A stretch of 64,000 bases of DNA from Bacteroidia bacterium (GTDB lineage Bacteria; Bacteroidota; Bacteroidia; Flavobacteriales; Flavobacteriaceae), in contig JAUIAY010000003.1 in assembly GCA_030425285.1 (NCBI GenBank), positions 124,001 to 188,000 of the forward strand. Reading direction: 5' to 3'. The position numbers and the translations under genes are program-made. The notes below the pieces were generated by a model that was not told the origin of the DNA, made no database searches, and saw nothing but the letters and a program-made list of their open reading frames with translations. Shown here in pieces: positions 1 to 64,000 of the stretch. How positions within the stretch are numbered: position 1 is the stretch's first letter; every line of letters starts with the position of its first letter.

Positions 1-31
1 TAAAAACTTTATTTTTAAACCCAATCTATTA

Positions 32-1789
32 ATGAAGGAGTTAAGGCATTTAAATAAGTACTTTTTAAAATACAAATACAAATTAATAGTCGGGATTATC
101 ATTACCATTATAGCCCGAATCTTCCTGCTGTTTACGCCACGTTACGTTAGAAAAATATTTACAGCTATTGAAAAGGCTTTAGATGGCACTATAACAAAGG
201 AAGCTTTTAAATCGGAATTGTTTATTGCCATTCTTTATATTGTTGGAGCTGCCATCATTGCTGGAATTTTTACTTTTTTAATGAGACAAACCATTATTAA
301 TGTCTCGCGTTATATAGAGTATGACCTAAAAAATGAAATCTATCAGCAGTATCAACGTCTTTCTTTGAACTTCTATAAGAAGAATAGAACAGGTGACCTA
401 ATGAATCGTATCAGTGAAGATGTTGGGCGCGTGCGTATGTATGCTGGCCCAGCCATCATGTACAGTATCAACACAGTTACTTTATTCGTCATTGCATTGA
501 TTTTCATGTTTAATGAAGCGCCTTTATTAACACTCTACACCGTTATCCCGCTTCCTATTTTATCGGTTGCCATCTATAAATTAAGCAAGGAAATTCATAA
601 GCGCAGTACCATAGTACAGGAATATCTTTCCAAGCTTTCAACCTTTACGCAAGAATCGTTTAGTGGTATAGCCATTATAAAATCTTATGGAATCGAATTG
701 CAAACGTCAACCAACTTCACCGAATTATCTAATGAGAGTCGTGATAAGCAATTGAGTTTGGTTAAAGTGAGTGCCTTGTTTTTTCCGATGATGATTCTTC
801 TTATTGGTGTGAGTAATTTAATGGTTATTTATATTGGAGGTTTACAATATATCAATGGTGAAATTGAAAGTTTAGGTACTATTGCAGAGTTTATTATCTA
901 CGTAAATATGCTTACATGGCCAGTCGCAACTGTAGGTTGGGTAACTTCCATTGTGCAACAGGCCGAAGCATCACAAAAACGTATTAACGAATTTTTAAAG
1001 ATAGAATCTGAAATACAAAACCCGACTCAAGAACCACTGAATCTTGTTGGTGATATCGTATTTAAGAATGTGTCTTTCTCCTATGACGACACGAACATCC
1101 AAGCCTTAAAAAATGTTTCATTTACCGTTAACCATGGCAAAACCCTAGCCATCATAGGAAAAACAGGCTCTGGAAAATCAACTGTTTTAGATCTTATCGG
1201 TCGCTTATACGATATTGACAATGGTTCGCTGTTGATCGACGAGAAACCCATTGACACCATTAACTTAAATGATTTAAGGGATAATTTAGGATATGTTCCA
1301 CAGGATGCTTTCTTATTCTCGGATACCATTAAAAACAATATCAAATTTGGAAAAGAAGATGCCACTGATGACGAAGTGATTCAAGCTTCTAAATATGCCC
1401 AGGTTCATAAAAATATTGTCGGTTTTAAAAATGGTTACGACACTATATTGGGTGAACGTGGCATTACACTATCTGGTGGACAAAAACAACGTATTTCGAT
1501 TGCTAGAGCCATTATAAAAGACCCTAAAATATTGTTATTTGATGATTGTCTTTCGGCTGTTGATACCGAAACCGAAGAAAAAATTCTAAAAAATTTAAAT
1601 AAGTTGTCATCGGGTAAAACTACCATTATTGTCAGCCATCGTATTTCCGCAGCCAAAAATGCCAACAAAATTATTGTCTTGGATGATGGTCAAATCGTAG
1701 AATCTGGAACCCACGAAAGCCTTATAAATACAGATGGTTATTATAAAGACCTATACCTAAAGCAATTGAGTGAAACCGACTCCAAGTAA
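32..1789 (+). CDS. ABC exporter, fused permease and ATPase (MsbA/YheI-like)
   Basis: This is a 585-residue half-transporter with an N-terminal six-helix exporter domain (about residues 15-310) followed by one nucleotide-binding domain. Walker A is GKTGSGKS at 376-383, the signature LSGGQKQR lies near 480, and Walker B with the D-loop reads LLFDDCLSAVD around 501-511. The residue after the Walker B aspartate is Asp505, where most active ATPases have Glu. This is known for the degenerate site of heterodimeric exporters such as TM287 or the YheI type. Members move lipids, drugs or peptides out across the inner membrane; the substrate cannot be told from sequence. The start is the first ATG after an AT-rich leader. 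No second half-transporter is in view, and one could lie upstream of the window. Confidence 0.92.
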   Translation: MKELRHLNKYFLKYKYKLIVGIIITIIARIFLLFTPRYVRKIFTAIEKALDGTITKEAFKSELFIAILYIVGAAIIAGIFTFLMRQTIINVSRYIEYDLKNEIYQQYQRLSLNFYKKNRTGDLMNRISEDVGRVRMYAGPAIMYSINTVTLFVIALIFMFNEAPLLTLYTVIPLPILSVAIYKLSKEIHKRSTIVQEYLSKLSTFTQESFSGIAIIKSYGIELQTSTNFTELSNESRDKQLSLVKVSALFFPMMILLIGVSNLMVIYIGGLQYINGEIESLGTIAEFIIYVNMLTWPVATVGWVTSIVQQAEASQKRINEFLKIESEIQNPTQEPLNLVGDIVFKNVSFSYDDTNIQALKNVSFTVNHGKTLAIIGKTGSGKSTVLDLIGRLYDIDNGSLLIDEKPIDTINLNDLRDNLGYVPQDAFLFSDTIKNNIKFGKEDATDDEVIQASKYAQVHKNIVGFKNGYDTILGERGITLSGGQKQRISIARAIIKDPKILLFDDCLSAVDTETEEKILKNLNKLSSGKTTIIVSHRISAAKNANKIIVLDDGQIVESGTHESLINTDGYYKDLYLKQLSETDSK

Positions 1790-1938
1790 GTTATAACAAC
1801 CTATTTTTTATTTAAATACCTGTTTTTCAGTATTTTGATACCGAAAATACCGACTAAACAAAAGAAAATTCATAAAATGTTGGTTGGTTACCTTTTTTTT
1901 TAGATTTTTGGTGAAACAACAACGCAATTTAATTGAAT

Positions 1939-2334
1939 ATGAATAATAGTGACATGATGGAGAAAGAAGAGATTTTTTCAAAAGTATTACGCGCTGGTAG
2001 ACGTACGTACTTCTTTGATGTACGCGCAACAAAGGCAGGAGATTATTACTTAACGATTACAGAGAGTAAGAAGTTTACTAATGACGATGGGTCTTATCAT
2101 TACAAAAAACACAAAATCTATTTGTACAAAGAAGATTTTTCGGAATTCAATAGTATCCTTCAAGAAATGACCGATTACATTATTGATGAAAAAGGAGATG
2201 AAGTTATTAGTGAGCGTCATCAAAAAGACTTCAAAAAGGAATATGATAATGACGTAACTGCGGATGTGAGTGATTCAAATACCGATTCGCAATCAACAGG
2301 AAGTTTTACTGATATCGATTTCGACGATATTTAA
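1939..2334 (+). CDS. DUF3276 PUR-domain nucleic-acid-binding protein
   Basis: This protein of about 131 residues has an N-terminal domain typical of DUF3276, containing the stretch GRRTYFFDVRATKAGDYYLT. The family adopts the PUR-alpha fold and, in Borrelia BpuR, binds DNA and RNA. The last 40 residues are acidic and rich in Asp, Ser and Thr, which suggests a disordered tail. An in-frame TTG lies two codons upstream at 1933, but the ATG at 1939 is the simpler start. The gene follows the ABC exporter by about 150 bases and ends just before a bidirectional hairpin terminator. A post-transcriptional or global regulatory role is inferred from the family only. Confidence 0.85.
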   Translation: MNNSDMMEKEEIFSKVLRAGRRTYFFDVRATKAGDYYLTITESKKFTNDDGSYHYKKHKIYLYKEDFSEFNSILQEMTDYIIDEKGDEVISERHQKDFKKEYDNDVTADVSDSNTDSQSTGSFTDIDFDDI

Positions 2335-2356
2335 TAGCAAAAAACCAAACAATTTA

Positions 2357-2401
2357 AAAGCCATTGCACATTGAAATTTTCAAAGTGTTATGGCTTTTTT
2401 T
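2357..2401. terminator. Bidirectional intrinsic terminator
   Basis: An AAAGCCAT arm at 2357-2364 pairs with ATGGCTTT at 2390-2397. An inner TTGAAAATTTTCAA-like stem lies between them, and a T-run follows on the plus strand with an A-run on the other side. It sits between the convergent PUR-protein and acyltransferase genes, so it can end transcription from both. Confidence 0.75.
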
Positions 2402-3434
2402 ATAGTTTAACTGCTGCAAGCGCAATAATCAATAAAGTTAGAAGGAAGTACAATCCAGCTGACAAACCCATACTGCTGGCTAAAACCAAACAGACTCCTA
2501 TTATCCATAAAGGTACCAGCGTGATAACGATGGCAAAGCGAAAAGTCGCAACAAATTCTACTTCTTTAATTTTAGGTTTTATCACAAAACGCCAGAATAA
2601 CCAAACCGGTAACAGGCTAACAACCATCAAGAACTTACACACAGATTTCAACCCTTTAAAAAGGTTTTCTGATTGCTGAACTTGACAATCTTTAAAATCA
2701 GATTCAATACATCTGTTAACTGCTAAAGGATTTAAAAAATTGGCTTGCATCTGATTAAGTCTGTCCAATATCTGACCATAATTTTCAGCAGGAATATGAG
2801 TTGTTAATTGCTTAATTCTTTCAGAAACTTGATCTTTTAACGCTAAAACACGTTCGTTTTCATTGTCTGAAAAATAATCTTGTTTTTTAATGGGCTTGCC
2901 AAAGTAAATGGATACACTATCAGCAAAAGCATCGGCTTGTTGAAAATTTAATCCTATGGGAACAATCTCTAAATCTGTTTGAGGATACGTTTCAAATGTC
3001 TCAAACACAATCCGAGTAAACCCCTTACTCAAGGGTCTTACCGATCGTTTGATATTATGATTCCCTTCTGGAAACAGTGCTACGGTCTCACCTTTTGAAA
3101 GCACCTTTGAACAGGCATTAAAAATAGCATTGTTATTAGAAATAGTACTCCATCCATCGCGTATTCTATAAACCGGCAGCATATTCAAACTTCTTAAAAA
3201 GGCATTGACCATAGGTTTCTTAAAAACACTAGCACGTGTTAAAAAGTAAGAAAACCTTCCTGACTTTGTGGCAATCAATAAAGCATCAATCAAAGCATTG
3301 TTGTGATTGGAAACCAACAACAAGGAACCGCTTTTAGGCACATTTTTTTTATTGACAACCACAATGCGCTTGTAATAAAAAAACAACCCGATTCTTAAAT
3401 AGCTTCTTACAATATGTAGCCAAATATGTTTCAA
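2400..3434 (-). CDS. 1-acyl-sn-glycerol-3-phosphate acyltransferase-like (PlsC family)
   Basis: This is a 344-residue membrane acyltransferase. The catalytic block is NHNNALID, with His44 and Asp50; the five-residue spacing is usual in Bacteroidota members of this family. FPEG at 121-124 is the substrate-phosphate-binding block. The C-terminal third carries about three hydrophobic segments, making it longer than classical PlsC proteins of about 240 residues. The start is a TTG at 3434 that overlaps the TGA stop of the upstream transporter gene, so translation is probably coupled. It probably acylates a lysophospholipid or another glycerophosphate-type acceptor at the inner membrane. The exact acceptor is not known. 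Confidence 0.85.
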   Translation of the reverse strand: MKHIWLHIVRSYLRIGLFFYYKRIVVVNKKNVPKSGSLLLVSNHNNALIDALLIATKSGRFSYFLTRASVFKKPMVNAFLRSLNMLPVYRIRDGWSTISNNNAIFNACSKVLSKGETVALFPEGNHNIKRSVRPLSKGFTRIVFETFETYPQTDLEIVPIGLNFQQADAFADSVSIYFGKPIKKQDYFSDNENERVLALKDQVSERIKQLTTHIPAENYGQILDRLNQMQANFLNPLAVNRCIESDFKDCQVQQSENLFKGLKSVCKFLMVVSLLPVWLFWRFVIKPKIKEVEFVATFRFAIVITLVPLWIIGVCLVLASSMGLSAGLYFLLTLLIIALAAVKL

Positions 3435-4345
3435 GCCAATGATTCTTGTTTGTTAGTTTTAAGTGACCAATAAAAAGCCAATATAAGGCCAGAAACTATG
3501 TGCCATATTCCCCAAAAAGCGGCAATAATAGCCATACCTCCCAACCCATCAAAGAAAGTAAAAATGAGTAGTAGTCCCAATCCCGAATTTTGAATTCCGG
3601 TTTCAATAGCTAATGTTTTCTGATTTTTAAATGACAATCCAAATCCTTTAGCCACTAAAAGACCCAATAAAATCGCCAAAACATTATGACTAATTCCCAA
3701 TACCAGAACATGGTGGATGTAGTTATTGAACACATCCAAATTATTGGTAAAAGCAATCACCACGATGGCTACAAAAACCAAAATAGAGAGTGGTTTCAAG
3801 GCTTTTGAAATTTTTACAGCAATCCTTTCAAACCTATGTCGTATCAACATTCCTACAAGCAACGGGATTCCCAAAATTAGTAACACCAATTTAATCAGTT
3901 CATAAGGACTTAAGGATACTAAAGCCAATAATTGTGATGTAGGCTCATAGAGATTTCCGTAAAACTGAAAATTAAAAGGCGTCATAAAAACGGCTATCAA
4001 TGTAGAAAAAGCTGTCAAGCTGACAGACAAAGCTGTATTACCATTTGCCAAATGAGTCATAAAGTTTGAAATGTTTCCACCTGGACAGGCAGCAACCATC
4101 ATCATTCCTAAAGCGATACTAGGTTGCGGATTGACCAAATAAATAAACAAAAATGTAACGAGAGGAAGCAAAACAAACTGCGACAGGATACCTACCAATA
4201 CCAATTTAGGTTTTCTAAACAGGCTTTTAAAATCATCAATCGTAATGCCTAGGGCCACACCAAACATGACTACCGCAAGCGCAATATTTAAAACCCAGAG
4301 ATTATCAGAATCAAAATTAATTTGAACTTGATCCAGTTCCTGCAT
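3431..4345 (-). CDS. Bile acid:sodium symporter family transporter
   Basis: This is a 304-residue, very hydrophobic protein with about nine or ten membrane helices. It matches the BASS family: a conserved ACPGGNISNFMTHLANGN block lies in the first half and ETGIQNSGLGLLLIF in the second. These two regions form the crossed-helix sodium sites in structurally known members. Members carry organic anions together with sodium, and in bacteria the real substrate is usually not bile acid. Its stop codon overlaps the TTG start of the downstream acyltransferase, indicating a two-gene operon. Confidence 0.9.
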   Translation of the reverse strand: MQELDQVQINFDSDNLWVLNIALAVVMFGVALGITIDDFKSLFRKPKLVLVGILSQFVLLPLVTFLFIYLVNPQPSIALGMMMVAACPGGNISNFMTHLANGNTALSVSLTAFSTLIAVFMTPFNFQFYGNLYEPTSQLLALVSLSPYELIKLVLLILGIPLLVGMLIRHRFERIAVKISKALKPLSILVFVAIVVIAFTNNLDVFNNYIHHVLVLGISHNVLAILLGLLVAKGFGLSFKNQKTLAIETGIQNSGLGLLLIFTFFDGLGGMAIIAAFWGIWHIVSGLILAFYWSLKTNKQESLA

Positions 4346-4399
4346 AAAAAAGTTAGTTAGAGGTGTAATATAGAAAATAATACAAAAAGAAATCTTTTG

Positions 4400-4735
4400 T
4401 TAAGACACTATTGTACCGTTCTTCACTTTGACTTCAGGATTTAAAAGAATTACATCTTTGTTGTTTACTGCGCCCAAAACCAAGCATTCACTCATAAACT
4501 TCCCTATTTGTTTTTTTGGAAAATTAACCACAGCCAGTATTTGCCTGTTCAACAATTCTGTTTTTTGGTATAAAGTCGTTATTTGAGCTGACGATTTCTT
4601 AACTCCCAAATCCCCAAAATCAATAGACAGCTGATAAGCTGGGTTGCGGGCTTCAGGAAAATCCTGCACATCTATAATTGTCCCTATGCGTATATCGACC
4701 TTTTGAAAGTCTTCAAAATTTATTGTCTCATCCAT
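4400..4735 (-). CDS. csaA: CsaA-like tRNA-binding domain protein
   Basis: This 111-residue protein is a single tRNA-binding OB-fold. It has VDIRIGTIIDVQDFPEARNP near the N-terminus and VVNFPKKQIGKFMSECLVLG towards the end, as in CsaA. The length matches the family (about 110 residues). CsaA was described in Bacillus as a chaperone-like protein connected with export, and it binds tRNA in vitro. It is a single gene, separated by under 50 bases from a divergent thioredoxin-like gene, so the two promoters must overlap. Confidence 0.92.
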   Translation of the reverse strand: MDETINFEDFQKVDIRIGTIIDVQDFPEARNPAYQLSIDFGDLGVKKSSAQITTLYQKTELLNRQILAVVNFPKKQIGKFMSECLVLGAVNNKDVILLNPEVKVKNGTIVS

Positions 4736-4782
4736 TTTTTAAAAGTACAAATTTTAACGAACTTTGGTAAAAACAACTTATC

Positions 4783-5343
4783 ATGGCATTGACACCTTCT
4801 AATATGTTGCCTTTGGGAACAAAAGCTCCAAATTTTGAATTACCCAATGTGGTTTTCAACACCAATCAATCCCTGGAAAGCCTCAAAGGTGTTCAAGCAA
4901 CTGTTGTCATGTTTATTTGTAATCATTGTCCGTTTGTAAAACATGTGAATCCAGAACTTTCGCAGCTAGCAAAAGACTATATCAGTAAAGGGGTAGGTTT
5001 TATAGCTATTTCAAGTAACGATGCGGACAACTATCCTGATGATAGCCCAGAACATCTGAAACAACAGGCCGTTGATAATGATTTTAAATTCCCCTACCTA
5101 TATGACCAGACCCAACAGGCTGCAAAGGATTATATGGCTGCATGTACACCAGACTTTTTTGTCTTTGATGCCGATTTAAAATTAGTTTACAGAGGACAGC
5201 TAGATGATTCCCGACCAGGAAATGATAAACCCCTGAATGGGTCAGACCTTCGCCATGCCCTGAATTGTATTTTGGAAAGCAAAGAAAACCTACGTGCTCA
5301 AAAGCCAAGTATAGGTTGCAATATTAAATGGAAAGCGTCTTAA
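4783..5343 (+). CDS. Thioredoxin-fold protein (AhpC/TSA/redoxin type)
   Basis: This 186-residue cytoplasmic-looking protein has a redoxin domain. The motif FICNHCPFVKHV gives Cys46 and Cys49 as a CxxC pair, placed as in thioredoxins, and no signal peptide is visible. A third conserved-looking cysteine lies in AACTPDFFVFD before the cis-proline strand. The family is common in Bacteroidota and cyanobacteria and is annotated as thioredoxin-family or peroxiredoxin-like. Its physiological partner is unknown. It is followed after one base by the DUF1801 gene and then by a small membrane protein, suggesting a three-gene operon. Confidence 0.88.
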   Translation: MALTPSNMLPLGTKAPNFELPNVVFNTNQSLESLKGVQATVVMFICNHCPFVKHVNPELSQLAKDYISKGVGFIAISSNDADNYPDDSPEHLKQQAVDNDFKFPYLYDQTQQAAKDYMAACTPDFFVFDADLKLVYRGQLDDSRPGNDKPLNGSDLRHALNCILESKENLRAQKPSIGCNIKWKAS

Positions 5344-5344
5344 T

Positions 5345-5710
5345 ATGATTGTGAATGACGCTTTTTACAACAGCCAACCTGAAGCTAATAAAGCTTGCTT
5401 ATTGGCATTGCGTGATATTATTTTAAATGAAGGTGAGTATATAACAGAAACCAAAAAATATGGTATGCCCTGTTTTTGTTATAAAAATAAAATGTTCGCC
5501 TATTTATGGGTAGACAAAAAAACGCAAGATCCTTACGTACTATTTGTTGAAGGTAATCATCTTGATTTTCCAGAATTGGAAACTGGCAATCGCTCTCGAA
5601 TGAAAGCCTTACCAATTGATCCATCTAAAGATATTCCAATTGAATTAATCAAAAGTATTCTGAAAAAAGCACTAGACTTGTATAAAGATGGTGTCATCAA
5701 AAGCAAATAG
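5345..5710 (+). CDS. DUF1801 domain protein
   Basis: This 121-residue soluble protein matches DUF1801 in general pattern: an N-terminal helical part, then a KKYGMPCFCYKNKMFAYLWV strand block and a C-terminal helix. The family has a YdhG-like fold and no established reaction. It is tightly packed between the thioredoxin-like gene (one base) and a small membrane-protein gene (two bases), so all three are probably co-transcribed. Confidence 0.8.
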   Translation: MIVNDAFYNSQPEANKACLLALRDIILNEGEYITETKKYGMPCFCYKNKMFAYLWVDKKTQDPYVLFVEGNHLDFPELETGNRSRMKALPIDPSKDIPIELIKSILKKALDLYKDGVIKSK

Positions 5711-5712
5711 AA

Positions 5713-6111
5713 ATGTTAGGTCGTATTCATCTCTTTCTGGGCATATTTATAATAATCGTGTTTTTGCTAACAGGGCAATATATGCATCATAATTACGACC
5801 ATTTGAAGGAAATGGAATTAATGAATCGTGCTCTTTTTAGAGCTGGTCATTTGTATATTTTACTATTTGGATTGATTAATGTAGGACTTGGAAGCTATTT
5901 CAAAATTTCTACAAACAAGGTGTTAAAAAACCTTCAAATAATTGGGTCAATAGCCATAATTGCCTCTAGTGCTTTGGTTATTTATGCATTTTTTACAGAA
6001 TTACCTTCTGAAGGTATCGAGCGTCCTTTGACACGATTGAGTCTATATATTATTTTGTTTGGAGTTTCGACACATGGGTTAGTTGGGCTTCTTTTTAAAA
6101 GACTCAAATAG
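5713..6111 (+). CDS. Small four-helix membrane protein, unknown function
   Basis: This 132-residue protein has four hydrophobic segments, at about residues 3-22, 44-63, 74-94 and 108-127. The first looks like an uncleaved signal anchor. I do not recognise a named family with certainty. It ends the short operon that starts with the thioredoxin-like gene and faces the convergent DinB-like gene only 14 bases away. The polar loop after helix 1 contains HHNYDH, which could bind a metal, but this is only an impression. Confidence 0.75.
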   Translation: MLGRIHLFLGIFIIIVFLLTGQYMHHNYDHLKEMELMNRALFRAGHLYILLFGLINVGLGSYFKISTNKVLKNLQIIGSIAIIASSALVIYAFFTELPSEGIERPLTRLSLYIILFGVSTHGLVGLLFKRLK

Positions 6112-6125
6112 TTAATACTGAAATA

Positions 6126-6671
6126 TTACCAACCCTCTCGCTTCATCAGATTTTGAATATGAGCAAAATGATGGTTACAATGCCAGGCATAAATACCAAT
6201 ATTCTTTTTTAAAACAACTTCTTCATTATGTTCTGGGTGAATGAAAGTTCGGTTTAATTCAGCTTCACTTAAACCCTTTAATAGAAAAACTAATTTAGCA
6301 TGCACTGCTTTTAAATGGAGTAATGACATGGCTATAGGTCCAGTTTTTGAGTCGGATAACTCTGCCCAAAGCGCTTCATAGTAATATTTAATAACCGGAT
6401 TATCTTCGGTTAAAGCCCATTTAAAACGAATATAACTGTGATGATGGCTATCAGCAACATGATGAACTACTTGCCGAATAGTCCATCCACCTGGTCGGTA
6501 AGGTGTATCTAACTGATTTTCTGAAAGCTCACTTACGAGGTTTTCAAGACGATCAGGAAAGACCTCTAAGGTTTCAATCCATTGGGATATATGGCCATCT
6601 GAAATGTCTTTTGGACAATTAAAAAGTCCTATAGGATATTTTAACTCATTAAGTTCTTCAGTAGTCATCAC
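6126..6671 (-). CDS. YfiT/DinB-like putative metal-dependent hydrolase
   Basis: This 181-residue four-helix protein belongs to the DinB/YfiT superfamily. Metal-ligand histidines are visible in RQVVHHVADSHHH (about residues 70-82) and in YAWHCNHHFAHI near residues 162-173, matching the three-His site of Bacillus YfiT. The family includes thiol S-transferases such as BstA, and Bacteroidota members are often close to bacillithiol or stress genes. The substrate is unknown. Two consecutive ATG codons are available (6671 and 6668). The gene lies 11 bases downstream of a lipoprotein gene on the same strand. Confidence 0.87.
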   Translation of the reverse strand: MMTTEELNELKYPIGLFNCPKDISDGHISQWIETLEVFPDRLENLVSELSENQLDTPYRPGGWTIRQVVHHVADSHHHSYIRFKWALTEDNPVIKYYYEALWAELSDSKTGPIAMSLLHLKAVHAKLVFLLKGLSEAELNRTFIHPEHNEEVVLKKNIGIYAWHCNHHFAHIQNLMKREGW

Positions 6672-6682
6672 AAGAATTCTTT

Positions 6683-7387
6683 TTAATTTTGCTGTTCTTC
6701 AAAAGCTTTCACAAACTTTCTAGCTCTTGGGTTTCCAGAATCCAATTCTAAAGCTTTTTTGTAATTGTTATAGGCATTTAAACTGTCACCACTACGCAAA
6801 AAAGCATCAGCTAAACTATCATACACATTATCACTTTCAGGGTATAGTGCCACATTCATTTTGAATACCGCTATAGCATCGTCATTTTGTCCTTTTCGCA
6901 ACAACTCATAACCGTAACTATTGAACTCGCGTTCTTCAATAAAGATGCTAGTTGAATCCTGTTTTTTTATTTCCAAAAACCCTTCTAAAGCTTTCTCAAA
7001 ATTATGCTCTTTTAAATACATACTAGGTGTTTTAAAAGAATCCGCCACCTTCAGATAATCGTAGGTAAATTGAGTATCATCCTCTTCAGATACCACTCCT
7101 AAATAGCGGTTTTTAGTTTCAGGGTTCTCTACAAAACGAAGTTTTTGGTACATATCTACCATAAAAAATGTATGCTCATCTAAAATAACAGGTTCAATTT
7201 TTTCAGCACCACGCCACTTCACATAAAGTTTATTGTCTTTATAATAAACATCAATAACCTCATCAGCATTATACAAATATCGTCCAGATGTTTTCTCTAT
7301 ATGCTCTGGCGAATAGTCAACGTTTTTTGAGCAGCTTACTCCTAGTAGTGTAATTACAAGAATAATAAGTAAAAGTTTTGATTTCAT
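6683..7387 (-). CDS. Lipoprotein with C-terminal tetratricopeptide repeats
   Basis: This 234-residue protein begins with a lipoprotein signal peptide. A hydrophobic stretch ends in LLGVSC, with Cys19 as the likely lipidated residue and no retention aspartate at +2. Residues 25-110 form a beta-rich domain with alternating charged strands that I cannot name. From about 165 to 230 there are two TPR-like helix pairs (DDAIAVFKMNVALYPESDNV and its successor with NAYNNYKKALELDSGNPRA). Similar domains occur at the C-terminus of larger Bacteroidota serine hydrolases. Probable location is the periplasmic face of an envelope membrane. Function is unknown. Confidence 0.8.
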   Translation of the reverse strand: MKSKLLLIILVITLLGVSCSKNVDYSPEHIEKTSGRYLYNADEVIDVYYKDNKLYVKWRGAEKIEPVILDEHTFFMVDMYQKLRFVENPETKNRYLGVVSEEDDTQFTYDYLKVADSFKTPSMYLKEHNFEKALEGFLEIKKQDSTSIFIEEREFNSYGYELLRKGQNDDAIAVFKMNVALYPESDNVYDSLADAFLRSGDSLNAYNNYKKALELDSGNPRARKFVKAFEEQQN

Positions 7388-7510
7388 ATTTTTTGATTGA
7401 TTAGTTTTTTAAGCAATGTACTTTAGTAAAGAAACTATTTATCGAATGCATCTTTAACATTTAAGACCTATTTTGGTATTTCAATCCTGATTATCAAGTA
7501 AAATATAAGC

Positions 7511-7540
7511 AAAAAAAAGTCTCATTAAAAATGAGACGAT
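7511..7540 (-). terminator. Intrinsic terminator of the immunophilin gene
   Basis: The 8-bp arms GTCTCATT and AATGAGAC at 7519-7537 are separated by three bases. On the minus strand a run of eight T residues follows directly. It lies about 20 bases after the stop codon of the cyclophilin-FKBP gene. Confidence 0.85.
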
Positions 7541-7559
7541 TTTTTTGAGAAAATGTTAC

Positions 7560-8492
7560 TTATTTAACATCCATAAGTTCAACATCAAAGACCAAAGTTG
7601 CGTTTGGTGGAATAACACCTCCTGCGCCTCGACTACCATATCCTAAATCACTAGGTATCACCAATCGAGCTTTATCACCAACTTTTAGAAGGCAAATACC
7701 TTCATCCCAGCCTGGAATAACTTGACCTACACCTACTGGAAACTCCAAAGGCTGGTTGCGTTTATAGGAAGAATCAAAAACAGTTCCATCGGCTAACTGC
7801 CCTTTATAATGCACTGAAACGGTTTTTCCTTTTTCAGCTTTTTTTCCAGAACCTTTCTGAAGAATTTGATATCGTAAACCACTATTTGTCTTCTCAAAAC
7901 CGGTTGCAATTTTATCCAATTCAACTTCACGTGCTTCCTTTTCAGCTGCTACTCTTTTTTCTCTTGCACCCTCAAAGGTTCTAAAAGCCTCTACAGCATT
8001 AAAATTTTCGGCATCATCACCTACTCTTATAATCTCTAAAGATTCTATTTCATCACCTTGAGCAATCGCATCCACAACATCCTGACCTTCTACAACATTT
8101 CCAAAAACAGTATGATTACCATCTAACCATGGTGTTTCTACATGCGTAATAAAAAATTGACTACCATTGGTTCCAGGGCCTGCGTTGGCCATAGAAAGAA
8201 CACCTGGACCATCATGTTTTAAATCAGGGTGAAATTCATCGTCAAATTGGTAACCTGGATTACCTGTACCTGTTCCTTGAGGACAACCACCTTGAATCAT
8301 AAAATCTGGAATTACTCGGTGAAATTTTAAACCATCGTAATAAGGGTTACCTTGCTTTTTGGCTGAATTCTCTAAATTACCTTCGGCCAATGCCACAAAG
8401 TTACCAACAGTACCTGGAGTTTTTTGGAATTCTAAATTGACTAAAATTGCGCCTTTTGAAGTATGAAATTTTGCGTATAATCCGTCTTGCAT
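7560..8492 (-). CDS. Dual-family immunophilin: cyclophilin-FKBP fusion peptidyl-prolyl isomerase
   Basis: This 310-residue protein joins two unrelated prolyl isomerase folds. Residues about 5-165 are a cyclophilin, with [13 protein letters not shown] carrying the catalytic Arg, then [10 protein letters not shown] and the [10 protein letters not shown] block. A charged helical linker (about 170-210) leads to an FKBP domain with [27 protein letters not shown] and [22 protein letters not shown]. Both active sites look intact. Cyclophilin-first fusions (CFBP) are known from Flavobacterium johnsoniae and a few protists. No signal peptide is seen, so a cytosolic folding role is likely. A clear promoter -7 box lies upstream and a terminator lies downstream, so the gene is monocistronic. 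Confidence 0.95.
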
Positions 8493-8514
8493 CTTATTAA
8501 TTTTTAATGAGGTG

Positions 8515-8522
8515 CAAAGATA
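8515..8522 (-). promoter_or_regulatory. Bacteroidota -7 promoter element before the immunophilin gene
   Basis: On the minus strand the bases read TATCTTTG followed by C, a perfect TAnnTTTG box, about 22 bases before the ATG at 8492. No good TTG -33 element is seen at the usual distance. Confidence 0.5.
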
Positions 8523-8584
8523 CGGAATGATTTTAGATTGAAGAATTAAAAAACAGAAAGCTATCCGTTACTTTCAACTTCTAA

Positions 8585-10786
8585 CTAATTTGCTACTTCA
8601 CTAATAAATTTAATACGATACAAACGAAGTTCCTCATCGTCATAATCACCATCAAACTCTTCAATGGCGTCATCAATTTTATCGGTTTCAGATTCCATAA
8701 AATAGTCATGGATTTCTTCTTGCTGATCTTCATCCAAAATATCTTGAATCCAATAATCAATATTCAATTTAGTACCCGAATAGACTATAGCTTCCATCTC
8801 CTTGATGAAGTCAGGCATTTCCATACCTTTTGCAGAAGCAATATCATCTAATGGTAACTTTCTATCTATATTTTGAATGATATATAATTTTAACGCCGAG
8901 TTAGAACCTGTAGATTTAACAATCATATCATCAGGTCGTTCAATGTCATTATCTTCGACATAACGAGCAATAAGTTCAATAAAATCCTTACCATATTTTT
9001 TGGCTTTACCATCACCAACACCATGTACATTGCTTAACTCATCAAGGGTGATGGGATATTTTAATGCCATGTCCTCCAATGAAGGATCCTGAAAAATCAC
9101 AAATGGCGGGACACCTAATTTTTTAGCATTCCGTTTACGCAAATCCTTAAGCATATTCATGAGTGCCTCATCAGCAACACCACCACCGCCTTTTGAAGCC
9201 GTAACTATGGCATCGTCTGCTTCACTATCAAAAACGTGATCTTCGGTCATCATAAAACTAGTGGGATTGTCCAAATATTGCGTTCCTTCTGGTGTCAATT
9301 TGATAACACCATAGGTTTCAATATCCTTTTTCAAATAACCAGCAACTAAAACCTGTCTGATCAAGGCCATCCAATGTTTGTCATCTTTATTTTTTCCTTT
9401 ACCAAAAAACGGTTGTTCATTGGTTTTATGGGATTTTATCATAGCATTTTCCTTGCCTATGAGCACATGTACCAAATCCTTGGATTTATATTTTTCATTG
9501 GTATCCTGGACTGTCTGCAACAATATTACAACTTCGTCCTTGGCTTCATGCTGCTTTTTTGGATTACGCATGTTGTCATCCATATCACCACCTTCGCCTG
9601 TCTCATTATCAAATTCTTCACCGAAGTAGTGTAGAATAAACTTGCGTCTGGACATGGACGTTTCGGCATAAGCCACAACTTCCTGTAATAGAGCATGGCC
9701 AATCTCCTGTTCGGCTACAGGTTTCCCAGACATAAACTTCTCGAGTTTTTCAATATCCTTGTAGCTGTAGAATGCCAGACAATGACCTTCACCACCATCA
9801 CGACCCGCTCTACCTGTTTCCTGATAATAACTTTCTATGCTTTTTGGAATATCATGATGAATAACAAAACGTACATCGGGCTTGTCAATTCCCATTCCAA
9901 AGGCTATGGTTGCCACTACAACATCCACATCCTCCATTAAAAACATATCCTGGTGACTGGCACGAGATTTGGCATCCAACCCAGCATGATAAGGAACGGC
10001 TTTAATACCATTCACCTGAAGTGTTTGCGCCAATTCCTCAACACGCTTTCTGCTTAAGCAATAAACAATTCCCGACTTACCTTCATTTTGTTTGATAAAT
10101 CGGATAATATCGGCATCCACATTTTTTGTTTTGGGTCGTACTTCATAAAACAAATTAGGTCTGTTGAAAGAAGCCTTAAATGTTACAGCATCCGTCATAC
10201 CCAAATTCTTAAGAATGTCTTCTTGCACTTTGGGAGTTGCAGTAGCCGTTAAACCAATCATAGGAATATTGTCACCTATTCGAGCTATGATGTGTCGTAA
10301 ATTTCGGTATTCGGGTCTGAAGTCATGACCCCATTCACTAATGCAATGGGCTTCATCAACTGCCATAAAGGAAATCTTGACCGAGCGTAGAAATTCGACA
10401 TTTTCATCTTTGGTCAACGATTCTGGAGCCACATAAAGCAGCTTGGTAATACCAGAAACTATATCTTTTTTTACTTGTTTTATTTCGGTTTTATTCAACG
10501 AAGAATTAAGGACATGAGCAACACCTTCGTTTTCGGAAACACCCCTAATGGCATCTACTTGGTTTTTCATTAAGGCAATAAGTGGTGAAACAATTATGGC
10601 CGTACCATCCTGCATGAGAGCAGGCAATTGATAACAAAGAGACTTCCCGCCTCCAGTAGGCATAATGACAAAGGTATTTTTACCCGACAATAGTGTTTTG
10701 ACGACTTCCTCTTGTAATCCCTTAAATTTACTGAATCCGAAATATTTTTTTAGTGCACCTTGCAGGTCTTTTTCTATAACAGACAT
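8585..10786 (-). CDS. recQ: ATP-dependent DNA helicase RecQ
   Basis: This is a 733-residue RecQ-family 3'-5' helicase for recombination and replication-fork repair. It has Walker A in MPTGGGKSLCYQLPA (about 42-56), the DEAH box in AVDEAHCISEWGHDFRP, and helicase motif VI in QETGRAGRDG. An RQC winged-helix region follows, then an HRDC domain (about 545-615). About 100 acidic C-terminal residues extend beyond E. coli RecQ. The usual zinc-site cysteines after motif VI are absent: near residues 376-410 the protein reads SMSRRKFILHYFGEEF and then GGDMDDNM where E. coli has a cysteine cluster. The start codon is the first ATG, and the gene stands alone. Confidence 0.95.
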   Translation of the reverse strand: MSVIEKDLQGALKKYFGFSKFKGLQEEVVKTLLSGKNTFVIMPTGGGKSLCYQLPALMQDGTAIIVSPLIALMKNQVDAIRGVSENEGVAHVLNSSLNKTEIKQVKKDIVSGITKLLYVAPESLTKDENVEFLRSVKISFMAVDEAHCISEWGHDFRPEYRNLRHIIARIGDNIPMIGLTATATPKVQEDILKNLGMTDAVTFKASFNRPNLFYEVRPKTKNVDADIIRFIKQNEGKSGIVYCLSRKRVEELAQTLQVNGIKAVPYHAGLDAKSRASHQDMFLMEDVDVVVATIAFGMGIDKPDVRFVIHHDIPKSIESYYQETGRAGRDGGEGHCLAFYSYKDIEKLEKFMSGKPVAEQEIGHALLQEVVAYAETSMSRRKFILHYFGEEFDNETGEGGDMDDNMRNPKKQHEAKDEVVILLQTVQDTNEKYKSKDLVHVLIGKENAMIKSHKTNEQPFFGKGKNKDDKHWMALIRQVLVAGYLKKDIETYGVIKLTPEGTQYLDNPTSFMMTEDHVFDSEADDAIVTASKGGGGVADEALMNMLKDLRKRNAKKLGVPPFVIFQDPSLEDMALKYPITLDELSNVHGVGDGKAKKYGKDFIELIARYVEDNDIERPDDMIVKSTGSNSALKLYIIQNIDRKLPLDDIASAKGMEMPDFIKEMEAIVYSGTKLNIDYWIQDILDEDQQEEIHDYFMESETDKIDDAIEEFDGDYDDEELRLYRIKFISEVAN

Positions 10787-10887
10787 CTACTTTTTAATAT
10801 TAATTATCCAAATCAAATACACCAAAACCAAAAATGCTATTAATTAATTATGTAGTGTATTTAGAGAACTCACATGTATTTTTTTGT

Positions 10888-10895
10888 TAGCTTTG
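10888..10895 (+). promoter_or_regulatory. Candidate -7 promoter box for the kdsD operon
   Basis: TAGCTTTG fits TAnnTTTG exactly and lies about 90 bases before the TTG start of the sugar-phosphate isomerase gene. The -33 element is not convincing, so this is a candidate only. Confidence 0.4.
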
Positions 10896-10986
10896 TAGCT
10901 TTAAAAACTAACCCTTATCAGGTCGTTTGAATTACTTTAAAGATAACAAAATCTTTAAAAGCATCAACCCAAAAAAATAATAAATT

Positions 10987-11952
10987 TTGAACAGTCAAAA
11001 TTCCATTATTGAAATAGCCAAGCAAACCATTGAACTGGAAAGCCAGTCAATTGCTAATCTATCCCATTTAATCAATCAGGATTTTGAAGATTCGGTTTCC
11101 TGCATCTACAACTCCAAAGGCCGTGTCATTATTACAGGCATTGGAAAAAGCGCCATTATAGCCACCAAAATTGTAGCGACCCTTAATTCAACTGGAACAC
11201 CAGCCGTGTTTATGCACGCTGCCGATGCCATCCATGGTGATTTAGGATTGATTTTAGACGACGATGTGGTTATTTGCATTTCAAAGAGTGGTAACACCCC
11301 TGAAATAAAAGTTTTAGTACCTTTAATCAAAAGAGCTAAAAACAAAATGATTGCCATAACCGGTAACCCAGAATCCTTTTTGGGAAAAAATGCTGATTAT
11401 GTCTTGAATACCTTTGTGGAAAAGGAAGCTTGCCCTAATAATTTAGCACCAACTACCAGTACGACGGCACAATTGGTAATGGGTGACGCTCTAGCTGTTT
11501 GCCTGTTGGAATTAAGAGGGTTTTCAAGCAAAGATTTTGCCAAATACCATCCAGGTGGAGCACTAGGAAAAAAATTATACCTACGTGTCAGCGACATGTC
11601 AGATGCCAACGAAAAACCAATAGTATCTCCCGATACAACCATAAAAGATGTTATAGTCGAAATATCAGAGAAAATGTTGGGAGTTACCGCTGTTGTTGAT
11701 GACCAAAAAATTGTTGGTATCATTACCGATGGTGATTTAAGACGTATGCTGAATAAATCGACTGACATTTCCAATTTGTCTGCTAAAGACATTATGGGTT
11801 CCAACCCAAAACGTATTGACTACAATGCTATGGCAGTTGATGCCAAGGAAGAAATGGAATCCTATGGTATTTCACAACTATTGGTAGAAAAAGATGGCCA
11901 TTATGCAGGTGTGGTACACTTACACAATTTAATTAAAGAAGGTATTCTGTAA
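10987..11952 (+). CDS. kdsD: D-arabinose 5-phosphate isomerase (KpsF/GutQ/KdsD family)
   Basis: This 321-residue protein has an N-terminal SIS sugar-isomerase domain (about 35-170) with RVIITGIGKSAIIATKI and ISKSGNTPEI, followed by two CBS domains (about 205-262 and 272-321). That is the standard layout and length of arabinose-5-phosphate isomerase. The enzyme converts ribulose 5-phosphate to arabinose 5-phosphate for Kdo synthesis in lipopolysaccharide. The start is a TTG; no earlier in-frame ATG exists and the next Met is deep in the SIS domain. It overlaps tatC by one base (TAATG) and opens the kdsD-tatC-ahpD-like group, with lptB close behind. Confidence 0.93.
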   Translation: MNSQNSIIEIAKQTIELESQSIANLSHLINQDFEDSVSCIYNSKGRVIITGIGKSAIIATKIVATLNSTGTPAVFMHAADAIHGDLGLILDDDVVICISKSGNTPEIKVLVPLIKRAKNKMIAITGNPESFLGKNADYVLNTFVEKEACPNNLAPTTSTTAQLVMGDALAVCLLELRGFSSKDFAKYHPGGALGKKLYLRVSDMSDANEKPIVSPDTTIKDVIVEISEKMLGVTAVVDDQKIVGIITDGDLRRMLNKSTDISNLSAKDIMGSNPKRIDYNAMAVDAKEEMESYGISQLLVEKDGHYAGVVHLHNLIKEGIL

Positions 11953-12776
11953 TGGCTAAAAAGAATATCAATGAGATGTCGTTCCTCGACCATTTAGAGG
12001 ATTTGCGTTGGCATTTAATACGCGCCTCTCTTGGTATCATGATTGCAGCTGTTGTAGCTTTCCTTTTTAAAAGCTTTATTTTCGACACGATTATTTTGGG
12101 CCCCAAGCAGATGTCCTTTCCAACTTACAAATGGCTATGCAGTGTTTCCAGATTCTTTGGTATTGAAGATACGACCTTTTGTCTGGACGCCTTTCCGTTT
12201 ATTATTCAAAACCGAACTATGGGTGGGCAATTTTCGGCACATATATGGACATCTATTTATGCAGGACTGATTATAGCTTTTCCTTATGTTATTTATCAGT
12301 TTTGGCGTTTTATCAGTCCTGGATTACATGAAAACGAACGCAAACATTCACGAGGTTTTATTATCATCACCTCGTTTTTGTTCTTTTTGGGCGTTCTGTT
12401 TGGCTATTATGTGGTAACACCATTATCCATTAATTTTTTGGGAACCTATACCGTAAGTTCTGAAATTTCCAATGAGATTGATATCAGTTCGTATATAGCT
12501 TTGGTGAGATCCTCATCTTTGGCCTCAGGTTTTATTTTTGAATTGCCCATCGTTATTTACTTTTTGACCAAAATAGGATTGGTTACGCCAAAAACCTTAA
12601 AGAAATATAGAAAGTTTGCATTAGTTATCGTGCTAATTCTATCGGCTATTATCACGCCGCCTGATATTACCAGTCAGATAATTGTGGCCATCCCAATTTT
12701 AGTACTGTATCAAGTAAGTATCTATATTTCTAAAATAGTCGTTAAAAAACAAGAAAAGAATACAAAGCATGTCTGA
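11952..12776 (+). CDS. tatC: Twin-arginine translocase subunit TatC
   Basis: This 274-residue inner-membrane protein has six predicted helices. It opens with MSFLDHLEDLRWHLIRAS, the conserved cytoplasmic N-terminus of TatC that helps read the twin-arginine signal. FRFISPGLHENERKHSRGF and the later ITPPDITSQ are further TatC signatures. It forms the receptor for folded Tat substrates together with TatA/B-like proteins, which are not in this window. The first periplasmic loop is longer than in E. coli TatC, as often seen in Flavobacteriia. The gene overlaps its neighbours on both sides. Confidence 0.95.
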   Translation: MAKKNINEMSFLDHLEDLRWHLIRASLGIMIAAVVAFLFKSFIFDTIILGPKQMSFPTYKWLCSVSRFFGIEDTTFCLDAFPFIIQNRTMGGQFSAHIWTSIYAGLIIAFPYVIYQFWRFISPGLHENERKHSRGFIIITSFLFFLGVLFGYYVVTPLSINFLGTYTVSSEISNEIDISSYIALVRSSSLASGFIFELPIVIYFLTKIGLVTPKTLKKYRKFALVIVLILSAIITPPDITSQIIVAIPILVLYQVSIYISKIVVKKQEKNTKHV

Positions 12777-13116
12777 TATAGTCGAAGAATTCAACACGTA
12801 TCGTTCCAAAATGAACGACAGGATTTTGGCCGATAACAACAAAATCATCAAGCGCATTTTTAATCTGGACACCAATGCCTTTCAAGCTGGTGCCTTGGAT
12901 ATCAAAACCAAAGAATTATTGGGCCTGGTAGCATCAACCGTTTTACGTTGTGATGACTGCATCAAATACCATTTGGAAAGTAGTTTTAAGGAAGGTCTAA
13001 CAAAAGAAGAGGTTGTTGAAGCCTTGAGCATTGCAACCTTGGTTGGTGGCACCATTGTCATTCCGCATTTACGTAGAGCCTATGAGTTTTGGGATGCCTT
13101 GGAACAACAGCGTTAA
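12769..13116 (+). CDS. Carboxymuconolactone decarboxylase/AhpD-like protein
   Basis: This 115-residue helical protein has the AhpD-type redox motif RCDDCIKYHLESSF, with a CxxC pair and a downstream His, and the family block EEVVEALSIATLVGGTIVIP. AhpD-like proteins act as small alkylhydroperoxidases or thiol-disulfide partners; muconolactone decarboxylation is unlikely given the CxxC. Its ATG overlaps the last eight bases of tatC, so translation is coupled. The link between Tat export and this redox protein is a context observation only. Confidence 0.88.
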   Translation: MSDIVEEFNTYRSKMNDRILADNNKIIKRIFNLDTNAFQAGALDIKTKELLGLVASTVLRCDDCIKYHLESSFKEGLTKEEVVEALSIATLVGGTIVIPHLRRAYEFWDALEQQR

Positions 13117-13192
13117 ACTTTTTTTAAATTAAAAACAGAATATCGGTTGGTGTGTTTGATTTTACTATTTTAGCCCTTAACAAAGACAAGCC

Positions 13193-13933
13193 ATGAAACT
13201 AAAAGCAGAGCATTTAATGAAATCCTACAACGGCCGAAAGGTTGTGAAAGATGTATCCCTGGAGGTAAATCAGGGTGAAATTGTGGGGCTTTTAGGACCA
13301 AATGGCGCAGGTAAAACCACCTCGTTTTACATGATTGTGGGACTTATAAAACCCAATGGTGGCACCATCTTTCTGGAAAACACCAATATTACCAAATTTC
13401 CAATGTATAAACGTGCTCAAAGTGGCATAGGCTATTTGGCACAGGAAGCCTCCGTATTTCGTAAGTTGAGTATAGAAGACAACATTTTAAGTGTGTTACA
13501 ATTGACCAAATTAAGCAAAAAGGAACAACACCTAAAAATGGAATCGCTTATTGAGGAATTCAGTTTGGGGCACATCCGTAAGAATCGTGGCGATTTACTA
13601 TCTGGTGGTGAGCGTCGTCGAACAGAAATTGCTCGTGCACTGGCTACCGACCCTAATTTCATTTTATTGGATGAACCTTTTGCAGGTGTCGATCCAGTGG
13701 CTGTTGAAGACATTCAACGTATTGTAGCCCAATTGACCAAAAAAAACATTGGTATCTTGATTACCGATCACAACGTACAGGAAACTTTAGCTATTACCGA
13801 TAGAACGTATTTGATGTTTGAAGGTAGCATTCTTAAAGCAGGAGAACCTGAAGAATTGGCTAATGACGAAATGGTGCGTAAAGTGTATCTGGGTCAGAAT
13901 TTCGAATTGCGTAAGAAAAAAATCCGCGATTGA
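13193..13933 (+). CDS. lptB: LPS export ABC transporter ATPase LptB
   Basis: This 246-residue stand-alone ATPase has Walker [10 protein letters not shown] near residue 37, signature [16 protein letters not shown], and [18 protein letters not shown], the characteristic Walker B and D-loop of LptB. It powers LptFG in extracting lipopolysaccharide from the inner membrane. Its place next to kdsD fits a lipopolysaccharide supply group. The gene ends at the base before the convergent DUF808 gene, leaving no room for a terminator between them. Confidence 0.95.
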
Positions 13934-14809
13934 CTACTTCTTGAAACTTTTAATCACAAATTTAACGCCCTTAAAAATAAGGAGCGCTATTAAACCTACT
14001 CCTAAACCAATTACAAAATCACGTAACATACCTGGCCAAGATTCCAATACATGATGTAGGAACTCAATGTTGTGTACAAAAATACCACCTGACACCAACA
14101 ATAAGGCTATAGTACCTATAACTGATAAGCTTTTAATAACCCAAGGCAAAGCTCTTACTAGAAAATTACCAACAGTATAAAGAAAACCTTTATCCTCTTG
14201 GTTCTTGTTCACTAGCCATAAGCCAAAATCATCCATACGCACCAATAAAGCTACAATACCATACACACCAACTGTTGCAATAATGGCCACAATGGAAACC
14301 ACCAATATCTGAAACAGTAATTCCTGATCGACTACCGTACCCAAAGCTATAATGACAATCTCAACAGACAAGATAAAATCTGTTAAAATAGCAGATTTCA
14401 CTTTCTTCTTTTCAATATCAATCACGGTATCTTTAGGCATCGCTGCAGACACTTCAGGATTCGAATCATGTTTATGGGGAACAATAAAATGATAAATTTT
14501 TTCGGCACCTTCAAAGGCCAAATAAATACCACCTATTACCAAAATAACAGTAACCGCTGGCGGTAAAAAGGCACTTAATAAAAAGGCTATAGGCAAGATA
14601 ATCAATTTGTTTAAAAAGGAACCTTTGGTAATGGCCCACAAAACGGGTAATTCACGGGACGACATAAATCCAGATGCTTTTTCAGCATTAACAGCTAGGT
14701 CATCACCAAGGATTCCAGCCGTTTTTTTGGTTGTGAGTTTGCTCATAACCACCACATCATCCATAAGAGCACCAATATCATCTAACAATGCAAAAAAACC
14801 TGAAGCCAT
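13934..14809 (-). CDS. DUF808 (YedI-type) membrane protein
   Basis: This 291-residue protein begins ASGFFALLDDIGALMDDVVV, typical of DUF808, and has about six hydrophobic segments. The block SAILTDFILSVEIVIIALG lies in the middle and ESWPGMLRDFVIGLGVG near the end. The family is widespread in Gram-negative bacteria and has no established function. Its stop codon abuts the stop of lptB exactly, with no intergenic base. It is in the same orientation as pssA, which begins upstream of it, but a 28-base gap separates the two. Confidence 0.88.
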   Translation of the reverse strand: MASGFFALLDDIGALMDDVVVMSKLTTKKTAGILGDDLAVNAEKASGFMSSRELPVLWAITKGSFLNKLIILPIAFLLSAFLPPAVTVILVIGGIYLAFEGAEKIYHFIVPHKHDSNPEVSAAMPKDTVIDIEKKKVKSAILTDFILSVEIVIIALGTVVDQELLFQILVVSIVAIIATVGVYGIVALLVRMDDFGLWLVNKNQEDKGFLYTVGNFLVRALPWVIKSLSVIGTIALLLVSGGIFVHNIEFLHHVLESWPGMLRDFVIGLGVGLIALLIFKGVKFVIKSFKK

Positions 14810-14837
14810 AAATTAAAAATTTGATTACGTTTTTTGA

Positions 14838-15587
14838 TTAAATAATGGTCTTTTGAGAAAACAAAGACAAAATAATATACACTAAAATTATAAGTGGAAT
14901 TGCAGCAAACTGCAAAACAATAAGTAGCACCAAACATAGAATTATAAATAGATAGCGCATAGCATTCGAATTAAAATCCCAAGTCTTAAATTTTAAGGCA
15001 AACAACTTAATGGGAGCATTTAACAAATAGGAACTAATAATAGTTAGCGCTATTAAAAACCAGCTGTTTGTAATCGTAGCATTCATTAAGTCATTGTTCT
15101 GAAATTCCATAATGAGTGGTAATGACATAATCAAAAGTGCGTTGGCTGGTGTAGGAAGTCCTTTAAAATAGGTTTGTTGATCTTCATCAATATTGAATTT
15201 TGCTAACCTATAAGCCGACGCCAAAGGTACCATCAACCCTACTAAACTTATGGGATACCAAGTAACCCCTTCCCAAATCATGTTATTGGTCCAGGATACA
15301 TCGGTCTCTATGAGTGAAGCGCCAACGGCAAGGGTTAATAACTTATATAGCATAAGACCTGGAACTAGACCGCTGGTCACCATATCTGCCAAAGAATCCA
15401 ATTGAACACCCAACTCACTTTGAACCTGTAATTTCCGCGCAGCCAAACCATCAAAAAAATCAAAAAATATGCCTAGAAACACAAAACAGGCTGCTGCCAC
15501 AAACTGATTGGACAATACCATAATAACTGCGATACAACCTGATAATAGATTTAATAAGGTTATCAGGTTAGGAATATGTTTCTTCAT
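14838..15587 (-). CDS. pssA: CDP-diacylglycerol-serine O-phosphatidyltransferase
   Basis: This 249-residue membrane enzyme carries the full CDP-alcohol phosphotransferase signature DG-x2-AR-x8-G-x3-D-x3-D in the block starting FFDGLAARKL (about residues 42-70). About seven hydrophobic helices are visible. The length and the N-terminus KKHIPNLITLLNLLSGC match the integral-membrane type II PssA of Bacillus and Bacteroidota. It makes phosphatidylserine, the precursor of phosphatidylethanolamine. No decarboxylase gene is in the window. Confidence 0.93.
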   Translation of the reverse strand: MKKHIPNLITLLNLLSGCIAVIMVLSNQFVAAACFVFLGIFFDFFDGLAARKLQVQSELGVQLDSLADMVTSGLVPGLMLYKLLTLAVGASLIETDVSWTNNMIWEGVTWYPISLVGLMVPLASAYRLAKFNIDEDQQTYFKGLPTPANALLIMSLPLIMEFQNNDLMNATITNSWFLIALTIISSYLLNAPIKLFALKFKTWDFNSNAMRYLFIILCLVLLIVLQFAAIPLIILVYIILSLFSQKTII

Positions 15588-15709
15588 ATTATTAGTAACG
15601 GGATTGTAAAAATAACAAACTATTTGCGTCTAAAACAAGTATCACGCAATAAGTCTTGGATTTTCAAGTTTATTATATTGAAAAATAATAGCATATTTGC
15701 AAAAAAGAA

Positions 15710-16786
15710 TTGTATTTGAAAGCATTACTAACCACTATACTATTGCTCATATCGGTTTCGGTATGTGGTCAGGCGGTTCGCAAGTATTCCAATGAGTTTC
15801 TAAATATTGGTGTTGATGCAGCAGCATTGGGCATGAGTAATGCTGTTGTAGCCCATTCGGCCGATGTCAATTCTGGTTATTGGAATCCTGCTGGTTTGGT
15901 ACATATTGAGGATAAGCAAATAGCCCTGATGCATTCCAGCTATTTTGCCAATATTGCCAACTACGATTATATTGGCTTTGCCATGCCCATTGATGACAGA
16001 AGTTCTGTGGGTGTATCTATTATCCGTTTTGCGGTTGATGATATCTTGAATACAACCCAATTAATAGACGACCAAGGCAATATCAACTATGATCGTATCA
16101 GTTTATTTTCAACGGCCGATTATGGCGTCACCTTTTCCTATGCACGTACGTTACCATTAGATGGATTAAATTATGGTATCAATGCTAAAGTTATTCGTCG
16201 TATAATTGGTGATTTTGCTTCCTCTTGGGGTTTTGGTTTAGATGCAGCCATTCAATTTGAAACCCGCAACGAATGGAAGTTTGGTATTATGGCACGCGAT
16301 ATCACGACAACCTTTAATGCTTGGGCCATTGATGAGGATGAATTCGCCACCATTCAAGATGCTGTTGAAGGCCAGAATCAAGAATTACCGGAAACTACCG
16401 AAATCACCATCCCTAAACTACAGTTAGGTGTTGCCAAAAAATTCATCATTCGTTATGACTACTCCTTATTGGCAGAATTGGATTTACTGGTTCGTTTTGA
16501 AGAAAATAACGATGTGATTTCAACATCCTTTGCCAGTATCACGCCAGCCTTAGGATTGGAATTCGGCTATCTGGATATGGTATTTCTACGAGCAGGTGTC
16601 GGTAATTTTCAAAATGAATTACAGATAGACAATAGCGAATCGCTATCCTTTCAGCCTAGTATGGGTGTTGGTTTTAAATACAAGGGTATTCAAGTGGACT
16701 ATGCATTTACCGATATTGGTGACCAAAGTGTGGCTATATACTCCAATGTATTTTCTCTAAAACTCGATTTCAGTATTTTTAGATAA
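15710..16786 (+). CDS. PorV/PorQ-like outer-membrane beta-barrel protein (type IX secretion related)
   Basis: This 358-residue protein has a cleavable signal peptide ending near VSVCGQA. It then shows FLNIGVDAAALGMSNAVVAH and SGYWNPAGL, the hallmark start of the PorV/PorQ/FadL-like barrel group of Bacteroidota. The remainder alternates aromatic and polar residues as in an outer-membrane barrel and ends in Phe-Arg. PorV links type IX secretion cargo to attachment. This copy resembles the PorV2 paralogue, whose role is less clear. Translation starts at TTG 15710 or TTG 15716. The Lnb-domain gene follows ten bases later. Confidence 0.82.
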   Translation: MYLKALLTTILLLISVSVCGQAVRKYSNEFLNIGVDAAALGMSNAVVAHSADVNSGYWNPAGLVHIEDKQIALMHSSYFANIANYDYIGFAMPIDDRSSVGVSIIRFAVDDILNTTQLIDDQGNINYDRISLFSTADYGVTFSYARTLPLDGLNYGINAKVIRRIIGDFASSWGFGLDAAIQFETRNEWKFGIMARDITTTFNAWAIDEDEFATIQDAVEGQNQELPETTEITIPKLQLGVAKKFIIRYDYSLLAELDLLVRFEENNDVISTSFASITPALGLEFGYLDMVFLRAGVGNFQNELQIDNSESLSFQPSMGVGFKYKGIQVDYAFTDIGDQSVAIYSNVFSLKLDFSIFR

Positions 16787-16796
16787 ATTAGCCATT

Positions 16797-17957
16797 ATGG
16801 GAATACGGTTGTTTTTCTTGGTGTTTTTGTTTTTTTTGCAAGGCTCTGTTGCCCAAAACTTATCGGAATCATCACAAGTTAGTGTTTTGACAATTGGGCC
16901 TGGCACGTCACTTAATGATGCCTTTGGACACAGTTTATTTCGAATTAAGGATCCGGTTACCCGCTTGGACATAACCTATGACTATGGCCGTTTTCCATTT
17001 GATGAACCAGGCTTTTATTTAAATTTTGCTAGAGGAAAACTCAACTACTCCATTGGCAAAAGTAACTACCGTGATATTAAGGATTTCTATATCTGGCAAA
17101 ACCGAACCATTAAAGAACAAGTGATTAATCTGTCACTTGCAGAAAAGCAAGCTCTTTACAATTTTTTAAAAAACAATTACAAGCCTGAAAACCGCAACTA
17201 TCTGTATGATTTCTTTTATGATAATTGTGCTACCAAGATAAAAGATGTTTTACAAGCCACTGCCGGTCAAATAACATTTCAGGAGCCTCAAGACTTAAAA
17301 CCAGCATCATTTAGAACCCTTATTCAGCAAAATTTGGATTATAACTCTTGGGGTAGTGTGGGTATTGATATCGCATTAGGCTCGGTAATTGACCAAACAG
17401 CCTCGCCTGAAGAGCATTTGTTTTTACCAAAGTATGTACACACCTTTTTTAATCTAGCCTCTATTGATAGTACTTCTAAAAAATTGGTTGCGGAGGAATC
17501 TACTATTTACGAACAGCAACCTTTGTCCAAAAATAACCTTTTTATTGGTAGTCCAATGGTCGTTTTTAGTATGATAGCACTTCTTATAATTTTTATAACT
17601 TTTCGCGATTTTAAACGGCAAGCTCGTAGCCAATATTTAGATGTGATACTATTTCTGACAACTGGAATTATTGGCATCTTTCTGTTACTGTTATGGTTTG
17701 CTACAGACCACACTGCTACAACACAAAATTACAATCTGCTTTGGGCTTTCCCATTAAATATCATAGTTGTTTGGAAGTTAAAATCTCCAAAACCCTGGCT
17801 GATTAAATACCTGAAGTTTTTGGTGATCATGATGTGTTTATTGGTGTTTCATTGGGTAGTTGGCATTCAGGTGTTTGCTTATGCGCTAATACCCCTTTTT
17901 GTGGCAATGATAATTCGGTATGTGTATTTAATACAGTATTTTAAAAATCGTGAATAA
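16797..17957 (+). CDS. DUF4105/Lnb N-terminal periplasmic domain protein
   Basis: This 386-residue protein has a signal peptide (residues 1-19, ending VAQ), then a periplasmic DUF4105 domain, then three or four C-terminal membrane helices (about 245-385). Typical family blocks are SLNDAFGHSLFRIKDP, with a catalytic-type His, and YDFFYDNCATKIKDVL, with a catalytic-type Cys. Related domains are part of the lipoprotein N-acyltransferase Lnb, a papain-like fold. A role in lipoprotein acyl transfer is therefore an inference from the family. It is probably co-transcribed with the PorV-like gene. Confidence 0.85.
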   Translation: MGIRLFFLVFLFFLQGSVAQNLSESSQVSVLTIGPGTSLNDAFGHSLFRIKDPVTRLDITYDYGRFPFDEPGFYLNFARGKLNYSIGKSNYRDIKDFYIWQNRTIKEQVINLSLAEKQALYNFLKNNYKPENRNYLYDFFYDNCATKIKDVLQATAGQITFQEPQDLKPASFRTLIQQNLDYNSWGSVGIDIALGSVIDQTASPEEHLFLPKYVHTFFNLASIDSTSKKLVAEESTIYEQQPLSKNNLFIGSPMVVFSMIALLIIFITFRDFKRQARSQYLDVILFLTTGIIGIFLLLLWFATDHTATTQNYNLLWAFPLNIIVVWKLKSPKPWLIKYLKFLVIMMCLLVFHWVVGIQVFAYALIPLFVAMIIRYVYLIQYFKNRE

Positions 17958-17967
17958 ATTAAAAACG

Positions 17968-18086
17968 CATCCGCTCCCCGCTAGTATTAAAGATATATTT
18001 TAACAAGCAACCGCTCGCCACTTTTGATAATGAGGATAAAGAATTTACCGAAGTGATACGCAGGTGAAGAAAGAGGCGTTTAATCT
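17968..18086. repeat. Degenerate copy of the TIR/hairpin repeat element
   Basis: The stretch contains GCTCCCCGC at the left and GAATTTACCGAAGTGATA followed by GAAGAAAGAGGCGTTT at the right. This is the right-hand half of the long form of the element seen intact at 19829-20044. The left TCAAAC end is missing, so this copy is decayed. It follows the Lnb-domain gene directly. Confidence 0.6.
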
Positions 18087-18097
18087 CCTTCCAGTCT

Positions 18098-18143
18098 ATA
18101 CTCTAGCCTCTAGTGTCTATATTCTAGTCTCTAATCTACCAAC
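18098..18143. repeat. Degenerate 7-bp-periodic array
   Basis: The bases can be laid out in sevens as CTCTAGC, CTCTAGT, GTCTATA, TTCTAGT, CTCTAAT, CTACCAA. The unit drifts but the period holds. It lies downstream of the polyprenyl sugar-phosphotransferase gene, separated from it by the dispersed CTGAGCCTGTCGAAGCA repeat. Confidence 0.55.
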
Positions 18144-18167
18144 TGTCATGCTGAGCCTGTCGAAGCA
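18144..18167. repeat. Dispersed repeat containing CTGAGCCTGTCGAAGCA
   Basis: The core (minus strand TGCTTCGACAGGCTCAG) is a short repeat I recognise from intergenic DNA of many bacterial genomes. It sits four bases after the stop of the sugar-phosphotransferase gene. A decayed relative, ATGAGCCTGTCAAATCA, is at about 20121-20137, downstream of the next gene. Confidence 0.5.
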
Positions 18168-18171
18168 CCAA

Positions 18172-19563
18172 TCACTGCCCCCTAAAGAACACCATCGTAC
18201 TCAAGGTTTTTATAATAACATTGGCATCAAGTAAGAAACTACGGTGTTTAATATAGTATAAATCGTATTGAAGCTTCAATAAACTATCTTCAACTGTTGA
18301 ACCATAACGCACCTTAACTTGCGCCCAACCAGTAAGCCCTGGCTTAATAATATGGCGCGTTTCATAGAATGGAATGACTTGCGACAATTCCTTGACAAAA
18401 TAAGGCCTTTCTGGTCTTGGCCCGATTAAACTCATGTCTCCTTTAAGAATATTTAAAAATTGAGGGATTTCATCCAATCTGGAACGCCTCAAAAATTTAC
18501 CGAAAGGCGTTATACGATGATCATTCTTGGCGGCCCAAACCGCTCCACCTTGTTCAGCATTAACCACCATAGTCCTAAACTTAATAATATTAAAAACCTG
18601 ACCATTCTTGCCTACCCGCTCTTGAAAATAAAACAGAGGTCCACGATTACCCAATAGATTGCCTATAAATATTAAAGGAATAAGAAAAAGCCCTATCAGT
18701 ACACCCAATATAGAAAACACCAAATCAAATAGTCTATGAAAAAATAAATAGAGTTTATTCTGGTTACTACGACTAAATGGAAAATATTTATAAAAGTCCT
18801 TGCCCACAAACTGCACCGGAACCCGGTAAGTCGTATCTTCATATACTTGAGTATACTCCCTTATAGGGAATCCGCGTTCCAATAACACAATAAGGTCATG
18901 GTAAATATCGGAAGTAATATTTTCAGCATTATAGCTAGCCACTATAATTTCTGATATGTTTTCTTTACTGATTACTTGATGTATCTCATCAGGCCCATAC
19001 TCCCTTACGCCTTTATATTTAACACCTTCCAATTGGCTTTCTTCACAATTAATAAACCCAACAATTTTATAGTTAGGGTCGGCATTTTTAAAGGCATCTA
19101 CAATGGTTTCAATATTGGAAGTTTCACCAACAATCAAGACTTTTTTGTAAAATCGAGGCGATGTAATAAAGGTCATATATACAAACCGCCAAACACACAA
19201 AGCACCCAAAATAGCCAAGTAGAAATAGAGTATCTGCAATCTGTTAGTTGGTAATGATGGTGTAAACCATGGCGTCATTAAATAAAAAAGCACAGTCACC
19301 GATACCGTGAAAATAATATTGGGAAAAACCGATTCCAGTTTGCCTGCCTTCTGCAGGTCATACAATTCAAAAACAGTTCCGAAAGCTGATATATACAACA
19401 TGAGTACCAACGCCCATGCCCAATTTTCCTTCGTAATCGCGAAATAGTCAAAATCAAAACCATAGCCCACCCAATAGAGGCATAAAAGTGTGCAGACTAT
19501 ATCCATAATGCGGAGGAGAATCTTACGTTCCGAAATATTAAAATGGATATCTTGCTTGGCCAT
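18172..19563 (-). CDS. Polyprenyl-phosphate sugar-1-phosphate transferase (WcaJ/WbaP type)
   Basis: This 463-residue protein has four N-terminal membrane helices, a central CoA-binding-like Rossmann domain (LIVGETSNIETIVDAFK, about 142-158) and a C-terminal bacterial sugar transferase domain (about 270-463). The domain shows FNIIKFRTMV, RSRLDEIPQFLNILKGDMSL, IGPRPERPYF and IIKPGLTGWAQV. It moves a hexose-1-phosphate from a nucleotide sugar to undecaprenyl phosphate, the first committed step of surface glycan assembly. The exact sugar cannot be read from sequence. It is the lowest-coordinate gene of the polysaccharide locus. Repeats on both sides and a promoter upstream make it a separate unit. 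Confidence 0.93.
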   Translation of the reverse strand: MAKQDIHFNISERKILLRIMDIVCTLLCLYWVGYGFDFDYFAITKENWAWALVLMLYISAFGTVFELYDLQKAGKLESVFPNIIFTVSVTVLFYLMTPWFTPSLPTNRLQILYFYLAILGALCVWRFVYMTFITSPRFYKKVLIVGETSNIETIVDAFKNADPNYKIVGFINCEESQLEGVKYKGVREYGPDEIHQVISKENISEIIVASYNAENITSDIYHDLIVLLERGFPIREYTQVYEDTTYRVPVQFVGKDFYKYFPFSRSNQNKLYLFFHRLFDLVFSILGVLIGLFLIPLIFIGNLLGNRGPLFYFQERVGKNGQVFNIIKFRTMVVNAEQGGAVWAAKNDHRITPFGKFLRRSRLDEIPQFLNILKGDMSLIGPRPERPYFVKELSQVIPFYETRHIIKPGLTGWAQVKVRYGSTVEDSLLKLQYDLYYIKHRSFLLDANVIIKTLSTMVFFRGQ

Positions 19564-19586
19564 TGGTTGTTAACAAAAGTTAAAAG

Positions 19587-19616
19587 TAAAGATAATAAGT
19601 TCAAAATACTAAACAA
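19587..19616 (-). promoter_or_regulatory. Candidate promoter of the sugar-phosphotransferase gene
   Basis: On the minus strand TTG (19616-19614) is followed after 19 bases by TATCTTTA (19594-19587), one mismatch from TAnnTTTG. It lies 23 bases before the ATG at 19563. Confidence 0.4.
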
Positions 19617-19665
19617 GATTAAGTTAGGGTAATTTACAGCGATAATATATGGCGCTTATTATAGA
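19617..19665. other. Spacer between promoter and first repeat
   Basis: The gene-free region 19564-20212 contains the promoter above, two intact repeat elements and a 7-bp array. This short AT-rich stretch in between shows nothing further. Confidence 0.4.
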
Positions 19666-19807
19666 TCAAACCCTCCGTCCAGACGCTAAAGACCTAGTCA
19701 CCTCCCTTTATCTAAATAAACTAACCAGTTGGCAATACATCATAACTAAAGCTCCCCGCTTTAGTCAAAGAGGGGGTGGACAAACGCAGTTTGGACGGGG
19801 AGTTTGA
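19666..19807. repeat. TIR/hairpin repeat element, short form (copy A)
   Basis: This 142-bp element is bounded by TCAAACCCTCCGTCCAGAC at the left and, on the other strand, TCAAACTCCCCGTCCAAAC at the right. Inside are a CACCTCCCTTTATCTAAA arm that has lost its partner and a CCCC...AAAGAGGGG hairpin. A conserved 21-base spacer (TTTTAAACACATGGCTACTT-like) separates it from copy B. Confidence 0.8.
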
Positions 19808-19828
19808 TTTTAAACACATGGCTACTTT

Positions 19829-20044
19829 TCAAACCCTCCGTCCAGACGCTAATGGTCTGGACACCTCCCTTTAGTAAAGGGAGGAGCCAATTGATAAATT
19901 AACTATAAATGGTACAGATCCCCTCTTTAGTTACGACCAAGCGTGTAGAATTAGTCCAGTGGACTAATTTAGCGAAGGTGCGAGCTTGCGCATTGGCAAT
20001 GAATTTACCGAAGTGACAACATAGATAAAGAAAGAGGAGTTTGA
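19829..20044. repeat. TIR/hairpin repeat element, long form (copy B)
   Basis: This 216-bp element starts TCAAACCCTCCGTCC and ends in GAGGAGTTTGA. Internal hairpins are CCTCCCTTTA/TAAAGGGAGG, AATTAGTCC/GGACTAATT (19949-19969) and GCGAGC/GCTTGC just after. The last part, GAATTTACCGAAGTGACAAC, recurs in the copies at 57.6-58.0 kb and in the decayed copy at 18.0 kb. Confidence 0.8.
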
Positions 20045-20061
20045 AGTCTTTCGTCTGTACT

Positions 20062-20212
20062 CTAACCTATTACTTTAGCCCTAAACACTAACTAACAACT
20101 AAAACTACAGACTATCATGATGAGCCTGTCAAATCACCAACCCATGACTGCTAACTGTCACTGCTTACTGAATACTGCTTCCTACCAACTACCAACTACC
20201 GACTACCAACTC
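20062..20212. repeat. 7-bp-periodic degenerate array abutting a glycosyltransferase stop codon
   Basis: Successive heptamers such as ACTGCTT, ACTGAAT, ACTGCTT, CCTACCA, ACTACCA, ACTACCG, ACTACCA run directly into the stop codon of the minus-strand glycosyltransferase gene at 20213. A decayed copy of the CTGAGCCTGTCGAAGCA repeat is embedded near 20121. Confidence 0.7.
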
Positions 20213-21229
20213 TTAACCATCCAAAACCCCGAACCAAGAATGTTTCACCACCTCCCAATCAAACTGTTCTACTTTTTTCCGAGCGTTAAAAACCAACTTG
20301 TTTTTCAAATCGGACTCCGTACACAATTTTAAAATGGCAACTACAAAGGCATCCGCATCATTAGATGATACCAATAGCCCATCCTCACCCTGATCAATTA
20401 GAAAAGGCATGCCACCTACATCGGTTGATATTACTGGTAACCCCAAAGCCATAGCTTCAATGACACTCACGGGCATATTGTCAAAATTGGTAGTGTTTAT
20501 AAACACATTATAATCGGCTGCCAGGTCTGTCCATTCGGTTTTGGTGAGTTTGCCGGTAAATGTGACCATAACACCCAATTCTTTAGCCAATTGTTGGGTA
20601 GCCTGTAAACTGCCATCGCCTGTATCCGGCCCTACCATACACAACGTCGCATCATGACCCTTTTCTTGCAATAGCTTCAAGATCTTGACTGCTAATTGGG
20701 GATTATAGATTCTAGAAAACGACCGTACCCAAAGCAACTTGATGGTTTTAAGAGACCGCTCCTTAAAAGGATAATTTTCAATCTTAATCGTATTGGGAAT
20801 ATGTACGATTCTAGAATACCCATAGGATTCAAAAAGCGACTTAATAAAAAGCGACGGCGCCACATTAACTCGTGCATGATTAAATATTAAAGAAGACCAT
20901 TTAGGCGACTGCTGTAAGCGGCTTTCCAAATTCCCTCCATGTAGAATGGGAATATAGGGTAAACGCAATAACCTACATAACTGACTAACTATAAAGGCAT
21001 AATAAAAATTTTGGGTACTATAGGTGTCAATCAATACAACATCCACTTTTTTATATGCCTTAAAACAAGCCAAAATCATATCTCCCAGCCTAGCCATTTT
21101 GTTGGTTTCGGAAGAAGCATATTGGAGATTATAACTGGATGCCTCCAACAAGGGACCCAAAATGTCTACGGCCGAAACATTAGACTGCTTGAGGCTTAAT
21201 TTGTTTCCTATGTACAGGACGTTTATCAT
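20213..21229 (-). CDS. Glycosyltransferase family 4
   Basis: This 338-residue GT-B enzyme has an N-terminal acceptor domain starting INVLYIGNKLS. Its C-terminal donor domain contains TNFDNMPVSVIEAMALGLPV and VISTDVGGMPFLI, a family 4 signature, although the first Glu of the E-x7-E pair is Asp here. It adds one sugar, retaining configuration, to the growing lipid-linked glycan in the cytoplasm. Donor and acceptor are unknown. Its ATG lies inside the end of the upstream polymerase/ligase gene (50-base overlap), so the two are co-transcribed. Its last codons abut a 7-bp repeat array. Confidence 0.88.
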   Translation of the reverse strand: MINVLYIGNKLSLKQSNVSAVDILGPLLEASSYNLQYASSETNKMARLGDMILACFKAYKKVDVVLIDTYSTQNFYYAFIVSQLCRLLRLPYIPILHGGNLESRLQQSPKWSSLIFNHARVNVAPSLFIKSLFESYGYSRIVHIPNTIKIENYPFKERSLKTIKLLWVRSFSRIYNPQLAVKILKLLQEKGHDATLCMVGPDTGDGSLQATQQLAKELGVMVTFTGKLTKTEWTDLAADYNVFINTTNFDNMPVSVIEAMALGLPVISTDVGGMPFLIDQGEDGLLVSSNDADAFVVAILKLCTESDLKNKLVFNARKKVEQFDWEVVKHSWFGVLDG

Positions 21230-22544
21230 GGGTTACGTGTAATAAAGCGAGTGCATATATAAAGGCTGGTGCCGCTATTCGCATGGATGAATGATTGATG
21301 GTAGCAAACCAAAATGCCAAAAAGGCATAAAAAAAATAGTTCCCCTTATTTTTAAAGCGTATGGATAATGGCTTAAACAGTAATATCACCAACATAGCAA
21401 TTCCAAAAATACCGTGTTCTGATAAGGTTCTACTAATTTCGTTATGCGATGTAATTCCTTGACCTTCCTCTTCAATCCGCTGGTCTTTTGCACGGCTTGA
21501 ACCAATACCAAAAAAGGGATTGGATAAAAATCCCTCAATCTCTCCAAGAAATAATTCTTTCCTTCCAGTTGTAACATCCTTTTTTTCTATACCTTGAGCA
21601 TTTTTATTTGCATAACGTTTTTCTGTCAGCCCTCTACTTTGATTGGAGCTTATAAACCAGGCAGCGACCAATGCCACAATCAACAGTGCAAACATTCCCA
21701 GTATCTTACTTTTAACATGTGGTGTCGCTTGATAAAAATAAAAAAAAGAAAAAATTAAGATACATAAAACTCCAGTAATAATACCGCCACGACTCAAGGT
21801 CAATACACCACGATAGCTAATGAGAATCAAAATGGAAAAATTTAATATTTTTAAACCTAAAGTTGGCGAATTATTAAATATCCTATAGGTTACAAGAAAC
21901 ATCCCCAATCCTAAAGCTGTAGCTACCTGATTGGAACCAAACCCTCCAGCAGCTTCACGGTTAGATGCGGTACTAGTCAACACATCCCGTAAATCTGGGT
22001 TATAAAAATATATATAAACCACATGTGCTATAATAGGCAGCAACATATACAATAAAATTTTTGACATTTGTCCTGTTGTTATTGGCTTATCATAACAAAA
22101 CAAAGATGCAATTCCCAAACATACAGGACCACTTAACACAAAGGCTATATTGGTTCGAAAATTAGCATCAAAACTTAAGGTTGTCGATGCCACAAAAATG
22201 GAGGGCACCAAAAACATGAGATAAATAAAATAAGGATACCCCTTACCCGATGCCCCTTTGTAAAACATGCCCATTAGTATAAAAAGGATTACCAAATATT
22301 TACCGGCTTCATAAGAAATGGCACCCTTTGTGGTTCTAAAAAACACTTCGGCTCCCACAAAATAGGCGCAGGCCAACAAAACCTCAAAAGTCTTTTTATG
22401 ATTGGCTGCCATAACAATACGGTATGTAAAAAACACCATAGCCAAACCAAAATATAATTTAGCCAAACTTTCGTTTAAGTACAGCAGCAAACCTAGTAAA
22501 GCATGAAAACCTACAGCACTTACATATGTTATATTAGTTTTCAT
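21180..22544 (-). CDS. O-antigen ligase/polymerase-like membrane protein (Wzy/WaaL family)
   Basis: This 454-residue protein has about twelve hydrophobic helices and a large periplasmic loop near residues 305-385. The loop ends in SHNEISRTLSEHGIFGIAML, the usual conserved region of the PF04932 family. Members either polymerise repeat units (Wzy) or join polymer to lipid A core (WaaL), and sequence alone does not separate the two. Because an ABC-type exporter (Wzm/Wzt) is present and no Wzx flippase is visible, a ligase role is a reasonable alternative. It overlaps the glycosyltransferase downstream. Confidence 0.85.
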   Translation of the reverse strand: MKTNITYVSAVGFHALLGLLLYLNESLAKLYFGLAMVFFTYRIVMAANHKKTFEVLLACAYFVGAEVFFRTTKGAISYEAGKYLVILFILMGMFYKGASGKGYPYFIYLMFLVPSIFVASTTLSFDANFRTNIAFVLSGPVCLGIASLFCYDKPITTGQMSKILLYMLLPIIAHVVYIYFYNPDLRDVLTSTASNREAAGGFGSNQVATALGLGMFLVTYRIFNNSPTLGLKILNFSILILISYRGVLTLSRGGIITGVLCILIFSFFYFYQATPHVKSKILGMFALLIVALVAAWFISSNQSRGLTEKRYANKNAQGIEKKDVTTGRKELFLGEIEGFLSNPFFGIGSSRAKDQRIEEEGQGITSHNEISRTLSEHGIFGIAMLVILLFKPLSIRFKNKGNYFFYAFLAFWFATINHSSMRIAAPAFIYALALLHVTHDKRPVHRKQIKPQAV

Positions 22545-22576
22545 ATTAAGTAAAAGCCTTAAAAATTAGGAAAAAT

Positions 22577-23380
22577 TCAAAATATCTTTTTATAGTCATC
22601 CATTGGAAACCGATAATGGTAACTCTTGTTTAAAAGGTACAATAGAAAATGTATCGCAAAAACAGGAAGATAGGGTCTAAATAGTTTTAGGAACTTATCA
22701 TAAGTTTTATTAGAGTAATCACAGATTAAAAAAGGAACCGTTTGGGGGTTTAAATAATTCTTATAAATAATAGTCTCATCCAATTCAATAGCGTTATTGA
22801 ACGATGCAAACCTTATTTGCTTGTCCGAACGAAGTAGTTGATAAAGTTCTATCACAGATAACGGGATTTCATTGTCACTATAGAACAGGGTACAATAAGA
22901 CACATCTACCAAAACCCATTTATTCAATTCCTGACAGTATACTTCATTAAACGAATGTCCACCGTAATCTTTATCAAAGGGAGCTCTAGTAGACCCCCAT
23001 TCCCTAACCAATTTCTTATTGACAACACAAAAATTGTTGAAAATCTGCGCCATATCACTACACACCCCACCTTGACCAGCTAACATAATTTTCAAAGCTT
23101 CTTCAGAAGGTACACTTAAACCAGGGCCACCTTTAATATTCTTGACTAACCAGTTACTTATTTTTTTTATAAATTTCAAATCCGTTTTGGCTTCACCATC
23201 AAAAAAAACAACCTCATTTATTTCATGAAAGTATTTTGGGATATCTTCTTTTTTATTAATCTGATTATAATTGTATTTACTTACTTCACTAATGCTTGCA
23301 TTTTTAGACAGTAGCTTAAATCGTGTGGTGTACAGGAAAGGATGCCGCTTTAATGCCCAAATAAGTTTGTTGAAAATCAT
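22577..23380 (-). CDS. Transglutaminase-like cysteine protein, unknown role
   Basis: This 267-residue protein has a papain-like transglutaminase core. GGVCSDMAQIFNNF gives Cys107, GGHSFNEVYC gives His142 and KWVLVDVSY gives Asp159, in the order and spacing of the Cys-His-Asp triad. No signal peptide or membrane helix is evident, so it would act in the cytoplasm. Such proteins in polysaccharide loci are poorly studied and might be amide-forming, peptidase-like or structural. It lies between the polymerase/ligase and a methyltransferase. A run of eleven T (A on the coding strand) is 38 bases before its start. Confidence 0.72.
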   Translation of the reverse strand: MIFNKLIWALKRHPFLYTTRFKLLSKNASISEVSKYNYNQINKKEDIPKYFHEINEVVFFDGEAKTDLKFIKKISNWLVKNIKGGPGLSVPSEEALKIMLAGQGGVCSDMAQIFNNFCVVNKKLVREWGSTRAPFDKDYGGHSFNEVYCQELNKWVLVDVSYCTLFYSDNEIPLSVIELYQLLRSDKQIRFASFNNAIELDETIIYKNYLNPQTVPFLICDYSNKTYDKFLKLFRPYLPVFAIHFLLYLLNKSYHYRFPMDDYKKIF

Positions 23381-23492
23381 TAATGAAAGTTATAAATAGC
23401 AATTGCTAAAAATATAATTTTTTTTTTTAGTTACACCTAATTAATCAGAGTATTACAAGATTATTTGTTAAAAGACTCTACTAACAACTCTA

Positions 23493-24188
23493 TCACAAAA
23501 TTTGGACAGCAACATGGGCATAATAACTTTTTGAGGACTTCGTGTAAGCTACTACCTCAAAAGAAACACCATAGGCAGCACAATAATCTTCAAATGCACG
23601 GAATTCATGTAAAACACTGGAAAACTCATCAAATATGATAATTGAACCCTTTTTTAAAATCCTATGCCCCATAGTTAAAACAAATAGGGTCGAAGAATAT
23701 AAATCAGCATCAATATTAATCACTAAAAGCTTATCTGATAGATACCCCAAAAGAAAGTCTGGAAACGTATCCTGAAATAGTCCTTTATGGAAGACTACTC
23801 GAGCATCATCTATATCAGGCACCTGTCCTTGTGTGTCAAAAGTGCCCTTCTCTAATCCACCTGTAAAATTATTCCAACTTTCAGGCAAGCCACTAAACGT
23901 ATCAAATCCAAAAAAACTAGAGTTGTTATGATTATTTATTCGGGTCCAATATCTGATACTGTCACCTTGAAAAACACCAAACTCACAGTAAGTAATAGCC
24001 TGATTGGAAATATAATTATTAATATACTTATATAATTGTTTCCTACTGCTTAAAACAGCACCATGTCGACCATGTTTTCTATGAAAAGTATGCAGCTTGG
24101 GCAGCCAAAATAAATAGCGAAGCTTTTCAGAATCGGGCAACAATTTGGAAAATAGTATTTTAAATGTAGTTGTAAATTTTAGTTTCAT
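23493..24188 (-). CDS. SAM-dependent methyltransferase (TylF/MycF type)
   Basis: This 231-residue class I methyltransferase has motif I as CEFGVFQGDSIRYW (about 70-83), an acidic strand end in FFGFDTFSGLPESW and the metal-site block LLVINIDADLYSSTLF. TylF and MycF are O-methyltransferases of deoxysugars that use Mg. A sugar O-methylation during glycan assembly is therefore the best guess. It lies 12 bases downstream of the GNAT gene and probably belongs to the same transcript. Confidence 0.83.
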   Translation of the reverse strand: MKLKFTTTFKILFSKLLPDSEKLRYLFWLPKLHTFHRKHGRHGAVLSSRKQLYKYINNYISNQAITYCEFGVFQGDSIRYWTRINNHNNSSFFGFDTFSGLPESWNNFTGGLEKGTFDTQGQVPDIDDARVVFHKGLFQDTFPDFLLGYLSDKLLVINIDADLYSSTLFVLTMGHRILKKGSIIIFDEFSSVLHEFRAFEDYCAAYGVSFEVVAYTKSSKSYYAHVAVQIL

Positions 24189-24200
24189 AAATTCTTAAAA

Positions 24201-24671
24201 TTAATCATAATAAATAACCTGTCGTTTTAAGTAAAACCATAACCAGCGGGTAGCTTTTATCGAAGCAATTTTTTGAAAAGCTGCTTTTTCAATCCCTTTT
24301 ATTGAACTAATATTGGATTGATTAACAACCATAAACACCTCTTTGCAACCATCTACTAACATTTTTTCAGCTATATAATTGATAACAAAAGGATATATAG
24401 ATTGCCCTCTGTAATGTTTGTTGGTAAAACAGTCTCCTATTACAGGTCCTGTTCGCCTAATGGATTTTAATAAATATATGCGCTCAAACAAATAACTCTC
24501 ATGAACTAATACATCTAAATCCTTAATAAAAAAGCGTGTTTTAGAGCCATACGCTTCACGCTGTATCGTGTATGTAAATCCTGGTAAATGAAAGGCCGTA
24601 TAGTCTGACATCCTATAAATATAAACGTCAATCCGTACAACGCGTAATTTCTTTAACAACCGTTTCATCAT
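24201..24671 (-). CDS. GNAT-family acetyltransferase
   Basis: This 156-residue protein has the GNAT outline. The central block is DCFTNKHYRGQSIYPFVINY (about residues 84-103), where the usual acetyl-CoA loop (R/Q-x-x-G-x-G/A) is only partly kept. VFMVVNQSNISSIKGIEKAAF in the second half is a common GNAT C-terminal pattern. It overlaps the FemAB-like gene by four bases (ATGA). It probably acylates a sugar amine or nucleotide-sugar, but the substrate is unknown. Confidence 0.78.
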   Translation of the reverse strand: MMKRLLKKLRVVRIDVYIYRMSDYTAFHLPGFTYTIQREAYGSKTRFFIKDLDVLVHESYLFERIYLLKSIRRTGPVIGDCFTNKHYRGQSIYPFVINYIAEKMLVDGCKEVFMVVNQSNISSIKGIEKAAFQKIASIKATRWLWFYLKRQVIYYD

Positions 24672-25738
24672 TTAAAAAGGCTTAATAATTTAGATATTTT
24701 AGCCTTGTGCGGCTTCATATAGGTATCAAAAAATTTGAATAGCTTAAAATAAACAGGATTCAACACCAAATGATAATGAGGCTGGTCATAATAAACAGCT
24801 TCTGCCCCAAACCTCGACTTAAAATCTTGAACTCCCACAGACCCCCCCATAGATATATTGTAACCTCTAAACCCTTTTTCAAAAGATTTTTTAATAATTT
24901 CCCATTGAAGCATATATCCCAACTTTATATCAGGTTTTTCACGCAATACGCCACCCATAATATTCGTTATAAAACCTTTTGTTTCCACAAAAAAACCAGC
25001 AGCTTTGGGGACACCACCTACTTCACAGATTATAAAGTGGGCATATCCTTTATTAATTAATGCCAAAATTGTAGATCCAAATTCCTTGAAAGAACGCACT
25101 TGGTAATTGCCTGCTTTAGCATTTTCAACTATTAGTTCGTATCCTTTGGCAATTGAAGGTTCATCTTTAACAAATATAACGTTAGCTCCTTTATTATAAG
25201 GCATTCGAATATTCCGTCTAACCTTAGGAGATAACTGGCTCAAATAGTCTTCTGCCGAACTATTGGTTCCAAAATCTACCCAATTAAGCCCATAGGATGT
25301 ATAGACGTACTGAAAAAGTTTACCCGGTTTGTACAATGAATCAAACCAAGTCCTAATATCAAGATTATAGGAATAATCCTCAATTTTTTCATTGGATGCT
25401 ATGGGGAGGCTCAACTGCATATAGCAACAACCACTTTCTTTTGCCCGTTCTTGGATCTGTTTTAAAAAATACTGATAGTCAACACCATAACCATCAGTAT
25501 AAATAGGACCATGAGGGATAATATAGAATTTAAACACTAAAAACTTGGGAATGACAATACCACAGCCTCCAACTATAATACCGTCACTTACAATAAGCCC
25601 TACTTCATAATCAAATCCATAAGATTTAAATGAGGTCAACCAATCGGAAAGTACTAAATGGCTCCCCATAGGGCTTTCCAACACATACATGTCCCATAAT
25701 TCCAGCCATTTCTTTTCTTTTGTGAAAATAACTTCCAT
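24668..25738 (-). CDS. FemAB/GNAT-like peptidyl- or acyl-transferase
   Basis: This 356-residue protein resembles the FemAB and lipid II:glycine glycyltransferase superfamily. An N-terminal half ends near LSPKVRRNIRMPYNKGANVI, and a second GNAT-type half contains YNISMGGSVGVQDFKSRFGA. FemAB enzymes move amino acids from tRNA to peptidoglycan; polysaccharide-locus homologues may put an amino acid or acyl group on a sugar. The gene contains a G7 tract at the codons for the GGS of that motif (24842-24848). Its ATG overlaps the stop of the deacetylase gene by one base. Confidence 0.8.
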   Translation of the reverse strand: MEVIFTKEKKWLELWDMYVLESPMGSHLVLSDWLTSFKSYGFDYEVGLIVSDGIIVGGCGIVIPKFLVFKFYIIPHGPIYTDGYGVDYQYFLKQIQERAKESGCCYMQLSLPIASNEKIEDYSYNLDIRTWFDSLYKPGKLFQYVYTSYGLNWVDFGTNSSAEDYLSQLSPKVRRNIRMPYNKGANVIFVKDEPSIAKGYELIVENAKAGNYQVRSFKEFGSTILALINKGYAHFIICEVGGVPKAAGFFVETKGFITNIMGGVLREKPDIKLGYMLQWEIIKKSFEKGFRGYNISMGGSVGVQDFKSRFGAEAVYYDQPHYHLVLNPVYFKLFKFFDTYMKPHKAKISKLLSLFK

Positions 25739-27345
25739 TAGTTGACTTGCCGTATTTTTAATTGGTTTTGATGGTGAACAATAAGTTGTCCACTTGAATC
25801 ACAATCAAAAACAATGGTTTCAATTTGTTTTAAATAATGAATGAGTTCAGTCAAGGTAGGATTCCATATTTCTTTCAACTGAATTTTTTGGGATAAATAA
25901 GCAAAGTTTTTATCTACTTGGGCATCAATCTCACCTATTTTACCAAACAATTTCCCTTGATGGTAATTCATGGGTGCTGAAAAATAAGTATGGGCAATAA
26001 ACAAACCACGTTCAGCTATCAACAAATCAAGGTTTTTCTGACATAAACCCAATTTAAAATCAATCATCTCCAGAGTTTGGAATATAGTAAAAGGTATGCC
26101 TGTAATATCGTGACTAAAAATTACAGGTGAATACTTGGCGAGTGGATAAATAGTATGCTTTCGCTTATGCCAAAAAAGCGCTATCGGAATAAAAAGTCTA
26201 ATTAGTTTTAGTACATTTACAAATAGATCCAAATGCTTTCTTAAGGATTTTTTTCTGTTTATAGTTTTAAAATACCGAGCAACATAGCGATATAGGCGTA
26301 AACTGTAGTCATTATTAAAATAATGAAATACAGTGTTTTTCAAGAACATGGATTGTCTGGTTTTCCAATCTAAATTGACAATGCCACGCCTAAAAGTCTC
26401 TAAAGTAAATTGATTGGGGTTTATTTGGTTAATAACACCGTTAACTGCTGTACCAGTATCAACATAATTCCATAGGTTTTCTACACCTCTCTCATGTAAT
26501 GTAATTCCATAATCACTATTGATTATTTTATAGTTTTTATACAGAGAAACATTATAAGGCTGAAAACCATGATCTATATAAGTAGCTACGTCTTCAAACG
26601 GCGGTTTAAAACATTTAAAGTCATTCAGACTTTCTGTTAACGGTTTAATAGATTTAGAAAAAGAATGATAAGCCAATTCATGTCCATCATCAATCCATTT
26701 TTGCAATGCCTCTTTATGGTTTTCATAGCAAGCTGTTGTTTTTTGGTTGGAAAAATCCTTCAGAAAAAAACCTTTAGTGATGGTTACATTTTTATTTTTA
26801 AAAAACAACCGTTGATCCTCTAAATTATCTAGACTATCAAAATCGCAATGATCGGTAAAACAGGCTATAGCCGAAAAAGGCACTTGCGATCGACTGACCT
26901 CAATACCATAGTCCTTGATAAATAATAACCCTAATGGCGTAGTATTAGTTTCTTTATGGACGCCTTCAACTATACATTTAGAATTATTTAGATCATATTG
27001 TGCTAAAGGTTTGGAATGCCTCGGATTCAGATGCCATAAAAGCACATGCTTTTGGGAAGCATCAACCTCCCAAACCCCCAGCTGCTGGTTAGCCTGTATA
27101 AGTTGATCATTTTCAAGTTTAATAATTTTTGGCGAATGCCAATTGGCAATATGGTTTTTTGTAACAGCAACCCAAGTATAATCATGATTACGAAATTGGG
27201 TGATGTCACAATTAAATACAATCTGAATAGTGGCAGACTTTGCTTCTAAAATAGATGAATCAAAAGTAACTTTATAGTCATGATGCCTAAAGAATGAACA
27301 TGTCTTAGATGTCTTACCGTTAATGAGATTAATAGATTCAACCAT
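25738..27345 (-). CDS. Polysaccharide deacetylase-like protein
   Basis: This 535-residue protein has a central NodB-like region. ACFTDHCDFDSLDN (about 161-174) carries the metal/catalytic aspartates, and HELAYHSFSKS further on provides a metal histidine. An N-terminal beta domain of about 150 residues and a C-terminal region of about 200 residues are not recognisable. No signal peptide is seen, so it may act on lipid-linked glycan in the cytoplasm. It is the first gene of the deacetylase-FemAB-GNAT-methyltransferase group. Together these suggest that an N-acetyl group is removed and the free amine is then given a different substituent; this is inference from order. Confidence 0.78.
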   Translation of the reverse strand: MVESINLINGKTSKTCSFFRHHDYKVTFDSSILEAKSATIQIVFNCDITQFRNHDYTWVAVTKNHIANWHSPKIIKLENDQLIQANQQLGVWEVDASQKHVLLWHLNPRHSKPLAQYDLNNSKCIVEGVHKETNTTPLGLLFIKDYGIEVSRSQVPFSAIACFTDHCDFDSLDNLEDQRLFFKNKNVTITKGFFLKDFSNQKTTACYENHKEALQKWIDDGHELAYHSFSKSIKPLTESLNDFKCFKPPFEDVATYIDHGFQPYNVSLYKNYKIINSDYGITLHERGVENLWNYVDTGTAVNGVINQINPNQFTLETFRRGIVNLDWKTRQSMFLKNTVFHYFNNDYSLRLYRYVARYFKTINRKKSLRKHLDLFVNVLKLIRLFIPIALFWHKRKHTIYPLAKYSPVIFSHDITGIPFTIFQTLEMIDFKLGLCQKNLDLLIAERGLFIAHTYFSAPMNYHQGKLFGKIGEIDAQVDKNFAYLSQKIQLKEIWNPTLTELIHYLKQIETIVFDCDSSGQLIVHHQNQLKIRQVN

Positions 27346-27408
27346 AGAGATTGTTATAAGTAAGAGTCAACTCAAACTTTTTAATAAGAAAGCAAATTAC
27401 AAGATTTT

Positions 27409-28536
27409 TTATAAAATGTCCTTTGAAATTCGGGAATTATAATAAGCATAGCTAAATCTGTTAATTTTTTGGATGCCAGATTGGGTCATAACGGAATAAT
27501 TTCGTGATGATAATTGTAAAAATTCTCGTAAGGCCAAAAGGACTCCTTCAGAATCAATAGAGCGTAGTAGAAATCCGTTTTCTTGATGCTTAACATAATG
27601 TCCTATGGAAGAAACGTCAGAAACTATGGGTAAACAACCATAATTCATAGCTTCTGCAATCACTTTTGGGAATCCCTCTGAAGCAGATGGCAACAAGATG
27701 GCATGCGCCTTTTTATAGATGTTGTGAACTTCCAGTCGTGATAAAAACCCATAAAATGCAAACGGGACATCAGTTTGTTTGGCCAGTTTCAGATACCCTT
27801 GTTTGTGATTGCCATCCCCAACTACGTGAATCATGGTTATTTGCTGCTTTTCAGATTCATTTAAAGAAGCAATGGCATCTATAAGCAATCCAATTCCTTT
27901 GGCTTCCTCAAGGCGGCCAACGAAACACAATTCAATATGATTAGTGTGTTTTTGCTTTTTGCTAACCAAAGCTTTTCCAGCTGCAAGCTCATCATCAGTC
28001 AAACAAGGATTTTCAAACGATAAACAATGTTTTGGCTGTTCTGGCCAAATACCATTGATGGTAACAGGTCTTTTTTGGTTGGTTAGCAACCATTTTTGAA
28101 AACGGTAGGCCAGTGGCGGATCTGGTTGTATCCAATTACCCGCATACTTAAACCAGCCTTTGGTTTTGGTGACAAGCATTAAATAAGGAACAACAAACAC
28201 ACCGATGCCTGTTGGAGCTCGAAACTGAAAATAATCACCGGCGCCTACTTCATCTTTAACAATTCGTAAAATTTTCAGGGCTTTCGACACTATAGCAATT
28301 TTATCATTAAATGACGCCCCCCCAACAGTTGGAATGGCAACAAATCGGATGCTATTTGACGAATAGGGCAAAGCGCTGGGTGGTGGAGTTCCCTCATGCA
28401 ACATAGCAACATGGATAATCGTATCAAAAACTTCTAGAAGATGGTTGATTTCTGTCACGGTAGGTCCCAATCCAACAATATTGTCTTCGGAGTTTTTATA
28501 ATGTTCCGTATGGGAAATGATTGTTAATGAAGGCAT
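27409..28536 (-). CDS. Glycosyltransferase family 4
   Basis: This 375-residue GT-B enzyme has a donor-site signature SASEGFPKVIAEAMNYGCLP with an E-x7-E pair, and a HIELCFVGRLEEAKGIGLLI domain start. It transfers one sugar to the growing glycan; specificity is unknown. It overlaps the next upstream glycosyltransferase gene by 13 bases. A G7 tract (C7 on the plus strand at 28317-28323) lies in codons near residue 73, an unusual run in this AT-rich DNA. Confidence 0.88.
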   Translation of the reverse strand: MPSLTIISHTEHYKNSEDNIVGLGPTVTEINHLLEVFDTIIHVAMLHEGTPPPSALPYSSNSIRFVAIPTVGGASFNDKIAIVSKALKILRIVKDEVGAGDYFQFRAPTGIGVFVVPYLMLVTKTKGWFKYAGNWIQPDPPLAYRFQKWLLTNQKRPVTINGIWPEQPKHCLSFENPCLTDDELAAGKALVSKKQKHTNHIELCFVGRLEEAKGIGLLIDAIASLNESEKQQITMIHVVGDGNHKQGYLKLAKQTDVPFAFYGFLSRLEVHNIYKKAHAILLPSASEGFPKVIAEAMNYGCLPIVSDVSSIGHYVKHQENGFLLRSIDSEGVLLALREFLQLSSRNYSVMTQSGIQKINRFSYAYYNSRISKDIL

Positions 28537-29636
28537 GATATTACTTTAATATAGTGTTTAACAATAATTTCCCAATCATGCTCTTTTGCCCAAAGCATTG
28601 AATTTAATTTAAAATCCTCCATACCATTCAGTATGTTATCTATGCAATCAATAAGCGCTGTAGTATCATTTTTATTAATTAAAAAACCTGAATAGCCAGG
28701 CTTTATAGCATCTTCAATACCACAGTTTTTTGAACCAATGGCAGGTATTCCTAAAGCATTGGCTTCCAATATGGCTATCCCAAACCCTTCCACATCACCG
28801 GTACTACTTTCAGTACTCATCATAACAAAGACATCAGTAGATAACAAAACAGCCTTTAAGTAGTTATTAGAAACAGCACCGTGAAAACTAACATGGGAGT
28901 CAACTCCCAAAGATACAGCAACAGCTTTAAAGGCATCAGCTTCAGTTGGAATGCCTATACAATGATAATGCATATCAGGAAAATCATCTAGTAATTTTGG
29001 TAAAAGTTTAATGACCTCCAATTGCCCTTTTCGACTGCTCACACGGCCTACAGTCGTTAAAACTGGGCTACCTGTTAATGCCATGGGCTCTACCCCTTCA
29101 GCCTTCCAGGCATCAAAATCAATACCATTGGGTATAACAATGATACGGTTGCCCAAATGCGACACCAAACCTTTGGTATAATTGGAAACCGCAATAACCT
29201 CTGTAAATCGCTTAAGCGCCCAATTAACTGCAGTTCTTAAACCTAAAGATCTAAAATTAACCTCACTTCCATGAATAACTGCTAAACTCGGACGTTTCAA
29301 AAATAAAGTACAACACGCCACATTCCATAAAGAAAATTTTCCTGTTGCAATAACCAAATCACTCCGTTTTATAGATTTATATGTTTTAAACACTCTATCA
29401 AAATACATAAATATACGCGGATTGCGAAGCTTTATTCGTTTCACGACAAAGGGGACTTTCTGGTCAAACTCGAGCTCAGTTTTTAAATCAAGTGATCGTT
29501 GGTCTGCTATGACCTCAACATTATAGGAATGCTTTGATAAAAACAATGCCAAATGATAGGCATGATTACCTATCCCTCCAGGTAATGGTGGGAATTCAGA
29601 AGTAACGATAACTATATATTTATGAGATATTTTCAC
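28524..29636 (-). CDS. Glycosyltransferase family 4
   Basis: This 370-residue GT-B enzyme has a glycine-rich N-terminal loop, TSEFPPLPGGIGNHAYHLAL, typical of the sugar-acceptor domain. The donor-site signature is VEGFGIAILEANALGIPAIG with intact E-x7-E. TVGRVSSRKGQLEVIKLLPK marks the start of the second domain. It overlaps neighbours on both sides (13 and 4 bases), so it is translated within a polycistronic message. The specific sugar is unknown. Confidence 0.9.
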   Translation of the reverse strand: MKISHKYIVIVTSEFPPLPGGIGNHAYHLALFLSKHSYNVEVIADQRSLDLKTELEFDQKVPFVVKRIKLRNPRIFMYFDRVFKTYKSIKRSDLVIATGKFSLWNVACCTLFLKRPSLAVIHGSEVNFRSLGLRTAVNWALKRFTEVIAVSNYTKGLVSHLGNRIIVIPNGIDFDAWKAEGVEPMALTGSPVLTTVGRVSSRKGQLEVIKLLPKLLDDFPDMHYHCIGIPTEADAFKAVAVSLGVDSHVSFHGAVSNNYLKAVLLSTDVFVMMSTESSTGDVEGFGIAILEANALGIPAIGSKNCGIEDAIKPGYSGFLINKNDTTALIDCIDNILNGMEDFKLNSMLWAKEHDWEIIVKHYIKVISCLH

Positions 29637-30964
29637 TCTAAAATTTCAATCTTTGGGCCTTCATTCATTTTTTTACTAGCCAATTTCCAAGATTTACAAA
29701 CTTGAAACAGCACAAATGGAGCTAATAACAAAGAAACAAATATACCCACTATCAGCATCCCTTTATTTGCTTTAAATTTATATGGCATAATAGAGATTGG
29801 TATGGTTTTAAGTAATAACCATCTTGTGGCTTTATTTTTATAATATGTTCTGTAAAAATATAAAACACTAGGAATTGGTCTTGGAGCAAATAAACGCTTG
29901 GGTCTAAACGCATCCCAACTTCCCATTTCACGCAAACCTCCACTTCCAACTTTCAAATGCAATCGTTGTGCAAGAGGGTTAGAAATGTTTAAATAACCTG
30001 CAATGTGTGCCCGTAAACCGAATTCACCATCTCCCATACGTTGCTTTTCAAATTGCCTATCAAACAAACCTATATCCTTAAATATATTTTTATGAAGTAA
30101 GACATTACCTGTATCTAATTGGTCACTAATTCTAAAAAAAGAATAATTATCAGGTACTTTTGCTCCTATTTTGGAAATGGATACTCCAGAAGATATACTA
30201 GCATCAAAGACATCTAGGCACTTTAGGTGATTTATAATCCAATTTTCGTCCACGCGACTATCATCATCAAATAATAAAATATAATCGCCTTCAGAACATT
30301 TTATGGCTTCGTTTCTAGCTAACCATAAAGCTTTTTCCTCCTGATAAATAATCTTAATATCTAAATTAAAATCGCTATAAAATTCAGAGTGAAAAGGATC
30401 AGATTGATCAACAATTAGAACCTCAAAATTTTTATAAAGTTGGTTTTCTAAATCTTTAAGGACATCCTTTAAATAAACATATCTATTAAGGGTTGGTATA
30501 ATGACGGATACCCTTGGAGTTTTTGCAACCAATTTTGAATGATATAAATCCCAATTCCTTTCAATTATAGGCTTTTTCAAATATTTACTTCGCTTTACTT
30601 TTCTAGAATTATAAATGGCATGCAACTCTTTAAAGGGGTTTTTCAGACTTAAAAGTCTTATAAAAAAAACATAGTACACCCAAGCCTTACTAAAGTATTT
30701 ACGAATAAATACGTACTCGTCTTTAATTGGAATTTTCTGGAAACTTGTGTATGTTTCTGTCTTACCAATATAGCCTTTTTTTATGGCTTGCCAGGATAAA
30801 TCATAATCTTTTGCAATGGCAGATTGGTATTTATTATCTAAATTTAATTGGTCTAAAACAGAATTAGGTAAATCTTTAACTATTGGAAAAACAGATTGTC
30901 CAGCCTTATTGAGCAAGGTAAAATACTGTGTGGGTTGTAAATATTTTAAAAATTGGAATAACAA
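29633..30964 (-). CDS. Glycosyltransferase family 2
   Basis: This 443-residue protein carries a GT-A fold starting at about residue 154 (VSVIIPTLNRYVYLKDVLKD). The nucleotide-sugar strand reads FEVLIVDQSD and the metal-binding block is YILLFDDDSRVDENWI. The first 150 residues are an extra domain that I do not recognise. A hydrophobic segment near residues 400-425 could anchor it to the membrane. It overlaps the downstream GT4 gene by four bases. It is an inverting enzyme; its sugar is unknown. Confidence 0.87.
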   Translation of the reverse strand: MLFQFLKYLQPTQYFTLLNKAGQSVFPIVKDLPNSVLDQLNLDNKYQSAIAKDYDLSWQAIKKGYIGKTETYTSFQKIPIKDEYVFIRKYFSKAWVYYVFFIRLLSLKNPFKELHAIYNSRKVKRSKYLKKPIIERNWDLYHSKLVAKTPRVSVIIPTLNRYVYLKDVLKDLENQLYKNFEVLIVDQSDPFHSEFYSDFNLDIKIIYQEEKALWLARNEAIKCSEGDYILLFDDDSRVDENWIINHLKCLDVFDASISSGVSISKIGAKVPDNYSFFRISDQLDTGNVLLHKNIFKDIGLFDRQFEKQRMGDGEFGLRAHIAGYLNISNPLAQRLHLKVGSGGLREMGSWDAFRPKRLFAPRPIPSVLYFYRTYYKNKATRWLLLKTIPISIMPYKFKANKGMLIVGIFVSLLLAPFVLFQVCKSWKLASKKMNEGPKIEILE

Positions 30965-30982
30965 AATATAGTATTTAGAGGC

Positions 30983-31717
30983 TTATTTTGAAAAGCACCA
31001 AACGACATGACTTTTACTCAAGCCATACCTGTTTATCTGGTGAGTACTTAAATTTTCTATTCGTAATGTTTTAGTCTTAAAACCTACAGCTTCAAACCGT
31101 TTATAATAATCTAAACCACAAGATCTGCAATGATCTTCATGACCGTGAATTTTTTTATAATCTTGATATAAAATATTAGAATCTTCGAAAGTCACTGCAT
31201 TGTTCTTTGGATAAATAGGAACACTTAATAAAAATTTTCCATTTGGTTTTAAAATTCTATAAACTTCAGAAATGGCTTTGACATCTTCCACAATATGCTC
31301 AAACACATGCCAAGATATGGCTAGGTCATAAGTATTACTCTTAAGTGTCGTACTGGTCAAATCTTGCTGAATATTTATATGATTTGCAGACGTAATATTC
31401 AATCTGTCATATTGAGATTTCTTGGAGATGATCCTTTTAATAAAATTGTACTCATTAACGTTTGGTGCTATATGCAGCAATTTGATGTCCTCATTAAACA
31501 AATTAAAAAAACTGATAGAAAATGGGATGAGTCGTGTTCTTGATAAAGAGTTACACTTAGGGCATTTACCAGAAAAAAAATATGCTCCATTCCAGTTACA
31601 AATTTCACAAAGTACGTTCTCTCCTTTATAAAACCTTGCTCTAAAAAAATTAGCTACTAGTTTTTGTAAAGCCGAATAATACCCTTTAGGATTTTTTATA
31701 GCCTTTATCAGTTTCAT
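30983..31717 (-). CDS. SAM-dependent methyltransferase with N-terminal zinc ribbon
   Basis: This 244-residue class I methyltransferase (type 11) has an N-terminal CEIC (Cys37, Cys40) and CPKC (Cys52, Cys55), two CxxC pairs that form a likely zinc ribbon. The fold follows, with KLLHIAPNVNEYNFIKR in place of classical motif I and YDLAISWHVFEHIVEDVKAI as the conserved HVFEH block. A close structural relative is encoded on the opposite strand at 38746. The substrate is probably a sugar or a glycan intermediate. It is adjacent to an FkbM methyltransferase with a one-base gap. Confidence 0.85.
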   Translation of the reverse strand: MKLIKAIKNPKGYYSALQKLVANFFRARFYKGENVLCEICNWNGAYFFSGKCPKCNSLSRTRLIPFSISFFNLFNEDIKLLHIAPNVNEYNFIKRIISKKSQYDRLNITSANHINIQQDLTSTTLKSNTYDLAISWHVFEHIVEDVKAISEVYRILKPNGKFLLSVPIYPKNNAVTFEDSNILYQDYKKIHGHEDHCRSCGLDYYKRFEAVGFKTKTLRIENLSTHQINRYGLSKSHVVWCFSK

Positions 31718-31718
31718 T

Positions 31719-32555
31719 TTAATGTATGTTACTTGGCAATTTAGATCTTTCAGAAATACCTTTAAGATATTCCGGGTAAGGCTTTTGTTCTGGCAACAAT
31801 AATAAATGGCATTTCCCCCTAGATTTTATCGTTTCCGCAGTTTTTAATTCTTGTCCAGTTTTTAAATACCAAGCTTTATAATTAACCTCTTGACACCAAT
31901 TTAACATGGTTTGAGCGCCATCTAGCATGGATATGTTTTCAACAGTATGCATTTCAATAAAAAATGCACATTGAGTTGACCTTGCAACCTCCACAGCACC
32001 CTTCATGGCTAAAGTTTCCGCACCTTCTATATCTATTTTTATTAAATCTGGTTTAATACCATAGAACGAAAACAGATAATCCAATGTTATCGTTTTTACT
32101 TCCATAAACGAATTAACTAAAGCAGCAGTTTTTGCATGTGAAGCAAACATACTACCAGCAGCACCAGCTCCAACTGTGTAAAAATTAACCGTATCGTCTA
32201 CTCTATCACTAACAAAACCAGTAAAATATTGCGCTCTAGCTCCAAGATTATTTTTTATAATGTTCAAGGCCGCCTTTTGTAGCGCTTCAGGATTAGGATC
32301 TACTAAAATAATTTGTCGGTTTGGATTTTGAACTAATGCTAATAAAGCAGTATACCCAATATTACAACCAATATCGTAAATGACATTATGGTGTTTTGCT
32401 AAATAAAAAAACCAAGTGTCATCTTGATCTTCATTTGGTCTTAATGTTCTATCCGATAAATTTAATGGGACTCCACAGAGCTCTGTTTTCTTATATTTTT
32501 CACTTTTTGGCTTTACAAAATAGTAAAGTCGCTTTAGAGTTTTTTTTACCTTCAT
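31719..32555 (-). CDS. FkbM family methyltransferase
   Basis: This 278-residue class I enzyme has motif I VIYDIGCNIGYTALL (about residues 53-67), IILVDPNPEALQKA at strand 2 and the family signature DLIKIDIEGAETLAMKGA. FkbM proteins are O-methyltransferases found in polyketide and polysaccharide clusters. Here a sugar hydroxyl is the likely target. It is directly followed by the zinc-ribbon methyltransferase. The 156-base gap before the upstream glycosyltransferase operon shows no clear promoter. Confidence 0.9.
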   Translation of the reverse strand: MKVKKTLKRLYYFVKPKSEKYKKTELCGVPLNLSDRTLRPNEDQDDTWFFYLAKHHNVIYDIGCNIGYTALLALVQNPNRQIILVDPNPEALQKAALNIIKNNLGARAQYFTGFVSDRVDDTVNFYTVGAGAAGSMFASHAKTAALVNSFMEVKTITLDYLFSFYGIKPDLIKIDIEGAETLAMKGAVEVARSTQCAFFIEMHTVENISMLDGAQTMLNWCQEVNYKAWYLKTGQELKTAETIKSRGKCHLLLLPEQKPYPEYLKGISERSKLPSNIH

Positions 32556-32711
32556 TAAAATTTAGATAGCTGTTAAGTATTGCAATTTAAGGTATAAATT
32601 ATTTATAACCAATACCTACTTAATGTGCAGCCATAATTGTCTATTTTAACACCCAAACCTTAAAGTTAGATTATTAATTTTAGAACCATCAGAAATCAAC
32701 TATTTAGGATT

Positions 32712-33878
32712 TCAGCTATAAAATGTAACAAATTTTTTGATTTGTTGCTCTATTGTAAAATCTGATTTCACTCTTTGAATAGCATTTTTTCTTATTAAAG
32801 ATTTTTGATCTTCAGGTAAATTCAAAACTTCAATTAGTTTTTGTGCTAATGCTTCAGGATTACATTTTGGGACTACCCAACCCGTTTTTCTATCGATAAT
32901 GTTTTCTGACAAGCCTTCTGCACTAGACACAACACATAGTAAACCCATTGCTTGTGCTTCTAATACAGCATTACAAAATCCTTCAGAAATACTACATTGA
33001 ATATACAAATTGGAATTGGCGTAAATGTCTATGACTTCATTAACATTTTTTTTTCCAACCAAATTTACATAGTCTACTAAATCTAGTTGATATATGGCAT
33101 AGACTATGCGTTCATAATCATCGCCATTTCCAACAATAGTATAATTAAACTTATAACCCATGTTTTTTAAAATTTGTAATGCGTGGAGCGTATCTGTAAT
33201 ACCTTTCTTCCAATTCAATCTAGCCACTGTGAGTATTTCAATCACGGACTGTTTTGAAGGTTCTTCCCCATTTTTATGGAACTTTTCAACATCAATTGCT
33301 GGTGTTATTTTTTGAATAGCATGATGTTTTGAAAGTCCTAAATTTAAAGCAATCTCTAATAAGTCATTTGAAATGGTATGGACTTTATCAACATGTTTCC
33401 ATAACAATTCATAACAATTTTTATTTTTCAAGGGATAAATCGATATGTCAAAACCTCTAAAACTCACTGCCATTTTAGCTCCAATAGCTTTTGCTACTAG
33501 TTCACTTCCAATGGCTTGAGTTGCAAAACCAAAATGCAACCAATCTACTTTTTGAGATAAAACATGCGAATTTAAGTACACCTTTTTTATAATATTTAAA
33601 GTTGAGGTGTTCTCTTCTCTTTCTAGTCTTATGTATTTTACAACAGTGGCTACGCTAGTTATTAATTTAGTTAAAGTTAAAATCATGGATACTAGTTGTA
33701 ACACAGCATTTTTATAGACTTTAGGAGCTTTGATTACTTGACAAAGTACAAAATCTTCATTCCTACTTTGTGTAAATAACACCACTTTAAAACCATGATC
33801 TTGTAATCTTTTTATTTTTGAAGTGAAAAAGGTTTCAGAATAACCAGGTGTAGAAGAAAGTACAAGTCCTATTTTCAT
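32712..33878 (-). CDS. Glycosyltransferase family 4
   Basis: This 388-residue GT-B enzyme has TARLNWKKGITDTLHALQIL at the start of its donor domain and the signature SEGFCNAVLEAQAMGLLCVV with E-x7-E intact. The acceptor domain opens IGLVLSSTPGYSETFFTSKI, as in many Wca/Eps-type transferases. Its ATG overlaps the stop codon of the upstream GT4 gene by one base. Sugar specificity is unknown. It is the last gene of a glycosyltransferase operon that starts at about 38.6 kb. Confidence 0.9.
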   Translation of the reverse strand: MKIGLVLSSTPGYSETFFTSKIKRLQDHGFKVVLFTQSRNEDFVLCQVIKAPKVYKNAVLQLVSMILTLTKLITSVATVVKYIRLEREENTSTLNIIKKVYLNSHVLSQKVDWLHFGFATQAIGSELVAKAIGAKMAVSFRGFDISIYPLKNKNCYELLWKHVDKVHTISNDLLEIALNLGLSKHHAIQKITPAIDVEKFHKNGEEPSKQSVIEILTVARLNWKKGITDTLHALQILKNMGYKFNYTIVGNGDDYERIVYAIYQLDLVDYVNLVGKKNVNEVIDIYANSNLYIQCSISEGFCNAVLEAQAMGLLCVVSSAEGLSENIIDRKTGWVVPKCNPEALAQKLIEVLNLPEDQKSLIRKNAIQRVKSDFTIEQQIKKFVTFYS

Positions 33879-35059
33879 TAAGTTATACTAATTTGGTCTT
33901 TATAAAAAGTATAAAAGGCGCTTTTAAAATTTTCCCAATTATGTTGTTCCGACACCTTTTGGAAGGCATTAGTAGCCATAGAAGTAATTTCTTTTTCGGT
34001 CATGGTATTAAAATATAATAATTTATCTACCATGTCAACAATATTCCTATTCTCATACAACAAGCCAGTTTTATTATGAATAACCAATTCCGGCATTCCT
34101 CCTGCATTAGAACTAACTACAGGTAAACCCAAAGCCATAGCTTCAACAGCAACATTAGCTAAACCTTCACACACACTTGGTATTAGTAACACATCTGCTT
34201 TTTGCATGTGGTAAAGTACGTTTTCATAGTCCATTTTAGGAGTTAATATTATTTCATTATTTATGCCTAATTCATTAATCAAATATAAAAGTTCTTCAGA
34301 ATTTGCGCCACCAATAATTGTATAATTTACCTTCACTTTCTTGTCTAAAAGTTTTCTTACCGCTTGCAAAGCATAACTATAGCCTTTAATCCAATGTTGT
34401 CTTCCAACCGATAATATATATAAGTCATCCTTTTTAGAAACTATTTTCTTTTTAAAGGGGATTAGAGAAGTTTTGCTTATTCCAGAATAAATAACTTGAA
34501 TTTTCTCTTTATTAGCTGCATAGTTTTCAGCTTCCTGTCCGATGGCTTGAGAAACTGCATGAAAGGCATCTATTTGCGGAAAATTGAAACGATACATTTC
34601 AGCCAATTCTGGATTAGCAATAGGTGAATAATTAATATGAGCACCACGTAAACTCAATACCAACTTTATTCCAAAATCTTTTACCCACATCCAATCGGCC
34701 AATCCTTTTGCCCATTGTACATGAAATATAGTTGGGCTATGATACAAAACAGGATAGTATTTTAACCGTAAGTGAAATTTATTTTGATCTTGAGACTTAA
34801 TAAACCTATCTAGCCTCTTTTTTTCATTGTTTTTAAATAAAAAAAGACCTAAACTATATTTTAAAAACACGTAAAGCTTGTGTAATTTACCGCTATACGT
34901 TTTATATATAACATGCTTAGATTTTTGAGGTTTTCCGTTATTCAATCCAAAAATATAAACATCAATATTTTGCTCTGCCAAGCCTGTTATTAAGCGCTCA
35001 ATAAACGTGGTGCTTTTACTAACTCCTGAATATAAGGCTACAGAAAAATCTTGTTTCAA
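33878..35059 (-). CDS. Glycosyltransferase family 4
   Basis: This 393-residue GT-B enzyme has the N-terminal GVSKSTTFIERLITGLAEQ loop, ILSVGRQHWIKGYSYALQAV at the donor domain and the E-x7-E signature CEGLANVAVEAMALGLPVVS. It couples translationally with the next GT4 gene by a one-base overlap. The two neighbours are related in layout but not close duplicates. The specific linkage made is unknown. Confidence 0.9.
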   Translation of the reverse strand: MKQDFSVALYSGVSKSTTFIERLITGLAEQNIDVYIFGLNNGKPQKSKHVIYKTYSGKLHKLYVFLKYSLGLFLFKNNEKKRLDRFIKSQDQNKFHLRLKYYPVLYHSPTIFHVQWAKGLADWMWVKDFGIKLVLSLRGAHINYSPIANPELAEMYRFNFPQIDAFHAVSQAIGQEAENYAANKEKIQVIYSGISKTSLIPFKKKIVSKKDDLYILSVGRQHWIKGYSYALQAVRKLLDKKVKVNYTIIGGANSEELLYLINELGINNEIILTPKMDYENVLYHMQKADVLLIPSVCEGLANVAVEAMALGLPVVSSNAGGMPELVIHNKTGLLYENRNIVDMVDKLLYFNTMTEKEITSMATNAFQKVSEQHNWENFKSAFYTFYKDQISIT

Positions 35060-35100
35060 AATATGATATAATTAATTTATTTTATACATTTTTCAAAAAA

Positions 35101-36480
35101 CTATAGTTTGTTTCTTGATGAAAAAATAGATAATGTTAAAAGTACACTTAAAGGATGAGAGTAAAAAATGGTATCATCCTCTTTGAATTTTCTATAAAAA
35201 TGTGTTCTAACCTGATAAGGAACCAGATTTTTTAAATTAGGATTATCAAACAAATAAGCCTGTAGTTTTTTATCATTTTTCTCACCTAAAAACTGCAACT
35301 CCCAATTACGTTGTATAAAATATTTTGAGTTTATAAGGTGTTTCAATTTATTACTTAATCGGTAAGGCAAGTTCCAAGGTATCTTATTATATTGATAATT
35401 ATACAAATTAAAAGGCCTATGTGCTTCCCAAGTCAGCTTTGCTAATTTAGGCATTCGTTTCTTGATATAAGCAATTTGTATTTGCCTTCCAGCTAAGTAT
35501 TCTTCAGGTACAGTACAAATAAAATCACACATTCTGTTATCATAATAAGGCATTGTTATTGGGCGAACAGATTCAAAAACAGACAAATTAACACTTGTCC
35601 ATCGAGGTGCCCAATACAGACTTTTAAATGCTCTTATTTGTGTATTGGCATTCTCTGGAATATTAATTTCCAAAAGCAGTTTGTGAACTCTCTTTTTTAG
35701 ATAACTTTTAAAATCACCCTTTAATTGCCAAGTTTCCCATAAACTATTCGCAAGGTCTAAACCGCCTTTTTTTATAATTTTTTTTAGGATGACTTCAACT
35801 TGATTTTCTAATGTCAAATTCCTAGGAACTCCCATATCGTCAAATAAAACATCTCCCCAATGCCCTAAAGAAAACACATCACCTAAAGTTTTATATTTCT
35901 CTATAAATGCCATTTGTCTTGGATGCGTGAACTCAGAATAACAGCCATTGATTTTTCCAAGTGCTTCTATAGAATTCCACAAATAACCTTTTGGAACTGT
36001 AAACGATTCGAACGGAAATCCACAAACCTCTGCAATTTTGTTTCCATACCACGTTTCATCGTGTCCGCCATCAAATGCATAACTATAGGCATGTGTTTTA
36101 ATTCCTAAATAGTGTATTGCGACTGCTTGCGTTCTACTATCTAAACCGCCAGACAAAGGTAAGATTACATTTTTTCCTGAAACCTGTTCTTTTATAATGC
36201 TTTCAAATACATCTGCAAAAGCATCAACTGTCTGTTCCAAAGTTCTTTGTTTCGGACTGTAATGCCATTTGAAATAAGGTTTCTCCGAAATAATTTTCTG
36301 GGTATCGGCATGAATTTGATAATCAGTTGCAGGTTTTAATACACGTTGCTCTTTGAAATATGTATCTTGATCTAAAAAAAAACCAGTTGCTGCAAACACG
36401 CAAATCGCCTCATAATCTAAAGTAGAGGTATTACCTACCAGAAACTGTTTAGGAGGAATAATTGCAGTTTTAATAGTCAT
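35101..36480 (-). CDS. Asparagine-synthase-like amidotransferase lacking the glutaminase cysteine
   Basis: This 459-residue protein matches the C-terminal ATP-pyrophosphatase domain of AsnB. PP-loop SGGLDS is at 110-115, followed by THAYSYAFDGGHDETWYGNK. The N-terminal 80 residues keep only the last strands of a class II glutaminase domain, and the catalytic Cys2 is absent (Met-Thr-Ile start). It could use free ammonia or another amine to form an amide on a uronic acid, like the WbpS-type enzymes of Pseudomonas O-antigens. That fits the UDP-sugar dehydrogenase at 58.1 kb. The carboxyl substrate is inferred. Confidence 0.82.
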   Translation of the reverse strand: MTIKTAIIPPKQFLVGNTSTLDYEAICVFAATGFFLDQDTYFKEQRVLKPATDYQIHADTQKIISEKPYFKWHYSPKQRTLEQTVDAFADVFESIIKEQVSGKNVILPLSGGLDSRTQAVAIHYLGIKTHAYSYAFDGGHDETWYGNKIAEVCGFPFESFTVPKGYLWNSIEALGKINGCYSEFTHPRQMAFIEKYKTLGDVFSLGHWGDVLFDDMGVPRNLTLENQVEVILKKIIKKGGLDLANSLWETWQLKGDFKSYLKKRVHKLLLEINIPENANTQIRAFKSLYWAPRWTSVNLSVFESVRPITMPYYDNRMCDFICTVPEEYLAGRQIQIAYIKKRMPKLAKLTWEAHRPFNLYNYQYNKIPWNLPYRLSNKLKHLINSKYFIQRNWELQFLGEKNDKKLQAYLFDNPNLKNLVPYQVRTHFYRKFKEDDTIFYSHPLSVLLTLSIFSSRNKL

Positions 36481-36489
36481 ATTAGCACT

Positions 36490-37620
36490 CTATGTGTTTG
36501 CAAGTTTTACATACAAGTTTTCATGAGCCTCTATAAAAGGGTGAAGTGAAAAATGTTTTATACAATAGGTTCTCAATTCAGTTCCTAGATTGGTTCTATC
36601 CTGATTAGATAAAAATCGTATGCTCTGTATTTTTGAAGCCAATACCGCTACGTTTCCGGCTTGAAATAATAAATTCTCAAAATCTTTTAAAACGAAATTA
36701 ATTCCTGTAATATTGGATCCTAGTACAGGAACACCCATACACATAGCTTCTACTAAAGCCATGGGCATCCCTTCTTTTCTGCCTTCATCTAAAGTTGGAA
36801 TCACGTACAAATCTGATGCGGCAATATAAGGTCTAACATCTAGTTTCTTACCTAAAAACTGTACTTGATCTTGCATTCCCAACCGATTTCTTAACGCTAC
36901 CATTTCCTTGCCGTAATCATTTTCATAATCTCCCAATACGGTTAATTTTACTGCTATGTCATTTAGTTTATGAACGGCCCTTATTAAAATTTGAATTCCT
37001 TTAACCGGTACTAAATTAGCCACCGTTATAATATTAAATCCATTAGAGTTATCTCGCGTAATGGCAGCTACATTCTCTGGATTATAATACTCCGTATCAA
37101 TACCCAAAGGAATTAAGGCTTGTTGTTTTTTATTAGGAAAATACGCTTGCATCTCATTATTTATCGTCACAATAAAATTGGCCAAATAACTTCTTATATT
37201 CCAATGTTTATTAAAACCCATGGCCTTTTTGGTGTATAGCCATTTAACGCCAGACATACGGGCAGCCAAAGCTTCTGTCCAATCACTACTCCAATGCCAA
37301 GAGTGCACAACATCAAATTGATGGCCTTTAATAAAGTTTTTGAATGGTTTTATTCTGAATAATAGATTATGGTATGGTCTTAAGGGAACTGTTGATTCTA
37401 TAATATAGATTGGTAATCCCAATGCTTCAACTTCTTTAAAAAAAGATCCCTTATTATGATTACAGGCAATGGCTATATCAAAACGTTCAGAATCTAGCCC
37501 CTTAACCAAATCATAGAGCACTTTGCCGCTACCAGCCGTATTAAAATTCGGAATAGTATATAATAGTTTTATTTTTTTCAAATCTACTTTCGATAATATT
37601 TTTAAAAACAAAAATAACAA
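36490..37620 (-). CDS. Glycosyltransferase family 4
   Basis: This 376-residue GT-B enzyme has the acceptor-domain loop PNFNTAGSGKVLYDLVKGL and donor-domain NIITVANLVPVKGIQILIRA. The signature KEGMPMALVEAMCMGVPVLG has E-x7-E. It is nine bases upstream of the amidotransferase and 16 bases downstream of a GT2, so it lies inside one operon. The first Met may be at residue 1 as given; other Met codons come much later. Sugar specificity is unknown. Confidence 0.9.
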   Translation of the reverse strand: MLFLFLKILSKVDLKKIKLLYTIPNFNTAGSGKVLYDLVKGLDSERFDIAIACNHNKGSFFKEVEALGLPIYIIESTVPLRPYHNLLFRIKPFKNFIKGHQFDVVHSWHWSSDWTEALAARMSGVKWLYTKKAMGFNKHWNIRSYLANFIVTINNEMQAYFPNKKQQALIPLGIDTEYYNPENVAAITRDNSNGFNIITVANLVPVKGIQILIRAVHKLNDIAVKLTVLGDYENDYGKEMVALRNRLGMQDQVQFLGKKLDVRPYIAASDLYVIPTLDEGRKEGMPMALVEAMCMGVPVLGSNITGINFVLKDFENLLFQAGNVAVLASKIQSIRFLSNQDRTNLGTELRTYCIKHFSLHPFIEAHENLYVKLANT

Positions 37621-37636
37621 TTCATTGCTCTATACT

Positions 37637-38572
37637 CTATTTTTTAAACAAGTATCGATTCACTCTCAAAAAAAACGTCCCAGAAAAAAAACCAAAAGTA
37701 TATAATTTTAAAGTCAAAGTACCAAGTACAAAACTACTGTTAGAAATAAACTTCTTTTTATAAAACATATTCAAGTTTATGCGAACATGTAGAGCATCTT
37801 GATAACTTCCAGAACGCTCAAGGTATTTAGCACATAAATAGTAATATGAAGTTAATAGTTGTTTTTGATGTGCTTTTAGTTTTGATGTATCTAACAATTC
37901 ATTTATAAACAAAAATACAGACTCACAAACCGGTTTTACAAGGCCTTGTCTTTCCCTAATAGGTTTTATATGATAATAAAAATCAGCTGAATTATCTATT
38001 AAGGCAAAACAACTGCTATTTTGTAAAGCCCGAATGACCAATTCTACATCCTGTAATCTTGAAAGTTCAGGATGGAATTGTCCTATTGAATTAAAAAATT
38101 TTTTATCCCATAAAACACAACTTGTTTGCCATAAAAATTGTGCTGCTAAAAATTCATTTAAAAAATCCTTTGTGTTATTTAGCTCTTTTTTTATCGAAAG
38201 ACCAGAATCATCAACGACATAATAGTTACCAAAAACCGCAAATTCCTTAACATCTATATGCCGATTGGCAACAAAATGATCTGAAAAATAATCGTCAGAA
38301 TCCATAAACACCAAATTATCAAATAATGCCACTTCTGCACCAATGTTTCTACATATTGAAGCATTAGATTTTTGTTTATTTTTAATAAATCGAATGGTGT
38401 TACTCTCCGTAGTCTTTATCCATTTTTCAATTTCCATAAGAACTGAACTGTCTGAAAAATCATCCACTATAATCCATTCCCAATCCGTAGTGGTTTGATT
38501 TTGTAAGCAGGTAAAAATGCGTTTTAGCCCATCAAAATTTTTATAATGTGGTGTAATAATACTTAAGCCCAT
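37637..38572 (-). CDS. Glycosyltransferase family 2
   Basis: This 311-residue GT-A enzyme has LSIITPHYKNFDGLKRIFTC at the N-terminus, WEWIIVDDFSDSS as the nucleotide-sugar strand and LVFMDSDDYFSDHFVANR as the metal block. The last 60 residues are basic and partly hydrophobic. It is the first gene of the 38.6-32.7 kb operon, and a near-consensus promoter lies upstream at 38636-38665. The donor sugar is unknown. Confidence 0.9.
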   Translation of the reverse strand: MGLSIITPHYKNFDGLKRIFTCLQNQTTTDWEWIIVDDFSDSSVLMEIEKWIKTTESNTIRFIKNKQKSNASICRNIGAEVALFDNLVFMDSDDYFSDHFVANRHIDVKEFAVFGNYYVVDDSGLSIKKELNNTKDFLNEFLAAQFLWQTSCVLWDKKFFNSIGQFHPELSRLQDVELVIRALQNSSCFALIDNSADFYYHIKPIRERQGLVKPVCESVFLFINELLDTSKLKAHQKQLLTSYYYLCAKYLERSGSYQDALHVRINLNMFYKKKFISNSSFVLGTLTLKLYTFGFFSGTFFLRVNRYLFKK

Positions 38573-38635
38573 ATCTGGTTTTTAATGTAGATTCTAAATA
38601 TAATCAAGGCTAGTTCTCAAAATTAATATGAATTC

Positions 38636-38665
38636 CAAATATATAAGGTTTATTCTTTTTTACAA
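38636..38665 (-). promoter_or_regulatory. Promoter of the 38.6-32.7 kb glycosyltransferase operon
   Basis: On the minus strand ATTG (TTG at 38665-38663) is followed after exactly 19 bases by TATATTTG (38643-38636), a perfect Bacteroidota -33/-7 pair. It lies about 64 bases before the GT2 start codon. Confidence 0.65.
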
Positions 38666-38745
38666 TGAAATTCAATTAACAATCCTCTCAACTCTAACTT
38701 TAAAATTTTTAAATTATTTATGACATCAAAGTATTCATATTAAAC

Positions 38746-39699
38746 ATGATAGACTCTTTCAGTTTATTAGCTAAACTTTTAAGTAATGTATTTGATATTT
38801 ATATTTTGTATGTTAAATTGCCAATTAGGTTTCTAAAAATGAGCCCCACAAATATGAATGACTCTTTTGAAAATACTAATGAAAAAAATATTGGTCAGAA
38901 ATCCCAAAGCAATCCTGGATGGAAAGGGAAAGGTGTGCCTAATTTAAAAAGTTTAAGTTATCAAGCATTAATCAATTTCAAAAGAAACCTTTTGAAAGGA
39001 AATATGACCTTGTTTTTAAATAATATCAAAGCGATTCATACAAATATGTCTGCTTTTGTTTTAAAAAAGAATCAGAAAAATGTGATTTGTCCGTGTTGTA
39101 ATTGGAGTGGCCCTGCATTTATAACATCTTGTAATAGTAAAAGAATGAATTATAATTCTAATTGCCCAAAATGTGATTCAAGATCGAGGCATCGAGGACT
39201 CTCCAAATTTTTAGAGCAAACCCTAGAAAACAAAGACTTAAATCTTCTATTCTTTGCACCCGAAAAAATATTAATGAAAATTCTAAATGACAAATTAGAA
39301 CACATTACTATTCAAACTACCGATTATTATTCAACCGATGTTGATTTTCCTAATGAAGACATCCAAGGTCTTTCTTTTAAGAGTGAAAGTTTTGACTATA
39401 TATTATGTAATCATGTCATTGAACATGTTCCTAATGATGATCTAGCCTTTAAAAAACTATCGAGAATACTGAAGGACAATAGAAAAGCCATTATTACCAT
39501 CCCTGGCGATTATCATTTAAATGCAACAATAGAATTTAAACAAACAGACGCTAACGGTCATTTCAGACATTATGGTTTGGACGTCATTGATAAAATGAAA
39601 TCTTATTTTAGCGACGTTAATGCCACTGATTTACATTCCGTGTCAAAATTAGAATATGGTGTAAGGCAGAATGATTTGGTATTTATTTGTACAAAATAA
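38746..39699 (+). CDS. Zinc-ribbon SAM-dependent methyltransferase, second copy
   Basis: This 317-residue protein is organised like the one at 30983. A zinc ribbon, CPCC (Cys115-118) and CPKC (Cys140, Cys143), is followed by a class I methyltransferase with LNLLFFAPEKILMKIL and YILCNHVIEHVPNDDLAFKK. It differs in having about 80 extra N-terminal residues, partly hydrophobic (residues 8-30). A later start at Met32 or Met37 is possible. It is one of the very few plus-strand genes in the locus. Its substrate is unknown, and a sugar or glycan is expected from context. Confidence 0.8.
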   Translation: MIDSFSLLAKLLSNVFDIYILYVKLPIRFLKMSPTNMNDSFENTNEKNIGQKSQSNPGWKGKGVPNLKSLSYQALINFKRNLLKGNMTLFLNNIKAIHTNMSAFVLKKNQKNVICPCCNWSGPAFITSCNSKRMNYNSNCPKCDSRSRHRGLSKFLEQTLENKDLNLLFFAPEKILMKILNDKLEHITIQTTDYYSTDVDFPNEDIQGLSFKSESFDYILCNHVIEHVPNDDLAFKKLSRILKDNRKAIITIPGDYHLNATIEFKQTDANGHFRHYGLDVIDKMKSYFSDVNATDLHSVSKLEYGVRQNDLVFICTK

Positions 39700-39935
39700 A
39701 ATATCATTCTGAACTCATTGAGTTAAATGACATGATTAAAAAAGGTTAAAATTATATTAAATATTGTAATAATAAAGCTCTTTCAGCAATAATCACTCCA
39801 CTGATTTATATTAATGAAAAGAAATTAAAACCTTTACTTGGCCAAGTATAGCAGTCAATTCAAACTATTTATATTTTTTCACTCTATGTCAATACCTTTT
39901 ACACAAAATTCACTTTAATATAAATTTCTCAATTT

Positions 39936-40577
39936 TCATATGTTTTTTTTAATGAACCATTGAAGATTTTTATCATCAGCGTAAAGTAACTTATAGTTAT
40001 GTTTTAATATAAATTCATTTACAGCTTTGTAAACGCCATGGTGTCTATGATTAACATCTGGTTGCCAATCATCACCGCAAATTATCCCTGATGCTTTTAC
40101 CTTTTTAAGTAATAATTGTAATTCAGAGACAGTATGTTCATAACCATGTGTTGAATCAATATAAACCCAGTCGAAATATTCGTTTGGAAATTCCTTTAAT
40201 AATTTGAGATCGTCTTGGATATGAACATAAACTATCTTATCATTGATTTCTTGTTTATTAGATTTCAGAACATTGCAAAGCGCATCAACCGTACTTTTAT
40301 TTCTTGATGCCCAAGGCCATTCAGAAGTTAACAAAAACCAAGGATCTATTAAATGGAGCTCTTTAGGTTTGGTCCTATTTAACAGTACTCTTGAAAAATG
40401 TCCTTTAAAAACTCCCAGTTCAGCACCAATAGCTCCTTTTGGCAGGTATGTATCAATTAAATCACCTCTTCTTGCATCAAGTCGCCCAATCTTATATTGC
40501 CAATATTTGAAATCTTGTTTTTCTTTATATAAAGGGTAAAGAAATGATTTTTTTAAAATACTTTTTATTAATCTCAT
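39936..40577 (-). CDS. Class I SAM-dependent methyltransferase
   Basis: This 213-residue protein has AIGAELGVFKGHFSRVLL as motif I, ELHLIDPWFL at strand 2 and FDWVYIDSTHGYEHTVSELQ at motif post-II, then a CGDDW metal-type block. This set is typical of the methyltransferase 24 group, often sugar O-methyltransferases. It stands alone between two intergenic gaps of about 200 bases. A perfect -7 box lies upstream at 40704-40711. Confidence 0.82.
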   Translation of the reverse strand: MRLIKSILKKSFLYPLYKEKQDFKYWQYKIGRLDARRGDLIDTYLPKGAIGAELGVFKGHFSRVLLNRTKPKELHLIDPWFLLTSEWPWASRNKSTVDALCNVLKSNKQEINDKIVYVHIQDDLKLLKEFPNEYFDWVYIDSTHGYEHTVSELQLLLKKVKASGIICGDDWQPDVNHRHHGVYKAVNEFILKHNYKLLYADDKNLQWFIKKNI

Positions 40578-40703
40578 TTATTAAATAACTAAATTAAAAT
40601 CCACTTAATCTTTTATATAAATAGGTGTTACTGTTTTGGTGAATATTGCAAATTGGTAAAAACTAGCACTAAACTTAAATTAATTAAGATATACTATAAG
40701 TTC

Positions 40704-40711
40704 CAAATATA
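40704..40711 (-). promoter_or_regulatory. Candidate -7 box upstream of the methyltransferase gene
   Basis: The minus strand reads TATATTTG, a perfect TAnnTTTG, 127 bases before the start codon at 40577. No TTG is found at the standard distance. Confidence 0.35.
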
Positions 40712-40772
40712 GGAGCTTTCTTGAAAAGAATAAAAAATCAGCAGTAGTTAATTAACTACAGTTTTAAAAAAT

Positions 40773-41585
40773 TTATATAGATTGCCAAAAAAGATTATTA
40801 AACCTATAATACTTGATGAGTTTAAATAAAACAATCCTATCTACTGATTGGTTACTATAAATTGAACTCTGGTTTAATTTTGGCAACACATTATTCTCAT
40901 TTTTATATAAAAACTTGTTATTTGAGATCTCTTCCATTTGCTCTCCATCTTCTATGCCTTTAAGTGCTATTTTAAAATCGGTATCATGAGCCAAACGAAA
41001 TTTTTGTTTCAATTGCATTATATCGTGTTCAGATCTTTTTGATCTTACCAAAAACTTATAATAGATATCCTCTGGTTTTTGATAAAAATCATGGATTCCA
41101 GCTATATAATGAGATATATCATTTCTCCAAGCATGACCTTGTTCTTTAAGCTTCTGTTTAGTAAACGATTCTGGGCGTAATTTTAAATTGGGAGTTGGCA
41201 GAACTGAAATTGCACTCTCCAATAAGTTTGTTCTGTATACATGTAGCCCTCTATATTTTGGTCTATCATAAAACCGATCCCATAAGCGCAAACCAAATCC
41301 TAAATCGGTATCATCTAGTTTTTTAATTTGCTTTTTTATTTGTTTAATAGCATGTTTTCTTAACAGAATATCTGCATCAATAAATACTGCAAAACCCCTT
41401 CCTTCCTGAATTGCAAGTTCAAAACCACGTTTAAGTTTGTCTTCAAAACACTCTTTTTGATCTAAAAGAAACAAATCATCGTGTATAGACATCTGCTTCT
41501 TTAGCTGATTCGTCAACATCGACATTGTTGTCTCTCCAGTAGCTCGTACAATAATGGTTAATGATTTATCTTTTTGAGTACTCAT
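40773..41585 (-). CDS. Glycosyltransferase-2-like protein
   Basis: This 270-residue protein starts KSLTIIVRATGETTMSMLTN, a variant of the GT-A opening strand. It has GRGFAVFIDADILLRKHAIK, where DAD is the likely metal site, near residues 62-81. The C-terminal part is charged and unrecognised. The length and fold suggest a small GT2-type transferase, but the usual nucleotide-binding strand is weak. It is 29 bases downstream of the second asparagine-synthase-like gene, so the two may act together. Confidence 0.65.
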   Translation of the reverse strand: MSTQKDKSLTIIVRATGETTMSMLTNQLKKQMSIHDDLFLLDQKECFEDKLKRGFELAIQEGRGFAVFIDADILLRKHAIKQIKKQIKKLDDTDLGFGLRLWDRFYDRPKYRGLHVYRTNLLESAISVLPTPNLKLRPESFTKQKLKEQGHAWRNDISHYIAGIHDFYQKPEDIYYKFLVRSKRSEHDIMQLKQKFRLAHDTDFKIALKGIEDGEQMEEISNNKFLYKNENNVLPKLNQSSIYSNQSVDRIVLFKLIKYYRFNNLFWQSI

Positions 41586-41614
41586 CTAAATGGTTCTTTC
41601 TTTATCACAGCTTA

Positions 41615-43042
41615 TTATGATTTGTTTTCTACCAATTCTAATATCATTTCTAAAGACACTAAAGCATCTACGGCGCGACTATGATCTATAGTTCGCGTTC
41701 CAATACCTTTAAACTCCTGTTGTAAAATTTGAAACGCTTCTGGTTTAAACAAGTTGCGTTTTTCTATTTGTTCTAATTTTTCATTAACTAAAACAGCTAT
41801 TTGAGGATCTTGGTGTATTAATTTTTTTAGAGATAGATATTTTCGTCTCATGCTTGGTGCATCCCATGTACCAAAAAATTGCTTGTATCGCTTTATTAAA
41901 GCTCGCTTTTTCCCATAAACATCTAAACCTAATCCACCATTTCTATTACTTGGAAATTTGACTAAATATGGATAGTGTTTTATTATCATATCCCTTAACA
42001 AGCCTCTATTTGTTCTGAATTCTAAAGGAAGGGAAAGAAAAAACTGAATAAGTTTTGGATCTGTAAAAGGTAGCACATAACTTAAATCTCTATGAATTTT
42101 CGTAGGAGCAATTAAATGATGATGATGTAAATAAATATCTAGAGTATCACTATTAACAGATTTAAAATTGGATGTTAGTTTTTTTAAATCATGAATAGTT
42201 GGTCTTTCATCTAATAGGGCAGAACTCAAACTTACCACAGAATTAATCCGTTGATTAGATTTTAAGAAACCAACCAAAGGATTATCTACAAAAGAATGAG
42301 GTAAATTAGAACCAGAAAGTGTGCCTCCAAGCAAGCCCATCCATAGAGCACCATCTACATCTTCTGTAATTTTTTTAACCCAATCTTTTGGCCAATGGTC
42401 AAATAAAGGTACAGAACAATCTGATGCATCTGCAAATTGCATCAATCGCTTTTCTGTTATTTTATAGTTATCTATATTTAAGGCATGGTGCTTAATTCGT
42501 AGTTTTTTACTTATTTTTATTCCTGTTTCATAATCATAACTTCCTGGAAAACCCCAAGTTAAAGCTGTAATATTTTTGGCTTCAGTACACTCCAATAAAC
42601 CGCCAAGTAGCATTCTACTATCTAATCCTGATGTAATGGGTAAAACGACATTCTTATTTTTTTCGCTGTATAGTTTATCAATAACGTGGTTAAATAATGC
42701 TCCACCTTCAGTAATTAATTGATTTTTCGTTTTTCCCTTATGTAAATTAGTATCTACTAAATCTTCGATATTAAACGTATTTAACAGTTTTAATTCATTG
42801 TCAACTAGTTTTCTCGAATGAAATTCGGTTGTGATTTCTATATCTTCAAATAAAGTTAAGTGACTAGGAATATAGCCCAATTCTAAAAACCATTTTAATC
42901 CTTCTTTTGATAAGGGATTCTTATCATATACTTCTAATAAAGAACCACCATACACGTTGGTTTTTTTATTAAAGAAGAACCTGTCATGGCTAGGGGTTTT
43001 TAAATATTTATCCATAAAAAGCATCGAAGCTTGTAGTTGCAA
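41615..43042 (-). CDS. Asparagine-synthase-like protein with variant PP-loop
   Basis: This 475-residue protein has the AsnB-type ATP-pyrophosphatase domain with LPITSGLDSRMLLGGLL. The loop is TSGLDS at 137-142, whereas classical enzymes have SGGLDS. It lacks the N-terminal catalytic cysteine and most of a glutaminase domain. It is only distantly similar to the amidotransferase at 35101, so the two are unlikely to be recent duplicates. It may adenylate a carboxyl group and form an amide, as do asparagine- or beta-lactam-synthetase-like enzymes. The substrate is unknown. Confidence 0.78.
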   Translation of the reverse strand: MQLQASMLFMDKYLKTPSHDRFFFNKKTNVYGGSLLEVYDKNPLSKEGLKWFLELGYIPSHLTLFEDIEITTEFHSRKLVDNELKLLNTFNIEDLVDTNLHKGKTKNQLITEGGALFNHVIDKLYSEKNKNVVLPITSGLDSRMLLGGLLECTEAKNITALTWGFPGSYDYETGIKISKKLRIKHHALNIDNYKITEKRLMQFADASDCSVPLFDHWPKDWVKKITEDVDGALWMGLLGGTLSGSNLPHSFVDNPLVGFLKSNQRINSVVSLSSALLDERPTIHDLKKLTSNFKSVNSDTLDIYLHHHHLIAPTKIHRDLSYVLPFTDPKLIQFFLSLPLEFRTNRGLLRDMIIKHYPYLVKFPSNRNGGLGLDVYGKKRALIKRYKQFFGTWDAPSMRRKYLSLKKLIHQDPQIAVLVNEKLEQIEKRNLFKPEAFQILQQEFKGIGTRTIDHSRAVDALVSLEMILELVENKS

Positions 43043-43359
43043 AGTAGTTTTAACTTCAACTGTAAATTTAAATTAAATAATCTACTTCATGCCATGTTTT
43101 TTATTAGAAAACTTTAAATTATTAATCTTGTGTGATTTTTAATTAAAAATCTCATAATTTGCGATGTGATTTTTTATTAAATAACCATTTTACAACATCC
43201 ATTTATTAAAATTTATAAGCATCAAATAAAAGTTGTTTCTTACATAGAAAAACTAAATTAGGCTAAAAACATTATATAGTAAAATCTATTAACCACTAAA
43301 ATAGTGTATCTCAAAAAATCAATCATTTTAACATTTAATCTTATTCATAAGTTATAAAG
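43043..43359. other. AT-rich divergent intergenic region
   Basis: These 317 bases separate the divergent asparagine-synthase-like and MBOAT genes and must hold both promoters. The stretch is very AT-rich, and I find no exact TAnnTTTG box, hairpin terminator or repeat in it. A near match, TAATTTGC, occurs around 43156. Confidence 0.5.
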
Positions 43360-44796
43360 ATGCTATTTAATTCCATAGATTTTGCCATATTCCTACCTCT
43401 TGTATTTTTACTGTATTGGTTTGTTACCAACAGAAGTTTAAAACTTCAAAATGTACTAATCGTCATTGCGAGTTATGTGTTCTATGGCTGGTGGGATTCG
43501 CGTTTTTTATCTTTAATCGCATTTAGTACGCTGGTTGATTATACTATTGGATTGTATTTAGGAAGAGAAAGCAATAAGACCAAACGAAAATTATTATTAG
43601 GAACTAGCATCTTGGTCAATTTAGGTTTTTTAGGTTTTTTTAAATACTATAACTTTTTTTTGGATAACTTTGTAACCGCTTTTACTTTCTTTGGTCACGC
43701 TATACATACAAGAGCTTTGAACATCCTACTACCTGTTGGAATAAGCTTCTACACCTTTCAGACTCTAAGCTACAGTATTGATGTATATCGAAAGAAATTA
43801 GAACCAACTAAAGATTTTATCGCATTTGCAGCGTTTGTTAGTTTCTTTCCACAATTAGTGGCCGGACCAATTGAACGTGCCACTAATCTCCTGCCACAAT
43901 TCTATAAGAAAAGACACTTTAATTATAGTAAAGCTGTTGATGGCTTACGACAGATTCTTTGGGGTTTATTCAAAAAGATTGTTATCGCAGATAACTGTGC
44001 TGTTTTTGTAAATTCTATTTTCGATAATCATCAAGACTATTCTGGCAGTACTTTAGTATTGGGAGCTGTGTTTTTTGCTTTTCAAATTTACGGTGATTTC
44101 TCTGGGTATTCTGATATTGCCATTGGTACTGCAAGACTCTTTGGATTTAATCTGAAGCAAAATTTCGCATTTCCCTATTTTTCAAGAGATATAGCCGAGT
44201 TTTGGCGCAGATGGCACATCTCACTTTCTACGTGGTTTAGAGATTACCTATACATTCCATTAGGAGGAAGCAGAGGAACCAAAACGAAAGTGGTAAGAAA
44301 TGTGTTTATTATTTTTATAGTCAGTGGGTTTTGGCATGGTGCGAATTGGACTTTTATAGTTTGGGGAGCATTAAATGCCATCTATTTTTTACCTCTTTTA
44401 TTAACCAACAAAAATAGAGATCATATAGAAGTAGTCGCTTATAATAAAAAGTGTCCTTCCTTAAAATCAATTCTAAAAATCACCCTGTCCTTTGGATTGA
44501 CGACGTTGGCATGGATCTTTTTTAGGGCAGAAAACATGAACCATGCCTTTCAATATATAAAAGGTATTTGTAATCGTTCTATTTTTTCGATCCCTGAAAT
44601 AAAACCCACCAATGTATTACTGCTTTTAATAGTGTTTATAGGTGTTGAGTGGTTAGGGAGACGCAACCAATATGCGATTGAGACGTTAGGCTTTGCATGG
44701 AAACGACCTGTGAGACTTGCGTTTTACTTTGCAATCATTATCTCGATATTTTTGTTTAACAGAAACGAACAAACCTTTATTTATTTTCAATTTTAG
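43360..44796 (+). CDS. MBOAT family membrane O-acyltransferase (AlgI/PatA-like)
   Basis: This 478-residue protein has about eleven hydrophobic helices. The MBOAT catalytic block is SGFWHGANWTFIVWGALN with the invariant His at position 326; AEFWRRWHISLSTWFRDYLY and GVSF-like YTFQTLSYSIDVYRKKLEP complete the family set. It passes acyl (usually acetyl) groups from the cytoplasm across the inner membrane to a glycan. It is followed after three bases by its likely partner, an SGNH-type protein, as in AlgI with AlgJ or AlgX. Confidence 0.94.
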   Translation: MLFNSIDFAIFLPLVFLLYWFVTNRSLKLQNVLIVIASYVFYGWWDSRFLSLIAFSTLVDYTIGLYLGRESNKTKRKLLLGTSILVNLGFLGFFKYYNFFLDNFVTAFTFFGHAIHTRALNILLPVGISFYTFQTLSYSIDVYRKKLEPTKDFIAFAAFVSFFPQLVAGPIERATNLLPQFYKKRHFNYSKAVDGLRQILWGLFKKIVIADNCAVFVNSIFDNHQDYSGSTLVLGAVFFAFQIYGDFSGYSDIAIGTARLFGFNLKQNFAFPYFSRDIAEFWRRWHISLSTWFRDYLYIPLGGSRGTKTKVVRNVFIIFIVSGFWHGANWTFIVWGALNAIYFLPLLLTNKNRDHIEVVAYNKKCPSLKSILKITLSFGLTTLAWIFFRAENMNHAFQYIKGICNRSIFSIPEIKPTNVLLLLIVFIGVEWLGRRNQYAIETLGFAWKRPVRLAFYFAIIISIFLFNRNEQTFIYFQF

Positions 44797-44799
44797 GCT

Positions 44800-45708
44800 A
44801 TGAAAACATTTCTAAAAAAAAGTAGTAATTATTTATGCTTCACAATATTAAGCATACTACTAATTTGTATGGGTTTCAATTCTTTTATGAGTAAAAAAGG
44901 ACATTTTAAACTCAATCAAAACAAAAAAAGTATTGTTATGGGAAATTCGCATTCTGAATTGGCTTTCAACGATTCATTAATAACAGGTTTAAAAAACATA
45001 AGCCAATCTGGAGAATCTTATTTTTATACCTATGTTAAAGCAAAACAGGTACTAAAACAAAATCCACAGATTACAACCGTATTTATTGAATTTACAAATT
45101 ACGCCATTACCTCTGTGATAGATGAGCAAATATGGAGCGATAAATATATTAACTACCGCTATCCTAATTATTCGGCATTTATGGAATGGGAAGAAAGAAT
45201 GCTACTTGCAAAAAACAATCTAAAAGCGGTTATTGCTGCCACACCAATTACACTAAAAAAGCAAGCCTCTAGAATTATTCATAACAATTATAATTACACT
45301 AGTGTTACTGGCGGATATTACTTTACAAAAGAAAATAAATTAAACATTAATATAATTATAGACGATACACTAAGTGAATATAAAAAGAAGCAGATAAATA
45401 CCGCTGCTATTTACAATTTATCGTATTTAGAAAAAATAGTAGAGCTCTGTGAAGAAAATAATATCAAATTATATTTTATAAGGAGTCCGTTACATGAAAA
45501 ATCTCTATATCTAGCCAATGAACCATTGTTTTTAAAAATAAAAAAAAAAAGATTTCCTAATGTTGAATTTTTAGATTTTAAAGATTTCCCATTGGAAGAC
45601 AACGAATTTAGAGACACAGACCATCTAAATAATTTAGGAGCAAAAAAATTCTCATTATGGTTTAACCAAATATTAGTAGAGAATGACTTAAGTAAGTACA
45701 AAATCTAA
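44800..45708 (+). CDS. SGNH-hydrolase-like acyltransferase partner
   Basis: This 302-residue protein has one N-terminal membrane anchor (about 11-29). A periplasmic domain follows in which SIVMGNSHSELAFND (GNSH at 48-51) corresponds to SGNH block I and RDTDHLNNLGAKKFS to the DxxH block near the C-terminus. It probably completes O-acylation of the glycan with the MBOAT protein encoded just upstream. A run of eleven A residues at 45540-45550 lies within the coding sequence and could slip. The gene end overlaps the convergent sulfotransferase by 21 bases. Confidence 0.8.
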   Translation: MKTFLKKSSNYLCFTILSILLICMGFNSFMSKKGHFKLNQNKKSIVMGNSHSELAFNDSLITGLKNISQSGESYFYTYVKAKQVLKQNPQITTVFIEFTNYAITSVIDEQIWSDKYINYRYPNYSAFMEWEERMLLAKNNLKAVIAATPITLKKQASRIIHNNYNYTSVTGGYYFTKENKLNINIIIDDTLSEYKKKQINTAAIYNLSYLEKIVELCEENNIKLYFIRSPLHEKSLYLANEPLFLKIKKKRFPNVEFLDFKDFPLEDNEFRDTDHLNNLGAKKFSLWFNQILVENDLSKYKI

Positions 45709-46698
45709 ATTAAATGCCGATACAATATCTTCAATTTTTTTCTTCAAAGTAGGATCTAGTTCTTTCTTCCAACTATCTCTTTTTTCTTTGCTACTCAATG
45801 ATTTTCTATATTGACTTGTTGTTGCGCTACTTTTTTCTCCATAATTGTTTTCATACCATTTAAAGTTATAATTGGATAAAAAAGATGTTACGATTTTAAA
45901 ATCTGTCGTAATGAGTTCATCATAAGATACCCTTAAAAAATTTTTTTCATCTGACACATTGTCTATTATAAACCTTTCGGTTAGACACCAATACGCACAA
46001 ATTCTGGATTGAACATCTTGCTCATCGTATTTAAGAATGAATTCTTGAAAATTATTAAAATAATCACTTCTACCATCATTCATATTTAAAAAATGGTCTT
46101 GTAAACTAAAATCCTCAAACCAATAACCCCAACCATTTCTTGTAATAGATGCAATTACAGCTCTAGGATCTCTATAAATATGTATTATTGGAATTTCTGA
46201 ATATTCTCTAATTAAATAAGGCAACAATAAACTCCCTCGAACAAATTTACATACAACTATGTTTCTGAATGAAGATAAAAATGATGGCCTTAATCTTCTA
46301 ATTACTTTAGATTTTATATTAGCATTTAAACTTGAGTCAATAAATTCATTTAAAGAACTTGATTTCTCTTTGACGCTTACAAATGGCATAAAAGCACTTT
46401 GAAATTCTCTTGATAAATTAGATTTCATAAGATCACTTTTACTATAAATTACATCATTACCAACATATGGACCAAAAGGTTCAAAAACCGATTTACCTTT
46501 AACACTCACACAAATTTTACTCTGCAACCATGTCGTGCCACTTCGCCAAAATCCATTGATAATAATTTTTTTTCTAACAGATTTCCTTAATAGTCTATCA
46601 ACTAGAAATCCTGCATACATATCATAAGATTGATAAGCACGCCTAATCTTCTTTTTTTGATGATAAAGGCTTCTTTTAAGGCCTAAATTAAAATCCAT
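45688..46698 (-). CDS. PAPS-dependent sulfotransferase
   Basis: This 336-residue protein has the 5'-phosphosulfate loop NGFWRSGTTWLQSK (about 48-61) and the 3'-phosphate block IHIYRDPRAVIASITRNGW. These are the two PAPS-binding signatures. It would place sulfate on a glycan hydroxyl. No signal peptide is present, so the reaction is cytoplasmic. The gene converges with and slightly overlaps the SGNH gene, and a 63-base gap separates it from the upstream GT2. PAPS-making genes are not in the window. Confidence 0.88.
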   Translation of the reverse strand: MDFNLGLKRSLYHQKKKIRRAYQSYDMYAGFLVDRLLRKSVRKKIIINGFWRSGTTWLQSKICVSVKGKSVFEPFGPYVGNDVIYSKSDLMKSNLSREFQSAFMPFVSVKEKSSSLNEFIDSSLNANIKSKVIRRLRPSFLSSFRNIVVCKFVRGSLLLPYLIREYSEIPIIHIYRDPRAVIASITRNGWGYWFEDFSLQDHFLNMNDGRSDYFNNFQEFILKYDEQDVQSRICAYWCLTERFIIDNVSDEKNFLRVSYDELITTDFKIVTSFLSNYNFKWYENNYGEKSSATTSQYRKSLSSKEKRDSWKKELDPTLKKKIEDIVSAFNLDFVLT

Positions 46699-46761
46699 AT
46701 GTACTTTAATTGTTTAAAAAGTATAGACTGTAAAAGGTGATTTTCAAATATGCCCTTTGTA

Positions 46762-47655
46762 TTATAAACTAAACTTATTTTTTAATAATCTCATAAAATT
46801 AATGCTAATCGTTTTAAAACTATCCGACCATTTTATCAAACTCACATACAGTTGAAAAAATAATAAAAAATTCCTTATTGCATAGCGACGTTTAGATAAT
46901 CTCCAAATTACAAAATTTAAAAAATCAACCTTACTGTTTCGAGTTGTTAGGGTTTGAAATACAGTTTTAGATTTTGAAAGCAATATCAAGCTTTTAAGCA
47001 TTTCTTTATTAGAACGCTTTATCCCTAAAACTTCGTTTTTATTAACAACACACAAAGTTTCGGGTATAAAATAAATTTGAGGCTGATGCACTAAACTTAA
47101 TATATCGTGTACATAATCTTCATGGTCTCTAAAACTTTTCCAATTGACACTTAAACTAATCTCACTTCTCCATAATGCAGCACCAGTTGCCCAATACTTT
47201 TTCTCTTTAAAGATGAGATCATAAAAATTATAAATGCCTTGATCCATAATCAGTCGCTTGGTAGAGCTATGGGTTCTTTTTAGAAGTATGTTTGCAAATA
47301 CCATTGACACAGATTTTTCTTTTTCTAGTATTTCAACTGTTTTTTCTAAAAACTCAGGTTTCCAAACATCATCCGAATCTAAATAAGCAACATAGCTTCC
47401 TTTAGCTAAAGTTTTTCCTACTGATCTTGCTTTTCCTGGCCCTTGATTTTTAGGTAATCTGTGATAGATTATAGGAATTTCTACAAGAATATCTCGACAT
47501 TCCTGAATGCTTAAACCCATTTCTGAAGCATCGTCAATTAATAACACTTCAAAATTACGAAATGTTTGATTTTTTATTGAAATCAAAGTATTTTTCAACA
47601 AATCTATCCTGTTAAAAATCGGAATAACTATCGATACTTGAGGATTAACTACCAT
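46762..47655 (-). CDS. Glycosyltransferase family 2
   Basis: This 297-residue GT-A enzyme has VSIVIPIFNRIDLLKNTLIS, FEVLLIDDASEMGLS and GSYVAYLDSDDVWKPEFLEK as the standard three blocks. It then has a C-terminal tail with a hydrophobic segment near 262-278. It lies in a short operon of GT4, GT2 and possibly the sulfotransferase. The donor sugar is unknown. Confidence 0.9.
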   Translation of the reverse strand: MVVNPQVSIVIPIFNRIDLLKNTLISIKNQTFRNFEVLLIDDASEMGLSIQECRDILVEIPIIYHRLPKNQGPGKARSVGKTLAKGSYVAYLDSDDVWKPEFLEKTVEILEKEKSVSMVFANILLKRTHSSTKRLIMDQGIYNFYDLIFKEKKYWATGAALWRSEISLSVNWKSFRDHEDYVHDILSLVHQPQIYFIPETLCVVNKNEVLGIKRSNKEMLKSLILLSKSKTVFQTLTTRNSKVDFLNFVIWRLSKRRYAIRNFLLFFQLYVSLIKWSDSFKTISINFMRLLKNKFSL

Positions 47656-47688
47656 GTGTTTCTAACAACTTCTTTTCTAGGGTTTGAA

Positions 47689-48936
47689 TTAAGTTATACT
47701 TTTATCAGAAAAATCATCTCCATACAAGGCTAAAAACTGATTTGCAATAACATCTATAGAATATACATTGTTTGCATATTCTTGGGCTTTTAAACTCATC
47801 ATTTTATAACGTTGTGGGTCGTTTATGAGTTTAAAAATCGCTTTAGCATAAACATCAATATCTTTTTCTGCCACTAAAAGTCCTGTCTGTTCGTTTAAGA
47901 TTGTATCTGGTACGCCTCCAGAATCAAAGGCAATAACAGGTAAACCCATGGCTTGAGCCTCCGCAGAAACAATACCTTGGGCTTCTGCTTGCCCTTTAGC
48001 ATTAGTAATAGAGCTCATTAGATAGATATGATTTGACTTTAAAAGACCTTTAATTTCAGCTTGATTTTTATAACCCACCAATTCAACCTGTTTTTCTAAT
48101 TGTAATGCTTTTATTTTATTCTGTAAATGGTTATACTTCTGTCCGGTTCCAACAATAGTGTATTTGATATTTAAACCTTTTGCGACTAATAATTTTACAG
48201 CATCAATCGCCAAATCAAAACCTTTTAGCTTAATGAGTCTTCCTATGGAGATGAGCTTCACAACGTCATCCACAGGTAATTGCTTGGAGATTTTAGTGTT
48301 AAAATACTCAGTATCAATTCCCATGGGCACAACTTCAATTTTATTTTTATCACATCCAAGGGCCATTACTTTGGGAACTAAATATGAGGTATTTACAGTG
48401 ACGAAATTAGAAACCGTAAACAAATTTTTATACCGTTGTTGCAGACTTTTTAATTCTTTATCATTTTTATAGTGTGCATCATGACCATGAAAGGTAGTTA
48501 TAATTTTTGCCTGTAAAAAGCCATTCTCTGACATTACTTCAATAGGCTTACCTCCATTTGCAAATTGAATATGAAACACATCCACATGGCGGAAATTAGA
48601 AAAAAAATTCAGTACATAAGGCAAATTAGTAAACCTATGTTTTATAGATAAGTGTGGGGTTTTTAACCAGTATTTAAAGTACTTGATTATAGGTATAATT
48701 CCCAGGCCCAATCTTACTATATTAGATTTTGGTAACTTGTAATTGATTTCTACTACATTCTCTAAAATACCATATTCTTCAAGTAGTTTTTTTTGTGTTG
48801 ATTGTTCGATGGCTTTTAAGTTGTGGGCCAATACACAAACATTATAACCCTTCTTTTTTAAAGCAATAATTTGATTGGTAACAAACGTTTCTGATGCTAC
48901 AGGAAAATTAGGCACAACAAAACATATTGTTTTCAT
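47689..48936 (-). CDS. Glycosyltransferase family 4
   Basis: This 415-residue GT-B enzyme has PNFPVASETFVTNQIIALKK at the N-terminus, ISIGRLIKLKGFDLAIDAVK at the donor domain and EAQGIVSAEAQAMGLPVIAF as the E-x7-E signature. The extended NAKGQAEAQG loop is typical of the colanic-acid WcaL-like branch. Its start overlaps the end of the alpha/beta-hydrolase gene by four bases. Its sugar specificity is unknown. Confidence 0.9.
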   Translation of the reverse strand: MKTICFVVPNFPVASETFVTNQIIALKKKGYNVCVLAHNLKAIEQSTQKKLLEEYGILENVVEINYKLPKSNIVRLGLGIIPIIKYFKYWLKTPHLSIKHRFTNLPYVLNFFSNFRHVDVFHIQFANGGKPIEVMSENGFLQAKIITTFHGHDAHYKNDKELKSLQQRYKNLFTVSNFVTVNTSYLVPKVMALGCDKNKIEVVPMGIDTEYFNTKISKQLPVDDVVKLISIGRLIKLKGFDLAIDAVKLLVAKGLNIKYTIVGTGQKYNHLQNKIKALQLEKQVELVGYKNQAEIKGLLKSNHIYLMSSITNAKGQAEAQGIVSAEAQAMGLPVIAFDSGGVPDTILNEQTGLLVAEKDIDVYAKAIFKLINDPQRYKMMSLKAQEYANNVYSIDVIANQFLALYGDDFSDKSIT

Positions 48937-49628
48937 TTTAGGTTAATTGCGTTATTAACGATATTAACTAGTTGATCCTCGTCACGCAAAACTTTAATCA
49001 AATTATGATCTCCTCTTCCAAATGGATAAAGGCTTACATTTTTGATTTTATGCAACCTTTCAGAGTGCAAACGATCTAACTTATCCTTTGTTGAATAATA
49101 AATATTTATTTTAGTTAAATAATCATTTCTCTTTAGAAATGATTTCAAATTATAAAACATCTTTTGATTTCCATTGTTCGAATGGACATTTGATATTTCT
49201 TTAGACCATCTAACATCCCTATAGAAAAAGCGTTTTGTTTTACCAATGAATGTCTGAGGGGAAAATGCAATTACACAATCTATGTTAAGGATAACTCCAA
49301 AAAGGATTGCACCATATCCACCCATAGAATTCCCAATAAATACAACTCTTTCGTAAGCTTTCTTAAGAATTATACTTTTCAGTAATTCACTTGTCAGTTG
49401 GATGTTTTTCACCTCTTTATTTATTCCCTTGTGGTACCAAGATTGATTTATATCCTTAATAAAAACTTTATCACAACTTATATTTTTCAAACTATTATAG
49501 AATTCATAAACAGCCATTCCAATCCCCTGCTTTATCCCACCAAACGATACAAGTAGAACATTTGAATTATTGTCTTCTATAGAAAGATTGTCAAATTTCA
49601 ATATTTTTTGATTTAATCCATTCATCAT
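48933..49628 (-). CDS. Alpha/beta-hydrolase-like protein of unknown role
   Basis: This protein of about 231 residues contains VVFIGNSMGGYGAILFG, a nucleophile elbow G-x-S-x-G, and CVIAFSPQTFIG after it. A late GRGDHNLIK could supply the His. The two adjacent ATG codons at 49628 and 49625 are preferred over ATG 49673, which would give an 83-base overlap with the sulfotransferase. Homologues in glycan loci may be esterases that trim acyl groups or unknown acyltransferases. It overlaps the GT4 gene downstream by four bases. Confidence 0.7.
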   Translation of the reverse strand: MMNGLNQKILKFDNLSIEDNNSNVLLVSFGGIKQGIGMAVYEFYNSLKNISCDKVFIKDINQSWYHKGINKEVKNIQLTSELLKSIILKKAYERVVFIGNSMGGYGAILFGVILNIDCVIAFSPQTFIGKTKRFFYRDVRWSKEISNVHSNNGNQKMFYNLKSFLKRNDYLTKINIYYSTKDKLDRLHSERLHKIKNVSLYPFGRGDHNLIKVLRDEDQLVNIVNNAINLK

Positions 49629-50304
49629 AAAAAAATAAATCTTCTTTATCAAACATAGGCTCCCATGCATCAATTATTGCTTTATTGGGCAAAAGTCCAA
49701 TAGGTTTTGCAATAATTTTTAGGTTGTCTTTAGAAAGTTTGCAAGTTGTCTTAAAATAATACTCATGTATTCTTAAATACTGTTTATAAGGCTCATTAAT
49801 TAAATCCTTATATTTAATTATCATGACCTTATCATTTTTTTCGGCAGCGTCATACCAACTTTTCACATGTTCTGCCCAATGTTCTAAAATAGTCAATTTT
49901 GGTTCGACTTGTTTTGATGGTGTCCCATGCCAGTCGATAGGGGTTCTTAAAAATTCTTTAAATGATAATTGACTAATATCTTTATGCAAGAAATTAGGTG
50001 TTTTCCAGACAGAATAGGCTACAGCACGACCATCTCTGACAATATAGATTTTAGGTTTGTCATTCTCATTTCTATCAGCAAAATAATGATTTCCAAAAAG
50101 TTTACCATAAGGATTGCCTTCTAACTTCACTTTTCTATTAGACCAATGTCCCCAAGCTACATTTGCAATAAACAAGTTTTTATTTGGATAAAAATTCTTA
50201 GCTAAAAAAGCTTCTAAAAAATGAGTGCCCGAACGAGGATGCGAATACACTTTGAGTAATTCCGGATCTTTTTCACCTAGAATGTTTTTAATTCTTTTAA
50301 TCAT
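49591..50304 (-). CDS. PAPS-dependent sulfotransferase, second
   Basis: This 237-residue protein has SHPRSGTHFLEAFL (about 21-34) as the 5'-phosphosulfate loop and IYIVRDGRAVAYSVWKTP as the 3'-phosphate site. It is shorter than the sulfotransferase at 45688 and not closely related to it. Two enzymes therefore imply two sulfation positions. It overlaps wzt by eight bases and is part of the exporter operon, which hints that sulfation happens just before export. Confidence 0.86.
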   Translation of the reverse strand: MIKRIKNILGEKDPELLKVYSHPRSGTHFLEAFLAKNFYPNKNLFIANVAWGHWSNRKVKLEGNPYGKLFGNHYFADRNENDKPKIYIVRDGRAVAYSVWKTPNFLHKDISQLSFKEFLRTPIDWHGTPSKQVEPKLTILEHWAEHVKSWYDAAEKNDKVMIIKYKDLINEPYKQYLRIHEYYFKTTCKLSKDNLKIIAKPIGLLPNKAIIDAWEPMFDKEDLFFYDEWIKSKNIEI

Positions 50305-51583
50305 CTACAACTTTTAATTTTCCGGGAAACACAGCTGTACTGCCTTTTCTATTTAGCTTGCCTGATTTCCACAAATCGCCAGCCAGTACATTTATGGTTG
50401 CAGCGTTTTCTATTAAATCAACAAAATTTTCTGCTTGAGTATCATTTTCAGTTATTAAAATTCTCAAATTATACGAGCCTGCTCTTAAATAGAAATTAGG
50501 TATTTCTAATTCGATGAATTTGTTTTGTTCAAGTTCTTTTAAATTATAACCCATCTCATCATTCGTGTAGGAAAGTGCAAAGTTAAGATTCGAATCTAAA
50601 AAATTAACTGCTAAAAAAAGTCTGTCATAGTTTACAGTAGAATTTTTGTGAATTTCTAATCTTACTTTTAAATATTCTCCTGAAATAACATCATTAACTA
50701 AATCATTCTTATTATTGAGAAAACTAATTGCTTTAACTTGTAATTTTTGGTTACCTATTCTATCCGTCCGTTCTATTAATGCAGTATTTTGCTCTTTTTC
50801 ATTTTTTAAGTAAAAATCAACTGCATCATCTGCTGTGCCTTCAAAAGCAGTTTTACCATGTTCCAAAACAATACCTTTAGCACACAAACTCTTAACCGCA
50901 GCCATATTATGGCTTACAAACAAAACCGTTCGTCCTTCCCCCCTGCTAATGTCCTGCATCTTACCAATAGCCTTTTTTTGAAATTCGGCATCACCCACCG
51001 CTAGCACCTCATCAACCACCAAAATATCCGGTTCCAAAAATGCCGCTACCGCAAAGGCCAGACGCACGCGCATCCCACTGCTATAACGTTTTACAGGCGT
51101 ATCAACATACCGCTCACAGCCACTAAAGTCTATAATTTCAGCCTCCTTACTTTGTATTTCGGCCTTGGTCATACCCAATATGGCACCATTTAAATATATA
51201 TTCTCACGCCCGGTCAATTCGGGGTGAAACCCAGTACCTACTTCCAGCAAACTCGCTATACGCCCTCGGGTTTTAATTTCGCCAGTAGTAGGACTGGTCA
51301 CACGGCTTAATATTTTTAACAAGGTACTCTTCCCGGCACCATTTTTACCAATAATACCCAGCACCTCACCCTGTTGCACTTCAAAATTAATATCCTGTAA
51401 AGCCCATACATAGTCGCTATCAGCCTTGGCACTTCTATCGTTCACGGAGCCCACTTTCAAATACGGGTCTTCTTTTCCACGTACACGGTGCCACCAACGA
51501 TTCAAATCATGGCTCAACGTACCCGTACCCACTAATCCCAGTCGGTATTGCTTACTTATATTTTCAGCCTTTAATATGACCAT
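50297..51583 (-). CDS. wzt: Polysaccharide ABC exporter ATPase with C-terminal glycan-binding domain (Wzt)
   Basis: This 428-residue protein has an ATPase domain (about 1-245) with Walker A GIIGKNGAGKSTLLK, signature YSSGMRVRLAFAVA and Walker B ILVVDEVLAVGDAEF, as in Wzt and TagH. Residues about 260-428 form a separate beta domain like Wzt-C, which in known systems recognises the finished end of the glycan. It powers Wzm-mediated export to the periplasm. The permease gene is upstream but separated by a repeat-bounded four-helix-bundle gene, an unusual break. Confidence 0.94.
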   Translation of the reverse strand: MVILKAENISKQYRLGLVGTGTLSHDLNRWWHRVRGKEDPYLKVGSVNDRSAKADSDYVWALQDINFEVQQGEVLGIIGKNGAGKSTLLKILSRVTSPTTGEIKTRGRIASLLEVGTGFHPELTGRENIYLNGAILGMTKAEIQSKEAEIIDFSGCERYVDTPVKRYSSGMRVRLAFAVAAFLEPDILVVDEVLAVGDAEFQKKAIGKMQDISRGEGRTVLFVSHNMAAVKSLCAKGIVLEHGKTAFEGTADDAVDFYLKNEKEQNTALIERTDRIGNQKLQVKAISFLNNKNDLVNDVISGEYLKVRLEIHKNSTVNYDRLFLAVNFLDSNLNFALSYTNDEMGYNLKELEQNKFIELEIPNFYLRAGSYNLRILITENDTQAENFVDLIENAATINVLAGDLWKSGKLNRKGSTAVFPGKLKVVDD

Positions 51584-51640
51584 GCATCTTCTTTATTCTT
51601 AATTCTTTGTACTTATTACTAAATCCCTTGTACTCAATTC

Positions 51641-51728
51641 CTAATACCCACAACTGACTACTGACAACTGACAACGGTCAACCCACAACTGTCAACCCAC
51701 AACACACAACTGACAACCGACAACCACA
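51641..51728. repeat. 7-bp-periodic array between wzt and the four-helix-bundle gene
   Basis: Consecutive heptamers end in AAC almost without exception: TGACAAC, TGACAAC, GGTCAAC, CCACAAC, TGTCAAC, CCACAAC, ACACAAC, TGACAAC, CGACAAC. The array runs to the base before the stop codon of the four-helix-bundle gene at 51729. Confidence 0.8.
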
Positions 51729-52088
51729 TCATTTCCAATCTTTTTCAACATACTGAATAAACTTAAATAATTTTGCTCCCAACATATCATATTTATCCAA
51801 TAAAATCTGTGCTTCCAAATCTGGATATAATTTATGAATCATTTCTAATTGCGATATACATTCTAAAAGCGAGGCATGGGCATAAACCAAAAACTTAATG
51901 AAATCTTGTTTATACCGACGCCTTCCGTAACCTTCTACAATATTATCCTTAACACTCTTTGACGAACGACGAATCTGGCTCCCTTGTTCGTACAACTCAA
52001 ACTTTGGCAATTTCATAGAAATGCTATGTACTTCTAGGGCATAATCACACGCTAAATTATATATATCTAAATCTTTATACGACTTCAT
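51729..52088 (-). CDS. Four-helix-bundle protein (23S rRNA intervening-sequence type)
   Basis: This 119-residue protein shows [40 protein letters not shown] and [20 protein letters not shown], the standard blocks of the TIGR02436 four-helix-bundle family. Members were first seen in 23S rRNA intervening sequences, and relatives serve as accessory proteins (Avd) in diversity-generating retroelements. No reverse transcriptase is nearby. The gene is placed between wzm and wzt, with 7-bp arrays at both edges. It therefore looks like an inserted unit rather than a part of the exporter. Its function here is unknown. Confidence 0.9.
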
Positions 52089-52110
52089 AATCTCTTCCTT
52101 ACTTTTAAAC

Positions 52111-52192
52111 TAACTCCCAACCGACAACACACAACAGGCAACACAACTGACAACAGACAACCCACAACCCACAACCGACAACCGACAACCGT
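52111..52192. repeat. 7-bp-periodic array between the four-helix-bundle gene and wzm
   Basis: Heptamers such as ACAGACA, ACCCACA, ACCCACA, ACCGACA, ACCGACA lead directly into the stop codon of wzm at 52193. The unit is related to, but not the same as, that of the array at 51641. Confidence 0.8.
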
Positions 52193-53059
52193 CTATACCG
52201 TATCAATAAACGTCTTCTCCGTCCTATTAAAAATAATGATCCCAACCAAAAACAGTAAAACACTAATAACAAGTGTATAGGAAAATCCAAACCAAGTAAA
52301 CGTACCCGTATCCAACAACATATACCGAAATCCCTCAATAATCTGGGTTAACGGATTGTACTCAACAAAGGTCGCCACCCAACCTGGAAACTTTTTATGC
52401 GCTTCAGAAAGAGGATAAGGTACAGCCGACATGTACATAAGCAACTGAACCCCAAAGCCAATAACCACCGTCATATCCCGGTATTTGGTAGTCATAGATG
52501 ACAGAATCATCCCCAGACCTAGACCCATTAAAGCCATCATCAAAATGTAAACTGGGAATAATAATAGACTCGTATTAGGTTGAACACCAGCTCCAATGCT
52601 CAAATAATACATATAAAATCCAAAAAAAATACCTAATTGTATAAAGAACTTTAATAAATTGGAAATCGTTACAGACATGGGCATAATCACTCGTGGGAAG
52701 TACACCTTCCCAAAAATATTCTGATTCTTATTAAAAGTATCACTAGTACCCGACAAGCATTCTTTAAAATAATTCCAAGCAGTAATACCAGCCAAATTAA
52801 ACAAAAAATTAGGTACCATACCCGTACTGATGCTTCCTAGATTATTAAAAATCAAGGTGAAAATTACAGAAGTAAACAACGGCTGGATCACGTACCACAA
52901 AGGTCCTAAAATAGTCTGCTTATAAACGGTGACAATATCCCGTTTCACAAACAGAATCAATAAATCCCGATAACGCCAAATCTCCTGAAAATTAAAGTCT
53001 ATAAGCTTGCGCTTGCTGGAAATGGTATAAAGCCACGGATCCCTGTCACTAATCGCCAA
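52193..53059 (-). CDS. wzm: Polysaccharide ABC exporter permease (Wzm)
   Basis: This 288-residue protein has six hydrophobic segments in an ABC-2 pattern. It contains YKQTILGPLWYVIQPLFTSV and, towards the C-terminus, FVEYNPLTQIIEGFRYMLL, both typical of Wzm, KpsM and TagG. It pairs with the Wzt ATPase to move undecaprenyl-linked glycan to the periplasm. Unlike most loci, wzm and wzt do not touch: about 600 bases with arrays and the four-helix-bundle gene lie between them. A GAGTAAT array lies about 80 bases upstream of its start. Confidence 0.94.
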   Translation of the reverse strand: MAISDRDPWLYTISSKRKLIDFNFQEIWRYRDLLILFVKRDIVTVYKQTILGPLWYVIQPLFTSVIFTLIFNNLGSISTGMVPNFLFNLAGITAWNYFKECLSGTSDTFNKNQNIFGKVYFPRVIMPMSVTISNLLKFFIQLGIFFGFYMYYLSIGAGVQPNTSLLLFPVYILMMALMGLGLGMILSSMTTKYRDMTVVIGFGVQLLMYMSAVPYPLSEAHKKFPGWVATFVEYNPLTQIIEGFRYMLLDTGTFTWFGFSYTLVISVLLFLVGIIIFNRTEKTFIDTV

Positions 53060-53136
53060 TGTTAGGTGTATTTTTGGTTTTGGCTAATATAAAAAATGCC
53101 AGTTACATACGGAAGGATAATGATTTAGATTTTTAG

Positions 53137-53198
53137 GCAGTAGTGAGTCGTGAGTAATGAGTAATGAGTAATGAGTAATGAGTAATGAGTAATGAGTA
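53137..53198. repeat. GAGTAAT heptamer array upstream of wzm
   Basis: Eight near-perfect copies of a 7-bp unit (GAGTAAT, first copies GTGAGTC) form the most regular array in the window. It lies about 80 bases before the wzm start, in the expected promoter zone. Confidence 0.88.
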
Positions 53199-53223
53199 AA
53201 AAACTATAAAAGCCACCCGCAAT

Positions 53224-53313
53224 AACTAATAACTAATACCTAATACCTAATACCTAATACCTACTGTCAATCACAAATCGTAAATCCTAAATCGTCAATC
53301 GTCAATCGTCTCC
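53224..53313. repeat. Second heptamer array with opposite strand bias
   Basis: Units AACTAAT, ACCTAAT (three times), ACCTACT, then GTCAATC, GTAAATC, CTAAATC and GTCAATC (twice) keep a strict 7-bp period while the unit changes. The plus strand is C-rich here but G-rich in the array at 53137, so the two face each other. The rest of the gene-free interval 53060-53417 shows nothing else. Confidence 0.8.
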
Positions 53314-53417
53314 CGATGCTCAAAGAAATAATCCCAAAAAGCAGTTAAAGCATGCATAATATAAAATTGAAGGGTTTATAAAGAACAACAAAATCAAAAT
53401 ATAAAAGAATAAAAAAG

Positions 53418-53615
53418 CTATTTCAACCCATTAATCTGTTTAAAAACATCATCAAAGGGCAAGCCCATATAATCACAAAATTCCCATATAGTTACTACTT
53501 GATGACGCTGCTTTTTATGAAGAAATCGAATGTCCCGAATCAGCTCTCGGGCATAACTGGCACTTCGGCCTGTTATAAAAACCACATCTTGTGGATAAAT
53601 ACATAGTCGCTGCAT
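53418..53615 (-). CDS. Small conserved-looking 65-residue protein, unknown
   Basis: This ORF encodes MQRLCIYPQDVVFITGRSAS followed by a basic, helix-rich stretch (ARELIRDIRFLHKKQRHQVV) and an acidic end (GLPFDDVFKQING). The composition and helix spacing resemble a small DNA-binding protein, and similar short ORFs occur in Flavobacteriaceae genomes as I remember them. No named family can be given. It lies opposite the gene at 54041, with a 425-base region between them that holds an 11-bp tandem repeat. Confidence 0.55.
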   Translation of the reverse strand: MQRLCIYPQDVVFITGRSASYARELIRDIRFLHKKQRHQVVTIWEFCDYMGLPFDDVFKQINGLK

Positions 53616-54040
53616 AATTTAAAATCTGCATTTAGTTAATAATAAAAAATCAACGACAAACAATACTAATCATTTTTATAAAAATGTACAAGAGAAAAAA
53701 CAGCAATTTTGAGTATGGATTAGCTATGGCTAGTGTATGGCTAGTGTATGGCTAGTGTATGGAAGGGGCATTTCAGCAGAAATAGTCATAAACAGTAGAA
53801 ATAGTCAAAAACAGCGAAAAATCACGAAAACAACAAATATGAACAAAGACAACACAAACAACAGATTTAAAAAACAACCCAAACAGTTTATAGCGACATT
53901 CGTATCAGGTACTTTGGCCTTCTAAAATAGGTTAAATGCAATTCAGCCTAGGCAACCTAAAGCGAAAGCCCCAAATCAGGTACCACAAGTTTAACCAGAA
54001 ACTGTATAACCCAAAACACAGTTTCACAAAACCTAATATC
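53616..54040. other. Divergent intergenic region with an 11-bp tandem repeat
   Basis: These 425 bases lie between two divergent genes of unknown function. Three exact tandem copies of ATGGCTAGTGT occupy 53726-53758, about one helical turn each. A run of CAGnAGAAATAGTCA-like repeats follows at about 53774-53812. The rest is A-rich. No convincing promoter box was found. Confidence 0.6.
53726..53762. repeat. 11-bp tandem repeat, three copies plus four bases
   Basis: ATGGCTAGTGT is repeated exactly three times, followed by ATGG. The 11-base period places the copies on one face of the helix, which would suit a protein-binding site array upstream of the divergent genes. Confidence 0.8.
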
Positions 54041-54790
54041 ATGGCAAAACTTAAAAGTTTTATCAAAATTGAAGGTACACTAGACGACTTGACCTTTTAT
54101 AAAGGTAAGGAAGGGTACCTTGTAAAAACCAAAAGCGCAGTAAGCGCTAAACGAATCAAATCAGATCCAGCATTCGCAAGAACCAGAGAAAATGGTTCCG
54201 AATTTGGACATGCGGCCAAAAGTGGAAAACTATTACGCCGTGCCATCCTTGACCTTTTGGCCGATGCCAAAGACGATTTAGTAACGGCAAGACTCACCCA
54301 AGTCATGACACAAGTCAAAAACGCCGATACAACATCGCCTCGCGGGCAACGTAATGTGGCTATAGGCTTGGCTACACCCACTGGAAAATTGGCGCTTAAT
54401 GGTTTCAATTTTAATGGCAATGCTATTCTAGGGAGCGTTCTATTGAGCGATTACACCCTAGATACGGCTACCGGCGAAATTGATATCCCAGATTTCGTGC
54501 CACAACAAAAACTGGCAAGTCCAGAAGGGGCTACACACGTGAGTCTGGAAACCGGATTCTTAAATTTGGACTTCGCCACAGATGATAAAGATCTGCAATT
54601 GAGCCCAATTTTTAATACGCCAATTAATAATACGGTAACCCCAGTTACCCTAACACCGGCAGCAGTTCCGTTAGGAAGTGGGAATCAGTTATATTTCTTA
54701 AAAGTAGCATTCTTTCAAGAAGTAAACGGCATACAATACCCACTAAACAACGGTGCTTATAATGCCCTGCAATTAATTGATGTATTGTAA
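54041..54790 (+). CDS. Conserved Bacteroidota protein of unknown function
   Basis: This 249-residue protein starts at ATG 54041, where MAKLKSFIKIEGTLDDLTFY begins. The open frame extends further upstream to 53936, but those codons look non-coding. I recognise the N-terminal pattern (GTLDDLTFYKGKEGYLVKTK, then KSDPAFARTRENGSEFG) from many Bacteroidota hypothetical proteins, but no function is known. The C-terminal half is rich in beta strands. No signal peptide is visible. A strong terminator follows, so it is transcribed alone or with something short upstream. Confidence 0.75.
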   Translation: MAKLKSFIKIEGTLDDLTFYKGKEGYLVKTKSAVSAKRIKSDPAFARTRENGSEFGHAAKSGKLLRRAILDLLADAKDDLVTARLTQVMTQVKNADTTSPRGQRNVAIGLATPTGKLALNGFNFNGNAILGSVLLSDYTLDTATGEIDIPDFVPQQKLASPEGATHVSLETGFLNLDFATDDKDLQLSPIFNTPINNTVTPVTLTPAAVPLGSGNQLYFLKVAFFQEVNGIQYPLNNGAYNALQLIDVL

Positions 54791-54810
54791 CCCGATACGC
54801 ACGTAATCAG

Positions 54811-54838
54811 AAAAGGAAGCTTCGGCTTCCTTTTTTTT
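54811..54838 (+). terminator. Strong intrinsic terminator with UUCG loop
   Basis: GGAAGC-TTCG-GCTTCC (54815-54830) is a perfect 6-bp stem with a UUCG tetraloop. It is preceded by four A and followed by eight T, 21 bases after the stop codon of the unknown-function gene. Confidence 0.93.
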
Positions 54839-54860
54839 ACAAAAAGCTTTAACCATATAT

Positions 54861-54987
54861 AATAACTATAAGCTCCCCTCTTTAGACAAAGAGGGGTGGA
54901 CAAACGCAGTTTGGACGGGGAGTTTGATTAAAAAAAAGGAAAATGATTTTACCGAAGTAATAACTTAGGTAAAGAAAGAGGAGTTTG
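54861..54987. repeat. Two right-hand halves of the TIR/hairpin repeat element
   Basis: The first part has the perfect hairpin CCCCTCTTT/AAAGAGGGG and ends GGACGGGGAGTTTGA at 54927. The second has ATTTTACCGAAGTAATAAC and ends GAGGAGTTTGA at 54987. Left ends are missing. The short-form and long-form right ends are thus next to each other here. Confidence 0.7.
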
Positions 54988-55015
54988 ATTAAAAAAAAGA
55001 CTTTTAAATGTGGTC

Positions 55016-55270
55016 AAATTGACCGGTGCAGGCCCAAGCGTCTGTAAATCTCAATATCACAAAAACTGCTGTCGTAAGCATAAAGCACAAAAGCTTCGAG
55101 AATTAGGGCTCAAGCGTTTAAAAATGATCCTGTGGATCATTTTAGCGAAGGAGCCAGCTGGCGGGATGGCATACCCGCGAAGTTTTGAGCTTGGTTCACC
55201 GAAGGTAAAATGCCTACCGACAGCAAAGGCACTTTTTGGTTCTTTTTTGTGCGTAAAAAAGAATAAACCA
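55016..55270. repeat. Diverged structured element related to the long repeat form
   Basis: CAAGCGTTTAAAAATGATCC-TGT-GGATCATTTT (stem at 55121-55143) followed by AGCGAAGG and GCCAGCTGGC matches, base pair for base pair, the hairpins of copies B and G, but with different stem sequences. Downstream lies a GGCACTTTTTGGTTCTTTTT block. An open frame crosses this part but looks non-coding. Confidence 0.6.
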
Positions 55271-55317
55271 AAAACACTTGTAATCCTGTCACGAAACTTT
55301 GGGAGATTCAGGGTTCA

Positions 55318-55453
55318 GTATCTACTGTCAACTGTCTCCCGCAAATCGTAAATCATGCACCGTCTTCGGTCAACTCACAACTCCCAACTACTGCCTACTG
55401 CCTACTGTCTTCCGTCTCCCATCTTCGGTCAACTCCCAACTCCCAACTCCCAA
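55318..55453. repeat. 7-bp-periodic array abutting the epimerase stop codon
   Basis: Heptamers include CCTACTG (twice), TCTTCCG, TCTCCCA and CCAACTC (three times), and they run to the end of the minus-strand epimerase gene at 55454. Units drift but the phase of seven is kept over about 130 bases. Confidence 0.75.
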
Positions 55454-56422
55454 CTACTGAAAAAACTCCCAAGTCAATTTCAACCCGTCCCTTACAGAAA
55501 CCTGCGGATCATAACCCAACAGGTCTTGAGCTTTAGAAATATCAGCCAAACTATCCCGAACATCCCCTTGGCGAGGCGGTCCATAAATAGCCTTTAAATC
55601 AGACTGGGCGGCCAGTTGCAAGGATTCCCAAAGATAGTTAACCGAAATACGCTCACCACAAGCGACATTAAAAACCTGGTTACGAGCTTTTTCATCAGCA
55701 AAAAAGCCTTTAATATTGGCCTGAACAGCATTATCAACATAAGTAAAATCACGTGTTTGTTCACCATCACCATTAATTTTGGGCGACTGATTGTCCTTCA
55801 ATGCCTGCATAAATAATGGAATAACCGCTGCATAAGCACCATTGGGGCTCTGTTTAGGACCAAACACATTAAAGTAGCGTAAACCTATGACATCAGTACC
55901 ATAGGTTTTCCCAAACACATCAGCATAGAGTTCGTTTACATATTTGGTAACGGCATAAGGTGATAAGGGTTTCCCAATGTTGTCTTCTATTTTAGGCAAG
56001 GTTTTACTATCCCCATAAGTCGAACTGGAAGCCGCATAGACCATACGTTTTACAGTACTAGAATCCTTCAAGGCAATCATCATATTCAAAAAACCGGATA
56101 TATTGACCGCATTGGTTGTGGCCGGATCATTAATAGATCTGGGTACCGAACCCAATGCCGCTTGATGCGAAACATAATCCATATCAACCATAGCTTGTTT
56201 ACAAGTATCCAAATCTCGAATATCCCCTTCTAGCAATTCAAAGGAAGGGTGATCCATAAACTCCCTTAGGTTTTCACGATAGCCATTCGAAAAATCATCA
56301 AGCACGCGTACTTTTTGGGCACCATGTTGCAAAAGATAACCAACCAGATTACTTCCAATGAACCCAGCTCCACCAGTTATTAAATAGCTATAGTCTTTTA
56401 TTTTGTTATTTACTTCTTTCAT
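55454..56422 (-). CDS. UDP-N-acetylhexosamine 4-epimerase-like (WbpP/TviC type SDR)
   Basis: This 322-residue extended short-chain dehydrogenase has NAD motif TGGAGFIGSNLVGYLL, a catalytic YAASSSTYGDS and SPYAVTKYVNELYAD (Tyr-x3-Lys), then LRYFNVFGPKQSPNGAYAAV. The last block and ARNQVFNVACGERISV are characteristic of WbpP, the UDP-GlcNAc/UDP-GalNAc epimerase. With the dehydrogenase at 58106 it predicts UDP-GalNAcA or a similar uronic acid. It is bounded by repeats on both sides, so it is a single-gene unit. The acceptor sugar is not certain. Confidence 0.88.
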   Translation of the reverse strand: MKEVNNKIKDYSYLITGGAGFIGSNLVGYLLQHGAQKVRVLDDFSNGYRENLREFMDHPSFELLEGDIRDLDTCKQAMVDMDYVSHQAALGSVPRSINDPATTNAVNISGFLNMMIALKDSSTVKRMVYAASSSTYGDSKTLPKIEDNIGKPLSPYAVTKYVNELYADVFGKTYGTDVIGLRYFNVFGPKQSPNGAYAAVIPLFMQALKDNQSPKINGDGEQTRDFTYVDNAVQANIKGFFADEKARNQVFNVACGERISVNYLWESLQLAAQSDLKAIYGPPRQGDVRDSLADISKAQDLLGYDPQVSVRDGLKLTWEFFQ

Positions 56423-56638
56423 CTTACTTATTGACTTGACTCATGAAATAAGATTTGAGGCGGTTCCCCAAATACATTTTTCCATAACGAATATTATTTT
56501 TGCTCATAATATTAAAGCTACGGTATAAAAATAAAACTAATTATAGGATAACAAACGAAATAATAAGCTAATTAGACAAAGCGATAAACCTAATCGAGCA
56601 ACTGTTAATGGAAGACACAAAGAAATTGCTATAATCAA
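56423..56638. other. Intergenic stretch upstream of the epimerase
   Basis: This AT-rich region must hold the epimerase promoter. The best -7-like site is the minus-strand reading of CAAATACA (about 56486-56493), one base off TAnnTTTG. Nothing else is seen before the repeats begin. Confidence 0.35.
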
Positions 56639-56803
56639 TCAAACCCTCCGTCTAAATCTTTTTTTATTAAAAAGCTTTAGCCACCTCCCTTTATCTAAAG
56701 GGAGGAGCCGGTTGGGAAACATCATAACTAAAAACTCCCCTCTTTAGTCAAAGAGGGGAATGAATTTGTCGTAGCTTGCGGAGACAAAGAAAGGGGAGTT
56801 TGA
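56639..56803. repeat. TIR/hairpin repeat element (copy D)
   Basis: This 165-bp element runs from TCAAACCCTCCGTCTAAATC to GGGGAGTTTGA. Hairpins CCTCCCTTTA-TC-TAAAGGGAGG and CCCCTCTTTAGTCAAAGAGGGG are perfect. The third part, GAATTTGTCGTAGCTTGCGGAGACAAAG, is an alternative right end unlike copies E and F. Confidence 0.8.
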
Positions 56804-56825
56804 TTTAAAATATATAATTACTATT

Positions 56826-56978
56826 ACAAACCCTCCGTCTAAATCTTTTTTTTTATTAAAAAGCCTTAGCCACCTCCCTTTATCTAAAGGGAGGAGCCGG
56901 TTGGGAAACAACATAACTAAAAGCTCCCCGCTTTAGTCAAAGAGGGGTGGGCAAACGCAGTTTGGACGGGGAGTTTGA
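56826..56978. repeat. TIR/hairpin repeat element, short form (copy E)
   Basis: This 153-bp copy runs from ACAAACCCTCCGTCTAAATC to GACGGGGAGTTTGA. It is nearly identical to copy F on the other side of the DUF559 gene. The left end has lost the leading T of TCAAAC. The two form a direct-repeat frame around that gene. Confidence 0.82.
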
Positions 56979-57025
56979 AAAAGAGACTAAAATATATTTA
57001 AAAAACTATAAATCACTATATTTAT

Positions 57026-57403
57026 ATGGTGACCAATCAAAGCTTACATAACAAAATCCAACTGAAAGCAAGAAGGCAGGAATTAAGAAAAAACCTGACT
57101 CCGGCTGAAGCGTTTTTATGGAAACATCTTAAGGCTAAACAATTTTACGGAAAGCGTTTTACCAAACAACATAGTATAGGTAATTATATTGTTGATTTTT
57201 ATTGTGCCTCTGAAAAGCTTGTTATTGAACTGGATGGTGAAGTCCACAACAATACCAAGGCTGAATCCTATGATGATATTAGAACAGATTATTTAAGGGC
57301 TTTAGGATATCTTGTTATCCGGTTTGAAAACAAAATGATGTTTGATAACTTACAATCTGTTTTGCAAGAAATTTCATCACATTTTAAAAAACCCTATTTA
57401 TAA
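57026..57403 (+). CDS. DUF559 endonuclease-like protein
   Basis: This 125-residue protein has the DUF559 pattern: LTPAEAFLWKHLKAKQFYGK, then IGNYIVDFYCASEKLVIELD with the G-E-V-H that follows. The D-x(9-11)-E-x-D arrangement matches the PD-(D/E)XK-like fold of Vsr mismatch endonuclease and its relatives. No substrate is known for this branch. The gene begins 47 bases after repeat copy E and ends five bases before copy F, so its only neighbours are repeat elements. It may be a passenger or the enzyme acting on them. Confidence 0.88.
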   Translation: MVTNQSLHNKIQLKARRQELRKNLTPAEAFLWKHLKAKQFYGKRFTKQHSIGNYIVDFYCASEKLVIELDGEVHNNTKAESYDDIRTDYLRALGYLVIRFENKMMFDNLQSVLQEISSHFKKPYL

Positions 57404-57408
57404 TTTAA

Positions 57409-57559
57409 TCAAACCCTTCGTCTAAATCTTTTTTTATTAAAAAGCTTTAGCCACCTCCCTTTATCTAAAGGGAGGAGCCGGTTGGGAAACATCATAACTA
57501 AAAGCTCCCCGCTTTAGTCAAAGAGGGGTGGGCAAACGCAGTTTGGACGGGGAGTTTGA
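57409..57559. repeat. TIR/hairpin repeat element, short form (copy F)
   Basis: This 151-bp copy is almost identical to copy E. It begins TCAAACCCTTCGTCTAAATC and ends GACGGGGAGTTTGA. Its start is five bases after the DUF559 stop codon. The spacer TTTTAAAAACATAGCTACCA leads to copy G. Confidence 0.82.
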
Positions 57560-57581
57560 TTTTAAAAACATAGCTACCATT

Positions 57582-57789
57582 TCAAACCCTCCATCCAGAT
57601 CCTAAAGACCTGCCCCCCTTTATCTCAAGAAACTAATCTGTTGACAGTACAATATAACTAAAGCTCCCCGCTTCAGATGCGACCAAACGTATAGAATTAG
57701 TCCACTGGACTAATTTAGTGAAAGGCGAGCTTGCGCATTGGCAATGAATTTACTGAAGTGATAACGGAAGTAAATAAAGAGGCGTTTGA
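57582..57789. repeat. TIR/hairpin repeat element, long form (copy G)
   Basis: This 208-bp copy resembles copy B. It contains AATTAGTCC-ACT-GGACTAATT at 57695-57715, GCGAGCTTGC, and GAATTTACTGAAGTGATAAC. The left hairpin is damaged (CCCCCCTTTATC...). It ends GGCGTTTGA and is followed by the same spacer as after copy F. Confidence 0.75.
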
Positions 57790-57810
57790 TTTTAAAACAT
57801 AGCTACCATT

Positions 57811-57978
57811 TCAAACCCTCCGTCTAAACCTTTTCTAAAAAAGCTTTAGCCACCTCCCTTTAACTAAAGGGAGGAGCCTGTTGGTAAATTAATTACAACT
57901 TGTACTGCTCTCCTCTTCAGATGAAGAGGAGAATGAATTTACTGAAGTGATAACGCAAGTAAAGAAAGAGGAGTTTGA
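57811..57978. repeat. TIR/hairpin repeat element (copy H)
   Basis: This 168-bp copy runs from TCAAACCCTCCGTCTAAAC to GAGGAGTTTGA. Hairpins are CCTCCCTTTA-AC-TAAAGGGAGG and CTCCTCTTC-AGAT-GAAGAGGAG. Compared with other copies, the second stem has paired substitutions on both arms. Confidence 0.8.
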
Positions 57979-57989
57979 TTAAAAAAAGA

Positions 57990-58105
57990 CACTACCTACT
58001 GACTACACTTACTGTCACTGTCTTCTATCTGCTGTCTACAGTCTATTCTCTACGATCTACCGTCTACCAACTAACACCAAATGCCTATCCTCTACTGCCC
58101 ACTGT
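57990..58105. repeat. 7-bp-periodic array abutting the UDP-sugar dehydrogenase stop codon
   Basis: Heptamers based on CTGTCTA, CTACTGC and ACTGTCT drift along about 115 bases and end at the stop codon of the minus-strand dehydrogenase gene at 58106. Confidence 0.7.
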
Positions 58106-59392
58106 CTACAACCGCGCATCAACTATATCTTTAGGAAGCAATGATTTCACATCAAACACCACACAGTTTTCAGATTTCAACTGGTTAATATCCAATTCCA
58201 AAAACTCATTATGACTCACCGCTAATACGATAGCTTCGTAGGTATCTGCCAATTCGGAAGCATCGGTTAACAATTCAAAACCGTATTCTTCACGCACCTC
58301 TTCTTTAGAGGCCCAAGGATCATAAACATCTACATGCACATGGTAGGTTTCAAATTCCCTAATAATATCAATAGCTCTAGAGTTTCTAATATCTGGACAG
58401 TTTTCTTTAAAAGTAATACCCAACACCAATACACGGGAGCCTTTAATAGTGGCACCTTTCTTAATCATCATTTTTACCGTTTCGGTTGCCACATAACCGC
58501 CCATACTATCATTCATTTTCCGACCTGCCAGAATAATTTCTGGGTTATAGCCACTTTCTATGGCTTTTTGCGCTAGATAATACGGATCGACACCAATACA
58601 ATGACCACCAACCAATCCAGGAGTAAACTTGATAAAGTTCCATTTGGTACCTGCTGCTTCTAAAACAGCTTGGGTGTCAATATCCAATAATCTAAATATT
58701 TTTGACAATTCATTGACAAAAGCAATATTGATATCCCGTTGCGAATTCTCTATCACTTTGGCTGCTTCGGCTACTTTAATGGACGGTGCCTTATGGGTGC
58801 CAGCAGTGATAATGGATTGATACAAGTCATCCACCACATCTGCTATTTCAGGTGTTGATCCTGATGTAACCTTCAAAATTTTGGTGACCGTATGTTTCTT
58901 ATCTCCTGGGTTAATACGTTCAGGCGAATAACCTGCGTAAAAATCAATGTTAAACTGGAGTCCTGAAACCGACTCTAAAATAGGCACACAGATATCCTCG
59001 GTAACACCTGGATAAACTGTCGATTCATAAATAACAATATCACCCTTCTTAAGCACACCACCAATAGTTTCACTGGCCTTAATAAGCGGCGTAAAAATGG
59101 GCTTGTTTAACTCGTCTGTCGGAGTCGGGACCGTAATAATATAAATGTTGGATGCTTGTAAATCGGCAACAGAATCAGTTATAAAAAGTCCGGTATCATC
59201 CGTACTGTTAACTAGTACCGATTGTAATTCCGGTGACGCGACTTCCAGGGTACGGTCTGTACCTTCCCGTAGTTCGCCAACACGTTTGGTGTTGATATCG
59301 AAACCAACAACCGGAAACTTTTTGGCAAACTCCACAGCCAAGGGCAGTCCGACATATCCTAATCCTATAATGGCAATCTTTTGTTTTTGCAT
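58106..59392 (-). CDS. UDP-sugar 6-dehydrogenase (WbpO/TviB-type)
   Basis: This 428-residue enzyme has NAD loop IGLGYVGLPLAVEFAKK, the central GTKWNFIKFTPGLVGGHCIG with catalytic Cys, and PDIRNSRAIDIIREF. This layout is that of UDP-GlcNAc/GalNAc dehydrogenases that make uronic acids for O-antigen and capsules. With the 4-epimerase gene, UDP-GalNAcA is a likely product. It lies 29 bases downstream of the Wzc-like gene and probably on its transcript. The exact sugar is inferred. Confidence 0.9.
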   Translation of the reverse strand: MQKQKIAIIGLGYVGLPLAVEFAKKFPVVGFDINTKRVGELREGTDRTLEVASPELQSVLVNSTDDTGLFITDSVADLQASNIYIITVPTPTDELNKPIFTPLIKASETIGGVLKKGDIVIYESTVYPGVTEDICVPILESVSGLQFNIDFYAGYSPERINPGDKKHTVTKILKVTSGSTPEIADVVDDLYQSIITAGTHKAPSIKVAEAAKVIENSQRDINIAFVNELSKIFRLLDIDTQAVLEAAGTKWNFIKFTPGLVGGHCIGVDPYYLAQKAIESGYNPEIILAGRKMNDSMGGYVATETVKMMIKKGATIKGSRVLVLGITFKENCPDIRNSRAIDIIREFETYHVHVDVYDPWASKEEVREEYGFELLTDASELADTYEAIVLAVSHNEFLELDINQLKSENCVVFDVKSLLPKDIVDARL

Positions 59393-59421
59393 GTCTATTT
59401 TGGGGTAATATTAGTGTTTGT

Positions 59422-61899
59422 TTATATACGTTTAATAAAGTCAGTAATTTTTTTCCAGGCACTGCGTTTACCACCTTCGTGGTAGGCATTGCCATAAACA
59501 CCATAACCATAACCGTAGCCATAACCGTAGCCATAGCCATAACCGTAATTATGATTGGTTTTATGCTTATAGAAATTCAGTACAAAACTGATGTTTTTAA
59601 TCTCCCCAGCACGATACTTGGCGTTAATCAATTGTAACATACCCTTTTTGGTATAATCCAATCGCACCATAAAAATAGAGGTATCTGCATATTTCACCAA
59701 TTCCAAAGCATCTGTTACCAATCCTAATGGCGGTGTATCCAATACGATAATATCGTAGGTCTCACGTAAACTGGTAATAAGAGACTCCATACGGTCGCTC
59801 ATCAACAGTTCAGAAGGATTGGGAGGAATAGGTCCAGCTGGCACCACCGATAGATTCTCAATATGGGTTTTGTTGTTAACAGATTCAAAATCAGCCTCGC
59901 CGATCAGATAATTAACAATACCGGAATCATTAGTGAGCTCAAAATCATCAAAGATTTTAGGCTTCCGTAAATCCAACCCCAATAGAATGGTTTTCTTACC
60001 CGACAAGGCATACACTGTGGCAATGTTAATGGAGGTAAAGGTTTTCCCTTCCCCACTTACCGAAGATGTCACCATAATGGTACGCCCGCCTGTTTTAGGT
60101 TTTTTATTTAAAATAAATTGTAAGCTGGAACGTATGGAACGGAACGATTCTGCCACAGCCGATTTGGGTTTTTCAAAAACCACCAAGTTATTGTGGTAAC
60201 GGTATTTACCAATCAATCCCAAAATGGGAATATTAGATAGCTGCTGAATCTCATCAGAACCATGTATGGTGGTATCCAACAGGAATATCACAAAAATAAG
60301 GAACATGGGGATAAAAAATCCCAACATGAGCCCCATCATATAGTTCAGGGACTTGTTGGGGCCTATTTTTCCTCCGCCAATATCCTTGGCTTCATCAATA
60401 ATAGCGATATCCGAAATATTGGCTGCCTTTACTATGGCTGCTTCGCTGCGCTTATCCATATACACATTATAGGCTTCCTGACTAATGTCCAGTTTTCGTT
60501 GGATCTTTAAAAACTCCTGCTGATCTTCAGGCAGATCGCTTAATTGAGCTTCTAAACTAGCAATATTACGGTTTAAACCTTGCATCAGAACCCGAATGGT
60601 AGCACGTGTAGCTTCAATTGTTTCTAAAAGTACATTCTTTTCAGCATCAATCCGTCGATCCAAATCCTTAAACAAATCGGAGCCTTCGCGTGTACTATAC
60701 TCCATACTTTGCCGTTCAATGGCCAAGACTGTAATTTTAGAAACAGACTGTTGAATATTAGGCTCGTCTATTCCTACCGAACTGGGTGCTGCAATAAGGG
60801 TATAGTCGGTCTTGGTACGTAAGTAAGATTCCAAGGCCTGTAAATAGTCCAGTTTTATTTGCTCACTTTCAAGTTCAGCCTCATAGCTTTTAAGCTTATC
60901 AGAGATTTGGCTCATTTCGATCGACACATCAAACACCTTGTTCTCCCTACGAAACCGGTTCATCTCCTCATTATAATCTTTTAGGTTGTCATTGACTGCG
61001 GCCAGACTACTATCAATAAATTTAATGGTATTGGAGGCATACTGGTTCTTGCGTTCCAATTCGGTTTCACTTAAAATAACCGCAGTCGTATTTAAGTAAT
61101 CTACAAGCTTTAATTTATTATGCCCTGCAAGAGACAGTTGTAAAACAGATGAGGCATTGGGGTTGAAAGGCCCAACTATGATATTGTTTTTATATCTATT
61201 AACCACAATATCAAAATTACTGAATTGAACGTAGAACTCTGATTGAGGTTTTATCGTTCCTTCACTACGCAATAGAATTTCACCTTTAAAAAAAGCTAAA
61301 TCAATGGGTTCACCCACTTTAAATGACTGCTTAAAAATTCCCATTGGGACAGAAACACTCCCTTTAGCTTTGGTATCGTACCGTTGACCAACCCGTTTTT
61401 CAGATTCAAATTCAGTGAATACTTCAAAAGTTGAGTTATCCAAAAACCGAATACCAATAGGGTAATCAAGTACTTGTAGTTTAGTTGAATCTAAAACAAC
61501 AACAAATGGAGCCTGTCTATAGATATCGTTTTTACGGTACTTCCCTTCAACAAAATAGTCTATGTAGAATTGTAATGAATCTACAACTTTTTCATTATGT
61601 GTTCGAGTCTTTAAAGTGGTGATAGTCTTCCCTACTTTACCAGATACACCACCCCAGTTAAAGGAAATACTGGTATTGGCTGTAAAAAAAGGGTTTTGAT
61701 CATTTTCAACCGAGATCAAGGAACTTAATTTATAAACGTTCTGCTTTCTAACATTAATTAAATACGCAATAAGCAAAGCGACACCAATACATAACAACAC
61801 AAACTTCCAGAGGTTAAGCACCTTAAATAGATAGCCTCTAAAATCAAACGATATATTGCTGGGTTCCTGATGCTCGTGTTCTAAATAATCCTCACTCAT
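59422..61899 (-). CDS. wzc: Capsule co-polymerase and tyrosine autokinase (Wzc type)
   Basis: This 825-residue inner-membrane protein has two membrane helices (about 31-50 and 518-540) around a long periplasmic coiled-coil region. A cytoplasmic BY-kinase domain follows. Walker A is SSVSGEGKTFTSIN, A' is TILLGLDLRKPK, where the first Asp of the usual DxD is Gly, and Walker B is IIVLDTPPLGLV. The tail carries nine Tyr in a Tyr-Gly repeat (about 791-810), a likely autophosphorylation cluster. It regulates polymer length or export and works with the Wza-like protein encoded eight bases upstream. Confidence 0.93.
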   Translation of the reverse strand: MSEDYLEHEHQEPSNISFDFRGYLFKVLNLWKFVLLCIGVALLIAYLINVRKQNVYKLSSLISVENDQNPFFTANTSISFNWGGVSGKVGKTITTLKTRTHNEKVVDSLQFYIDYFVEGKYRKNDIYRQAPFVVVLDSTKLQVLDYPIGIRFLDNSTFEVFTEFESEKRVGQRYDTKAKGSVSVPMGIFKQSFKVGEPIDLAFFKGEILLRSEGTIKPQSEFYVQFSNFDIVVNRYKNNIIVGPFNPNASSVLQLSLAGHNKLKLVDYLNTTAVILSETELERKNQYASNTIKFIDSSLAAVNDNLKDYNEEMNRFRRENKVFDVSIEMSQISDKLKSYEAELESEQIKLDYLQALESYLRTKTDYTLIAAPSSVGIDEPNIQQSVSKITVLAIERQSMEYSTREGSDLFKDLDRRIDAEKNVLLETIEATRATIRVLMQGLNRNIASLEAQLSDLPEDQQEFLKIQRKLDISQEAYNVYMDKRSEAAIVKAANISDIAIIDEAKDIGGGKIGPNKSLNYMMGLMLGFFIPMFLIFVIFLLDTTIHGSDEIQQLSNIPILGLIGKYRYHNNLVVFEKPKSAVAESFRSIRSSLQFILNKKPKTGGRTIMVTSSVSGEGKTFTSINIATVYALSGKKTILLGLDLRKPKIFDDFELTNDSGIVNYLIGEADFESVNNKTHIENLSVVPAGPIPPNPSELLMSDRMESLITSLRETYDIIVLDTPPLGLVTDALELVKYADTSIFMVRLDYTKKGMLQLINAKYRAGEIKNISFVLNFYKHKTNHNYGYGYGYGYGYGYGYGVYGNAYHEGGKRSAWKKITDFIKRI
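59494..59551. repeat. Tyr-Gly hexanucleotide repeat in the wzc tail
   Basis: On the minus strand six-base units of the GGTTAT and GGCTAC kind repeat about seven times and encode seven Tyr-Gly pairs. Gain or loss of a unit keeps the frame but changes the number of tyrosines. Confidence 0.85.
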
Positions 61900-61907
61900 A
61901 ACAAACG

Positions 61908-62702
61908 CTATAATCTATCAATTAGCAAAATAGTTGTGGTGACAAAAGATAAAACCGCAACAATGGTTGTAAAGGTCTGTACACCTGTTGTGCCTGTTCC
62001 CCAAGATTTCTGCTTTAGGGGCTTCACATAAATCATATCATTGGGTTGGATATAATAATACGGTGATTCCATAACTGCTGCATCCAGCAGGTTTAAATGG
62101 TGTATTTTTTGGCCTTGGGGATACTGTCGTACAATCATCACATCTTCACGGTTACCAACAACCGTTATATCACCAGCATTGGCTAACGCCTCAAAAATAT
62201 TCACACGAGGTTGATAAAGCGTTTTGGTTCCAGTAGAACCTACTTCTCCAGTAACGGTATACCGCAACCCTGTTAATTTGACGGTTACAAAAATATTGGC
62301 GGTTTCCTTAAACTCTTCCTCCAACAGTTTCTTTTCGAGCATGTTTTCAATCTCTTCTGTGGTATAACCCAAGACATTTATATCACCCAATACGGGAACA
62401 CGTATATTACCGTGCAAATCCACGGTAAAACCATCAAAAAAAGCTCGTTCTTCACCATCAGCATTGAGATTTTCTTCTCCAACCGGGTTAAAAATCTGAA
62501 CATTTTTTTGGTCCAATGCTTTTACACGAATATTTAATATATCGTTTATCTGAACACGATAAGGCTTTTGTTTTTCGGTTATAGCAAGTATACTATCTTG
62601 TGCCTGCTCTTTATTCTGTAAATAAACAAGTTCTTTATTCGGAATACAAGAAGATATGACTATAGAGAAAATAAGTATTAAAAGAATATGCAATTGCTTC
62701 AT
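61908..62702 (-). CDS. wza: Polysaccharide export outer-membrane lipoprotein (Wza-like)
   Basis: This 264-residue protein begins with a lipoprotein signal (IVISSC, Cys19). A Poly_export domain follows with PYRVQINDILNIRVKALDQK, then an SLBB-type region (YTVTGEVGSTGTKTLYQPRV) and a C-terminal hydrophobic helix near 240-262. It is shorter than E. coli Wza (about 380), as is usual in Bacteroidota. It forms the outer-membrane channel for the glycan and is the first gene of the wza-wzc-dehydrogenase operon. A near-ideal promoter precedes it. Confidence 0.92.
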   Translation of the reverse strand: MKQLHILLILIFSIVISSCIPNKELVYLQNKEQAQDSILAITEKQKPYRVQINDILNIRVKALDQKNVQIFNPVGEENLNADGEERAFFDGFTVDLHGNIRVPVLGDINVLGYTTEEIENMLEKKLLEEEFKETANIFVTVKLTGLRYTVTGEVGSTGTKTLYQPRVNIFEALANAGDITVVGNREDVMIVRQYPQGQKIHHLNLLDAAVMESPYYYIQPNDMIYVKPLKQKSWGTGTTGVQTFTTIVAVLSFVTTTILLIDRL

Positions 62703-62724
62703 ATCGAGGGCTCAAGTTTGTTCA

Positions 62725-62754
62725 CAAATATAGCCTTTCAATAGGAATATCAAA
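62725..62754 (-). promoter_or_regulatory. Promoter of the wza-wzc operon
   Basis: On the minus strand TTTG (62754-62751) is followed after 18 bases by TATATTTG (62732-62725), a perfect Bacteroidota pair. The start codon at 62702 is 23 bases further on. Confidence 0.75.
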
Positions 62755-62804
62755 ACTAAACGTTTAAATTTTGGTTTTTTTCCGTTATTTGCAAAAAAGA
62801 CTCG

Positions 62805-64000
62805 TTGAACTACGTTACTGTTGAAAATATTTCGAAATCTTATGGCGAATTAACGCTGTTCGAAAACCTATCCTTTTCCATTCACAAAGACCAGAAAATT
62901 GCCTTTGTGGCAAAAAATGGAACTGGAAAAACATCCATTTTAAATATGCTATCTGGAAAAGATGCTCCCGATAATGGTCAGATAATTTTCCGAAAAGACA
63001 TTACAACAGCCTTTTTGTCCCAAGAACCGAATTTGGACAATAACTTAACGGTTGAACAAGCTGTTTTTGATACCAAAAACCCCGTTCTTGATATTATTAA
63101 AAACTACGAAGCAGCCTTAAAAAATCCAGATGACACGGAAGCGTACCAAAAAGCTTTTGATAATATGGATAGGCACCAAGCCTGGGACTTTGAAACACAA
63201 TACAAACAAATATTGTTTCAGCTAAAATTAGACAACCTCAATCAAAAAATAAGCACCTTATCAGGTGGGCAAAAAAAACGCTTGGCTTTAGCCAATGCAC
63301 TATTAAAAAAACCTGATTTGTTAATTTTAGATGAGCCTACTAACCATTTGGATCTGGAAATGATTGAATGGTTGGAGTCGTTTTTTGCCAAAGAACAGAT
63401 AACGCTTTTTATGGTTACCCATGATCGGTATTTTCTGGAGCGAGTGTGTAATGAAATCATCGAACTAGACCATGGTGAGTTATACGCCTATAAAGGCAAT
63501 TACTCATACTATCTAGAAAAAAGGCAGGCACGAATTGAACGGGAAGCTGTTGAAACAGGTAAGGCAAAACAACTCTTTAAGAAAGAGCTGGACTGGATGC
63601 GGCGCCAACCCAAAGCACGAACTACCAAGTCCAAATCACGTATAGATGATTTCCATGATATTAAACACCGTGCCCATCAACGCCGAAAAGACCATGAGGT
63701 TCAACTGGAATTGAATATGGAGCGTTTGGGCAGCAAAATACTGGAATTGCACAATGTGTCTAAACGCTTTAAAGACAAGACTATTCTCGATAAGTTTGAT
63801 TACACCTTTAAAAAAGGAGAGCGTATTGGCATTATTGGCAAAAACGGCACTGGAAAGTCAACCTTTCTAAACATTCTGACTAAATCTGACCAACCTGATT
63901 CAGGAAAAGTTGTAACTGGGGAAACGGTAAAGTTTGGATACTACACGCAATCTGGGATTGCTATAAAGCCAGAGCAAAAGGTCATTGATGTTATTAGAGA
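62805..64000 (+). CDS. ABC-F family ATPase (Uup-like), 3'-truncated by the window
   Basis: The open frame runs from TTG 62805 to the window end with no stop (398 full codons). It encodes two ATPase domains. The first has AKNGTGKTSILN, LSGGQKKRLALANALL and LLILDEPTNHLD; the second Walker A, GIIGKNGTGKSTFLN, appears near residue 340. The linker (about 225-300) is basic with RRQPKARTTKSKSRI, typical of the ABC-F interdomain arm. ABC-F proteins act on ribosomes or in DNA precise-excision control (Uup). Translation starts at TTG, since no upstream ATG is in frame. Confidence 0.9.
   Translation, partial: MNYVTVENISKSYGELTLFENLSFSIHKDQKIAFVAKNGTGKTSILNMLSGKDAPDNGQIIFRKDITTAFLSQEPNLDNNLTVEQAVFDTKNPVLDIIKNYEAALKNPDDTEAYQKAFDNMDRHQAWDFETQYKQILFQLKLDNLNQKISTLSGGQKKRLALANALLKKPDLLILDEPTNHLDLEMIEWLESFFAKEQITLFMVTHDRYFLERVCNEIIELDHGELYAYKGNYSYYLEKRQARIEREAVETGKAKQLFKKELDWMRRQPKARTTKSKSRIDDFHDIKHRAHQRRKDHEVQLELNMERLGSKILELHNVSKRFKDKTILDKFDYTFKKGERIGIIGKNGTGKSTFLNILTKSDQPDSGKVVTGETVKFGYYTQSGIAIKPEQKVIDVIR

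Follow-up and report, generated by a model that had tools for sequence, protein, structure and literature searches.

The window, a stretch of 64,000 nucleotides from the 3.1-Mb genome of a Bacteroidia bacterium, encodes on its forward strand a 125 amino acid DUF559 nuclease (57026..57403) of the PD-(D/E)XK / Vsr / I-Bth0305I-like type, assigned by its fold and by its match to the family PF04480/DUF559 (E=5.3e-34, Pfam scan). The gene occupies an intergenic site (56423..58105) between two genes on the reverse strand, which, based on sequence recognition, we take to be an epimerase-type gene (55454-56422) and a nucleotide-sugar dehydrogenase-type gene (58106-59392).

Two copies of a repeat, E and F, frame the gene. 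A full copy is about 150 nt long and consists of two halves, mutually inverted. In copy E, the left half (56826..56900, +; 59.0 bits with R1, a covariance model of the half-repeat) has a TCAAACCCTCCGTC tag, a variable middle, and a CCTCCCTTT..AAAGGGAGG hairpin, and the inverted right half (56920..56978, -; 62.2 bits) is 47 nt 5′ of the start codon. Copy F has its left half 5 nt 3′ of the stop codon (57409..57481, +; 54.9 bits), followed by an inverted right half (57501..57559, -; 62.2 bits). The initial annotation placed the gene 47 nt after one copy and 5 nt before a nearly identical one; the coordinates agree, and the two copies are 97–98% identical (98% over 131 nt and 96.7% over 152 nt). 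Folded as single-strand DNA, copies E and F have z = -3.2 and -4.5.

Between the two neighboring genes, four to five repeat copies form a tandem array, of which the unit is a part. An extra upstream copy has a left half (56639..56711, +; 61.7 bits) and a right half with a differing inner stretch (56731..56803, -; 35.2 bits), and an extra downstream copy likewise has a left half (57811..57880, +; 65.3 bits) and a right half (57904..57978, -; 21.7 bits). Between copy F and the downstream copy is a degenerate copy (57582..57796, repeat families D5-D7), of which R1 sees the left part alone, weakly (9.3 bits, 57582-57636). A lone right half is found about 2 kb 5′ of the DUF559 gene (54869..54927, -; 63.4 bits). 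In the same region, 37 kb off, are half of a distant copy (19748..19807, -; 58.5 bits) and the left half of an adjoining distant copy (19829..19890, +; 55.3 bits). An R1 search of the 3.1-Mb genome returned ten half-repeat matches and a 1-kb DNA query with the gene and repeats returned six matches, none of them outside the window. A distant blastn search of the unit against a plasmid collection gave no match. Rfam models over 54000-59000 gave nothing near a gathering score, the best being PyrR with 30.5 bits vs 54. Short tandem arrays of the CAACTGA / CAACTCC type (families D2 and D10) also occur in the window, at 51630-51725, 52130-52204, and 55360-55460.

The left half in the window reads TCAAACCCTCCGTC, then the variable middle, then CCACCTCCCTTT..AAAGGGAGGAGC, and the right half has the inverted scheme. 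We compared 27 half-elements from many genera, and they share the scheme AANCNCCCCG / middle / CCACCCCTCTTT..AAGNGGGGAGC. The hairpin stem is 97.7% paired, with changes on both sides at three of the eight pairs (covariation). Middles of at least 14 nt could form a stem of at least 6 bp in 17 of 26 halves, where shuffled sequences lead one to expect 0.4.

The same intergenic site is compact in G299 and G013, where the aligned gaps are 48 nt and 60 nt, respectively; in G300 and G301 it holds a DUF559 gene with repeats. In G230 (locus L148, G230:C7:372001-380000) there is a different unit, with inverted GTCATTGCGAG..GCAATCTC repeats around a reading frame that we take, by sequence recognition, to be of the GIY-YIG type. 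Pairing as a general rule for GIY-YIG genes and GTCATTGCGAG repeats was rejected, as this repeat is on both sides at 2/30 GIY-YIG loci; the GCTTGTCGA repeat is on both sides at 1/30. By eye, 56430-56485 of the window resembles the end of a GIY-YIG-type gene, of which G301 has a longer stretch in this position. It seems that nuclease units enter this site repeatedly.

The window protein has D57, H74, and D83 invariant and E68 and D70 conserved in at least 90% of 72 aligned sequences. We take these five residues to have a catalytic role. The conserved acidic and histidine positions are broadly like those of the EDxHD/Vsr-like homing endonucleases. An AlphaFold2 model (mean pLDDT 87.6) is nearest to 3hrl (Z 15.0), a DUF559-like protein by profile, followed by I-Bth0305I (3r3p_A; Z 10.9, rmsd 2.8, 93 aligned; sequence E=2.3e-5) and by Vsr (Z 9.5 and 8.8). 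The resemblance to Vsr suggested in the initial annotation holds at the level of fold (Z 9.5), with I-Bth0305I (Z 10.9) taking its place as the closer relative. A Pfam scan of the 125 amino acid protein detected DUF559 and an overlapping sub-threshold match to MTES_1575, and no extra DNA-binding domain that might account for the choice of site, a point against the homing reading given below.

Association of the gene with C-rich hairpins

We analyzed the flanks of 80 loci; among the matches listed, these are nearest to the window protein, and they are not a random sample. A direct repeat of at least 40 bits is common to both 400-nt flanks at 39 of these 80 listed loci, and inverted repeats between the 400-nt flanks occur at 8. 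Control flank pairs taken 2 kb further out have neither (0/66 direct, 0/66 inverted), which excludes chance as the source of the flank repeats. A C-rich hairpin is present within 500 nt of the gene at 70/80 loci among the matches listed, on both sides in 37. Summed over these listed loci, there are 131 C-rich hairpins within 250 nt and 7 in about 335 kb beyond 750 nt. When intergenic DNA alone is counted, there are 119 in 29.3 kb near the gene vs 3 in 30.4 kb far from it, a density that is 41-fold higher near the DUF559 gene than in intergenic DNA further out. Hairpins of other kinds rise twofold near the gene and no more. GIY-YIG nuclease genes from this bacterial family have a C-rich hairpin beside them at 1/30 loci.

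Ten of the 80 loci among the matches listed have no C-rich hairpin, and four of the ten have other direct repeats. None of the ten is among the five loci L109 (Ignavibacteriae), L113 and L114 (Desulfobacterales), and L115 and L116 (Patescibacteria/Moranbacteria). A second sample, drawn by Pfam score and sharing genomes with the first, has C-rich flank hairpins at 36/51 loci; ten loci with ORFs of 346-395 amino acids, most of them HemD fusions, are counted there as stand-alone. At the level of sequence, we show that the gene and the halves co-occur across Bacteroidota and also in a few other lineages. The counts of flank repeats, the hairpin enrichment, and the GIY-YIG control rule out a purely local curiosity or chance. 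Loci L053, L067, and L079 also have extra DUF559 frames next to the first; in the tree described below they contribute three, two, and two domain rows, respectively, which would fit tandem copying of the entire unit.

R1 was searched, with stricter filters, in 100 genomes, one per genus, whose DUF559 classes (G000-G099) were read from a match table reaching about 6e-27. Among the matches listed, R1 is found in 17/27 genera with a stand-alone DUF559 gene (two of the genes, in G040 and G044, have an internal stop) and not in the other ten. R1 matches are absent from the genera with insertions or fusions alone (0/8), a count biased by the building of R1 from halves beside stand-alone genes. They occur in 3/65 genera without a strong match, a class that includes G002 (degenerate LeuRS insert), G013 (E 2.3e-10), and G088 (2.7e-4). 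For stand-alone genera vs the rest, the difference among the matches listed is 17/27 vs 3/73 (Fisher p = 1e-9). The match is within 1 kb of the gene in 13/16 stand-alone genomes where 0.11 are expected; this test omits G076, and for G094 and G096 it counts every match except the gene-side one as "far". Inside the genus, R1 counts are 10 in G000, 9 in G301, 7 in G300, 2 in G299, and 0 in G230. No DUF559 match was found in G230; in G299 there are a partial match and one DUF559 copy interrupted by a stop, nothing else. DUF559 copies with an internal stop, such as L140 (G299:C1:723943-724263), are found in other places also and are apparently decaying.

These results bear on two proposals of the initial annotation. 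That the gene and the repeat form a new nuclease-repeat pair, enriched in other genomes, is supported by the per-genus association and by the enrichment (70/80 loci among the matches listed, 41-fold, with 1/30 for GIY-YIG genes). The expectation that genomes without the gene would also be without repeat expansion mostly holds, in that R1 is found in 3/73 vs 17/27 genera among the matches listed and has no match in G230.

Repeats may also be far from any gene copy. Two genomes, G094 and G096, have 28 and 41 R1 matches dispersed on many contigs and one DUF559 match each, among the matches listed. We read 13 of these stretches, and they are inverted pairs of halves, partly changed in one, of the same general type as the halves beside the DUF559 gene of their genome. 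By their arrangement, we read the dispersed inverted pairs as having the REPIN layout. At the dispersed repeats, G094 and G297 differ by rearrangements, and their intergenic DNA has diverged too far for an empty-site comparison.

In-frame modules in housekeeping genes

The second DUF559 match in the genome of the window sits inside methionine synthase (MetH). An in-frame insert is present at 4/30 MetH loci (G000, G300, G015, and G307), and at the other 26 there is a linker, 26-44 nt long. With the module in place, the MetH of the window genome still passes the NCBIfam cut-offs for methionine synthase. In G301, MetH is empty, and its flanks match those of G000 with 92.6% and 94.3% identity. Between G000 and G300, the insert is 92.5% identical and the flanks 93.3 and 89.7%, so that the insert is no more alike than its surroundings and a recent transfer is not demonstrated there.

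The leucyl-tRNA synthetases (LeuRS, assigned by NCBIfam) of 14 genomes were examined, and they hold the module in a linker. Border hairpins are on both sides of 10/14 of these inserts, on one side of 2, and on neither side of 2; control windows within the module have none (0/28). LeuRS carriers make up 4/99 sampled genomes, as read from the table, and the LeuRS copy of the module at L231 is degenerate. In genera other than those with the module, the same LeuRS linker contains different in-frame repeats, for example GTCATTGCGAGCGAAGCGAAGCAATCTC, at L235, L240, L249, L254, and L255. The RecG of G006 has the module between its DEAD and Helicase_C domains; the flanks of this site abut in G317, G318, and G240 of the same genus. 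The module was seen in the RecG of 1/59 genomes, and 26/30 RecG loci were parsed by the anchors.

By a strict measure, a C/G-run hairpin is at one border at least of 3/4 MetH inserts and of the single RecG insert. Sites without the module have none (MetH 0/26, RecG 0/25, and LeuRS 0/27), which indicates that the palindromes arrived with the module. At the borders in RecG and MetH, part of the host linker is altered, and no target-site duplication was seen there by eye.

Further carriers were identified with NCBIfam. These include an isoleucine--tRNA ligase (IleRS) at L324 (743.6 bits vs a cut-off of 621.4), a histidinol dehydrogenase with the module at its end (L022), and, below the NCBIfam cut-off, a protein of the uroporphyrinogen-III synthase type (L013) and an RlmB/TrmH-type methyltransferase (L103), both with the module at the start. 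L092 is called a TrmH-type carrier by its likeness to L103 alone. Intein families were found neither in the RecG carrier (Pfam) nor in the MetH, LeuRS, and IleRS carriers (NCBIfam). Reading the long-ORF DUF559 loci as fusions to helicases proved incorrect in the case of MetH and LeuRS. These long-ORF loci scored 0/18 for flank hairpins because their hairpins are inside the reading frame, at the borders of the module. The sequences show that such halves bound the DUF559 module at intergenic sites and also, for the majority of the cases checked, where it lies in frame within a housekeeping gene.

The MetH of G215 has two DUF559 modules at two sites. They align without gaps over 417 nt (139 codons) with 82.5% identity, a level indicating that the copying was not recent. 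The homology starts with GCCCCCCAACCCCCAAAGGGGGAGC and ends with the inverted counterpart of GCCCCCCAACCCCCAAAGGGGGAGC, and both ends of the units have inverted GCCCCCC-nn-CCCCCAAAGGGGGAGC-like palindromes. The inserts contain the DUF559 module and the palindromes and nothing more. At the second of the two sites, the MetH of G000 has a plain linker of 45 nt. As the homology is bounded by the terminal palindromes, the palindromic halves are the ends of the mobile unit.

A tree of 171 modules, which has few columns and many unresolved forks, places the LeuRS, MetH, RecG, and HisD carriers in one group of 38 rows (100/93). The 122 intergenic modules are apart from this group, and the HemD and TrmH-type fusions fall on the intergenic side. 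The RecG modules form one group (98/64), and the MetH lineages and part of the LeuRS lineages also cluster by site. Site labels change 12 times on the tree vs 47.9 times when shuffled. The insertion site therefore tracks the nuclease lineage, as homing or descent would predict. Loci L274 and L277 are outside the analysis and L275 is in the tree only.

Explanations for the pairing

Taken together, the genome comparisons show the pairing of the gene with the repeat and the unit that the two form, with halves that are found dispersed, without a gene, as inverted pairs. We consider it probable that this unit is a small homing-type mobile element with the DUF559 gene as cargo, palindromic halves as ends, and dispersed repeats as copies that have no nuclease. 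Such an element would consist of the nuclease gene and two inverted palindromic half-element ends, each end having a C-rich tag, an optional variable stem-loop, and a C-rich/G-rich hairpin. We infer that the DUF559 nuclease cuts DNA, and it may cut either the empty target or the palindromic ends. Repair would then copy the unit into the cut site. The element could spread without splicing in intergenic spacers and protein linkers that tolerate the insertion. Dispersed repeats may be mobilized in trans or be left after loss of the gene. The fold and the occupied and empty alleles favor homing by a double-strand break, and the in-frame insertions into housekeeping proteins shift the reading further towards homing. 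Since the intergenic and in-frame lineages are separate, a single mechanism for both is an extrapolation.

The main rival to homing, which we regard as unlikely, is that the nuclease acts as RAYT proteins do on hairpins. The protein would nick and paste single-stranded or extruded hairpin halves in replication, and its gene would be a largely stationary helper. This would fit the many half matches and one DUF559 match each in G094 and G096 (28 and 41 half matches among the matches listed), where the inverted pairs that were read resemble the gene-side halves. It would also fit the covariation in the hairpin stem and the potential stems of the middles (at least 6 bp in 17/26 halves vs 0.4 expected). 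However, the closest characterized relative by fold is a homing endonuclease, and the gene itself travels with the palindromes, given the two copies in one MetH and the empty MetH and RecG sites. It is still less probable that the palindromes are prior insertion hot spots or terminators, between which a DUF559 gene lands or which it acquires as transcription signals. The halves do resemble terminators, and the different nuclease unit at the same site in G230 suggests a site that attracts insertions. This rival is already weakened by the empty MetH, RecG, and LeuRS sites, which are free of palindromes (0/26, 0/25, and 0/27), by palindromes that lie inside reading frames at the borders of modules, and by the near absence of C-rich hairpins from GIY-YIG genes of the same family (1/30).

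Two other explanations separate the nuclease from mobility. DUF559 could be a resident repair or defense nuclease of the Vsr type in lineages where an unrelated family of intergenic repeats is common, as the fold match to Vsr would allow and as the genetic link of the Caulobacter DUF559 protein VsrA to DNA damage might suggest (PMC12907096). We find this very improbable, in view of the 41-fold local enrichment over intergenic DNA, the per-genus association, and the hairpins at in-frame module borders; it is contradicted for the sampled families and may apply to other branches of DUF559. Alternatively, the in-frame lineages could be domesticated as fixed accessory domains with a new function in LeuRS, MetH, or RecG, and the palindromes would be fossils. 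Domestication would agree with the use of the same linkers by in-frame modules of several genera, with the clustering by site of the RecG and MetH lineages and of some LeuRS lineages, and with the MetH carrier of the window genome, which exceeds its NCBIfam cut-offs. Yet the presence of the modules is patchy (MetH 4/30 loci, LeuRS 4/99 genomes, and RecG 1/59 genomes) and the LeuRS copy L231 is degenerate, and we give this idea hardly any credence.

Comparison with known systems

The homing-type element that we favor can be set beside several described systems. The EDxHD/Vsr-like homing endonucleases are like the window protein in sequence and fold and likewise form patchy insertions at conserved sites of conserved genes. 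In a cyanobacterial genome paper, a DUF559 gene is assigned to the EDxHD family (PMC9403480). These endonucleases have an extra DNA-binding region tethered to the catalytic domain (PMC3943268). In contrast to the I-Bth0305I type, the 125 amino acid protein has no such extra region, no intein or intron was seen, and the insert keeps the reading frame and has palindromic terminal halves around it.

Vsr and the VsrA of Caulobacter are related by fold (Vsr Z 9.5 and 8.8) and, in the case of VsrA, by a DUF559 domain (PMC12907096). VsrA is described as genetically tied to DNA damage and as a proposed mismatch-repair nuclease (PMC12907096), whereas the association that we found is with palindromes. 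An insertion sequence or composite transposon would have a transposase gene and a target-site duplication; the unit encodes DUF559 alone, and its borders in MetH and RecG showed no duplication when inspected by eye. A Legionella evolution experiment counts stretches that hold a transposase and a DUF559 gene among its hot spots of mutation and recombination (PMC12308824).

A parallel in layout is the REPtron (RAYT/REP), in which a TnpA-REP (RAYT) gene, coding for an HUH enzyme, is paired with REP/BIME/REPIN repeats (PMC8266576). Common to both are a nuclease gene beside palindromes, inverted pairs that are dispersed, and a repeat that tracks the gene by genus. The REP tetranucleotide is "most often GTAG" (PMC8266576), whereas the consensus of the 27 half-elements has no GTAG tag. 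The nuclease is PD-(D/E)XK by Pfam and by its nearest structures and not an HUH Y1 transposase, and the unit also inserts in frame into proteins. The composite mobile unit or RAYT-like layout that was initially suggested is retained as a mobile unit, with a likeness to RAYT in mechanism alone and without the HUH transposase. Rickettsia palindromic elements (RPE) are likewise palindromes that are in frame in conserved proteins and also intergenic (PMC2229807). The passages on RPE that we read name no mobilizer (PMC2229807), whereas here a nuclease gene is framed; the organisms differ, and the likeness is one of layout. In the accessible parts of the open-licence literature, we found no description of a DUF559-palindrome pairing or of a DUF559 in-frame insertion.

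An unrelated nuclease family that travels with palindromes bears on how short palindromic repeats spread in bacteria. A 2007 review leaves the movement of small repeats to future work (PMC2229807), and TnpA-REP is presented as the worked example for REPs, with a dissemination mechanism still to be elucidated (PMC8266576). The empty and occupied alleles in close relatives, together with a duplicated unit that marks the ends, make the question of repeat spread directly testable. That the modules persist in LeuRS, IleRS, MetH, and RecG with no splicing domain is relevant to genome annotation and to domain gain in multidomain proteins. We lean, by a modest preference, towards a distinct class of mobile element, in which DUF559 with self-folding inverted palindromic ends would form a frame-preserving unit of about 420 nt that invades linkers of essential proteins without splicing and leaves REPIN-like repeats. 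If this is true, the unit would be a non-HUH counterpart of RAYT/REP and a candidate mover of in-frame palindromes such as RPE.
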